A stretch of 64,000 nucleotides of DNA from Tetraselmis striata (lineage: Eukaryota; Chlorophyta; Chlorodendrophyceae; Chlorodendrales; Chlorodendraceae). Shown piece by piece: positions 1 through 64,000 of this stretch; within the stretch, counting starts at the first letter, position 1, and each line of letters begins with the position of its first letter. The stretch spans positions 1-64,000 of the forward strand of contig VCJN01000503.1 in NCBI GenBank assembly GCA_006384855.1, read 5' to 3'. Under the pieces are notes generated by a model that was given only the letters and a program-made list of their open reading frames with translations, did not search any database and had not been told where the DNA came from. The position numbers and the translations under genes were made by a program.

Positions 1-360
1 TCGGTCACCAATACTAATGGCGGAACTGCTATGGTATTTGCTGGATGTACACGATATTCGTTTACGAGTACGGTACATTCGGTCTGCAGCGAATGCTGCA
101 TGGGCGGAAGCTTTCGCGCGAGGACTTTTCCGACTGGATGCTCAATCCTCGTATATTCCGGTACGTCGATCGCATATGGGGACCTCATACGGTGGACCGA
201 GTCGCGACTATGGAGAACGCCCTGGTACCTGCGTACAACTCGCGGTGGACGGTCCCCGGTACCGAGGCGGTGGACTCCCTCGCCCAGTCGGACTCCACGT
301 GGCGCGCCGAGGTGAACTGGTGCAATCCCCCCTGGCAAATGCTGGACGAGTTGGTGCTAA
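1..360 (+). pseudogene. DIRS-like retroelement, RNase H end and Dam-like NPPW segment (left part)
   Basis: This is the 3' part of a DIRS-type RT-RNase H ORF that begins before the window. It is read in two frames (about 17-115, then 45-360), so there is a one-base frameshift near 115. The second frame shows the layout known from DIRS/Ngaro elements: a PHTVDR motif, a Y-N-S-R motif, a PG turn and an N-W-x-N-P-P-W motif, the last resembling the NPPF/DPPY motif of the Dam-like domain that follows RNase H in this class. The ORF is cut at 360 by an insertion and resumes in frame at 13530. The minus-strand copy at 56.5-58.5 kb is a relative. The class is confident; the exact family is not known. 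Confidence 0.8.
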
Positions 361-625
361 GGCTGCATTTCATTTTCGGCCGTAACCGCAAATAATCGTA
401 CGGGTACCCGGTACGAATTTACGGTTGCGGCTCGCGAGTACAGTACTCGTCGTAAACGCTTAACGCGGAGTTGTATTATTGAGCCGTAACCGTAAACTGG
501 CGGATTTGCGGCTCGAGGATTTGCGGATGATTGGCCTCGCTGGTCGCAAGTATCGCAATATTTACGACCGCCCTAAATATGGCTCACTGAGCCGTAAATC
601 GAAGTAATACTTTATGCATTATATA

Positions 626-1107
626 TGTCGGAGGGGATTGTCGAAGTGATGGCTGAGTGGCACTGTCACTGATGGGGGGAGAGTCGGCGAGAGTCGGCGT
701 GCACGCGTCGAATCACGTCGAGTGCCAGCAAGCAAGGTGCGAGCTGGAAAGGCAAAGGGTTGCTATGAGCCGTGGGCGATGGACGATAGGTAGTCGCTGT
801 CGCCGTGGTGATGGCTGAGTGGCACTGTCACGAGAGAGAAAGGGTGAGTCGGAATATTTCTGGAAAAGCAGTTGACTGAATTACAAGGAGCCGAGGCTAG
901 CAATTTATACCAGCCGACTAGGTGTCAATTAGAACGGACACCTCTCCGTCTAAGAAGGCCAACTGGCAAAGATGCCTAGGTGCCATGCTTTGGTGCCGTA
1001 CTGCTGCCATAAGGTCCAAATTAGGCACAGGTACGGCAGCCAGAAAAATGCGGATTTCACAGAGAGAAAAAGCGGATTCAGGGTACCGGGGTACCCTGGG
1101 TCCAACA
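626..1107 (-). repeat. copia 3' LTR
   Basis: This copy matches 12382-12860. It ends in a GGTACC-rich block (about 1081-1100) where the other copy instead duplicates a 22-bp A-rich unit. ATATA at 621-625 is the target duplication. Confidence 0.93.
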
Positions 1108-1120
1108 CCCCTCCTCATCC
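1108..1120 (-). other. copia polypurine tract
   Basis: On the minus strand the sequence GGATGAGGAGGGG directly abuts the 3' LTR start (TGTTGG). This is the expected position and composition for the plus-strand primer of reverse transcription. Confidence 0.75.
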
Positions 1121-2753
1121 TGTGGAATCCCGCGGGCGCAAGACTGATGGCGGCAGAGGCGCAACACAGGGCTCCTCGGATGACCCCATCAGGAAAGCGC
1201 GGAAACGAAGAAAGGTAGTCAGCGGCAGCGCCTTAGTGAAGAAATCGGCGAGCTGGTCTGCGGTAGGCGTGTAGTGCATGTCGATGACGCCATCTTGGCA
1301 GAGTTGTGCTGCATACTGAAACTTGAGGTCAATGTGGCGTTGCGCGCCTGTAATCATACCATGTTTCACCTGAACGATGCACGCTTGATTGTCCTCGCAT
1401 ACCCGCACAGGGTCAGTGGTGGGGTGGTGGAGCTGGCGCAGAAGAACACGAATAAACGCTAGACATTTGCAGGCCATGCAGAGCGCCACGAACTCCGCCT
1501 CGGCAGTAGACATGGCCACGCTCTACTGAACGTGCGCGCGGTAGGCGACTGGGGTGCCATGCACCATGGCAAGATAGCCGGTAGTGGAGTGGCGTTTGGG
1601 CACGAAGGTCGCCCAGTCAGCGTCCACAAAAAAGGAAGTCAGGTGCCTCGTTGTCCAGTTGCTTCCGGAAAATGAGGCCATGGTTGGGGGTGCCCTTGAG
1701 GTAGCGCAGCACTGATACGGCGATCTGCCAGTGACGCTCGGTGGGGGACGCCATGTAGGCGCACAGGCGGCCGACCACGAACGCAATGTCCGGGCGTGAT
1801 GCCACAGCCAGCAGCCAGATAAGGCTACCAACAAGATTGGGATAGGGAAAGAGTTTGGTGTCGAGGGGCGTGCCTGTAAGGTCATGAAAATCGGTATCCG
1901 GTGTGCAGGGTAGGCGGCGAGGCGCGCACGCCGCCATGTTGAAGGTAGTCAAGATGTCGTTGATGTACTTCTCCTGATGGAGGTGGAGCACGCCTCCCGG
2001 CTTGCGATCAATGGCCATGCCAAGAAGCCAGGTGCATAGGCCGTCAGTAGTTGCATCAAATGTAGAGAAGAGAGAAGTCTGAAAACGCTCCCGGATGTCG
2101 GACGACGGGGAGGCAGCCAGCATGATGTCATCGACGTAGACGCATAGGATGGCCAGCAGCGATTTATCGACTGCGAGCAGCGTCCATACGCCTGGATCGC
2201 ACTCGGAGCTGACGAAGCCGAAGTCACGGAGAAAATAAGAAAAGCGCAGAAACCATGCCTTGGGTGCCTGTGGCAGGCCATAGAGTGCCTTAACGAGTTT
2301 CCAAGCCTAATCCTTGCGGCCGTAGCCGGGGGGGGGGGGGGGGGGTAGACGTAGACATCTTCATCGAGGCTAGCGTTGAGGAAAGCACAGGTGACGTCGA
2401 ACTGGTACAGCTCCCAGTCAAGTTGAACTGCGAGAGCAATAGTGGTGCGCAAGGCGATGAAGCTGACGACTGGGGCATAGGTCTTAGTGTCATCATAGTT
2501 CTCGCCGGCAGTAAGTTGATCGCCGCGGACAACCACTCTGGCCTTGCGCTTGATGAGGTTGCCATCCTTGTCTTGTTTCTCCGCAAAGGCCCACGCCGTC
2601 TGTATGATGATTGCTAATGGGTTGTCACGGCGAAGGTCAGGAATGCTGATCCAAACAAAGGTCTCCATCTTGGTGATAGAGGCGATCTCTCGGTCCATGG
2701 ACTGTTTCCAGTCATCGGGGTGATTGCTGGAGATGGCCTCCTTGTAGTTGCGC
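1115..2753 (-). pseudogene. copia reverse transcriptase and RNase H
   Basis: Copia RT (RVT_2 type) begins at the gypsy junction with the expected D-W-K-x-S-M-D-x-E-I segment. It continues through V-R-G-D-Q and the A-F-L-N-A block to Y-V-D-D-I-M at about 2120, and RNase H (S-T-A-E-A-E-F, E-D-N-Q, H-I-D-L-K-F, D-F-F-T-K) occupies 1519-1120. RT starts in the same frame that integrase would have once the gypsy element is removed. The frame is then broken by a C homopolymer (2330-2346, poly-G on plus) inside the palm region, by an in-frame TAG near 2308 and by a further shift near 1625. Function is well established for the family; this copy is defective. Confidence 0.9.
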
Positions 2754-3097
2754 TGTTAGCGTTGCGCCTAGCGACTACCCTAATACCACCTGCGACGTTT
2801 TATGGCCAAGTAATCTGTTGTACTGCTGATATTTCAGCACGCGTATTATTTACTGGTACGGCCACAACCAGGCGCCAGTAATATTCCTTGTAACATAAAT
2901 ACAGTACGCGCTACAACTCCTAAAACATCAGGATAGCGCTACTAGCTGCCTGTCCGCGGTGCCCAGTTGGACCGCTATAGGATAAATATCCAATGCCACC
3001 AGCATGTTGTAAGAGATTACATTCTGCAACCAACTTAATTCGCCAAAAGCTACGAGTAAGAGCCCTGTTTCACTAAGTACTGCAACGAGTACTTACA
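2754..3097 (+). repeat. gypsy 5' LTR
   Basis: It begins TGTTAGC and ends TTACA, and matches 7302-7649 almost base for base. A possible primer binding site begins at 3099 with TGG, but the matching tRNA was not identified. Confidence 0.95.
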
Positions 3098-3251
3098 CTG
3101 GTTTCGGCTTCCTGTTACGATCCATCTCCACCTGCCGACCCACCGCGACCTGCTATCGCAAGCACGACGATACATTCGCGATTTCGCTGGTCCTGCCGAC
3201 CCTTGGTAACGATTCTGTACCCTTCAACCTTTATCCGAGTCGCGTGTCGCC

Positions 3252-4032
3252 ATGGCATCGTACCGGAGCGCCCGTCAAGCCGGTTACCCTCCCGGTGGTC
3301 CACCCGCCGAGCAGTCTATGCGTCAAATTGTCGAGAAGAAGATGCTGGAAGCCCGCGTCGTGGCGCCAACCCAAAACATTTCTCACAAGCTCGCCGACGT
3401 TCATGACTTCCCAGCAGTCAAGGCCTTTCTGGAGAACTACGCGCGACACGGCAAGACCCGTCGGAGACTACGCGCGTGACATCGGCGCCAAGCCGAGCGA
3501 CCCCAAGATAGCTACTTGGTCGACTTGCAGCGCAAGCTACAAGCTGCATTTGCTTTGCTGCATGAACCTTTCGCTGTGCCTTGTTGCATAATGAACCTTT
3601 CGTTGTGCTGAGTACTTGCAAGTGCAACGTATTTTGCAGACGATTCCCAAGCACGAAAGAGCCGAGGTGGAAAGATGGCTAACCGCGCCAACGAGACTGT
3701 CTCGACTGAGAGTAAGTCCATGCAAAATACATGCAGTGGCAGCAAATAAGCTAGCCAAGCAAGTCGACAAGATCGACTTACACAAAAACAAATGACGGTG
3801 TTGAGCAAAATGCCAATTTGTGCCTCTCAATGTAATTGAGACAATCGACATTGACATGTCGCCGAGTCCATGCAAAGAAATTGCATGTGAGTCCATGCAA
3901 ACATGTATGCACTGCCAAACTGCCTGCCCAGCCCTTGCATGAGATCGAGGTTACAGATGTCGATATGGTTGAGCATTGCGCGCCCGCGGCACCGAACCCC
4001 TCCGACTCACAACCTGAGCATGAAGCTCATGG
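3252..4032 (+). pseudogene. gypsy gag remnant
   Basis: An ATG at 3252 opens a 75-codon ORF with the composition of a gag N-terminus (basic, Q/P-rich, then a helical A-F-L-E-N segment). Further short ORFs follow in other frames up to the protease. No zinc knuckle is readable. The segment also carries repeated GTCCATGCAAA-type units (about 3717-3905). I read it as a degraded or partly deleted gag; only position supports the assignment. Confidence 0.5.
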
Positions 4033-5071
4033 GTGTTCCTGTGCTCATTCACACCTCGTTGCCGACATCGAGGACGAGACAGGGTGCAGAGAAAATGTCG
4101 ACAAAATGTCAAAGACAAAAAGATGCATGCTAAACTGCATGCCAAACTGACTATCATGCAAAAGAGATCTCGAGTGCGCAGAATGCGTACCAAAAACAAT
4201 AATCAAAAGAATGACACTGAAATTGACAAATATGCAAAACCAAATGCATGTCCAACTGACTCTGTTGTGTTTGACGAAGCAGAATTCAAGAGACTGAATT
4301 ATGCCTATGGTCCAGTCACTTTTGATGCTTGTTCCTCAGCATATGATGCTGTCTGTTCAGAATGGATTATTGCAGTGCTGAAAAAGCCATTTCTGCAACA
4401 AGAAATCACAGCCAAGGCAATTAATGACATCGTTACCACTGAGGAACTCAAAACCATGTTGGCTGAACAGCAAGGTAAGGAATATAAACCAAAAGCCACA
4501 CAGTCCCACCAGTCACGTATGATGACAGAAAAATGTTTTGTTACCAGCAAGTCTGATCATGACTTATTGCTATTACACCCAACATGTGCTGAATTTAATA
4601 TAACACCTTCCGTACTGGTTGACAGCGGTGCTACTTTGAACTTTGCCAGCACCAAGTATGTCAAAGAAAATAAAATACCAACTACACCACTTCAAAACAA
4701 AGTAAGAGTTATTCTTGCTGATGGTAGAATGGTTCTCGCTTCACAAAAAATCACCCCTGAATTAAATATCAACAATTACACAGTACCCATTCTTCACAGT
4801 CACACCGTTACAAAATAATTTCAATCTGATTTTAGAGATGCAATTCCTGAAACAACACAACCCACATGTTGATTGGGAATCTGGTCTGATGACATTTTCC
4901 ACAGGACTAAAAGTCAAATGCCAAACAGAGCCCCGCCAGGCTAATGTCAGAATGGTTCATGCTAATGCCATGGCCAGAGTAATTGCCAAGCATGACCCTG
5001 ACACAGTTTATTTCTGCGACATTGTTAAACAATACAATGCCACCAAAGAGAGTGATGAGCTCCGATATTGA
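4033..5071 (+). pseudogene. gypsy protease and linker to RT
   Basis: The 4033-4818 ORF contains the retropepsin active site as V-D-S-G-A (about 4618-4632) followed by A-S-T-K-Y-V, with a downstream I-L-A-D-G-R flap-like segment. After a stop at 4816-4818 the next ORF (4838-5071) resumes with F-L-K-Q-H-N-P-x-x-D-W, the conserved protease-RT connector of gypsy elements. The polyprotein is therefore frameshifted here and again before the RT ORF at 4983. Confidence 0.85.
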
Positions 5072-7181
5072 TGATGAGATAAATACAATTGACACTGACC
5101 AGTGTGCAGCTTATACAACTCAGATCAGAGACTTATTGCGAAAGCATAAACCAATATGCTCTCCACTTGACAACCTTCCACAATTACGCCCTGGTCTTGA
5201 TCATGAGATCCCTCTTGTTCATGATGCTCAAGTTCCTGCAGGAAAAATATACAGATTATCACCTGCAGAATTAGAGGATCTAAGAACACAACTGAATTCT
5301 TTTCTTGAGAAACAGTTTATACAGGAGTCCTTCTCTCCATATACAGCTCCTGTCCTCTTCGCCCGCAAGGCCAATGGTGGTCTGCGCATGTGCATTGACT
5401 ACCGTCAATTGAAGAAATATACCAAAAAGGAAGGACTAGGCAGACGCCATGCCCTATGGTTACATGAAATTTCACCATACATGGCAGTCATCCCACAGAC
5501 TAATGAACCTATGTTGCAGATATTATATCGCAAAGGCGCTGATAATGAGGCTGATGCTCTCTCTCGCCGCCCTGACTTGCATTATGCATTGACTGAATAT
5601 GAAAACCAGTTGGTCGAAGCTGACCTTGAACAAATGCAGGACTATTTGTCAGCAATGTCCGCCTTGCAGATTGACAGCAAGCTGATAATCAAGATCAAAG
5701 CTGCCTACATCACTGATGTTGCCTACAGTCATGGACGCGCCCCTAACGGTGTGCGACAGGATGAGACTGATGGTCTCTACTACATGGCAGATAAGGTCTG
5801 TATACCCAATGATTCTGAACTGAGAAAACTCATCATTGAGGAGTATCATGTTGGTAATGGACACCCCAACCATACCCGCACTCTTGCCAACATACTGCGT
5901 ATGTTTTGGTGGTCGCGCATGAATACCACAGTCAAGCATTACTGCAAACCATGTGATACTTGCGTTAGAATCAAAGCAGCTACCACCAAGCCTCATGGTT
6001 CTTTATTTCCCTTGCCAAAGGCAACCAAGCCTTGGGAGATAATCTCTATGGATTTTATAACCAACTTACCTGAGGTGGATGGCTACGATGCTATTGCTAC
6101 GTTTGTTGATACATTCACCAAACAGTCACATTTTGTGCCATGCAATATTAAGATTGATGCGACACAGTTGGCCAGATTATATTTGGACAATATTTACAGA
6201 CACCATGGTCTCAGCAGATGTATCATCTCTGACAGAGATCCCAGGTTCACTTCAGTGTTCTGGAAATCATTGTTTACAGCAGCTCTGCAAACTAAGCTAA
6301 ATATTTCCAGCGCGTATCACCCGCAAACTGACGGTCAAACTGAACGCAACCACAGAACTATTGAGCAAATATTACGTGCGTTTGTTCACAAGCAACATGA
6401 CTCTTGGTTAAGTCATTTGGCTCTTGCTGAATTTTCTTACAATAATTCAGTCCATTCAGCAACACATTATGCCCCTTTTGAGGCAATTTATGGCATGATG
6501 CCACTGACACCACCTGATATGATTGCTACTGCGAACCAAGATGCACGCCAAACAGTTGCAAATATTCAAGATATTCACATGCTGATTACTGAGCAACTGA
6601 AGCTTGCTGATGAATATCAAAAGGTGTATGCCGACCGCAAAACCAGCCATGTTGAGTTCGCAGAAGCAGACAAAGTCTGGCTCTCAACGGAGCACTTGCT
6701 TATACGCAACCAGCCGGCGCGCAAATTCCGACAGCGCTACATCGGCCCCTACCCAGTCACGGCCAGGATCTCCAGCCAGGCGTTTCGTCTGCGCCTGCCA
6801 CCAACGTTCGACTGCCACAATGTGTTTCACATAAGTCGACTGCGTCAGTGCGTCAACCCAGATACACAGCCCGATACAATACCGTCCAGTGTGGAGACCC
6901 CTGTCGACGAGTTCGTCGTTGAACGCGTGCTCGACTTCTCTATCGAGCGCCGCGAGGATTCGTTCAAGCGAGGACTCTGCCTCGTCTGTCTGGTGCGGTG
7001 GCTGAACTACGACTCAAGTCACGACAGCTGGGAGCCATACAGCGCGCTGCGCCGTGTCGAGGCGCTACACGATTTCGCGAGGGCGAGCCGACATCTGCAA
7101 GACACCCTACGCTCAAAGGAATACGCCAACCTGCGAGCGCGCCGCCCGTCGCGTTTTCCAGAGTCCATCCCGGAGCGTTGA
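4983..7181 (+). CDS. gypsy pol: RT N-terminus, RNase H tail, integrase, chromodomain (internally deleted)
   Basis: This is one 732-codon ORF. Residues ~40-145 are the RT fingers (L-R-K-H-K-P-I through C-I-D-Y-R-Q-L). The sequence then jumps within a few residues to the RNase H tail (K-G-A-D-N-E-A-D-A-L-S-R-R), so the whole RT palm with its catalytic aspartates and most of RNase H are gone. Integrase is intact: an H-H-C-C zinc finger (G-H-P-N-H...C-x-x-C), then the D-D-E core, visible as M-D-F, S-D-R-D-P-R-F and Y-H-P-Q-T-D-G-Q-T-E-R. The C-terminus has a GPY-like segment and a chromodomain (V-E-R-V-L...C-L-V-R-W-L-N-Y...S-W-E-P). The deletion is clean and in frame. Confidence 0.93.
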   Translation: MPSMTLTQFISATLLNNTMPPKRVMSSDIDDEINTIDTDQCAAYTTQIRDLLRKHKPICSPLDNLPQLRPGLDHEIPLVHDAQVPAGKIYRLSPAELEDLRTQLNSFLEKQFIQESFSPYTAPVLFARKANGGLRMCIDYRQLKKYTKKEGLGRRHALWLHEISPYMAVIPQTNEPMLQILYRKGADNEADALSRRPDLHYALTEYENQLVEADLEQMQDYLSAMSALQIDSKLIIKIKAAYITDVAYSHGRAPNGVRQDETDGLYYMADKVCIPNDSELRKLIIEEYHVGNGHPNHTRTLANILRMFWWSRMNTTVKHYCKPCDTCVRIKAATTKPHGSLFPLPKATKPWEIISMDFITNLPEVDGYDAIATFVDTFTKQSHFVPCNIKIDATQLARLYLDNIYRHHGLSRCIISDRDPRFTSVFWKSLFTAALQTKLNISSAYHPQTDGQTERNHRTIEQILRAFVHKQHDSWLSHLALAEFSYNNSVHSATHYAPFEAIYGMMPLTPPDMIATANQDARQTVANIQDIHMLITEQLKLADEYQKVYADRKTSHVEFAEADKVWLSTEHLLIRNQPARKFRQRYIGPYPVTARISSQAFRLRLPPTFDCHNVFHISRLRQCVNPDTQPDTIPSSVETPVDEFVVERVLDFSIERREDSFKRGLCLVCLVRWLNYDSSHDSWEPYSALRRVEALHDFARASRHLQDTLRSKEYANLRARRPSRFPESIPER

Positions 7182-7287
7182 CACCTACTGCTGCTGTTGC
7201 TGTTGCTATATCACGCTTCCACCGCCAACCGACATCTGGGCCAGGCCTTCGGCGACGCGAAAAGACACTTTCCAGTTCGTCATTTAT

Positions 7288-7301
7288 CAGAAGGGTGGGA
7301 A
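7288..7301 (+). other. gypsy polypurine tract
   Basis: The purine-rich run AGAAGGGTGGGAA lies immediately 5' of the 3' LTR, where plus-strand synthesis is primed. Confidence 0.7.
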
Positions 7302-7649
7302 TGTTAGGGTTGCGCCTAGCGACTACCCTAATACCACCTGCGACGTTTTATGGCCAAGTAATCTTACTGTTGTACTGCTGATATTTCAGCACGCGTAATA
7401 TTTACTGGTACGGCCACAACCAGGCGCCAGTAATATTCCTTGTAACATAAATACAGTACGCGCTACAACTCCTAAAACATCAGGATAGCGCTACTAGCTG
7501 CCTGTCCGCGGTGCCCAGTTGGACCGCTATAGGATAAATATCCAATGCCACCAGCATGTTGTAAGAGATTACATTCTGCAACCAACTTAATTCGCCAAAA
7601 GCTACGAGTAAGAGCCATGTTTCACTAAGTACTGCAACGAGTACTTACA
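7302..7649 (+). repeat. gypsy 3' LTR
   Basis: It matches 2754-3097 and is 4 bp longer because of a TTAC insertion near its middle. TGCGC follows at 7650-7654. Confidence 0.95.
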
Positions 7650-9459
7650 TGCGCGGCGCCTTGGACACGCGGACAATGGGTGCTGGCAGGGCGAGGGCGG
7701 CCATCTGCGCCGGGTAGGGGCGCACAACCTCCGCGATGGCGGATGCTACCAGCTTGGGGTGGTAGTCGCTAAGGTCGACATAAGGAGAAGATATGTGCGC
7801 TGATCCAGTGGAGTGAGGAGTTGGCAGTGCTGTGGCGTCGCCCTCCTGATGACGCGGAAGATACGTCCCTTCTGGCTGCGGAGGTGGGGGCCCCTCCTGC
7901 GCGGAGGCAAGCGCCGCTGACGGCGGCATGGGTGGCGGCATGGGAGGTGGCGCGTGGGGCCCCTCCTGCTGGTCCAAGGGTTGCGACTCATCCATCAGGT
8001 GGTCATCGTCGGGGAGCTGGAAGACTGGCATAGAGAGTGCCGGTGTGCTGGAGAAGGGTCGTGTCACCTCATCAAAGATGACATCGCGTGAAACCGTTTC
8101 GCGCCTGGTAGCCGGGTTGTATATGCGGTAGCCGGCGGAGTCCTCATGGTGTCCAACGTAGATGCCCGGCCAGGATTTAGGTGTCATTTTTCCCTTGGCT
8201 GCCCGCATAGTCACAGGTATGTTGACCCATGCCACACAGCCGAAAACATGCAGGTTGGCGAGGTCGGGTTTGCGACCGGTCATCAGCGTGTAAGGTATGG
8301 CGTTGACGGACGAGCTCCACTGGCGGTTGCAGAGATAGACGGCGTGAAGATACGCCCAGTCCCAGAAGGTGCGGTCGAGGCCGGCGTGGAGAAGCATGGC
8401 TTGGGCACACTCACCGATAGTGCGGAAAGAGCGCTCCGCCAGGCCTGCTTGATGATGAGAGTGGGATGCGGTAAACTCCAGCGCGATGTTGAGGTATGCA
8501 CATGCTTGACGAAACGGAGAGCCGGTATAAACCGCGCTGCGATCGGCACGTATGCGTTGAACGGTGTGACCCATGCCGAGAACCGCCGCATGAAGTTGAT
8601 GGACGGCGCGGACGGCCTCGTCCTTGGTGCGCATGGGGATCGCTACCTTTACTCAAGTGTAGGAATCCACCGCGCCGAAAACATGCTGCGTGCCAGTGAC
8701 CGACGGACAAGGTCCCTTCCAGTCGTCGATGACCACGAGCTTGTATGGTGCCTCCGCGCGTGGGGAGGGCTGACGGTTGACTGACTGCTAGTGGGATTTG
8801 GCCTGAATGCACGCTGGGCATATGGCCTCCGGTGCAGATCCGAGTTTCGGGATGCCGATGGCATGTTGTTGGGTGAGCTCCATGTGGCGCGCGCAGCGAT
8901 GACCAAGTCGAAGATGCCACAGGGAGTAGGAGGCCGTTGGAGATGGCAGTGCCATGACCCCATGAGACGGATCGCGGATGGGAAGGAGCTTGATGCCGTA
9001 CATGCCTGTGGTGCCGGGGTAGGGCTGAAGGTGGATGACTGCGCCATCTGGGGTTATCATGCTGTTGAGGAGGCGGCTGAAGTAGAAAGAGTAGCCCTGC
9101 TTGCTGAGTTGATGGGTGCTGAGGAGGCGGCTGATGTTGGTGAGACCGACACTGGAGGTGATCTCAGGAGTATGGTAACAGGCTCGTGCCACAATGGTAT
9201 GTGGCCTGCCTGTGATGTCTAGTGTTGGCGCCAGCGTGGTGCCGATGCCGACTGCCGGTTGCCCGAAACCGCCCACCAGAAATTGCTCCGCCGCAGGAAT
9301 GTCCATGTAGTAGATGTAGTCGGTGCGGTGGGCGTTGACGTGAGAGGATGCTCCCGAGTCGATGAGCACCCATGCTTCGCCATCGCTGGTGATGAGGGTG
9401 CCGTATGACGTGTGGCAGACAATGATGACGGTTGGGGAAGGGGCGGCGCCCGAGACAGC
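7650..9459 (-). pseudogene. copia protease and integrase
   Basis: Reading on the minus strand, the aspartic protease site L-I-D-S-G-A-S-S-H is at about 9340-9375. It is followed by the GAG-pre-integrase H-x-x-x-H-x(n)-C-x-x-C zinc finger (L-W-H-L-R-L-G-H...C-P-A-C) and the integrase core with Q-R-I-R-A-D-R-S-A-V-Y and A-G-L-A-E-R-S-F-R-T. A copia-type C-terminal region (V-F-G-C-V-A-W, G-I-Y-V-G-H) ends at the gypsy TSD. Everything is in one frame, shared with the upstream methyltransferase, but TAG at 8788-8790 and TGA near 8653 interrupt it. Proline-rich sequence before RT is typical of copia. Confidence 0.9.
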
Positions 9460-10410
9460 CTTGATGTAGTTGCGCATGACGTTGAGATCGATGACCCCGC
9501 CGAGAAGTTTGCGCAGTGTCGCCTCAGAAAGGTGAGATGTGGGCAGATCATCCAAGGTGAAGCCCATGGCGCGAGCGCGTAGAGCTGCAGGGGGTTCGCA
9601 CCATCTGCCGTTGTCTGCCCAGGACCAGGGGCCATCATGTTCGTAGACCATGCCAGTGCCCGACTGACCGTTGGTTTGCATGCGAAAAGCGTATGAGCCG
9701 GGGCGGGCGACGAACCTCGGAAAGTGGTCAGTTGTCACCACTGGAGTAAAGTGGGGGAATTCGGATATACAGAGGTCTCACGCGCAGGGGGCGGGGTCGG
9801 TGAGCTCGATGGCGTTGATGTTGTTGATGTAGTCATGAACGTCGGTTTGCGAAGCGATATTGGTCCACAGGAGGGTGTCGCGGTGAGCCGCCGAGCCGCA
9901 GGCGGTCGCACGCATGATGTTGCCGGTGCCAAGTGAGGAGAGTATCTCAGGGAAGTCCAGCGCGCCTGGAACATTCTCCACAATGTAGCGCACCGGTGTG
10001 GGCTGTGTAGTCAGGTAGAAACGGATGAAACTGATGACGGAAGCAAAGGCCCGAGAGCGATGGTCCTGCCAGCCAAGGCGTGAGCCAGCGCGCGACCATG
10101 GTTGACACGGTGGGCCTGACACGATGAGGGTGACCGGACGCAGGGTCTCCAGCTCCGCGATGGTGATGTTGTTGACGTCCATGGGGGTCCTGGCATGACA
10201 GTCCTGAAATGCTGAAGGGGGCAGGCGGTCCGGGTATTTGTCGCTGATGACATGTAGGCGATGCGTCCACATAGTACGAGCCTCGGGCGACGGGTCGGCG
10301 CCGGTGATCTTGTGGATGGTGAAGCCGTATTCTACGAGAGCCTCTACTTCAGATGCCGATGGGCCATGGCAATGCGAAAAGAGATGGTCGATGACCAGAG
10401 AGGTTGGCAG
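9460..10410 (-). pseudogene. retrotransposon-borne C5-cytosine DNA methyltransferase domain
   Basis: This domain would transfer a methyl group from S-adenosylmethionine to cytosine C5 in DNA. Reading minus, a motif I-like segment near 10400 is diverged. Motif IV is S-G-P-P-C-Q-P-W-S-R, with the catalytic Cys codon at 10105-10107; motif VI is E-N-V-P-G at about 9972-9984; a motif VIII-like A-H-R-D-x-L-L-W-x-N is at about 9870-9900. After an in-frame TGA (9778-9780) come a short target-recognition-like stretch, motif IX (L-R-A-R-A-M-G-F) and motif X (L-L-G-G-V-I-D-L-N-V-M) at about 9465-9590. Motif order and spacing match a complete single-domain enzyme broken only by the TGA. It lies between gag and protease in the pol frame. 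Subfamily (DNMT3/DRM-like or bacterial-like) is not resolved. Confidence 0.9.
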
Positions 10411-11020
10411 CGGGAGGATCGGCGCAGCGGTGAGGAGCGGTAGTGTTGGTGGCGGGTCGCCACGCAGGGCGCCTTGCTCCGCATGAAGAATGTGGGATGC
10501 CAACGCCGCCGAGGCGGGGAATGTGGGTGAAGTGAGGCATAGGGGTTGGGCTGGGGTGGGGACGGGGTGGGGACGTTGCCAATTGATGTCGAATAGGTGG
10601 ATGGGGGGATCGAGGGAGTAGGGATGGGAGTAAACGTTCCAGCGGGGGGGGGATGTCGGGGGTATCGAAGATCGGGAAGGCGTCGGGGTGAGGGCGGGAG
10701 CGGTGAACATGCCATGAGTGTGAGAACGGGGACTCGAAGTCGGCATAAGAGTCGGAGTAGGGGACGTGCCAGGGGTCATGTAAGTCATCCTCCGCGATGT
10801 CCTCGCCCTCCCCCTCCTGTGCTCCGGTGGCCGCCCCTCCTGGGGCGGTAGTGTTGCAGGTGAGCGTGATAGGCAGGCTGATGTGGTGTTGTGCTGATGG
10901 GGACACTCCCACGAACGGGTAGGCCTCCTGGTGTCCCGTCGGCCGCTGGGTGAAGGTGTCGCTGGCCTGCTGATGACCCGGGTGCTGATGTCCAGCCGGG
11001 GAGACGAAGCCGACCGGCTG
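10411..11020 (-). other. proline-rich linker between gag and methyltransferase
   Basis: The methyltransferase ORF is open upstream to 11214. About 200 codons of low-complexity P/T/S/H-rich sequence precede motif I, with no recognised domain. It overlaps the end of gag (stop at 11021) in a different frame, so expression would require a +1 frameshift or a separate start. Confidence 0.6.
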
Positions 11021-12191
11021 CTAATGACGCTGCATGCCGTCGTTGCCGCCCTGGTTTGTCCAACGCTGCTGCCGCTGGGGCCTGTCCTGATTGTTGCGGT
11101 TGTCGTTGTAGAAAGGCTGGCCTGGCGGTGCCTGATGGCGGTAGTTGTCGCGCGGGTGGTGGCCATAGTTGGTGTTGACGCGACGCTCCGCAGGCGCGCG
11201 CTGATGGCGGTCATAGCGAGGGTTGGTCATGGTGCTGGTCGGCGTGGTGTCATCTAGAATACGTAGGCCATTGGCATGGCGCCTGGCCACACACTGTTGC
11301 TGGGTATGGCCCGGACGGTCACACCGTCTGCAGACAACGCTGGGCCCGGTGGTGTGCTGCGGGTCCCTGGGGCTGTAGGAATTATTGAGGTTAGGCGGGC
11401 ACGCGCGGACGCGCTGCTGACGCTGACGCTTGCGCGCCTCCATGTTCTGTCCGGCGCTGATGATGGTCGCCAGCTTCTCGTTGACAGTGGCCGCCGAGGT
11501 GGTAGGTGGTGTCGACGATATGATCGTAGTCTGGGTGAAGGCATGGGATGAGGTAGTTGGCAGCCACATACTCGAAGGTCCACTGGCCATGTGCCTTGTT
11601 CAGCAGATTCCAGAGGTTCTGGTAGCGCCGAACATACACCTGAACCGGCTCATTCGGGAGCTGGCCCGCTGTGATCTCTTCCTCCAAGCGCTTACGCTCC
11701 TCCATGGCTGAGCCCTGGAGCTCAGTAAGAAGAGCCTTCCATGCGGTGTATCCACACTTACTGGAATCCATGCCGATGCTGTTGACGATGGCCAGTGCCA
11801 TGGGATAATGGGCTGTTACGTGGCGTAGGGCGGCCAGAAGGATCATTTGCTCCTGACGGGTGCCTTTGCCCTTGGTGGTGTCCAAGTAGCCAGCGCTGCC
11901 GAGAGCGATCTTGATGGCTTGAGCGTTGTCTCGTGTAGAGATGGTGTTGTCCCACATGGGGACGTTCTTGAGGTCGAGTGTCGGCTTCACTGCAGCTGGC
12001 TTGATATGCTGGACGACCTCGGACGAGTCATCGTCTGACGCCCCGTCCATGTTGAAGGCGTCGTCAGAACTGGTATCACCACGGAAGTCAGGAGGTGGTG
12101 GGGCGTGGCCAGGGTCGGTTTTGATCGCACTCTGCCGAGCCAGATTGGCCAGGGGGGTGTTCATCATGCCGGTGTTGATGCTGGTAGACAT
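11021..12191 (-). pseudogene. copia gag with CCHC zinc knuckle
   Basis: The probable start is the ATG at 12191-12189. The N-terminal part has the copia capsid-like helical region (M-W-D-N...A-W-K-A-L-L-T-E-L...Y-V-R-R-Y-Q-N-L-W) to about 11510. A one-base shift is then needed to enter the next frame, which carries the basic segment and the CCHC knuckle C-R-R-C-D-R-P-G-H-T-Q-Q-Q-C at about 11310-11350, ending at the stop at 11021-11023. Gag packages element RNA into virus-like particles. Both frame changes (within gag and gag to pol) are in the +1 direction. Confidence 0.85.
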
Positions 12192-12381
12192 TGCGAAGGG
12201 ATGGCGCACTTGTGCTTGAGGATGTATAACTGTAGGGGTGGGCGGGTGGGAAGAAAAACTCGTCGCACGGCGCCGTCGACCGTCGAAAGTTGTCGAGGGT
12301 CGAGATACACGCAGGTTGAAGCCTCTGGCAGGCGTCGAGCACGGGGCAAGACGTCGAACCAAAGGAGAGGGCCCAAAAACC

Positions 12382-12860
12382 TGTCGGAGGGGATTGTCGA
12401 AGTGATGGCTGAGTGGCACTGTCACTGATGGGGGGAGAGTCGGCGAGAGTCGGCGTGCACGCGTCGAATCACGTCGAGTGCCAGCAAGCAAGGTGCGAGC
12501 TGGAAAGGCAAAGGGCTGCTATGAGCCGTGGGTGATGGACGATAGGTAGTCGCTGTCGCCGTGGTGATGGCTGAGTGGCACTGTCACGAGAGAGAAAGGG
12601 TGAGTCGGAATATTTCTGGAAAAGCAGTTGACTGAATTACAAGGAGCCGAGGCTAGCAATTTATACCATCCGACTAGGTGTCAATTAGAACGGACACCTC
12701 TCCGTCTAAGAAGGCCAACTGGCAAAGATGCCTAGGTGCCATGCTTTGGTGCCGTACTGCTGCCATAAGGTCCAAATTAGGCACAGGTACGGCAGCCAGA
12801 AAAATGCGGATTTCACAGAGAGAAAAAGCGGATTTCACAGAGAGAAAAAGCGGTCCAACA
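12382..12860 (-). repeat. copia 5' LTR
   Basis: This is the upstream LTR relative to the minus-strand genes. It has a tandem duplication of a 22-bp GCGGATTTCACAGAGAGAAA-type unit near 12807-12850 that the other LTR has only once. ATATA at 12861-12865 is the target duplication. Confidence 0.93.
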
Positions 12861-13067
12861 ATATACATGTTCAGCACAATGTACATGCCGGCCGCAACGG
12901 ATCGTAGGGGCCAGGCGGCGCCCTGCTTGCTGCTCGGCCCGGCACCAGCCCGGGCGCCAAGGCATGCTAATGTTGGGCCCGTTTGAACGTTTGAACTCAC
13001 ATGACTGAGGGGGTGCGGTCAAACGTCACTGCCTTGGCTCATTATTTGCCATTCGCCCGCCCACATC

Positions 13068-13358
13068 GTGCCGTGTTGGGTGCTCATCAAGCTACAACAC
13101 TCTCTAGCGACTGCTCGCGATGGCCACCAAACCCCCTCCCCGCCCGCGCCGCCACGGCCGCAAGCCCCGCTTCCAGGCGCTACGGACATGGATGACGACG
13201 ACTTCTGGGCGGACGAGGAGAACGAAGAGCAAGTTGGGCCTGGAGGTGGGTTGGCTAACCGCGCCGTGCGGGGGAACAACGAGAGCACCGAGGACAGCGA
13301 TCAAAAGGATGAGGATGATGACGAGGACTGCGGCAACGAACGAGGACGAAGGGGATGA
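13068..13358 (+). CDS. acidic low-complexity ORF inside the Harbinger-like element
   Basis: A 96-codon ORF whose second half is dominated by D/E, N and G residues (D-M-D-D-D-D-F-W and D-E-D-D-D-E-D). It is not recognised. It could be a remnant of a host gene or transposase N-terminus carried by the element, or chance coding in a GAC/GAG-rich tract. No introns are evident. Confidence 0.3.
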   Translation: MPCWVLIKLQHSLATARDGHQTPSPPAPPRPQAPLPGATDMDDDDFWADEENEEQVGPGGGLANRAVRGNNESTEDSDQKDEDDDEDCGNERGRRG

Positions 13359-13529
13359 GGACGACGAGGGCGAGGGCGACGAGGAAAATAACGGCGGATA
13401 CTCGGATGTCACATTTCACGGTGCCGGCCGTAACCGTAAACATGCCAAATTTGCGGTTCCTAAAAGCATTTCAGCACCCGTACGAATAATTGCGACTACG
13501 GTAATGGCCAAAAATGGAATGCAGCCTAA

Positions 13530-13860
13530 AGCTGCGGCAATCGGTCGCCACGGCGACCGTGGTCGCCCCGGCCTGGCACGTCTGCCCTTGGCTCTAGCAG
13601 CTACACGAGATGGCTACCGAGGTAATGCACTACCCTCCTTCCCGCGATCTGTTCTTTCCCGGGCTGCTCGGGCGCCGCGCCAGCGTCGGGCCGCCGCCCT
13701 GGAGCGTGATGCTCTTCCACTTCCCTTCCGTCCTTCTTCTACCAGTCGCGACGCTTTTCAACGTTACCGGCGTTAAGTACTACTGCTGCTATCTTGCACG
13801 TCTCCGCGGACGCTTTTTAGGTCTCCCGTGCGTACGGCTGCTCGCAGCAGATGACACGCG
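13530..13860 (+). pseudogene. DIRS-like RT-RH ORF, C-terminal part after the insertion
   Basis: Once the insertion is removed with one TAA copy, this segment continues the ORF that stopped at 360 in the same frame. It resembles the minus-strand relative at about 56560-56830: a T-V-V-A-P-A-W stretch, then E-M-A-T-E-V-x-x-Y-P-P-S and D-L-F-F-P-G. An in-frame TAG at 13595-13597 breaks it. The recombinase ORF follows in another frame, as is common in this class. Confidence 0.75.
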
Positions 13861-13863
13861 GTT

Positions 13864-14946
13864 GTGCGGTACAGGTTGAAATCGAACGTACCCTCTGCAC
13901 CATGGGCAGCGATTATGAGACCTGGGCTACTGCGGTTACTCGGCGACGACGAGGTTGGCCGCCGTGCCGCGGATTTCTTGATGTCTTCGCGCGCGGAACG
14001 TATCGTACAGTCTTACGGGTCGGAGTTCAACCTATTCTGCGAGCTCTGCGCGCATAATGGGAGGTTATCGGACATGGCGGACCCGCCGCTCATCGTTCGG
14101 TACATCTCTTGAGTTGCGGCACGTGGCCGCAACAAGGCTGATGCCTTTGGACCCTACCTTTCAGTGATCAACGCCTTCTTCACCGATAACTTCAGAAAGC
14201 CGCCGGCGCTTGGGCCTTTCGTCAACCAGGCGATGCGCGGTTGAGAGCTTGCTCAGTAAGTGCTGGACACCCCGGATTACCGGGTGCCTTTGCCTGCGGA
14301 CGTCGCCCTCGCATGTGTTCGGCGTGCGCTGCGGCTGGTTTCTGACCGGTCCGCCGCGTGCGACCTGCCCAAATTTCGTGCCATGCTCGTTACCGCGGTC
14401 AATTTCTTTTATTGTCACCGAGCGGGTACTAATACTGGGTGCTGCGTGCACGATTTGGCGGTTGATTCCCGCAGCATTACGCTGTACCGTCGAGTACTTT
14501 AGGGCAAGCTTTCAGGTGCGCCTCGTCCGGTGCTGCAAATTTCCCGTGAGGCGCACCCCGAAATCGCGGAGCTTCTGGAGCTCTTCGTCACCTGCCGCGA
14601 TCACATGCTGCCCGGTGCTACTCGTTTTTGGCAGCTCCCTGACGATGATCCCGGCACGTGGGCCGCGGCTACTGCTTCCGAATGGGTTACTGCCGCTGCC
14701 TTACCAGTTGACGCTTACCCGCCTGCTGGATTCTGCAGGTCGTCGCACAGCTTTCGCAGCGGCGGGGCGTCCGCGGCCTCGGCCGCAGGCGTCCCGGTGC
14801 CTACGGTTCGCTGGCTTGGCGGCTGGGCAGTGGGCAGCGGCGTGGTGCTCAATTACATCGTGCTAGGCATCCTTGACTCCGCCGGGGCCCGCTACTCCTT
14901 CGGCTTCCTGGCACCGCAGCGTTCCGCTGCTGATCTTTCACAGTGA
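13864..14946 (+). pseudogene. DIRS-type tyrosine recombinase
   Basis: This recombinase would integrate the circular DNA copy of the element. One frame runs through the region with four in-frame stops (14110, about 14243, about 14254, about 14500). The N-terminal half has a core-binding helical region (R-A-E-R-I-V-Q-S-Y). The C-terminal catalytic half has an early Arg (C-H-R-A-G-T-N), the box II motif H-S-F-R-S-G-G-A-S at about 14750, a G-G-W turn and the nucleophile Tyr in V-V-L-N-Y-I. All catalytic-motif regions are visible, but the gene is dead as read. Confidence 0.85.
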
Positions 14947-14969
14947 CTGGTTTTCACCGGTCACTGTGG
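14939..14969 (+). other. stem-loop overlapping the recombinase stop codon
   Basis: A 12-bp stem (CACAGTGACTGG paired with CCGGTCACTGTG, one G-T pair) encloses a short TTTTCA loop, and the recombinase TGA lies in the 5' arm. It may be a 3' processing or terminus signal of the element. Confidence 0.6.
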
Positions 14970-14983
14970 CATCCCGCTTTTTT

Positions 14984-15353
14984 CCTGGCAGCGCGACTCG
15001 CACTCTGTCTAATCGTTGTTAAGTACTGAACTGAGTTTAGTCAGACGACGGACCAAGTTGTGCGGTCAAACAACTACCGCCTTTTGAAGATTATAGCACA
15101 GTAGCCAGTCATCGGCTCTGTCTAGAATCTTCCAGGACGGGACAGTGAGCAACGGACTCGCGACCGGACCAGCTCCCGACCTGTTTTTCTGCCTACCTGC
15201 AGCTACTACTTAGGCAGCTGCCTAGACCATAGCACTCATCCCTTTTGCTGTTGCGCTTCACGGACCCACCCGTCCCACCCATTTTGTTTGGTGTGGCGAG
15301 GGGCTTGTAAGACAAGACACTCGCTTCTGGCAACGTGACTCAAACTCTGTCTA
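14984..15353 (+). repeat. direct repeat pair at the DIRS-like 3' end
   Basis: A ~28-bp block (CCTGGCAGCGCGACTCGCAC and on to CTCTGTCTAA) at 14984-15012 recurs with a few changes at 15326-15353. A repeat just after the recombinase with a second copy about 340 bp away fits the B1-A2-B2 split-repeat tail of DIRS/PAT-type elements. The A1 copy would lie before the window. Confidence 0.5.
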
Positions 15354-16059
15354 AGTGTATACATTTCTGTGCTATGTAGGAGGAGCCCCCTACCTCTACC
15401 ATAATATTTTTATTTCTGTGAATATTATCGCCATGGCAGCATCCGTTCCCCTCACTAGCAAACACATATCCGTTTATTCGCAACTTTGCAAGCCATAATA
15501 CACTGTTGTGGCAACATATCAGGTGCCCCATGCACATCACAGATACACCTTGGATTTTTTTCCTAGCACATCATGCGCGGCACCCTTATTTATTCATCAT
15601 AGCTTTCCTTGCCATGGTTGCAGAGCCAGAGATTATGTGTGAGTTTATTGACTGGAATATCCAAACAAATAAACTATTGCAGTAGTACCCCCCCCCCCCC
15701 CCCCCCCCTCTTCTTTACTCCCTTCTCGGGACCGCGTCCCGACACCCCAGCATGTTATCGAAAGCAGGTACATGTCAGGGCAAGCATTATGGGTCCATGT
15801 GATCTATCCCAAGTATCGCCCGCTTGCAAGCAGGTGCAAAGATGACCTTTCTGATGGGGGTCCTCGTGGCGACCTAGGAACCATATTGGCATTTCCCTGT
15901 GTTATTAAGATTATATATGCGACATTTGTTAAAAACTGTGTGAAGACATCTGCGTTGATTTCAGAGTAGCTGTCAGCGAAGGGCGAGCGCAATCTCAACC
16001 AACCCACGCGATGTTTCAAGCTCGCACCTGTAGCGGATTCGAAAGCATCGCTTTTATGC

Positions 16060-16562
16060 AGCGAAGCGTCGATTTTTCGGCGGTGAGCTTTATTGCCGTA
16101 CGGGTACCCGTACAGTGCAGCGGATCGGGCCTATAGGTGCATGACCAAAGCGCTTATCTACTGGCATGTACTACTATAATCCACTCACCCACCCGCCCGC
16201 CCACGGTCCTTAATTACACAGCCGTCCGATTACGATCTCACGGTTGGGAGGCTATGAGTACTAGTACTCGCTATTCGCTGCTGGTAATGGAAAAAACAAC
16301 TCTGGTACTTCAAGGCGCTGGCAATGCGAACGCTCGCTGGTGGTACTGGTACTGGTACTCGCTGCTGGTACTGTTGGTACTGGAACTGGTACTCGCTACT
16401 CGCGGCTGGTAATGGAAAAAAAAACTCTGGTACTTCAAAGCGCTGGCAATGCAAACGCTCGCTGCTGGTACTTCAAAGCGCTGGCAATGCTATTCATGGA
16501 ACTGTAGGCCAGTGATATAGAGCCCGTTCTCTTAAAATTTTCTGAAAAATCGACGCATCGCT
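16060..16562. mobile_element. possible MITE/foldback with internal direct repeats
   Basis: A ~21-bp inverted repeat (AGCGAAGCGTCGATTTTTCG at left, its near-complement ending ATCGCTG at right) bounds 503 bp. Inside, a ~64-bp unit (GGTAATGGAAAAAA through CGCTGGCAATGC) occurs at about 16286 and 16407, with a partial third copy at 16471 and short GGTACT arrays. No clear target duplication was found. Confidence 0.4.
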
Positions 16563-17669
16563 GATTCAACCGTCAAGTTACTTCATATGCTTCTTTCGCC
16601 TGTTTGCGGTGCATAGGGAACAACACTCACCTTGCGTTGTGGGATACCGTTCGACGTATGCACACTACAAAAAGTCTGCCTTAATGGCAGTCCGACCTGA
16701 TAGGATGCCAATAGGAACATCATGCATTGCAGGGGCTAATATACTCACCTGTCCAGCAGTCCGTATGTATGTATACATATATCCATGTGTGTGTATCTGT
16801 GCGTGCACCCTTCAACGGGCGCACTAGAACGCTGTAGGCTATGTAGAGTGGCTGCAAACAGCCATAATGTTGCTCTTGATGCGCGCAGGGGTATATACAT
16901 CATACAGCAGCAGCTAGCCTTCCTTGCTGCAATACATTTAGTAGTAGGCCCAATAACGCTGGCGGGAGTAGGTTCGACCATGTACGTGTATGTCGCAACA
17001 ATAGACATTACCGGTACCTGCATATTACCCGGTAGCCACTGCTCCGAAACCACGCCCCATCGACAACAGTTGCTGCCCGAGCATCTGTGCGAGCCGCACA
17101 CTGCCCTTGCATCGCACTTGCATCGCAATGGCCAGCTTCAGCGGCTCCTTTCACTGTGTATCATAGTATGTACATCCCTCCTCCCTGGGAATTTTCTGCT
17201 CAACCTAGTCCACCTGCCTGTCGCTTTACATGGTAATGAGGGTGCTGTGGTGTTTCCGCAAGCCCTCCCGCATGAGTAAAACGACCCTAAACGGCTCAAC
17301 CGTGGAGGTGATGATGAGTGGAAATGCTCGGAGCATCTTAGAGTGGGAGCAGCGAGCCGGACTCGAGCTGCGGGGACTGTGGGCAGGGGGAGAGTGGAAA
17401 CAGAGCGCCCAGCGGGCCGGGATATAGGCATGCGCCGGGCTGGGAGACAGGTGCGCGCGTGGAAAGGCACGTGACCATGTGTCCGGGCGGTGCTAGGGTA
17501 TCGGACGGTGCTAGGGTGTCAAGCAGATCCCAACCGACCCTGAAATACGACTTCTCGGTGGCCACCCGCCCCCCCTCCTCGCCGCCCTTCCGCCACCGCC
17601 GCTGCTGCGGCCGACTGCCTCAGCATCCGCCACGATGCCCGCGCTTTCTCGTTCCAGTAAATGCGAGTT

Positions 17670-17674
17670 TTACA
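17670..17674 (-). terminator. TGTAA poly(A) signal of the coiled-coil gene
   Basis: TGTAA on the minus strand lies about 250 nt past the proposed stop at 17926. TGTAA is the usual polyadenylation signal in green algae. Confidence 0.4.
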
Positions 17675-17925
17675 TTAGTGATGAATTAGAGGAATAGCTG
17701 ACAGGGGCAAACCAAAGCCCATGGACGGCAGACCGGTGTGGATGGGGATCTCCGGCAAGGAGTTATCATATCCTGATATAACCTCCTTTTGCACATGGAG
17801 GATAGCCTGGGATACCTTGCAACCAATGGCCCTGCTTGGTCGATAGGCATCTGACGCACTACGGGCAGACACTCATGCAGACATACGGACACCAAGTCCG
17901 GGCCTTGATGGCCTTGGTTCAATGC

Positions 17926-20900
17926 TCAGACTGCAGGAGCACAGGATAATAGCGCGGCAGATTTAGTTTCGAGTCTAAAGTACTGAAACACTTCTGGCAG
18001 CTGTGCCTCGCAGCGGGGTCCCCCGCTGCACCCCATCCACTCCCCTTCTGTGATGGGCAGACTCACCGTCAGAGCGCTTGAAGACGGCTGCAGGCGCATC
18101 TGGGCTTGACTTTGTCTTGATTTGCTTCTTTTCGGCGGACTTGTTGGCGACCTCCATGTAGGGCTGGGTCGTTGGTGCGTCATCAGAGTAGTGAGAGGTA
18201 GGTGTCTGTCCCAGGGGAGTGGGAGCCCAGAACCCCTCCATCGGGGCCTGAGGTTTGTCATACCAGAGCAGGCTGGTCAACATCCATTTTTTGCAGTGTT
18301 CATAATTTACTGAGACCTTACTATTGATGTGCTTTGCCACAATTGCGGCTCTTACACTGATACACCTGATCAAGTTGATTACTCATAATGGGCAGTCAGG
18401 GGGGGGGGGGGGGGGGATAACTCTCACCTCTGGAGCACGTAGAGGCACAGATGGTGACCCGTATGCCGTCCGCTGCGGGGAGCGAGCACGGGAGCGTGGG
18501 CTGACCAGTGCCCGGTAGGAGGTAGCATCGCCCCCGGAGTACGCAGGCAGGGTGTAGGGTGAGGCGTGGCGCAGTTGGGAGTCAGTCATGGATCCGCGCT
18601 CGATCATTTTGTGGCGCAGCTCCTTGTTCTCCTTGAGGACCTCCGCAACCTGGCGAGTCAGGTTTTCCATAGTGTTGAGGCCCATCGTCATCATGACGCG
18701 GCTGTCTTCTGCGTATTTGACCTTCTCCTTCTCGCGCCTCTTACCCTGCACCTTGACCTCCTTCTCTGTGCTCTTGATTGCCTTCTTGAGGTGCCTGAGC
18801 CCATATATAACAGAGGACAAGGTATGATTCGTTGCAGGCAAGGCAAATAGACCGCATACACTAGGTTGCTGTGGCAGTGCCCTGCCCCTCACCTGATCTT
18901 GTCCCGCGCATGGACAGCCTGCCAGGGCTTCTGGTTGTCAAGCGCACGGCGCAGCTCCCCGATCTCCACATCATGATTTGCCTTGATCTCTGCTAGGTGC
19001 TCTTTGTGATATTCACGCCATACCTGAACAGCCAAAGGGAGGGCATTGAACTATGGTGTGCAATCGCTGCTGCTGGGCTACACGTGGGGGGGGGGGGGGG
19101 GGGGGGTGAAAGGTTGAGGGTTGGCGGGGGGGAGGGGGGGGGGGGGGTTGTCAAGTCTCATGGGGGTACCTTGTTAAGTCTCATGAGCAGGTGCATGAAG
19201 GGACCCGTGGGGAGGCGCGGGAAGACTTCCTTGAGGAAATCGGTCGTTACGTTGATGGCGTGCTTTGGTAGCCAGTGGTACTCCTCCAGATGGATATCCA
19301 CAGGGCGGTCCATCTCCGGCGCGTAGATCTGATGGAGAAAACCAAGAACAGATGCAGAGGGATGGAGAGGGGCAGCCCGCGGGGGGGGGGGGGGGGGGGG
19401 GAGGGGGGGGGGGGGGGGGGAGTTTCACGTGCAGCGGGTTTGTCTGCGTCTGCTGCCCTGGAAGTCTGGTTTGCACTCAGTGCCTTGTAGGACAGGGTGT
19501 GACGGAGTGTAGGATGACAACAGGGGCGAGTGTACTGCAGCAACAGGGGATAGGGGACTCGCCTCGGAAATCCAGCCCTCTTCCACAAGGCACTCCGAGA
19601 GCGAGATGTAGTGCTGCCCACGCGTGATGGCGCACTTGGTCATCATGGAACGGAACTCGTCAGTGCCCTCCAGCAGACCCACCAGCCGCTTGTTGTCCAT
19701 CTTGAGCCGCTCTGCCTCCACCGCAATCTCCTTGGTTGGCCCCACATGCATTGCCAGCTTCTGCTTGTACATCTCGGCATGCACCCGCCAATCATTGGCT
19801 GCCGTCTCCGTGTCCTTCACCTTTTTCTCCAGTGCCTCAATGCGCAGCATGCATCCAGAGTTCCGATCCTGATTTGAGTTGTGACCGCAATGATGCGATG
19901 AGCGGAGGGAGGGGGGTCAATCAAAGGTCGGAAAATAGCTTCTGCTCAAAGGTCCTGGTGGGTGCATCTATCGCATGATTTGGCGTCCCTCCTTCCGCAT
20001 GCATGGGCAGCTCGCACCTTTGTGTGCACTAGCTCTTTCTCCATGGACGCGTTGCGTGTTTCCGCCACCTGCATAGCAGCGAGTGCTGGGGGTTTTAATG
20101 GAGGGAAGTGGAGGGGTGGGGCTTCCCGGCTGTCTGGTCACTATGCGGCTGGAGTCTCGCACAAGCTGCCTGAGCATAGATTTGGCTGGTCAAGCAATGA
20201 AAGAAGAGGAGAAGCTCACAGAGGAAACGGGAACAAATGGCATTGGAAGGAATGTACATCTGATACACACATGCATGAGCCCAGATAACCTAGCAGCACA
20301 CACAGCTAGTGCCTACGGATTATTTGTTGTACCTTGCTCCAGCTCATTCTGCCCAATTTTGAAACAGGCGCATGCCACTCACCGAGGCTCTGTGGTCAGC
20401 GAGGCGCAGCTGCAGGTGCGCCTCCTCCAGCTCCTTCTGATTGCGTGCCTTGACCCCCACTAGGTCATCACGCTGTGCCGCCAGGTCTTGAACCTGAGCG
20501 CAGACGGCAGGAAACAGTCAGCAGCCTATTGCGCAGCAAGAGGGTAGGCAACCCATGGCTGACTGTTGCTACCATGGGAATGAGAGAGGACCTGCATCAG
20601 CAGGTCGTCTGCCTGCTCCTTGGTGCGGCGCCCATCTGTGTTGCGCGCCATGTGTGCCTCCTCCACCTCGCGCTTCAATGCCACCATCTCACGCGCCTTC
20701 ATAGTGATATCGTCCTTGAGCTCTGCCTCCCTTGCCTTGAAGTGATCCTCCATGTCCTGCATGCGGCGCTGCATGGTCACCAGCTCCTGCAGAGCCACCA
20801 GAAACGAACACCCACTGACTTCAGCGAGAGTGTTCCCCTTGTCGCCGAGGTGCACTCTATGTGTTCCTCCAGACAGTGCAACTGGAACAATGCAAACATA

Positions 20901-21546
20901 CGTACCGACTCATAGCGAGTGGAGGCCGTCATATTTTCGCTGGCCTGAGCCAGGACCTCGTCTTTCTGCATACGCACAGCAGTGAGTATCAAGTCAGCTC
21001 GCAGACAGGGCAGCAGCAACATGTGGTGGTGGAGCATGGCCTGGCACTGTCGGCGCCCCTCCCACAATGCGCACTTGTGCACGTTTGTTATTCATTTTGG
21101 CTGCAAGTCATCCCAGGCCAGCCTTTTGGACCCACCTTGCCAGTGAGCTGGTTGTGAATCTTCTGCCACAGCTCCCATGACACCCATACACCGCACCCGC
21201 AGGTCTGGGCTGGGCCGCCCTCAGCGGATGAGTACCCCTCCTTGGCGCACACCTCCCCGCAGCGCGCGCACTTCAACATCTGCCATTGTGAGGGATTGTC
21301 TATGCGTGTCAGATTCAGCCCGCAACAATTCAAACAGGCACGAGTGGAATAGTTCGATGTGGCATCCCGGAAGCGCCCCGCACCTCCACGTTGGCTCCCA
21401 GGACTGTTGGAGCCTTCACTCTCATTTTCGGAGTGGATATCCCCATTCTGCACCTGTGAACGGGGCAGCACGTGCTTCAGCAGGCATGATTCATTGCCGC
21501 GGCCTGTCTCGGCAGCTATAACACGGCGAGGCCTCGTGCCTCGCAA
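17926..21546 (-). CDS. multi-exon coiled-coil protein with N-terminal cysteine cluster
   Basis: The spliced gene is not recognised by name. The first supported exon (ends 21136) has a Cys-rich segment (C-L-N-C-C, C-A-R-C, C-G-C) that may bind zinc, followed by W-E-L-W-Q-K-I-H-N-Q. Later exons (about 20960, 20850-20590, 20495-20385, 20065-20030, 19880-19560, 19326-19170, 19017-18890, 18803-18430, 18290-18068) encode mostly long E/K/R/Q-rich helices with coiled-coil spacing. One more globular exon (19326-19170) has H-L-E-E-Y-H-W-L-P and F-P-R-L-P-T-G-P-F. The end is S/P-rich, with the stop probably at 17926-17928. Introns carry G/C homopolymers, and one donor (about 19560) appears to be GC. The composition suits a ciliary or cytoskeletal protein, but that is inference. 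The true start may lie upstream. Confidence 0.7.
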
Positions 21547-22570
21547 TAGGATAATTCACCGATTCGATGCTCCGCCGCCAGTGAGTGCCCCCCCCCCCCC
21601 CCCCCCCCCCCGCCGCAGCCTCCCTGGAGCAAACCCTGCGAAATTACCGCCACTGAAGGTGCCGACGGCTCGATCCTGGACTTTATATCCCCAGCTGCAC
21701 CAAGTAAGTTTTGCCGTCGAGTGCCGCTGAGAAAAGTGCCGGAGTGCCAGAGGAGCGGCCTGTCTGCCTCGGCTCACCGCTATCCCGCTACTCGTACCTT
21801 GCCTCGCATGACGCCCCGCAACTCCTATTACTATTGTACTCGCAACGCCCGTCCAGAATGCCCACGTGTCGATAAGTTTGTGTGAGCCGCGACAGTTTGT
21901 GTGAGTCCGCGAGTCGTTATGGGAATACTGACTCCGCGTGTCAGCGTCATTAGACGCATCATTCTTCAGAGCAGCCAGCGGAACGTGTGTGACCATGCCG
22001 CCCCAGGCATGGCGCCAACTCACAGCCTCGCGGAATGTCCCCATATATCAAGTATCGGCGAGGCCCGGCCACCATTCTCACCACTCGTCGGGAAACCTAA
22101 AGCGACTGGCACTTCCGTCAGCCGGCCAGAAAAGTCCAGCGGAAGGCAATCCCTCGCACGCACAAACAAGAGGGGAGGTGGGCCAAGGTGTGTGTGGGGG
22201 TTGGGGGGGGGGGGGGGGTGGGGGGGGAGAAATTCGCTCGCCGTTGTGTTACCAGCCTGCTGCGTTTGCAGGTATGTCCGTCCCCTATTTTGGTTCGACG
22301 CAAGGAAGTGGATGAACCTGCAGACCAGAGCACGACACAAGCGGCCCAGTGCACAGTTGCGGAGACCTGGCCTATATGCCTAGTGGTTGTAGTTGGCTCG
22401 AGCTATGTGGGCTCGCTGCTAAGCTGCCGCTCGGAGCCATCAAGCCGCGGGGTAACTGGCCGGGCCGACGCGACAAGCAACTGCTGCCCTGCGCCGCGAC
22501 GAATACGAGTGAAGGATTACGACAAGTAGTTTAATAAATTACGGTCGTGCAGGATTGCAACCCGGATTGC
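21547..22570. other. spacer between the coiled-coil gene and the tRNA gene
   Basis: No supported gene was found. It includes C (21588-21611) and G (about 22203-22228) homopolymers that generate long spurious proline/glycine ORFs. It may hold the promoter and a 5' exon of the minus-strand coiled-coil gene. Confidence 0.45.
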
Positions 22571-22644
22571 GACCCCATAGCTCAGCTGGTTAGAGCGTGG
22601 TGCTAATAACGCCAAGGTCTGCGGTTCGAACCCGTATGGGGTCA
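22571..22644 (+). tRNA. tRNA-Ile (AAU anticodon)
   Basis: A full cloverleaf can be drawn in 74 nt. The acceptor stem GACCCCA pairs with TGGGGTC with discriminator A; the D arm is GCTC/GAGC; the anticodon stem TGGTG pairs with CGCCA around the loop CTAATAA, giving anticodon AAU (inosine-modified in eukaryotes, reads AUU/AUC). The T arm is CTGCGGTTCGAACCCGTAT-like. The intragenic A box (TAGCTCAGCTGG) and B box (GGTTCGAACCC) are intact. No intron. A TTTT run is at about 22687. Confidence 0.95.
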
Positions 22645-23825
22645 CTACCTGTTTCCGCAATCGCTGTAGAGGACCTTTCTGATTGTCTTTTATTTCGGCG
22701 ATTTCCGATATCGCCTTCTGCTGCTAGCTCATATGTAATGTAATATTGCAACCCGGGACCTCTGATGAGAGACGACTGCTCAACCGAGCGGAATATACCG
22801 GTGTGAATTACAAAAAGGGCAGTACCGGTATAAGGAATGTACCGGTACTGTACGCTGATGATGCCCAGATCCGCCGGCGGCCAGAATAATAAATAAATTA
22901 TTACATGTGCTAGCTGCAAAATTCAAGAAATTCATGCAGAAATCCAGAAGAAAATCCAGCTACGGGCCACAACAAGCGGGAACCGCCACGACAGCCACCG
23001 ATCAGGCATCGCCACCAGCCAGCCGCCGTTCCACGCAGTAGGGACGCTCTCCCCAGCACAACATCCCGGGCCACTCCGATAGCGGCACTAGGCCGAATGT
23101 GATGTGGAGGCACCGACAGGACAGGAAGGGAGAGGGTGCTCAAAGAACAGCGAACGGGGAGTTGACCGGACCAGCAACGACGTACGTAAGACGCCGGTGT
23201 TCAGCTCAAACTGCTCCTCCGCGGCAGTGGCAGCACGGGCGGGGCCAAGACTGCCAAGGTGCCACCCGTGGATGATCCCCGCCCCCATCCCCAGCCGGGG
23301 GTGGAGGCGGAGGAAGGGCCCGCGATTCCGAGGGCCGAGGACGGTCGTCGGGGCCGCCCAGGCGGTGGGTGGGTGGGTGGTGTAAATAAATAATCTGAAA
23401 GATTACATACCCGGTAGTCGCTATATAATAGGTTTTAAATCTGCTGAAAGGGGGCGGATATGACGTACAACTCGAGCCCTGGCGGTATATTGTGATCTGT
23501 CCCGACTAATAAAGGATTAGCGACTAAATCGTCTGCTGGTGGAGTCGCTACAGGTAGCAAGTCGGTATCCTACTAAACCCCCACTAACAAAGCGCCCGCG
23601 ATTCACACGGGATGATGGCGAGTACCGGCGACTGCTGATCACTGCTACTCACAGCGGGAGCAGACGGGCACCGCGCAGTCCGCCTCCCGCCCAACTCCCG
23701 ACACACTCCCCTGCAGCGAGGGTCGCTCCAGCCCGCCTGGACCCCACCTGAACTGATCCCCCACTCAAAGCTTAGAGCCCCTCCCCCAGCAGCAGCAGCA
23801 GGAGCAGGGCGAGCGACGCGTAGCC
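22645..23825. other. spacer upstream of VPS16
   Basis: No domain-bearing ORF was recognised. It should include the VPS16 promoter. A CAG-repeat-like run (about 23789-23805) lies just before the first candidate ATG. Confidence 0.45.
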
Positions 23826-24104
23826 ATGGCTCTGGGCCGGCAGGTGGATGTGGCCAAGCCCTCCAATCCAGGCACCCCCCCCCCCCCCCCCCCCCCCCCC
23901 CCGCTTTCGCATTCTCCACACCTGTACCGCTTCGTCATTTCTTGCACGCCTCATCGGAAGGCTAGACTAGCTAGCCAGCGTGAGAGGTGGCCGCTCCCAC
24001 TGCAGTCGGGCGCAGGCGGGAGGATAGCAGGCAGGCAGGCGGGCTCGCGCGCATGTCCTGCAGTGATATAGCTGGGGGTTGCAAGTAAATATGACCCGGG
24101 TGTG

Positions 24105-24137
<33 letters not shown>

Positions 24138-25152
24138 GGCCGCTGCCCCTCTTTCTCCCTCCCCACACTGCGCAGTGGGGGAGTGGGAGGCCTGCGGGGA
24201 CCGCTTTTACAGCAAGCATGACATCTACGCCATGGCCTGGGGTGCGGACGTCAATCTGGCGCAGAACCGCGTGGCCGTGTCGGCCTTTGGCGGGCCGGTC
24301 GCTTGCGTGCGGGACGACTCCAAGATCGTGCTGCTGGCCCCCGGACGGCCCTCGCATCCTGTGGTCCGCATCTTCACCTCCGCAGGTGAGTGTTCATGCT
24401 GTGATATCCTATGTGGTGCCATGGCTGTGTCACAAAAGTGCAGCAAGGCAAAGTGATTGAGATGGCGGCGTCCAGTGGGCTGCATGGGGAAAGCGGATGC
24501 TTCTAGGGAGGAGATATGGGGGGGGGGAGGGGGGGGGGGGGGGGGGGGCTGATGGCGGCGCGGCTCGCTGGCAGGTCGGCCGCTGGGGGCGTTTGTATGG
24601 GAGCGCAACCGCATTGTGGGCATGGGCTGGAGCAGCGACGAGGAGCTGGTGCTGGTGGAGGTGGACGGCACCGTCAGCGCATACTCCACCTTTGGCACTC
24701 ATCTGCGGCGCTTCAGCCTTGGCGCCGCGGCGCGCGAGCAGGGTGTGTCTCGTGCAGCCGTCTTTGGAGCCGGCGTTGTCGCGCTCACTGAGCGCCACGA
24801 GCTGTGGGCCGTCACGGGCCTGCTGGAGCCGCGGCCGCAGGTGGGACCACGGCAGTTGCGCTGCACCACGCACGGCCTGTCTCCTTATACCGCCACTCTT
24901 CCCTTCCCACTAGCATAGCCATCACCATCACTAGCATCGCCTCACCCTCACCCACCCGCGTACTCAAAGGCGCGACCATTGCTCCCACTCACCTTCATGC
25001 GCGCCCGGTCCTACTGCCCCTTGCAGCGCCTAGCGGACCCCGGGCTCTTTGAGGCGCCTCACTCAATGGCCGTCATTGAGCCGCACCACACCCTCTCTGG
25101 TTGCGTCGAGGTGCTCATTGCATGCGGCAACACCGTCAAGGTAGACCCCCCC

Positions 25153-25183
<31 letters not shown>

Positions 25184-27841
25184 CCTCTGCTCCCTCCTTG
25201 GCTTGCGCACCCCAGGGACGACCTGTGCAACCCTTCCAGGCTCCTGCCCCCCCCCCCCCCTTCTCCCTCCACCCACCCCACCCATCCACCCACTTCCCTC
25301 TGGGTTGCGCCCACAGCCCACACTATATGTGGCAGTTGTCATCGATGGGCACCCTTAAACAGCAGCGGATGGGCAGAGCAGCGCAACGGTGGCGGCACCA
25401 CTACGGCTGGGGGGCAACTGTTACAGCGGTCGTCCAGTTGGGGAGAGGGTGCCTGGGAGGAGGGGGTAAGAGTCGAAGTATGGCCTTGGGACTCGAGAAG
25501 GGTTAAATGCTCCGTATTGTTTTTTGGAACTTGGCAATGCTGGGTGCTGGGCGTCATGCCTAGCCGGGCTCAACCAGTTCGGAGCAGTGTGGATGTTTGT
25601 CCCGCATCGTACTGATGACCGGCTGCAACCTCCTGGCTCGCCACGGGCTGCAGGTGGTGGACGCTGACTCGTGCCAGGATCAGGGCCTTTCGGTGGGGCC
25701 CGTTATGGCCATGGCGGTGTCGCCCAATGGTCAGTTTCTTGCATTATTCACCGCCGCAGGTAAGCTGATGGTGCTCAGCACCGACTTTTCACGCAACCTG
25801 AGCGAGTTCAACACCAAGAGCGACATCGCACCGGAGCAGCTGGCATGGTGCGGCGCAGACGCGGTGGTGATGTACTGGGAAGAGGTGCTGCTGATGGTGG
25901 GACCCTACGGCGACTGGGTGTACTATCCCATCGAAGAGCCGGTGGACTCCCCCCCCCCCCCCCCCCCCCCCCCCCATCCCCTTTGTCCCTGCCTGTTTCC
26001 AACCGCTGACCTCTTCTTATGCCCAGTAACTGGCAAGCAGCCAGTGCTGCAAGCATGTGGTTGTGACTGGCAGTTCAAGCAGTGCCTTTGGCGCCGTTTC
26101 CCGTAGGCGATGCTCGTTTCAGAGGTGGACGGGCTGCGCATCGTCGGAAACAGCAGCACGCAGCTGCTGCGCCGCGTGGCTGACTGCCTCGTGGACATCT
26201 TCCGCATCGGCGCCACCTCTCCGGGCGCTACGCTCCTTGATGCGCGCACACTCTTTGACCAGGAGGTATTCTCCTCGCCCCCGGATTCCCCCCCTTTCTC
26301 CGCATTGAAGGACAAGTCCAAGCGGGCGGAGGGGCAATGGGGGCGGTGCATCAGCTGGGCACAACAATGCCGCAAGTGCTGATAGCATCAAGCGCAGGAG
26401 GAGGCAAACGCGATTCATATCACATGCCCTACAAAGCTAGGCAGAAAAGGCCCTTGTTTGCTTTTGAGCATGTATATACACTCAGTCCTCGACAGCAGCA
26501 GGCACACGTACGTTTCAGGGTCCGCTCGTCGGAGAGCAGGGCTGCATATCACCGCTGCGAGCGTCCCCGTGGCGCTGAATGTCATCGGATGCACCCGGCA
26601 GGACGCCAAGGCGGACGAGCTGCTGCGTAGCATCACCGACCTGGAGGAGGCCATCACGTCGTGCTGCGACGCCGCCAGCGCAGAGCTAAACGTTGCGCGC
26701 CAGAAGATGCTGATGAAGGTGGGCGGCGAGTGGGGGGGGGGGGGAGGCATGGCACACTGCCGCCGATATTCTGTGGTCAGGGAGATGTCTGCCGTGTACT
26801 TCTCACTCTCTGCACTTGCCATGGCATTCCTTGCCGCAGGCTGCCTGCTACGGCAAGGCCTTCTGCCCGGGGTACCCCAAGGATACGCTGCACAGCGTCG
26901 CGCAGAAGCTGCGCGTACTCAACTGTCTCTGGGCGCCAGAGCACGGGCTGCCCATCACCATGGCGCAGCTGGAAGCTCTCTCCATGCCCGTGCTGGTGGC
27001 GCGCCTCACGGCCAGCCACAGGCACCTGCTGGCGCTGCGCATCTCCTCCGTAATGGCACTGCCGCAGGAGCCGGTCCTGACGCACTGGGCCTGCGCCCGC
27101 ATCGCCGCTTCCCCCCAGGCACTTCCCCCGCCCCAGCTACTCTTCCGCTCAGCCACACCCTGCCCTTGCAGCGCTTGCCAATGTACTGGTACTCTCATAT
27201 CACTATCCAAGGCAGATCTCATGGCCAGCAACCCGAATAGACGCGCTGAGCCTCCTGGGAATCCAGACGCGCATGGCGCGAGATGAGCCGTTGACGGCGC
27301 AGCGACCCCACCACTAGGCCCCCTATCTGCCTCAGCCCTGCCTTTCCCCGGCATATTATCTTTGGAAGGATTAGAATAAAGGTATCCTGAGATATGGGCC
27401 ACCATGTGCTCGAATACGATGCAAAAATACTTCCATCATACTTTGCACGCTCCCATCGAATTTCAGAGAGTTGAAAAGAAGCCTGGTAGGGCGATAGCGG
27501 TAAACACCAGCGAGCCCGCAAGGCACTTGCAAAATCGAGCCAATCCTGGGCCGCGCCAGCAAGCCAGCCATCAGATAGCCCCTCCAGGAAGCCCATCGCC
27601 CTCCGCCTCCGCGCACGCCAAACACTTACTAACCTGTGGTCCCCGGTCCCTTGGGCGCATCTGTGCTGTTCGTGCAGCTGGGGGACAAGGAGCTGGCGGA
27701 CCAGCTGCTGGAAAAGCTGTCGCCCTGCCCGGACATCAGATACGCCACAATTGCGGGTGCGCCCCATTTCCTCATCCAAACGCCACCCACCCTTCAGCAG
27801 ATCTGCTTGGGACCGGCCCAGCTGCCTGCTGACCCTGACAG

Positions 27842-27872
<31 letters not shown>

Positions 27873-30531
27873 ATCCCCCTCACTTGTGCCCCCACAGGCC
27901 ATGCCCAGTCGCACGGCCGCAAGCACCTTGCGGTCCTTCTCCTGAACCACGAGCCCCGGGCCAGCCAGCAGGTGCCAGCTCCCTTCCGCTCATAGCGCCT
28001 GCCTTGTGTTGACAGTGTAGAGCAGACACTGCCGCACTGCGAAAACAATGGCGAGTAGCACACCTGCCCACCTTGGTGCTCCCGTGTGTGGCTAATGCCG
28101 GGCAAGCTATGTAGGCGGAGCCCCCATAGACGCGGTGTTGACTTACGGCTGTACCCTGATGGTGGGGCGCAGGTGCCACTGCTGCTCAGCCTGGGCGAAG
28201 AGGGGGAGGCGCTGGACAAGGCGGTGTCCAGCGGCGATACGGACATGGTGTACCTAGTCTTGTTCCACATGTACCGCCAGCCCGGCCGGCAACTGCCAGA
28301 CTTCCTGGCAATCATCCGGAGCCGCCCTGTCGCGCTGGCGCTGTTCACCGCCTACTGCCGCAAAACAGAGCCAGAGCTGATGAAGGCATGCTCCTCCCCG
28401 CCTGTGACTCTGACTGTGTCATGTGTGGCCGTGCTGGGTATTGACGGCGTTGGCTGCCATCGCCGACTACCCCGCACCAGGTTTTCACCCTACCACCGGC
28501 CCTGATCCGCACTGACCCACTGGCCGCCTCCACGGCTCCGCGTCTCTCCCTGCACATGCAGACAGTGTACCTCAGCCACGGTGTCAGCGATGGCGTTGCG
28601 GAGATGATGGTGGAGGACGCTGTCCGCGTGCGCTGCGTGCACATGGGTGCCCATCCGAGCCGCGCAAGTACGCCCCTGGCCCCCCTCTCATCACTGCCCC
28701 CCCCCCCCCCTCCCCCCCCTCTCTCCTTCCCTCCTTCTCCCTTTTCCCTTCATCAACCCCCAGCGGGAGGGAGTCGACCGCACTTGCGTGTGACCGAGGG
28801 CTGCTGGCATTAACGCTGTTGCTGATATCCATGGCTGTGCGTGAATATGTGTGCCTCGTGCAGGCACCTCTGCGAGCGATGGGAGCGCCCCCATCGACGT
28901 GGTGCGCACCCTGGAGAAGGCGGGCGGGGAGTACGGCGCCAACAAGGTACGGCTCCGCTGCTCATTGTCATGTTGTACCCAGTCCACCTCCGCACTGCTG
29001 GCAGCTACAGGTGATGCTTGTCCTGTCACACGGCTGACACTCGCTGTGCCCAAACACGAAGGAGAACTCGTTTTACCAAAAGTCGACGGAGGAGTTTGCG
29101 AGGCTGTGCAAAATGCAGGCGGGGCTAGAGAAGGAAACGGGGCAGAGCCTATTTGCCGGCCTCAGCGTCGCCGAGACGCTTCAGACCGCAATTGCCATCG
29201 GCAATCAGCGCGCTGCCGCGGCCATCCGGTCCGAGTTCAAAGTGCGCCCCGCTCCCACGTTCAACCCCTTCCCCAACTCCTCGGACTGGCTCCGTAGCTT
29301 TCTGTAGTTGCCTAGCCTGCTTGCCTCCGCTACGGGTTTGTGATACACGAGAGCACACACCTTCAGGGGGGGGGGGGGGGGGGGGGACAAACACGGACCT
29401 GCGCATCGCTGACGTGTGGCGCTGTGCGCAGATCAGCGACAAGCGCTTCTGGTGGATCAAGGTGAAGACGCTCGCGAAAACAAAGGATTGGGACGCCCTG
29501 GAAGCCTTTGCTCGCGAGCGCAAGGTCCGACCGCCCGGGGCGCTCCCCCGCTGGAAGGATTTGCTTGTCTGAGTCGCCGTCAGATTATCTGCAATGACCT
29601 GCCCCGCGATTAGGGACCTGTGGCAAAGCGTTGCCCTGTAGCCACCTTGTATCCTCTTGACGGTGCGGGGGACGGCGATCACTTCGTTGCCATCCTCATC
29701 CTGATCGGCCCATTACCGTCCTGCTGCACCGGCAGGTGTCGCCCATCGGCATCGAGCCGTTCATCCGCGCATGCAAGGAGCATGAGGCGCCGCAGCACGT
29801 GCTGGCATTCATGATCAGCCGCATGACGGACCTCAAGGCGAAGGCTGAGGCGTACGCGCAGGTGCGGACTGGCCTCTGCCTCTGATTCCCGCGACGCTCG
29901 ATGGCAGCGCTCTCATGTCGCGCGGCGCCGCCTTTGCTGGTGGCGCAAACTCATTTGACCTCAAGCCACGCCTGGTAATAGCGGCCTCGCCCATGAAGAC
30001 AGCTAGCATATAAGTGCTAGCAACAATGATACCGGCATACACATCGATATCACTGGCGCTCGCACCGAGACCCGACGCCAAGAAGTAACGCTGCCGGGTC
30101 CTGGTTGGGTCTCTAGTCTACAGAGGTCGTTGTAGAAAGTAAGCCGTGCGCTGAAGATATATCTTAGCGTGTGTGGCGCTGCCATATGGTATCTTTGCTG
30201 GAATAAGATCGACAGCAGCCGTGCGAGGGATACACTTGAACACGTCTGCCCTGCACGCCCCGCCAGCGCCAACAGTGCCTTTGCGATCAGGGCTTACCAG
30301 CAGCCGGAAAGGGGAGGCTTGGTGCTGACAAATCGCCTCTGGCATGCGTGTGCCCCGTCCCCCCTTTGCGGCGTCCATTAGGTGGGCCTCATCCGGGAGG
30401 CTGCGGAAGCGGCAGCGGCGGCCAAGGACGCGGACATGCTGACACGGCTGAAGGGCATGGTGGGGCAGAGCAGCGCCATCGGGCTGGCCATCGACCAGTT
30501 CCGGGACCGCCTGAACGTCTCGTCCCGCTAG
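23826..30531 (+). CDS. VPS16: VPS16, HOPS/CORVET vesicle-tethering core subunit
   Basis: VPS16 is a core subunit of the HOPS and CORVET complexes that tether membranes before fusion at the vacuole and endosomes. Family features in order are the N-terminal F-Y-S-K-H-D-I-Y-A-M-x-W and G-G-P-V-A; W-E-R-N-R-I-V-G-M-G-W-S-S-D-E-E-L; the β-propeller segment M-A-V-S-P-N-G-x-F-L-A-L-F-T; then the helical C-terminal half from S-E-V-D-G-L-R-I through Y-G-K-A-F-C, T-H-W-A-C-A-R-I and F-A-G-L-S-V-A-E-T, to the C-terminal I-R-E-A-A-E-A-A-A. Exons read: 24176-24385, 24575-24840, 25027-25140, 25654-25941, 26107-26265, 26602-26718, 26840-~27110, 27678-27756, 27898-27971, 28173-28387, ~28561-28670, 28864-28946, 29062-29241, 29432-29524, 29735-29861, 30382-30531 (TAG). 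The first exon and start (23826) are uncertain. Exon 28173-28387 is followed by a possible GC donor. Introns carry poly-C and poly-G tracts. Confidence 0.95.
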
Positions 30532-31024
30532 ACCCCGCATGACAGCAAGCTAGCTGCACGCACGGTGGATAGCTGCGCAGTCTGTAGGCCCCGTTGGCTG
30601 TGATGTATAGTAATCATTGGCATGGGGAGCTGCGATGAGGCTGGCACCCAGCAGCCTACCGCCCCATAAGGTATGAAAATCTTAATTGCATCAACCTCAC
30701 TCTACATACATCAAAACCATTGAAGGAAAGCGCCGAAATATTAGGCTGTGTTATTCTAGACATCTATGTTTCACATGAACAAGCACTCGTGCCATCCTGC
30801 CGGCGGCCCGGTCCACAGTCTCTATGTCAGCGTCCGCCCATTTGGCCTCTGGGGGCAGCTGCGGCGGCGGGGACATTGCTTACGCTGCGAACTGTCAAAT
30901 GGAGCGGCTTGGAGGTCTCCGTCAAGTTCTTGCAGCTCCCCCCGCTCCCGTGCTAGGGTGGTCTCTGCGTAGTACTCGGCAGCAGCTTCTCCGCGTCAGT
31001 GGATGAATGGAGAAGGCAGCCACC
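30532..31024. other. convergent 3' intergenic region
   Basis: This lies between the stop codons of VPS16 (plus) and the HET-like gene (minus) and should hold both 3' UTRs. No gene was seen, and no TGTAA signal for VPS16 was found. Confidence 0.5.
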
Positions 31025-34000
31025 TCACAACCAGGAGACCGTCAGCTTCTCCAGCTCGCTGCCCTCCAGCCGGGCTTTCTCTCCCTCTGTGCAGGTGCGC
31101 ATCTGATGCAGGTATCCGGTGGGTTGCGGCCCGCCAAAGTCAATGGCTCCGGGCTTAATGGCCACAGCGACAACAGCGCGTCTCATGGAGAGCTTGCACA
31201 GCCACCACTCGCCCTCGTTGTCCATGGTATCTAGGGCGATTGGCTGCGCCCACTCCCTGTCCTCCGGGCGCTGGTGCGCATCATGATGTGCAGCACCTGA
31301 GCCGTGGAGAGTGAAGGCATCTTTCCCGACAGGTGAGGTGGGTGCTGAGGCCGCTGCGCGATGGGATCGTTCCGGCTTCAACATGACAGGCTGCGATGAA
31401 GGGACGGGATTGTTAGCGGGGCACATCAAGTTGTGCTGGCACGGCTAAAGGTGCTTCCAGTCCTAGCGGATCGACACGCCGAGCAGGAGCAGAGCGCAAT
31501 CGAGCAAGCTCCACCCTGTGTTCAGGGCGCCCAGCACGCTCACCTGCTCATTGGGGCGGACAATCCTGGTTTTTGCACCGAAGCTGCAGGCGCTGCCGGC
31601 AACCGCAGTCTCGTCGTCCACCCGACCGGGCGGCATTGCCACACCCGACTGGGGGGCGCCTGGTGGGCAGACTGTTTCAGACGGACCTTCGCCATCAGCC
31701 CTTAGACCGGACCAGGTGATGTCCACACCAGGCTGCTGCTCACCGGTGCCAGAATGGGGTGCACCCTCAGGCCGTACTCGGCGAAGAGTCCAGACCGCCC
31801 GGTCGCCGTGCTCGAGCCGGCCAGGGCGGCCAAGGAGCACCCGCCCGGCGTCAGCTGAGCCGCTCATGCTGGCTGGGTCCCAGCCTCTGTTGTCAATCAG
31901 GAGAAGTGGCGGCCCAGCTTGCTGCGCAAGGAGCACTGCAACCTCGTGCATGAAGCGTGTGGCCACGCCCGCGTGCTCAAAGAGCATCCGGAAGAAGATC
32001 TGGCCGAGCGCAACTGCCTTGTCGGCGCTGCGGGCCGCACTGCGTGTGTTGACAAAGCCCTGAAACGCGGCACGCTGCGCGGGCGTTGTCGAGAGCGCCG
32101 CGCCATGCTCCTCCCCGGACAGCACCCAGCGGTAGGAGCCCAGGTTGTCCAGGTCGGCGGTGTTGAAGGTGGGGTCCAGCCCTGTGTAGGCTACGCGCTC
32201 AGCGGGCGCGCCAAGGATGGACTGCCTTCCGTCCAAGTGCACCACCGCAGTGTGCCGGTTGATCACACACTCCTGCGGGAGGTGTGGCGGGTCACATGCG
32301 GGCAAAAATGGTGCGCGAGGGGGAAGCGGTTACAGGGGCGGTGGTGGGCAGGCTGGCAGCCGCAGGGGTGTCAAGCAGGCTCAGGGGTGGGGATTGGCCT
32401 GCAGCGCACCTGCAGCGTCCACGTTCGTCCGCTGTAGCAGTTGGAGCCACTCTCCAGGCCGCACTGGGTCTCCACGATGATCACATGCTGCACAGTCGCA
32501 TACACGCTGGTCATGGTGGGCACCAGGCGGCGCAGCAGCGCAGTCTTGCGCGCCGCCAGACGCGGGTCGTCCGTCGGACTTGGCTGCGGGACGCTCAGAG
32601 TGTCAATCCACATGTATTTGCAGCGGTTGCGCCACGCCAACAGCGCGGCGCGGTGCAGCTGTTGCCGAGAGAACATGATAGCGCACTGCAGCGCCGCCCG
32701 CCCGCCCGTCTGCTCCACTGTCAGCATCCACGACGCGCCAGTATCCCAGCGGCAGCTGATGGCTGCACTCTCCACCAGCCGCTCCTCGGTTGCCACGTAG
32801 CCCGCCGCCAGCGGACCCCCACCGGCCAGCGCATGAAGCAGAGACGCAGTGCTAAACACGAGTCCGCTCCCCACGCTCTCGCCCTCCTCTGCCGCGCGAA
32901 ATATCATTTCCTGGCCAGTCCAGGCCCACGTTAGCCATGTGTCCATGTAACACGCGAGGATTCCTGGTTGCATAGCAATAATGGCAATGATGCAGCGCAC
33001 TTGTATGAAGGCGTTCACCTGGTCTGCTACACTAAAGTGTCCTGACAACATAGCGAGGTCCACACACAGCGTCACGAAAAACGCCAGCCCGTTGCAGAGC
33101 ATTGATGCGACGTTTTCCGTGCACTTCAGCTCCAGGACTGGCCACAGTAGAAGGCCGCCGATGAGGTAGCCCACAGCGAGGTGAAACTTCTCAGGGCGAG
33201 TGGCGGCAAGCCAACGCCAGGTGCACCAGATGTGCTTGACCGACGCAGTGACATTGAGCACCAACATGACGGCGCCGCGTGGCAAGTCCCAAAGACCCCA
33301 CATCACTGTAACCAGCGGACCCAATATCTTGCCAAATGCCCAGGTCGCTGTATGCTGATTCTTCTCGCTGTGCACCTGGGATGGCAAGCAGGCGGCCAAC
33401 CCATTAGTAATGCAATAACGGTTTGCTTGGGTGATGATTGCCACAGAATTGGGGGGACAGGGGGCGCGGGGTGGGGGTACCTCCCCAGGCAGCATCAGAT
33501 GCTCCCGACTAGAGCCCAGCTCTCCCCGCCCCCCGCCCCCGCCCCCGCGTCCTGGTCCGCTCCCGCTCCACAACCGCCGCCCATTCCTCTGCCCCCGCCG
33601 AAAGGATCCTGCCCCAATGCTCTGGATGCTGGCCTCCATCGCATCCTTCTCCCACGCCAAAGGTGTGCTGAGGGCCGCTAGGACCACACCATTGACGCGG
33701 CTGCTCGTGTGGGGCGGCGGTCTAGGGAGTGCCCTCCCTAGTTCCCCCTGGTCTCTACCCGCCGCCGCAAAGCCGCTGGCACTCCTCCTTGGCAGCTGTC
33801 CCTCCAAGCGGCGTGCCTCAGGGTGCGTGAGGGCATCCACACTCTTGCACATGTTGGCGTACCGGGGGAGCAGTCGAAACATGAGTAGCACGTTGAGGGC
33901 TGTGATGGCGTACAGTGCGTAAAAGTCATAATCAGCCTGGGAAAACAGCCCCACCGGCCCACATCCAAACATCCACAAGACTGGGAAGATGACGACGATG

Positions 34001-35461
34001 GCAACCAGCAGCCCAGTGCGTGGCATGAAGCTGTGGTGGAAGTATACAGCGCCAGGATAGCCCTTGCGCACAGCTGCCTCCTTGAACGCCTGTGTGCTGG
34101 ACACCGGGTCGAAGGCAAGTAGGTGCGGAAAGGAGAGGAAGAAGTTGAGCACCCACATGTAACATCGAGAGCCAGGCAGAGTGCCGCTGTCAATGTGCAG
34201 CGGCAGCGTGGCCAGCGTTAGTCCCGCCAGATAGAGGCAGTACAGGATGCCGATCCAGGTCCAAATGTAGATCTCAATCATGCGCGAGTAGACATAGCCC
34301 TGCTGCAGCACAAACGCCTGATGTGTACGCAATGCAGCACACGGTCATGAGAGTTAAGGTGCAGATTTCCAGGCAGGCAGCTGCGTGCAAGCGCAAATCT
34401 TAGGAATTGCACATACTACCCCCCCCCCCCCACCCCCCCCCCCCACACACACACAAACACAAACACAAACACAAACACACCCGTGTCCCCATCCGCTCTG
34501 CCATACAAGCCTATGTTCCCTATGCAGCTGGTAGGGTGAGTGTGTGGGTACGTTTCATGAGGTCACCTACCTGGAAGCGCCTGTCCGTCGATTCGCGCTT
34601 CTGCCATAAGAAGTAAAAAATAGCAGACCAAGCGGCAGTCCCCATGGCGACGTACATGACATTCCACGCCGTGCCATTCACGCGCATAGGCCAGGCAGCT
34701 GCAAGCGCACATCACCGTCTTGATTGTCAGGCTATTGTAGAGCTGGCCAGGAGGGGCATCCCCCATTACTTGAATACTTGGATTTCACTGGCAACTACGG
34801 ACACACCCTAAGCAGAAGCTGGGACACTACAGAAGCACAGTTGGCGCCAATCAACCTCTCTGGTGACCTGAACTACTCATGCTGGGTGAATACGGCCCAC
34901 AGGCAGTGTTGCTACATACATGGGTTGAGCATCTAGGCACCAGGCTAAGAATTTTCTTGATACAGGTGACGGGTAAGAAATGATACATCAGCTGTGCCAT
35001 GCCGCACTGAAACTAAGCTCCGGAATATACTCGCGACTAGTATCCCATGACTCAGATTTCAAAGCTCGGGAACAAATCCTCGGGAAGAGAGCCATGCGTT
35101 CTTGCTATGGTGATTTGGTGAAGTGGGTTCATGTTGGGGAAAGCATGTTCTTGACTCAAGAGCCACAACGGACGCGAGTACGCGAGCAACCAGCCACATT
35201 ACCCTCATGCGTCCCGATACGAGCACTGCACTCCCACGCGAGCAAGCGAGCCTCATTTGCTGTAAACTGCCATGGAATGGGGCTGCCGAGCGGAGCGGGG
35301 GAGGGGGTCTCACCAACGGCTAGACAGAAGGCAAGGTTGAATAGCGAAGTGGCGACGATCTGACCGCCTACGCGGTTGTGCAATTTGCCAGCTATACCGG
35401 GGCTGCGCCAGTGCGCCGCTTGCCCCTCTAGCGCGTCATGCATCTCGACCGCAACCGCCAT
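31025..35461 (-). CDS. multi-pass membrane protein with HET-like domain
   Basis: Five exons join in phase: 35461-35314, 34698-34571, 34317-32410, 32272-31544 and 31390-31025 (TGA), about 1090 residues in all. The start is the ATG opening M-A-V-A-V-E-M-H-D. Exons 1-3 carry many hydrophobic segments that look like transmembrane helices (e.g. W-T-W-I-G-I-L-Y-C-L-Y-L, L-L-V-A-I-V-V-I-F, G-Y-L-I-G-G-L-L-L-W). The end of exon 3 matches the core of the HET (heterokaryon incompatibility) domain: Y-M-W-I-D-T-L-S-V-P-Q, then S-V-Y-A-T-V-Q-H-V-I-I-V-E, then R-T-W-T-L-Q-E across the splice to exon 4. In fungi HET domains trigger cell death after non-self recognition; their role in algae is not established. 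The C-terminal ~370 residues have no recognised domain. Confidence 0.8.
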
Positions 35462-35915
35462 GTCGCCAAGCAGGAGTGTGGGATCCTGAGCAGCGTCCGT
35501 GCAACGTATGCCATCCGCCCCTCGCGAGCGAGCGGCCTCAGCGCCCCGCGCGGTGTGTCGTCTGCGACCTGTGGACACGACTACGGCCCACCGCACACCC
35601 AATCAATAGATGCAAGTTGCAGTGCCCACGCCTTGATAGCCAAGATGACACCTCGAGAAGCTCAAAGCACGGCCTGCCAACCTGCTGGCGTTGATGCCCT
35701 CAAAATTCTCCCCGGTTGGCCTTGCTGGCCGCCCGTCCATGGTGTTTTCGGTAGCCCGGCGAGGGCGCCCTGCATGTGGAATATTGCACGCCTCGCGCCG
35801 CCTCTGTTTACCCCCGCCCCCCCCCCCCCCCCCCCCCCCCGGCCCGGCCCGGCCCCACATCCAACAAAACACCCTTATTAAGCACAAGCACACACGTTAT
35901 CTTTGTGGTTATTAC
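35462..35915. other. 5' region of the HET-like gene
   Basis: This non-coding stretch lies between the proposed start codon and a hAT insertion. It contains a C homopolymer (about 35816-35840, poly-G on the gene's strand). The promoter probably lies here. Confidence 0.4.
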
Positions 35916-37101
35916 CAGGGTTGGGCATAAGTGACCCCTGGGTCGCTTATGTCATAACATAAGTACTTATGACATAAGTACATAATTATGTTATGATCCG
36001 GCATAAGCGGAATTATGCCTTATGTTATGACATAATTTTTGAATAATTATGCTCATAACATAATTATGCCATAATTTATGGCATAAGAAGGAGGAAGTGG
36101 CCGAAATACACCGCCACCGCGACCTTTGTATGTCAGCTCGTACTTGGGGAACAGCTTGGAACCGTTACGATAGGGCCAGCTCAGCCATCGGCTCAGCCCA
36201 CGTCTTGGCGTTCACCTCCTCCACAGTCGCACAGAAGGGCCCCTCTCTCGGAAACTTCGGGTGCAGCTGGTTGGTTTTCGAGCCGAAACACAAAATACAG
36301 CATATTGCCTCTCCAGCGGACGAGCCATCCACAATCTCGCAGTCGTCAGCCTCCCGGGAAGGGTTGTCGACGAATAAGCCCCAGTAAGGCGACTTCCAGC
36401 GGGTCGCGTGCGATCCCCATGACGCCTGAAGACTCTTCTTCACTAGCTCAATCCGTGCGCGCGCGCGGCGAATGCCCTCAGCAGTTCGTGTGTCCGAAGC
36501 GCCGCGTTCAGCCTTATCGGAAGCCGGGAAGTTCGAATAATCGTCGCTGTTGGGGCGGTGGCGGTGGCAGCAGCCGCAACGGGTGGTGCGGCGGCGGGTG
36601 TCTGCTCACTAGCGGCGGGTGAGGAGCCGCCATCGCCCGTACCGGAGCAAATCTCGCTGCGAACCGCAGTATGGCGCGACAGTACGGACCTCCAAGCGCA
36701 TGTAGACATGGCGGAGCCCGTCAACGTTGCCTCGTCCTTGCCCGTTGGGGGTGTTGGTGTGGTCATGGCGGGCGCCTGTGCGCCTGCGGGCAAGGTGCTG
36801 GATTGCGATCCGGCGGGAAGATTGCCTCTGCGACGGTCGTCTGTGTGCCGGCATCACGAGTATATTACTTATAATTTCGTACTATCGCCTCGTACAGTAA
36901 CACCTCGTACATAGGTACCGTATCTACGAGCAGTCCGCAGTCTGCGGGGGAGCCAACTGCGGGTTTTATCGGCACTTATGCCGGGCACTTATGCCTGGGA
37001 CATATGCCGATTTTCGATGGGACTTCCTCATAAGCATAACCACTTATGTTATGTCATAACATAAGTTTCCCGGAATAACTTATGCCTTATGCCCAACCCT
37101 G
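35916..37101. mobile_element. non-autonomous hAT transposon
   Basis: Terminal inverted repeats start CAGGGTTGGGCATAAG and end CTTATGCCCAACCCTG. They are flanked by a perfect 8-bp duplication GTTATTAC (35908-35915 and 37102-37109). Both are textbook hAT features. The subterminal regions are packed with TTATG/CATAA motifs (35930-36090 and 37020-37090), likely transposase binding sites. The 1186-bp interior has only minus-strand fragments, one with an I-C-C-I-L-C-F motif that could be the start of a BED-type zinc finger (about 36280). No catalytic transposase domain is present. Confidence 0.92.
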
Positions 37102-37583
37102 GTTATTACAGGGCGAGCGTCAAGAGAATGCACGGAAAGTACTGGGGAAGGAAAAAGCCTACATTGAAGCACACACGCCGTTTCCAGGTATGAAGTGCAG
37201 GTCGTTACAGGTACACTACGCTTCAAGATAAATGGCAAACCCTACTTTGGGTAGGGTCTGTGCTCACGCCCAATCGAAGCGCGTGGCGCCATTCCTCATA
37301 TAGTAAGGGGTATGTTGGGTAGGAGTGCTGGCCACAACCCCCATATTTTAGATTGAATTGATCTGGCCGTGTACATTGAGGTGTATGTAGATGTAAAAAC
37401 GAGGCACGAATTTCGCACATCTCGAGTTTACATTAGCACAAATATTCAGAAACATTTCCCTACGCTCAGCACATGAGGAGTCTTTGGCATGGCTCTATAG
37501 CAATAGACTGCCCATAGATGTGCTCGCATGGTACCGCGAGTGATCGGTGCGCATCGCGCCTTCCAACCGCTCATAATGCCCAC

Positions 37584-37656
37584 TGTAAGGATACCGCGCA
37601 AAACGCACCATGCACTGGGTACCCACATGCGGATTTGTGTGGTACATATCCTTACA
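37584..37656 (+). repeat. 73-bp repeat unit, copy 1
   Basis: The unit begins TGTAAGGATA and ends TATCCTTACA, so it has short inverted termini. It is nearly identical (about two mismatches) to 37843-37915, 187 bp downstream in the same orientation. Confidence 0.8.
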
Positions 37657-37842
37657 CTCCACCCCCCCCCCCCCCCCCCCCCCCATAGGATGGAGGACCT
37701 CCTCCAGCAACGTTTCGGCTTGGATTCGGTGGCGATCCGCATTGGCCGGGTCGTCCAACATTGCGGGATATCATATCATATATAGTATATGTTTCTCCAT
37801 CCGCAGGATCGAACCCGGATCCAAGTGCGTAGAAGCACCAAC

Positions 37843-37915
37843 TGTAAGGATACCGCGCAAAACGCACCAGGCACTGGGTACCCACATGGGGATTTGTGTG
37901 GTACATATCCTTACA
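37843..37915 (+). repeat. 73-bp repeat unit, copy 2
   Basis: Second copy of the unit at 37584-37656, with the same TGTAAGGATA/TATCCTTACA ends. The spacer between the copies carries a C homopolymer and a B-box-like sequence. Confidence 0.8.
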
Positions 37916-38779
37916 GTCACCCACATACATCAGCGTTACACAAGTGCTACACCTGTCACGAGGCACGTACTCGTGTAGGCGGCGAATTGTCTTGTAATGA
38001 GCATGCGCACCTTTTGGCAACCGTTTCATAGCTCTATAGGTCTATATTTGGTAGCGCGCTACAGCTCTACACGGTGTGGCAAGCACGCACGTATCCAACA
38101 TATTAAAAACCCCGTCAGTACCAATTCGCTATAGATCGGTAATATTTCCGTTTGAACTATACGATTTTAGCAGCAGTTTTCGCACCCCGAACTAATTCTA
38201 AACACCGGTCACCCCGCTCGTAGGGGTCGTATGTTATGCGTTGATACTCGAAAAATGCTCACCAACTACCCCTGGAGGGCAGTTCGCTTACCATTAATTT
38301 TGAAGCGTAGTGTATACGCCCTTCGATTCTGTTAAATGTAGTCGCTACATACTGCAATCAGTACGACCGTACCAGTCGTAACAGTTCTGGTACCTGGTTA
38401 TTTTTCCCGCCCGCCCCGGAACAGGCTCCAGTGAAACCCTTTCAGCGTCTCTACGACGGCCGTTTAGACAGTGATCCAGTTACGGAAAGCCCTGGGTAAG
38501 CGACGCTCCGTTATAATCAATAAGCAAATTGCCGAAGCATTCTGCAGTACTAATTAGAGGCTAGTGACTGAATTTTCAACACTGTTGGATCACCGTCTAA
38601 ACTACTGCCATCAAAGTACCCGGCACTGACCACAAAAGGTCCGCCCTACCGTCTGGGCGTCGGCCCATATTGAGTAATGCGAGTTGGGGCAAGCCCCAAC
38701 CCGCGGAGCAAAGCATTTCGGGAGTGCGATACGTGTGCAGCAAAAAAGGCAATGTGAGGGAAGCAAGCCCCGCAGCCAT

Positions 38780-39130
38780 AGCTGGAAAATTTTCCCATTC
38801 ACAGTAAAATATAGGGCGCCGTTGAGGGAGGGGGGGGGACCCCGCCCAAACTTAAGGCAGTTAAGTCCTCATGTGTTGACGCGATAACCTGACTACTAAT
38901 GAAATCCCTAAACTCCGGAACTAACAACTTAAAATTATGATGGTGATACCCCCACCGCGGGCACTTAATCAACATATGTTCGATAGTCTCATATTCACCT
39001 TCGCCACATGCAAGGCAGTGGAAAATACTGGCACCTGTTACCAGGGTGCGGGCCGCTTTTATCTAGCGTTGATTTTGCTTGTTGTGTTGAGTTGTTGTGT
39101 TGAGTTGATCTCTCAGTGCTGCTGCTTTTA
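38780..39130 (-). pseudogene. non-LTR (LINE) retrotransposon C-terminal remnant
   Basis: On the minus strand a frame encodes A-A-R-T-L-V-T-G, then C-L-A-C-G-E-G-E-Y-E-T-I-E-H-M-L-I-K-C-P. This is the C-x-x-C-x(n)-E-x-x-E-H-x(n)-C cysteine-histidine motif that follows the RT in many LINEs. A stop interrupts the frame upstream (about 39060) and another ends it near 38800. No RT core was found nearby, so this is a truncated 3' piece. Confidence 0.6.
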
Positions 39131-39926
39131 GCGGTGGATTTTTTACCCGCTTGTATGTATTGGCCTTTTTGGAATTAACACCAGTAGTGGTACTACATGT
39201 GTCAAACGTAATGAACGGGTAGGTTCATTAATCCGCGCGCAGGCTGCACGCCACATGTCGCCAAACCGATTGCTGCCATGTGGACATATATCCTCATCAT
39301 CTTCCCTTGACCTAGCCGCCGTAGTAGTCGCACAATGAATGCGATGGCGTGTGATGGACATATACGCATTTATATCTGGCATTGGGGGAATGCTACATCT
39401 TGCCATATGTGTAAATGCGTCACATTGCGTAGTGTACGCGGTGTACATCTAGTAGGGTTATCTCGGATATTTCTATGCCCTCGTCTAAAAACATGCGGGG
39501 TGATTTTGCGGCCATCTTGCGTCGCGAGCCCCATGGCCGCGCTTGGCATATGCGCTTCAAAATCAGCGATACTCGCCCGGCCGCTAGATAGTGCGCGCTT
39601 GAAAACGGAAATTGAATGTCAGCAATAAAATGCGCAAAAATCGCAATATATATAAGCGCGCAGTACATGAGGTCGTATGTAGTGTGGCTGGAAACTGTGT
39701 GCGGTACTTTTAGCTGAGCCGAGTAATTTACAAAAATATTACTTTACTTTAATTAATAGAGTTTTACCATTAATTACTACACCCCATATGTTAAATTACC
39801 CCTGTGTTAAGCACACATGCTGCGCAATACAATATACTGTTGCAGTGTGTCTGTGTAGAATGCACCATCAAACTTGCAGGACACATCATTGGCAACAATT
39901 ATGAATTGTTATATTGCTCCCCCACA
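39131..39926. other. AT-richer intergenic segment
   Basis: No supported gene. It may contain decayed transposon sequence between the LINE and hAT remnants. Confidence 0.35.
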
Positions 39927-40185
39927 TCACTCTAGAGTTATAACACCCCCAACATGAACTAGGGGCGCTGTGGTGGGGGCTGCTAGCTGCCTGCCCTGCT
40001 CAGCATCCCTATCTGCAGCCTCCATGGCATCTACCAGTGCATCCTCTACCATATCTAGCACATCCTTATCATAATTTTCAAGCAGGCGCAAGTTGACATA
40101 ACAATACATCAACTTGACAAGATTCTCGTGCAGCTTGAGAGATGCTTGAATTGATGGGAATAGTAGGCGGACCGAAGCTTGTTAA
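39927..40185 (-). pseudogene. hAT transposase C-terminal remnant
   Basis: The minus frame reads H-E-N-L-V-K-L-M-Y-C-Y-V-N-L-R-L-L-E, then an acidic tail with a TAA-type stop at 39927. This resembles the segment after the hAT dimerisation domain in plant-type transposases (x-x-L-V-Y-x-H-x-N-L-R-L-L). Nothing upstream continues it convincingly. It is not part of the hAT element at 35916-37101 and could derive from a related autonomous copy. Confidence 0.5.
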
Positions 40186-40740
40186 AGGCCCTCGGCGGCC
40201 AGGCAAGGAGCAGACGCACGGGCGGTGCGCAGCCTACCTTGTAAGCTCATGTGAACGGGCGCCCGCCGCGCCCGCCCACCGGATGGGCGCGAGTCCGCCG
40301 ATAAGCGGTTCACTACGACGCATGATTGGGCTCATCGTGCGGCTCTAGTCGTTTCGCGACCGCTTGCGAGTTCACCGAGCGTTGTCCGGCTGTCTCAGAC
40401 ACTGCGTCGGCGCTAACGCAGTTGGCTGAAACACGCCGTCACCTGAAACACAGCAGATGCGCGCCAGTTCCGCCCGCCGGCCCCACTGCTGCCCGGGTCG
40501 GCGGGGGCGCGCGGGCGCGCCCGCCCCGGTGCTCCATGGAATCATTACTTACCGGTAAAATACCTTATTACTGTGATTGATGGTTTTTTACTATTAATTA
40601 CTACCCCCCCCCCCCCCCCCCCCCCCAAGAAATGATACCGGTAAGCGCTCAGCTATAGCGGTACTTAGTAGAACCCGCGCCCGCTAAGTCTGCGCTATGT
40701 CCGCGCACCGTGGTAGTTCGCGCGCTGCGGGGCCACCTCA
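40186..40740. other. intergenic, GC-rich then C homopolymer
   Basis: No gene was recognised. A very GC-rich block (about 40255-40540) is followed by a C run at 40606-40626. Confidence 0.35.
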
Positions 40741-40754
40741 CTACGAGGAACTCT

Positions 40755-40835
40755 GCCCACTGCGAGAATCGAACCTGCGCACAGGCGTGCGCGCGTACGG
40801 AGAGCGCCGCTAAAACGCTCAGGCCGCAGCCCAAA
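40755..40835 (-). repeat. tRNA-like sequence (possible SINE head or decayed tRNA-Leu)
   Basis: The minus strand has an A-box-like CGGCCTGAGCG, a long variable-arm-like stretch and a B box GGTTCGATTCT, in the spacing of a class II (Leu/Ser) tRNA. The acceptor stem does not pair and the anticodon arm is poor, so it is not annotated as a functional tRNA. Confidence 0.35.
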
Positions 40836-40904
40836 AGTAATGGCAGGTCTTCGCGTGAAATTGGAGAGGATTATGATGTGATATTTATAGGGGCTTTGTT
40901 TTGA

Positions 40905-41555
40905 TGTGATATTTACGGAATAACAGTACGGTATACGGAACGTGTAATTAGGCTCTAGCTTAAGCCTGTTCTTTAGGCCCTTTAGGATGCAGCGGAAGGA
41001 TTTAGAGAGTATGGCCAATCTCTTCTGGTTACAGGGGTTCCTGGTAATAGTCTGTCTCTGAATTCCTCCTCGTAGACTTGTCCGAGGCGGTATTTATACC
41101 CGCCGAGGCCATAGTCATACCTGTGCTATGTTAGCCGGGTGTCATGGGATACCCGTGCAGTGTTAGCCACGTAAGGCTTGAGTCAGAGAACTCTAGAGAA
41201 TGGGCGTGTCCCGGGTTTACTCGGTTGATGCATTAGCCCTTCGGGGTTCGAATGAGGCAATGGTCTATGGGCTATGCCAGACCTACGACTGCAGTTGGCG
41301 CACGAGGTCAAGTGCTGGGGCGGCTTCGGCCGATGTCCCGGGGCGAACTTTACTTTACTTTACTTTCTAGAGAATTCCATAACAGTCTTCGACCTTATAC
41401 TACTAACATTTATATACTACCCGCAATACTAATATATACAGCGACTCCGCGCGGATGCGTAGTCGTACTACCTTAGCGGGGAAATGTACCTGCTAGTATA
41501 GCAGAACATTATGGCTAAAGGGAAATGGAGCATAACGGAACGGCTCGCTGAATCC
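40905..41555. other. intergenic, no gene seen
   Basis: Only a short TTTAC pentamer array (about 41349-41367) was noted. Confidence 0.4.
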
Positions 41556-41559
41556 GCTA

Positions 41560-42375
41560 AGGGTCGAAGGATAGAAGACATTAGCGTAACGCGTGACGCA
41601 GCAAATACTGCGATATGATTGGCTGCGAAGTTTACGCTCTCAGCTAAATCGATCACCGAATACACCTGAGAGGATAGAAGACGCTCGTGCGACTCGCCGT
41701 CACGCGTCACGCATCCTGGGGTTCCGTGCACGCGTCCTGGGGTTCCGTGCTATCGCGCCCCGGTCAACAGCGGCATTGCGAGCAGAATCCACCCCCGATC
41801 GGCCACTGCCCACTGCTACCTGACTCACCCCGCCGCCGCTACCCGTTATCCGCTGATACAGGGTAGTCACTATGTCCTCTCGTGGCACTGGGGATGGTAG
41901 TTCCGCACGCGCTTAGCGGCACCAACGGCGGTCGGCCGAGAAGGGTGCCCGTGCCTCCGGTTCCCTGGACGCTGATCCTCGTCCCCTGTCCTCTCAGTTC
42001 ACCGCCGCCTAGACGCAGCATACGACCCGGCAAAACCGGGGCGCGCGGCGAGGGTACTACGGGTGGGGTCATACTGCCCGATCATGGCGGCGGTGGCTGT
42101 GGATCTTGCGCAATGTGCGATGCAAAGCCGCGCCGCGGGGCCATACAGGCGTTACGCGTAACGTTTTTTTTGGGACTTTTTTCTTTTCGAATTTTGCCCA
42201 AAAAAGTATCCGTTACGGTTTGTGACGAGTATTCCGGAATACTCGTCACGCCGGGAAGTGACGCTCCGGTGACGCCTCGATCGACGTGGCACGTTCTGGT
42301 CCGAGTATTTAGCGTTACGCGTTACGCAAGCGTCTTCTATCCTTAGATTCTTAGGGTCGACCCTAAGGGCACCGA
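41560..42375. mobile_element. foldback/MITE-like element with long imperfect inverted repeats
   Basis: The left end (AAGGATAGAAGAC, then GCGTAACGCGT and AAATACT) recurs as its reverse complement at 42305-42345. A second partial copy of the motif is at about 41671-41720. Inside are a tandem 24-bp CCTGGGGTTCCGTG-type duplication (41715-41750), a T-run/A-run stem (about 42166-42206) and a perfect 28-bp palindrome. No transposase and no certain target duplication. Confidence 0.45.
42222..42249. repeat. perfect 28-bp palindrome
   Basis: GTGACGAGTATTCC is followed directly by its exact reverse complement, with the centre between 42235 and 42236. Confidence 0.95.
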
Positions 42376-43155
42376 TTTGATCAAGTTATTTAGCTGTAGA
42401 AAACCTGTTCATTGCTTTTGACGCCTGTAATACCAATAAGTACTCGTGTACCTGTAGCGACTGACCATCTCTCGCGGCGGCGGCATGCGCTGCTCCGCCA
42501 CGGTCATATCGCTGCTTCGGGCCGGCCGGCATGCGCGAAATGACTACTACGGAGACGCGCCCATCGGCATCTAACTGGCGCGTTTCGGCCGCACCAGCAC
42601 CGCGACGGATATTAGTCCCCTCAGGTGCTTTCTCCTTGCGTTAACAGTAGCCCTCCTTTGCAGTGGTGGAGCGCGCGCCCTTGGCACGCCGTTGTTCACA
42701 CCTGGGCGTGCGCAGGTGGGGAGGCGCGGAGGGCGTTGCTCCTACGTGTTGTAATTCGTCCTCGGAATGTCCGTGGACTGCCTGTGACACCGTCCCGGTT
42801 GACGCAAAGCCCTACAGCAAAGCATCAACCCTGAAGGTGAAATGCCTTCCAGAGTGGCTCTGAATTAATGGCCATGAATTCAACAAATAAGGCGTATCGA
42901 TATCAAACTCGGTCCTGGCAAACCTCGTGGGCACTTTCATATACCGAACTGGCATGTGGCGGGGTGGACCTGCGCTCAGCTTCACACAGGGTACCAATAT
43001 GATGCAAAAGCACACGAGCCACCAAACATGGCACATTTGGCATTGCTTCAATGTTGTTTGTGGGACCTCATTTGTCGCCCAAAAGGCTAAGCTTGCACTG
43101 CGCACGCAGAACGCACGCAGGCTTATTTGCGGTCAAGCGCTGCATCTGTGTAGAA
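42376..43155. other. upstream region of the large coiled-coil gene
   Basis: No separate gene was recognised; promoter and 5' UTR of the gene starting at 43156 are expected here. Confidence 0.4.
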
Positions 43156-53437
<10,282 letters not shown>

Positions 53438-55992
53438 CACATTTGGGAGAAGCCTTGTATTCGCTGTTCCAGACACTCGTGCGCTCATATGTCAAGCCCA
53501 CGGAGGCAGGCAGCTCCGGGGGGGGGGGGGGGGGGGGGATGGGGGGGGGGGGTTCATGACAGCCGCTACAATCCAATCTGATGTGGGAGAGCATAGGGCC
53601 GCAGAGTCGTGCTCCGGCCGTCACCCACATCGTACAATGGACACCTATCCCAGCAAATTAACGCCACGATGTAATATATAGATAGCGGAGACAGAGTCAT
53701 GACCGCCGCTGTGTCTGCGCCAATACCACTGGCTATCAATATGGTCAACAGCTGCAGAGATCTGTCGGCGACATGGTACTAGCGGTGGCACAGGATGGTA
53801 CTCCTACTGGTGCTGCATGGGGCATTCTACTCCATCTCCCTGCAACTCCATCTGCCAGTGCGCCCAGAGCATGCTGGTTCCTGCGCACTGCCAGGGGGGG
53901 AGCTAAGTCTTTGTTATCTGGACCATTATCAATTGTCTTATGTGTTCACCCTCCTGTCGGTGCACTATTCACGTGGGTGCTGGCTGCGGAGAGCCACAGG
54001 CCTCACACGCCTTCCCCTCCCCCGGGGATTCAGGGTGCACGTGCCACAGACCCACGGGAGCACCCACTCGCAGTCTTGGGTGGCGTCACACAGCGGGACA
54101 CGATAGCACGACCGTGTCTCGACCGGGACACCATAGCACGCACCGCACCACGGCGGTTTTTGCGGCCCCAGTAGCATAATAATGTCGTCTCATGACATGT
54201 AACGACTATTAGTTACTAATAATATCACAGTGCACCCTCGCTGAGCAGCGCACGAGTGTTAGCGAGAGAATATCGTGCGCGGGCAAAGACGTCCATACAG
54301 TTTACCAAAAAAGGTCTTTGCATGTTTATTTCTGCGTGAAATTCAGATTGATGGGTGAGCTGTAGTTTGCAGTCAAATATGAATAACTCGCGCGCATAAT
54401 ATTGCTAAGCCGATGCTGCGACCGTCATCGTCATGACGCGTAATCTCATTATATAAGCTATTGATAAGGCATGCACATACTGCGCTGATAAGAAACCGCA
54501 GCATGGGCGTGGCGTCATGTGTATTATATCATGCTGGGGCACCTGCTACGCGGCGTGACTATTGGACGCAAAAGCGCAAAATGTGCGTGGCAAATAACTA
54601 GCTCTGTGGTGGTTATGGGCATGGCACGCCAATAATTGCTTGACACGAATATCGGTAAGATAACCGCGCCGTTAGTTCCCTCATAGCTAGCTGCCGGCGA
54701 GACATGAAATGGAATATTATGAACCACCATCCAGAATTACACCTCGTTGCAACAGATGGTGCGGGAGGCGTTGTGACGTAGCGACCTGCATATGACGTGT
54801 GCAAAGTTGTGCTGTTAGTTGCCGCTATCTCGACGGCACTAACGAGAATGGATTGCATCATGAATTGGCCAAGAGAGAGAAACTGCCCAGTACTTTCCTA
54901 GAGATGAGACTATGCTTGGAGCAACACAGCCGGAATGTTGCAATACCAGGAATTTATCGATTATAATTGATCAGAACTTCGCGCCTTTCACATGTTTTTT
55001 GTCATCGTGTTTGAAAGTCGGCGGAGAGCAGGCGCGTTGCATCATTGAGTGTCAAAATTTGATTTTCCCAAAGAAGGATGAAAAGCTAGACTTGTTCACA
55101 GTTAGTCACCTCCACCCTCTTCTGGAATCCCAATTTGCCATCTCATCATCGCTTGTGTCAAGCACATAATTGGGCAAATGTGATGCACCACTTCACTATG
55201 CACGCTTGAAAGTGATGCGAATACCTTTTGGGCGGGGTTGCACACCCTGGAGACCGCGTCCCCACCTCGGATTCTCGGGTTTGCGGATTTTCCTCATAGA
55301 TCACGAATGGGCAATATGTTCCACAACATTTGCTATTTTAAGCTGAGCGTGATGGTTTCGGAGATATTGGCCAAGGAAAGAGCCGTGCTGCTCAGCCCAC
55401 AACAGTGCGGGTAGTGATGCGTAAGCATCAAAGCATGCACCCATAAAATCAACAAGCTTTTTTATGTACCTGCTACGAACTTTCGTCTAGCAACGCGCAT
55501 AGGCGACAACGCTCATAGAATATCATCATGCGCCTGCTAGCTTGGAAAATCGGTACAATTTTGCACACCATACAACGTCTCCGTTGCTGGCACGCGGCCG
55601 ATAAAAACTCCATGCATTGCAATTTATGACAATGTAGTACATGCATTGGGCTACTCACACTCACGTGGCTTGCAGCCCAGCATATAAGCAACATATGTGC
55701 ACCCACCGACTAAAGTTACTATACGGGTGCGCGCACACGAGTGGGCGGCGTACTGCGGTACTGCTGCCGCGGGAGTTGGAGCACGGCCAACATGTTGGCC
55801 CCACCCCGCCTATGCGCGTCGCCTGCGGCCGTTTTCAGGTCGCGATTTTATGGGCAGGTTCCTGAAAATGCCGTAAATTGCAGAAGAATATATATCTCGT
55901 CAGCATTATAGCAACTTTACATCAACTGCGCGTGATAACATGAGCTAACGCCCGCCAGCAAGGAGCAAGCCCTCCTCGTCGTCGGCATGGGG
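53438..55992. other. intergenic tract, no gene recognised
   Basis: The first ~240 bp is the 3' UTR of the coiled-coil gene, with a G homopolymer pair at 53519-53551 and TGTAA at 53670-53674. From about 54180 the sequence becomes notably AT-richer, with no domain-bearing ORF. Confidence 0.45.
53670..53674 (+). terminator. TGTAA poly(A) signal of the large coiled-coil gene
   Basis: It lies 233 nt after the stop codon and matches the green-algal polyadenylation signal. Confidence 0.4.
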
Positions 55993-56120
55993 GGCTGCAT
56001 TTCAAAGGGGAGGGGGCTGTGTGGATTGCCGACAGGTCGCTATGGCTTGGGTTACAGTGTTTTCTAAGGCAGGAGCATGTTGGCAGCCCGCAAGAACAGA
56101 AAGCACGAAGTGAGGGACGG

Positions 56121-56149
<29 letters not shown>

Positions 56150-56151
<2 letters not shown>

Positions 56152-56457
56152 ACATGGTAGGCGGGGCGCGAAGATGGAAGATGGGGACAGCATATAGCCC
56201 GCTAGTGTTATTAAGAATTTTTTACCTCGATTGGGGTCGACTCGCAGCGTGGTGCTGGAGTTGATAGTGCTCGTTTGTACAGCAGTTTCTTCCCAGGCAG
56301 ATTTTGGGTGTTGAAGCATACGCGCGGACTACCGTGCATTTTAGTACGATGTATAGCTGCGAGCATCGCATGCGTGCCACATTTGTAACGCGTACGCAGG
56401 CGAACGCGCGCAGCGGTCGCCATGCGGAAAAGGAAACCTCAACTATTGGTAGTGAAC
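56150..56457 (-). repeat. split repeat A2
   Basis: Matches 59115-59425 over most of its length; shared blocks include CGCGAAGATGGAAGATGGGG and TTCTTCCCAGGCAGATTT. Confidence 0.88.
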
Positions 56458-56549
56458 ATTTCAAAGGGGAGGGGGCTGTGTGTTTGCCAAGCTTACTCTT
56501 GGGCCAGAACGTAGGAAGGCGCCGGCCGGCTTGAGGGGCAGACGATGGG

Positions 56550-58930
56550 CGGTCAAAATCCGGGGCCGGGCACCGGGCCCAAAGGGGGAGCTGAAAGGCG
56601 ACCACTGGCTGGCCACTTGAAAGGACTGACGCCGGTACGCACGCCGAGGCGGCCCGGCGCGGAGAGGTCCGGGGAGGGCGGGAAGACAACCACCTCGTAT
56701 GCCATTTCCGAGAGGCGCTGGTGCAAGCTTCGGTCGGGCCGATGGCGCACGATGACGGTAGCCGCCGCGCCAGAGGTGTGGAGTTTGATGCCGAGGTTGT
56801 CAATGAGCCCCCATGGGGGTTGCACTAGCTGTGCTCACGATGCCATGCGCCATCGGAGAGGCGCTGTCGGTGGCCTCGTTGCAAGGGTCACCTACGCTAG
56901 CGGGAATTGTAATGCGGGAGCTTCGCGTTCTCCATGGAAGTGAAGCGGTCGATATGGTGTGACGCCCCCAGATGTTGTGAAGTGGCGTATGCTGAACGCC
57001 CGGTCGTCGTAGTCAAATTCGCGGCTGAGGCGGTCAGCCGCCAGATATTCGCCGTGGTCTTGATGTAGCGCGGCCGGGTGGAGATGTCGTTGGAGTCAAG
57101 GATGAACCACAGTTTTCGAAGCTCCGTCATGAGCAGAGGGGAGCGGGAGGTGAGGTTGGCGAGGACGTGGACCACCCCCATGTTGTCTTCGTGGAGCAGT
57201 AATTGTCGACCTCGCAGCTCCAAGAGGAATTAATGTATGCACGACGTACCGGACAGCGATGAGCTCTTTGTAGGTGATGTGCAACTCGCGGTCGCAGTCG
57301 TACCATAACCCACACGCCTCGGTTATCTCGTCGAGGACGGCGCCCCACCCGTAGCCGGAGCTGTCGACATGCATGTAGACCGTCTCCAGCACGGGCTTGT
57401 ATAGATGGAGCGGCCGTTGCCGTTGTTGGGGACCGCCACCCACCACTCGAGGTCGCGTCGGAGCTGGTGCGTCATATTGACGCGTCCGCTCCACGAGTCC
57501 TTTGTGCGGAGCACGTCGTGCAGCTCGCGCACGCCATGTAGAACTGCGCCGGCTTGATGGCGAGAAATAGGAACTGAACACTTCATGATGCCAGGGACGC
57601 GAGCTCTCGCACAGGCAGCCATCGCATGTCTCGCTTAGCCTGGCGGATGAGGCCGAAGGCTGTAGCAGCGAGTGAATCGAGTTTCCGAGGGGGGGGGGCT
57701 CGAATCGTACCGCTCCGTGAGTCGATCTCCATACCGAGGTGCTCCAGCCGTTGTACCGGCTCCCATTGGCCCTTGTCGGGGTATCGGCTGAGACCCAGCC
57801 GTCCGGGCAGAGAGGGAGGGAGGGTCGCGCACAATGTATGCTTGCGCTCGGTTAGACGTAAGGAACAAGAAGTCGTCCATGTAGGGGGCATGCGGCAGCC
57901 ACGGAAGTGGCCGGGAAGCGCTTGACGTCGCTACATGCTTAGCTTGGCGCAACCCACTCCTTGGGAGGTCACAACGAAGTCGGGGCGTCGCAGATGGCGG
58001 TTGAACGCCGCAGTGAGAGAGCATCAGTAGTAGGGGTTCATGCTCCACCCCATGGGGAGCCCCGCCAGCCGGTAGAGCTTGCCTCGATAGTTGACGGTGA
58101 AAGAGTCTGAGTCTTCGGGAGCGATGCCGACGGCATAGAAGTTGTCTTGTAGGTCCATGGAGAGCATGCAGTTGCCTGGCCGAGCCAGGTGACGCAGCCG
58201 TTTCGGTTTTGAACTCAGGTTTCGCTCCTCGCAGTACCGGTTGCTCAGGGATCGTAGATCGATGATGAGCCGTCATTTATTGACGCCCGGCTTAGGTACG
58301 AGGAACAACCGAGAAACCACCGCGAGCAGTGGCCTTCCTCCCACGCTCCGCTAGCCAGAAAGCGAGCCAGCTCGTCGTCCATAAAACGCGTAGTTGGCCG
58401 GGAGTCGCGTCCTCCATCGAGACCCCTTGCTTGAAAGGGGCGGCGGGCCGCTCTTGAACGGGGTGCGCACGCGCCGTTGTGGATCATGTCGACGACCCGG
58501 CGGCAAGCGCCGATGCCCGCCTAGGCTTGCCAATTGCGTCGCACCCAGTGGCGCATGTAATCCGACTCAGGGGTGCACGAGTCGAAGGGCTACGCGCGTG
58601 GCATGTAAGGGTTCGCCCTCGCTCGGGAGTGACACCGGTCGCCCTAGGCCGCGTGCTCGTCACGCATCACGGTTTGACCGACCGGAGGGAGCAGCTCGTT
58701 TGTCACGGTAGTCGGATCGGCCACCGGTCGGACATGGAATCGTTGCCAGTCCCGCCGAGGTAGATGTTTGAATCGGCCGGTTGGGCCGAGGCGGCGCCGA
58801 GCACTCGGCGCCAAGATGGAGCGTGCCAGTGTGAGGCCACGCAGATGGGGCACCCGTACCACCAACCCACGCAGCGGGCGCGGTTGGAATGGGGGCTTGT
58901 TGAGAAGAGGCGCGCGGTGTTGTAGCACTC
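56550..58930 (-). pseudogene. DIRS-like reverse transcriptase, RNase H and Dam-like segment
   Basis: The order on the minus strand is a gag-like or linker region (58928-58644), then R-F-M-D-D-E-L-A-R-F-L-x-S-G-A-W-E-E-G (about 58390). RT follows with L-D-L-like S-M-D-L-Q-D-N-F-Y-A-V (about 58150), G-L-P-M-G-W-S-M-N-P (about 58060) and the catalytic Y-M-D-D-F-L at about 57872-57890. RNase H has a D-N-M-G-V-V-H-V-L segment (about 57180). The N-P-P-W segment (about 56820) resembles the Dam-like domain of DIRS elements. Several frame changes and stops break it. It is clearly related to the remnant at 1-360 plus 13530-13860. Confidence 0.85.
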
Positions 58931-59114
58931 GCCTTTCGAAGGTGCGATTCTAAGTCGTCAACTGTCAGCTGACCGGCAGAAGTTGGCTAGTCGCAAGAAT
59001 AAGACGGTACGGGCGGTCGGAGGACGGCGGGTCTTCACACGCGGTCCTGAAGTGCGGAAAAGCCAAAGCGTCTTGCACGGGGCGAACCCGTGAGTATCGT
59101 CGCGGCCCGTCACG

Positions 59115-59425
59115 TGGTAGGTGGGCGCGAAGATGGAAGATGGGGATAGCAGATAGCCCGCTAGTTTTAGTATAACAATTCTACCTCGATTGGGGTCGAC
59201 TCGCAATGCGTGGTGCTAGAGTTGACTGTACGTGCTCGTGTGTACGGCTGTTTCTTCCCAGGCAGATTTCGTGTGTTGAAGCATATATACGCGGACTACT
59301 TGTTACTACGATGTATAGCGCTGCGAGCATCGCATGTGTGCCACATTTGTAATAACACGTGCGCAGGCGAACGCGCGCAGCGGAAAAGGAAACGGAAACC
59401 CCAGCTACTGGTAGTAAACATGCTG
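59115..59425 (-). repeat. split repeat A1
   Basis: Direct repeat of 56150-56457 on the 5' side of the element's minus-strand genes. Confidence 0.88.
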
Positions 59426-59537
59426 GCACTGATGTAAAAAATCAAATACTCGCTAATTAATTCCGCTATGGCTCATACAATATAAAGCACCATTGCTAAT
59501 AATTCGGCGTTGAGGCGGGAGTACACTCGACGTGCAT

Positions 59538-59833
59538 GCATACACGAGCGCGGCTTTCTATGTTCAGACTTATGTGGACTGGTGTTTGAGTAGGGTTTGA
59601 GAGTACTACAATATAAGCAGCGCGCGGGGGGCGCCGCCCCGGCACTACTGCGTGCGCTGCTACTGGCACTACTGCGCTGCTGCAGGCATACACGAGCGCG
59701 GCTTTCTCTGTTCAGACGTATGTGGACTGGTGTTTGAGGGTTTGAGAGTGCCACAATGTAAGCGCGCGGGTGGCGCCGCCCCTGGCACACGCTGCTGCAC
59801 GAGGAGGCGGAGGCGATTGTTCGATGATTCGAC
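59538..59833 (+). repeat. ~148-bp tandem duplication upstream of TilS
   Basis: The unit starting GCATACACGAGCGCGGCTTT at 59538 repeats at 59686 with small differences and includes a GGCGCCGCCCC block. It ends about 210 bp before the TilS start. Confidence 0.85.
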
Positions 59834-60044
59834 GATCACCATTGCTTCGCGTCACCTCGACGATGCTTGTATTCTGCTCGTCGTTGCAGCACCCATCCTC
59901 TTGGCCTGCTGTGAAAACAATCCATGAAGGACGGGTAAGAGCGACAGTCGCTACTCGATAGCAGTTCTACGAGCCGCACGACAACGCTACGCGGGGTTAG
60001 GAGTGCGTGCCAGCCCCGAATCTGTCTACTGACATCTGGCCCCG

Positions 60045-60271
60045 ATGTGCCACACTCATCTATCGCCGAGCGTAAGCCTTGCTGGGTGCGGCGTGGCACG
60101 GCAATTCCGGGCCCGAATGAGCCGCCTGATCGGCGGCGCCACCGGCAGCCAGTGGCCATCCATGGCCGTGGCGCTCTCCGGCGGCCCAGACAGTATGGCC
60201 CTCGCACAGCTGCTAGCGTGGCTGCTTAGCATCGAAGGACGTGACAACGGTGGGTGTAGCGGCTCGTATTG

Positions 60272-60332
<61 letters not shown>

Positions 60333-62020
60333 GTGTGTGTGTGTGTGTGTGCGCGCGCGCGCGCGTGCGTGTGCGTGTGTGTGGGGGGGGGAGGGGGGGG
60401 GGGGGGGGGATGAGGCGGTGGTTTTATATATCGACTACCGCTCCACTCTGGACATGCCTGGATACACCGGCGGTTGGGCGCATCGCCCCAGACTTATCTC
60501 ACAAGCTGGCGTATCCGCACATCCACATATTGCGTAATGCTTGGGTATTGTGGTTGAGGGCTATGGTAGTGCACAGTCTGCTGTCGCCGACGCCTGGTCT
60601 CAAAGCCGCAGTTTCAAGGCGTGCTATATTGTTGTTGATTTGCTCCATGTCCACCTACTACAGAATGCGAGGAATCATTCCATCTCCCCTTGCTAAATGC
60701 TTCTCAAGCCAATGGGTCACTGACGTCATTGCTGCTTGTATTTAGGTCGTCCTCCCTGGGCGTTTGTGGTGGACCACCGCCTGCGACCAGAGAGCTCGGC
60801 TGAAGCGGCGAGGGTGGCTGGCTGGGCGGCGAATATGGGCTGCGTGCACGGGTGCTGCGTTGTGATTGGCCTGAGGGGGTGCCTCCGGATGGGAAGAAGA
60901 TGGGGGCGGCGCGGGAAGCCCGGTATGAGCTGATGCTGGAGGCTGCACGCCAGCATGGTGTACAGCACCTGCTGCTGGCACATCATGCAGGTGGGCTCGC
61001 ATGCAGCCTTTCCTATTCTATGCTTCACGCTTGCATCACGCTCTGACATCCTCCAGCCCGGAATGTTGAGTCTAGATACCGACTCCAGTTGGCTGGCCGC
61101 GCTGCGACCCGCACTCACAGATGACCAGGCGGAGACCTTCCTGATGCGGCTTTCGCGCGCCAGCGGGATCCACGGACTTGCATGTATGCCGGAATGCACC
61201 ACCAGGAGCGCAGGTGAGCCGTAATCAATCAATTGTGCCTCGACATGACTTGATTGCGCCATAGGTACCAGCGGCTGCTACGACTCTGTGCCCACCTGAC
61301 GTTGCCGAGACTGATCGACATGCGTCACGGTGGCCCTTGGGTCGCAGGCAAATCAGTCTGTGGCAGCCATGCCTGGGAAACGCAATTGGTTAGACCACTA
61401 CTAGACATCCCCAAATCGTCTCTCTATGATGTCTGCAGGTGGGTCCTTCTACGGGATCTACCCCAATTTCTCCCGTCATGTACCCACCCGCCCAGGCACC
61501 CCCTCCCTCTCTCCTTCACTAACTTTGGCCTCGGCTCGTGCCCGTCATGGAATGCTGATCTAGGCGTTGCAGCTTGCCATGGGTAGAGGATCCTACCAAT
61601 ACCAACACCGCCTACCAGAGGGCTGCCATCCGAGACCTCATGGCAAGGCACCCAAGTGTGGTTGACGACGCGCAGCGCGTCTCTGCTGCATGCCGCGAGC
61701 TGTCAGCCTCTCTTCACGCGCAGGAGGATGCTCTGCTGGACCGGGCCGGTTTGCGGTTTGAGGCAGGGACGGCTGTCCTGCGGCTCTCTGCCTTCACGGA
61801 TTGCGCGTCGATGGACGTAATGCGGGAAGCACTTTCTAAGCTGGTGCAGAAGGTGTCTGGGCGACCGTACCCGCCGCGATCTCGGGGGCTTTCCATTCTT
61901 CTGGCAAAGATGAAGAGCGGCGCGATGGTAAGGGGGCGCTTTGCCCTCGGGGGCTGCACCGTGGGCCCAGTCAGGGGCAGCGGCGGGGAGCTGATGCAGA
62001 TAACACGCGAGCGGCCTTAG
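60045..62020 (+). CDS. tilS: tRNA(Ile)-lysidine synthase, organellar type
   Basis: TilS is an ATP-dependent N-type PP-loop enzyme that attaches lysine to C34 of tRNA-Ile(CAU), so that it reads AUA. A nuclear copy would serve the chloroplast; the ~40-residue N-terminal extension before the domain could be a transit peptide. The PP-loop S-G-G-P-D-S is at about 60180-60196. V-V-D-H-R-L-R-P-E-S opens exon 2, and A-H-H-A then D-D-Q-A-E-T-F-L-M-R-L-S-R spans the exon 2/3 splice. L-V-R-P-L-L-D is in exon 4 and W-V-E-D-P-T-N-x-N in exon 5. Exons: 60045-60249, 60746-60990, 61121-61213, ~61265-61438, 61573-62020 (TAG). Exon 2 needs one extra base near 60855 to stay in frame, and the exon 3/4 phase is also off, so this is either an assembly error or a damaged gene. 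Confidence 0.93.
60271..60410 (+). repeat. (GT)n, (GC)n and G-run in TilS intron 1
   Basis: About 75 bp of GT dinucleotides passes through a GCGCGC/GTGCGT stretch into a G homopolymer broken once by A. Confidence 0.95.
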
Positions 62021-63590
62021 GCTGGGCCTTATCTATATCTCACACGATCTCAGTGGTATGAGTGCTCACGCCGAGTTCCAACTCGATCTAGCTTTAGCTC
62101 TTCAGCATTTCAATGGATACCTCGGCGTGCTGTGCATGATGTGAAGTGATACATGACTCCTTGTGAAGTTTGTCCACGTGGTCGTGAAGCACACTGATGT
62201 ATATACAGATAGGTAAATCGGTGATGCTGTGGCCGTCGCACGGCTCACCATCTGGGGAGACACTGCCGCAGCTGCTACAAGGACTGCAGAACATGCGGCA
62301 CCACGCGCACCAGTGGCCTCCAGAAGTGCAGCTGGGCTGTGCTGGCGAGGCGACAGAGCATGAGTACTTTGACGCAGCCCTCCCGCGAGTGTTCCCGGCA
62401 GTGGGCCCGCCATATACTGTTCTACGTAGCGGAGCCTGACTTGGCCGAGCGGCTACGGCATTGGATAGCTGTTGCAAGGCCGGCAAGCTGGGGGAGGTCA
62501 ACCGAAACGGCATGATGACGAAGAATGGGTGTGTGAAACTGCAATCAGAACTATTTCCATTGATGTTTATGTGCCACTGGGTATAGCAGTCGCACAGCTG
62601 CACAGGTTCCCAATGTTGCAATTCGCAAAGGCACTCACTGACAAGCGGCATGGGGGCTGGTCAACTGCTCCGCGAAAAGGTGTGTGACATCACGCTGTGG
62701 CAGCCTGGCGCTACGCAGGACTGATTACAAGCTGACTAGTTAATATCCCTTCACATGCAGGAGGGAGCGCTTCTGGCCTGGGCTGATGCGCACTTTCAAG
62801 CAGGCGCGGCTATCCTGCGGGTTTTTCCTCTAGTTCATGAGTGACACGTTGCCACATGTTATCATGCAAGACAATCTGCCTGCGCTGGTACAAATATGGC
62901 ACGCTGACTGAAACCACGGCCATTCCTTCGGCATTGTTTATGTACGTTCGGCACGTAAGGGTGTATATAAGACACAGTATGGCTTAAGGCTCGTGTGAGT
63001 TGTCGAGGACACAGACACCATGCTCGTGCCTCAATGGTCCATGTGATCAAGGAGTAAAGTGCGTCCACCACAACGCGGCAATCCTTCAGTCATGCCATAC
63101 GTGGCAAGTTTAGAGTGCGGGCTGTAACGCGATGATGGGCAGATGTGATTTACTGCGCCCCACATGCGAGCGCAGCGCCCACTGCAACCGACAGAAACGT
63201 CCCGAGGCCACATCACAGGCTGTCGCTTCTGAGTTGCTGCGAATCATATGCAGACCTAGAAGACGCATGGTCTGCGCCACTATCATCCTATAAATGGTAA
63301 ATGATGTTTTATGGCAGGATCTGATCAGGAGTGGGTAGCTTTCTGCCACTCATGAGGAGCATTTCACCGCACTGCAAACAGTTTCAGGGATTTCATGACA
63401 CATTCCATGGGTTACCACATTGCGCCATTGGGCGAATTTTGTTGAGTTGGCACCTAGTTGTTACCACTAGGACACTGGCAGCATGAAACAAGTTGACCTG
63501 CACATGAAGGGGTTCAATTGCCCCGATTATACCCTTCATCTCTCCTATTTATTTATACAATGCTGTAACTGTGTCTAGTGTTGGAGACCT
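62021..63590. other. unassigned region 3' of TilS, with possible exons
   Basis: No named gene. Two stretches look protein-like on the plus strand: about 62371-62480 (after a GACGCAG acceptor-like site, reading Q-W-A-R-H-I-L-F-Y-V-A-E-P-D-L-A-E-R-L) and about 62761-62844 (after a TGCAG, reading L-L-A-W-A-D-A-H-F-Q-A-G-A-A, then TGA). They could be exons of a small gene or of an alternative TilS tail. Evidence is composition only. 62850-63590 shows nothing. Confidence 0.3.
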
Positions 63591-64000
63591 GCATACGTCG
63601 TCATCCAGAACGGACGAAGGGGCAGCCATTGTCATTGGCCCACTGCAACATCTCCAGGTGCCATTCCCTGGCTGCAAGATGGCATGTCCATTCACTCCAG
63701 GGGCTGCCCTCCCCCCTCGTGCACTGCAATACCTCAAGATGCCCTTCCACGGCCGCGCTACTGCAGGTCTCCGTATTCCAGGGACGGCCCATGCTGCTTT
63801 GCCCACTGCAGCACATTCAGATGCCGTCCACTGGCTGCAGAGCAGGCGCCTTCATCCCAAGGGCAGCCTTGTCCCCTTGCCCACTAGAGCATGTCCAGAT
63901 TTCCGCCATGGGTTGCCGCAGTGCAGGTACAGTACGAGTACATCCCCGAGCAGGGGCATGAGCGCGGGCAAAAGTAGGGACAGCCATGCTCCCTCGCCTA
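63590..64000 (-). CDS. ankyrin-type repeat protein, C-terminal part, continues past the window
   Basis: On the minus strand, repeats of about 26-28 residues with the pattern A-A-x-x-G-H-L-E-V-L-Q-W-A-x-x-x-G-C-P-W are readable from the window edge to the stop near 63601. This ankyrin-like variant occurs in large tandem families in algae and giant viruses. Ankyrin repeats mediate protein binding; the partner is unknown. A one-base frameshift at about 63790-63810 splits the repeats between two frames, so it is either an error or a pseudogene. Confidence 0.6.

Follow-up and report, generated by a model that had tools for sequence, protein, structure and literature searches.

A DNMT3-Like Cytosine Methyltransferase Domain in a Ty1/Copia Retrotransposon Family of the Green Alga Tetraselmis striata

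The window, i.e., the whole 64,000-nucleotide stretch of Tetraselmis striata DNA analyzed here (contig VCJN01000503.1), contains a Ty1/Copia retrotransposon with a C5-cytosine DNA methyltransferase (MTase) domain. The results below show it to be a dead copy of a recently mobile Copia family whose DNMT3-like MTase is under selection. We further suggest, with moderate confidence, that this MTase goes back to one old capture and serves as a packaged enzyme, which may methylate the element's own cDNA and be usable in trans.

Structure of the Element in the Window

The element lies on the minus strand at positions 626–12860 and has TG...CA LTRs and a 5-bp target-site duplication (TSD) (Table 1). 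Together with the order of protease (PR), integrase (INT), reverse transcriptase (RT) and RNase H (RH) and an RT of the RVT_2 type, these features identify it as Ty1/Copia. The original prediction of C5-MTase motifs inside an LTR- and TSD-bounded Copia element, between gag and protease, was confirmed: besides PPCQ and ENV (Table 1), AHR...WxN was found at 9888–9859, and LRARAMGF...LGGVIDLNV, assigned to motifs IX and X, within 9588–9460. The MTase had also been placed in the pol frame. This is true for other copies, in which the whole polyprotein is one frame, but not for the window copy with its stops and frame breaks. Along its whole length, the MTase region of the polyprotein is matched at up to 99% by gene models of T. 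striata (jgi Tetstr1).

Table 1. Features of the Copia element and of the gypsy element nested in it (window coordinates)
Feature	Position	Strand	Remark
Target-site duplication, element 5′ side	12861–12865		TATAT in element sense
5′ LTR (TG...CA)	12382–12860	-	compared with 3′ LTR
gag region with CCHC zinc knuckle (11332–11291)	11291–12191	-	ATG at 12191; frame broken in window copy
Linker, zinc knuckle to MTase	10411–11290	-	
DNMT3-like C5-cytosine methyltransferase domain, 317 codons	9460–10410	-	TGA stop at 9778–9780 in window copy
Motif I, altered: LFSHCHG	10357–10398	-	
Motif IV (GPPCQPWS), catalytic cysteine codon	10105–10107	-	
Motif VI, ENV	9970–9978	-	
Protease region, outer limits approximate	9100–9459	-	IDSGASSH at 9363–9340
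GAG-pre-integrase, integrase core, SH3-like domain; outer limits approximate	7655–9000	-	TAG at 8788–8790
Nested chromodomain Ty3/gypsy element	2754–7649	+	LTRs 2754–3097 and 7302–7649; TSD TGCGC (2749–2753 / 7650–7654)
Copia reverse transcriptase (RVT_2)	1949–2752	-	YVDD at 2138–2127; frame broken in window copy
RNase H region	1115–1948	-	
3′ LTR	626–1107	-	compared with 5′ LTR
Target-site duplication, element 3′ side	621–625		TATAT, as on 5′ side

The window copy is a dead element: a stop interrupts the MTase, the gag and RT frames are broken, and the nested gypsy element separates the integrase from the RT. Apart from the TGA and TAG codons given in Table 1, a further stop was located just upstream of 8652. 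Its two LTRs showed 13 mismatches over 478 positions, 10 of which were outside a 453-base stretch that differs at 3 positions. The differences are mainly in the first ~25 bases (1079–1107 and 12835–12860), where a short tandem unit differs.

The LTRs of the nested gypsy element are ~98% alike, and its 732-codon ORF matched integrase zinc-binding, SH3 and chromodomain models; no RT model was matched by this ORF in the Pfam scan. Elsewhere in the window, at 16260–16472, there are two direct repeats of 88 nt each (92% alike, spacing 125).

Copies of the Family in the Genome

Searches of the genome (224 Mb, 2903 contigs) showed the window family (A) to be a high-copy, recently mobile Ty1/Copia of T. 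striata with a single gag-MTase-PR-INT-RT-RH polyprotein. The MTase DNA gave 40 scored matches at 90–100%, the window included (the best 40 of 139 candidates). The MTase protein matched at least 128 stretches (125 of 519 candidates scored), which fall into four tiers: the window family A, older relatives at ~66–93% (B), ~45 places at ~60–74% ending near residue 210 (C) and three places at 41% (D).

Twenty stretches were fetched by their MTase match, and for this reason the set says nothing on how often the MTase is missing. Using exact terminal motifs, both LTR ends were recognized in 16 of the 20, and TG...CA together with a 5-bp TSD was present in all 16 as well as in the window. Five of these 16 LTR pairs are free of mismatches, which indicates recent movement. 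A single open frame, of 2162 codons in L015 and 2130 in L016, spans the full gag-MTase-PR-INT-RT-RH order; L019, L020 and L022 are open across 2037–2085 codons, the frame of L020 ending within RH. In L015 and L016, the Pfam scan found PF13976, PF00665 (29.2 bits, just under the cut-off of 32.6), PF25597 and PF07727 in this order, with a protease motif upstream. A deletion of ~320 bases at the RT-RNase H junction is common to L014, L019, L021 and L022 (4 of the 20 fetched), and the gene model P0004 seems to have the same one; these copies are perhaps a sub-lineage relying on others for RNase H.

A search with the LTR is a less biased test for absence of the MTase. Among the 40 LTR places scored (of 354 candidates), by our reading of the MTase matches, two flank the derivative L029, one (C640:92078) has an MTase match 9.3 kb away, and six (two on C2144 and one each on C1733, C2337, C2037 and C1689) were left unassigned. 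Among the places that could be assigned, the nearest to same-LTR copies without the domain, which the original prediction had named as a sign of a one-off capture, was L029 with its truncated, mutated MTase; 31 of the 40 places flank MTase-matching elements.

The MTase might be a passenger captured once or a separate insertion nested in the window copy, and the broken window copy, taken by itself, would allow this. We rejected this explanation as almost certainly wrong, since at least 40 close matches were scored, further copies are open with the MTase inside one polyprotein frame, and the domain occupies the same position in other families.

The Methyltransferase Domain

PF00145 was matched at 39.4 bits by the window piece, at 36.8 bits by two open copies and at 40.3 bits in a further scan (cut-off 22). 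The catalytic Cys, ENV and the motif VIII Arg are invariant across nine aligned MTases. Among the 20 A copies counted, all retain the catalytic Cys and Glu, one having EIV in place of ENV. Motif I, the glycine-rich AdoMet motif, is altered: it reads LFSPCHG in 19 of these 20, the remaining one being the window copy (LFSHCHG), and FFGLCCG in D. F, G, P0013 and P0014–P0017 have versions that deviate less from the canonical motif.

By sequence profile and predicted fold, the domain is closest to DNMT3. In the profile ranking, DNMT3A reached 61.8 bits and the tRNA enzyme DNMT2 39.6 bits; the VIA-align list consists of 50 rows, all of them C5-MTases, with DNMT3 taking the top 34 places. The tree placement proposed in the original prediction was obtained in part: with support of 88/87, the tree separates retrotransposon MTases and DNMT3A, its single DNMT3 row, from the viral and prokaryotic rows; it has no rows for DRM, DNMT1 or DNMT5.

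A viral or bacterial origin of the MTase was also considered. One scan of viral_contigs and one of genome_contigs yielded 23 and 25 loci, respectively, whose best segments have 25–56% identity, mostly around motifs IV–VIII. Twelve of these loci (10 different) were long enough for the tree; they fell outside the group of retrotransposon MTases and DNMT3A (88/87), and this origin was rejected.

Selection and Mutational Footprint

The pairwise omega of the MTase was 0.26 among 20 A copies (the window, 15 of the 20 fetched and 4 more; L017, L021, L026, L027 and L028 were left out of the codon counts as frameshifted). Between A and 13 B copies, it was 0.26–0.36 for seven of them and 0.40–0.67 for the other six, among which are the most decayed. 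In 19 aligned copies, with L012 excluded as incomplete, MTase variants present in at least two copies had an N:S of 3:10 against 67.2:27.6 expected (p 0.0005, with only 13 such variants), and private variants had 49:34 (shared versus private, Fisher p 0.019). Shared variants in INT (4:11), PR (2:12) and RH (3:10) resemble those in the MTase, whereas RT (8:6), gag (7:6) and the linker (15:15) are without such a deficit, so the pattern is not uniform along the polyprotein. Judged by these codon comparisons, the MTase is kept by purifying selection in a way similar to integrase and RNase H.

Among private transitions, no CpG-specific excess of C-to-T changes was seen: the rates per 1000 site-copies were 4.5 in CG, 5.0 in CHG, 3.4 in CHH and 3.8 at A/T, and transversions vary across these contexts in like manner. 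For CpG, the element part of the window has an observed/expected ratio of 0.92, compared with 0.83 elsewhere in the window.

These data bear on two other roles of the enzyme. It is improbable, in our opinion, that the substrate of the MTase is RNA, either the genomic RNA or the primer tRNA, instead of cDNA. Polyprotein enzymes encounter genomic RNA earlier than cDNA, and the lack of a CpG footprint would agree with such a target. RNA was also raised as a target of the SymbioLINE DNMTs by de Mendoza et al. (2018, PMC5890265). The profile ranking of DNMT3A over DNMT2 argues against it. Even less probable is that the MTase marks insertions for host silencing, as a self-limiting strategy from which the host would also profit. 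A slowing effect benefiting the host has been proposed for retrotransposon DNMTs (PMC5890265), and decayed copies are many, but no deamination footprint was seen, and the five mismatch-free LTR pairs speak for recent movement.

A Non-Autonomous Derivative

The derivative L029 (G000:C427:322500-327700) has ~4.8 kb between its LTRs, which differ from each other by one gap and no mismatch and are 97.8% identical to the LTR of the window copy. Its single 1235-codon frame contains gag and parts of the rest; the protease is missing, as are most of the integrase and the final third of the MTase. Compared with A, omega was 0.21 in gag, 0.56 in the linker and 0.54 in the MTase. In 21 C-type domains (L029, fetched with its LTRs, and 20 rows that are MTase pieces), the motif VI Glu is lost and the motif III Asp is changed to Asn in all 21, the catalytic Cys is lost in 14, and omega within C is 0.70. 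There are ~45 L029-like MTase pieces in the genome.

The derivative thus depends on its gag and not on an MTase of its own, as expected if the latter is supplied in trans or dispensable. Since its MTase lost catalytic residues while its gag is still constrained, the enzyme is dispensable in cis. It is worth noting that the derivative lost these residues yet moved recently; the enzyme would therefore behave like RT or integrase, being supplied in trans or not needed by every packaged genome.

These losses also bear on the idea that the MTase of family A is non-catalytic now and works as a nucleic-acid-binding or assembly module. This could explain why both A and D have a changed glycine loop in motif I, and ordinary Copias do without the domain. 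We nevertheless regard the idea as unlikely: the catalytic Cys and Glu persist in every A copy counted, in contrast to the decayed C-type domains, and the selection on the MTase resembles that on INT and RH.

Other MTase-Bearing Families and the Number of Captures

Three further Copia families of the genome (D, F and G) hold an MTase upstream of the protease. The MTase of D (L030) is 41% identical to that of A, and 18 places match it at 96–100% over the whole domain. Those of F (L072, a 2483-codon frame) and G (L074) are 33–37% identical to D and belong to a tier of ~50 places. For two of these (C2193 and C2465), the fetched sequence includes both MTase and pol and identifies the element as Copia. 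In L073, a third fetched stretch, which has a G-type pol, the open frame covers just the beginning of the MTase. The 2514-aa Copia polyprotein P0013, from an ENA contig, has its MTase between the CCHC knuckle and the protease. This CCHC-MTase-protease order is common to P0013 and families A, F and G. In the D copy that was fetched, the protease follows the MTase, and gag is upstream in other frames.

Copia family E of the same genome (L071, 1561 codons) has no MTase and is common (gene-model cluster P0053, 103 members). Among the best 120 of 662 RT relatives, PF00145 was found in three, all Tetraselmis models of or near the window family; its absence from the others is weak evidence, because gene models, which may be incomplete, make up many of these rows.

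Similar MTases were observed outside Copia. P0012 and P0018, two Gypsy-type polyproteins, carry an MTase of this kind. In P0014–P0017 (ENA contigs), a DNMT3-like MTase lies beside a PCIF1-type Pfam domain, so that two methyltransferase-type domains are possibly present in one element; two of the four also have a PHD finger. P0014 additionally has RVT_1 and RNase H and looks LINE-like, and the models P0015–P0017 are without RT.

In the MTase tree, the five Copia MTases (A, D, F, G and P0013) form one group (87/93, and 88/90 with more rows; below 95), which splits into A+D and F+G+P0013. Both subgroups are also present in the RT tree (6 of 38 rows dropped: five with over-long pieces and P0009, which is partial) but stand apart, with family E and others in between; forcing the five together was rejected with RT alone (AU p 0.009). 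The whole-pol tree puts the five on one side of a branch supported at 100/98, together with six Copias lacking the MTase, and forcing them together is borderline there (p 0.051). Both A and D sit on long branches.

With a shared position in the polyprotein, a single MTase group and a single pol group, the simplest reading is that the domain was captured once, long ago, within a Copia clade and was later lost several times. Since RT rejects a single clade and whole pol is borderline, two captures or a transfer between elements are possible.

Proposed Role of the Enzyme

That several related elements kept the enzyme suggests that it helps the element to copy itself. The original prediction had put forward self-methylation, to hide cDNA from host defences or to self-limit, or target choice as putative uses. 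We propose the following pathway. The MTase would be made within the Gag-Pol polyprotein and would enter the virus-like particle along with protease, integrase and RT. There, it may methylate the double-stranded cDNA of the element before or at integration, and it could be supplied in trans or not be needed by every packaged genome. Methylation of cDNA is proposed because the MTase adjoins the protease, is selected like INT and RH, decays in the derivative and is related to DNMT3, and because SymbioDIRS enzymes methylate CG in yeast (PMC5890265). It is weakened by the lack of a CpG deamination footprint, by the degenerate motif I in A and D, and by the many Copias without an MTase.

A wider version is conceivable, although we consider it doubtful. 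The ancestor of a Copia clade would have captured a DNMT3-type MTase once and turned it into a standing replication enzyme, packaged in the particle, usable in trans and methylating cDNA, and, in Tetraselmis, such elements may account for most or all cellular DNMT3-type genes. A similar suggestion, that retrotransposons hold most or all DNMT3-type genes, was made for Symbiodinium (PMC5890265).

Comparison with Known Systems

According to de Mendoza et al. (2018, PMC5890265), retrotransposon DNMTs are known from DIRS, LINE and Gypsy elements, and captures in dinoflagellates and a charophyte, as mentioned in the original prediction, are indeed described there. In the window family, a DNMT lies in the coding frame of a multi-copy element and, judging from the codon comparisons between copies, is under purifying selection, so the family would count as a DNMT-encoding retrotransposon. 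In searches of open-access literature, we found no description of a DNMT-bearing Copia, nor of a chlorophyte with several such Copia families and an enzyme-losing derivative, in line with the original prediction that a chlorophyte Copia with the order gag-MTase-PR-INT-RT-RH may be undescribed. A 2025 paper (PMC12344493) names 'LTR Copia' in passing, citing the 2018 work, in which the LTR element is Gypsy; this wording is probably a slip. According to PMC6338049, in which the word 'copia' is absent, Gypsy and DIRS elements encoding DAM or DCM occur in green algae, among other hosts.

According to PMC5890265, KnitGypsy-Dnmt3 of Klebsormidium nitens is likewise an LTR element with a Dnmt3-related DNMT in Pol, several copies and purifying selection (Ka/Ks < 0.2); its activity was not seen in yeast, a result called inconclusive. 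It differs in being a Gypsy element of a streptophyte with a repeat structure described as DIRS-like. The Gypsy pol order (RT before INT, with RVT_1) is also not that of the window family, in which RVT_2 follows INT. SymbioDIRS-Dnmt3 of Symbiodinium resembles the window family in its Dnmt3-type DNMT in Pol, and de novo methylation of CG by two tested copies was observed in yeast, but it has a tyrosine recombinase and no DDE integrase (PMC5890265). In the scan of the window-family polyprotein, the phage-integrase family was not found; integrase-type domains and the 5-bp TSD were present instead. SymbioLINE-Dnmt of Symbiodinium is also a DNMT in a high-copy retrotransposon, differing as a LINE with an orphan DNMT type encoded in ORF1 and a reported CG depletion (PMC5890265).

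Also comparable are the Copia polyprotein P0013 and the Gypsy polyprotein P0012 with its PHD finger, whose MTases are homologous to that of the window family (34–35% identical). Family E shares the genome with it and lies on the same side of the supported pol branch as the MTase Copias, without having the MTase. With recent copies, several MTase families, a related family without MTase, and a derivative with a decayed MTase and a constrained gag, the system is unusually testable. The contrast with the derivative permits asking if the enzyme works in cis or in trans, and what the element gains or loses by it, a question left open by the 2018 paper (PMC5890265). As the charophyte element in that paper is Gypsy, the Copia example extends the known range, and the Copia superfamily and a chlorophyte join the short list of retrotransposons carrying C5 DNA methyltransferases.
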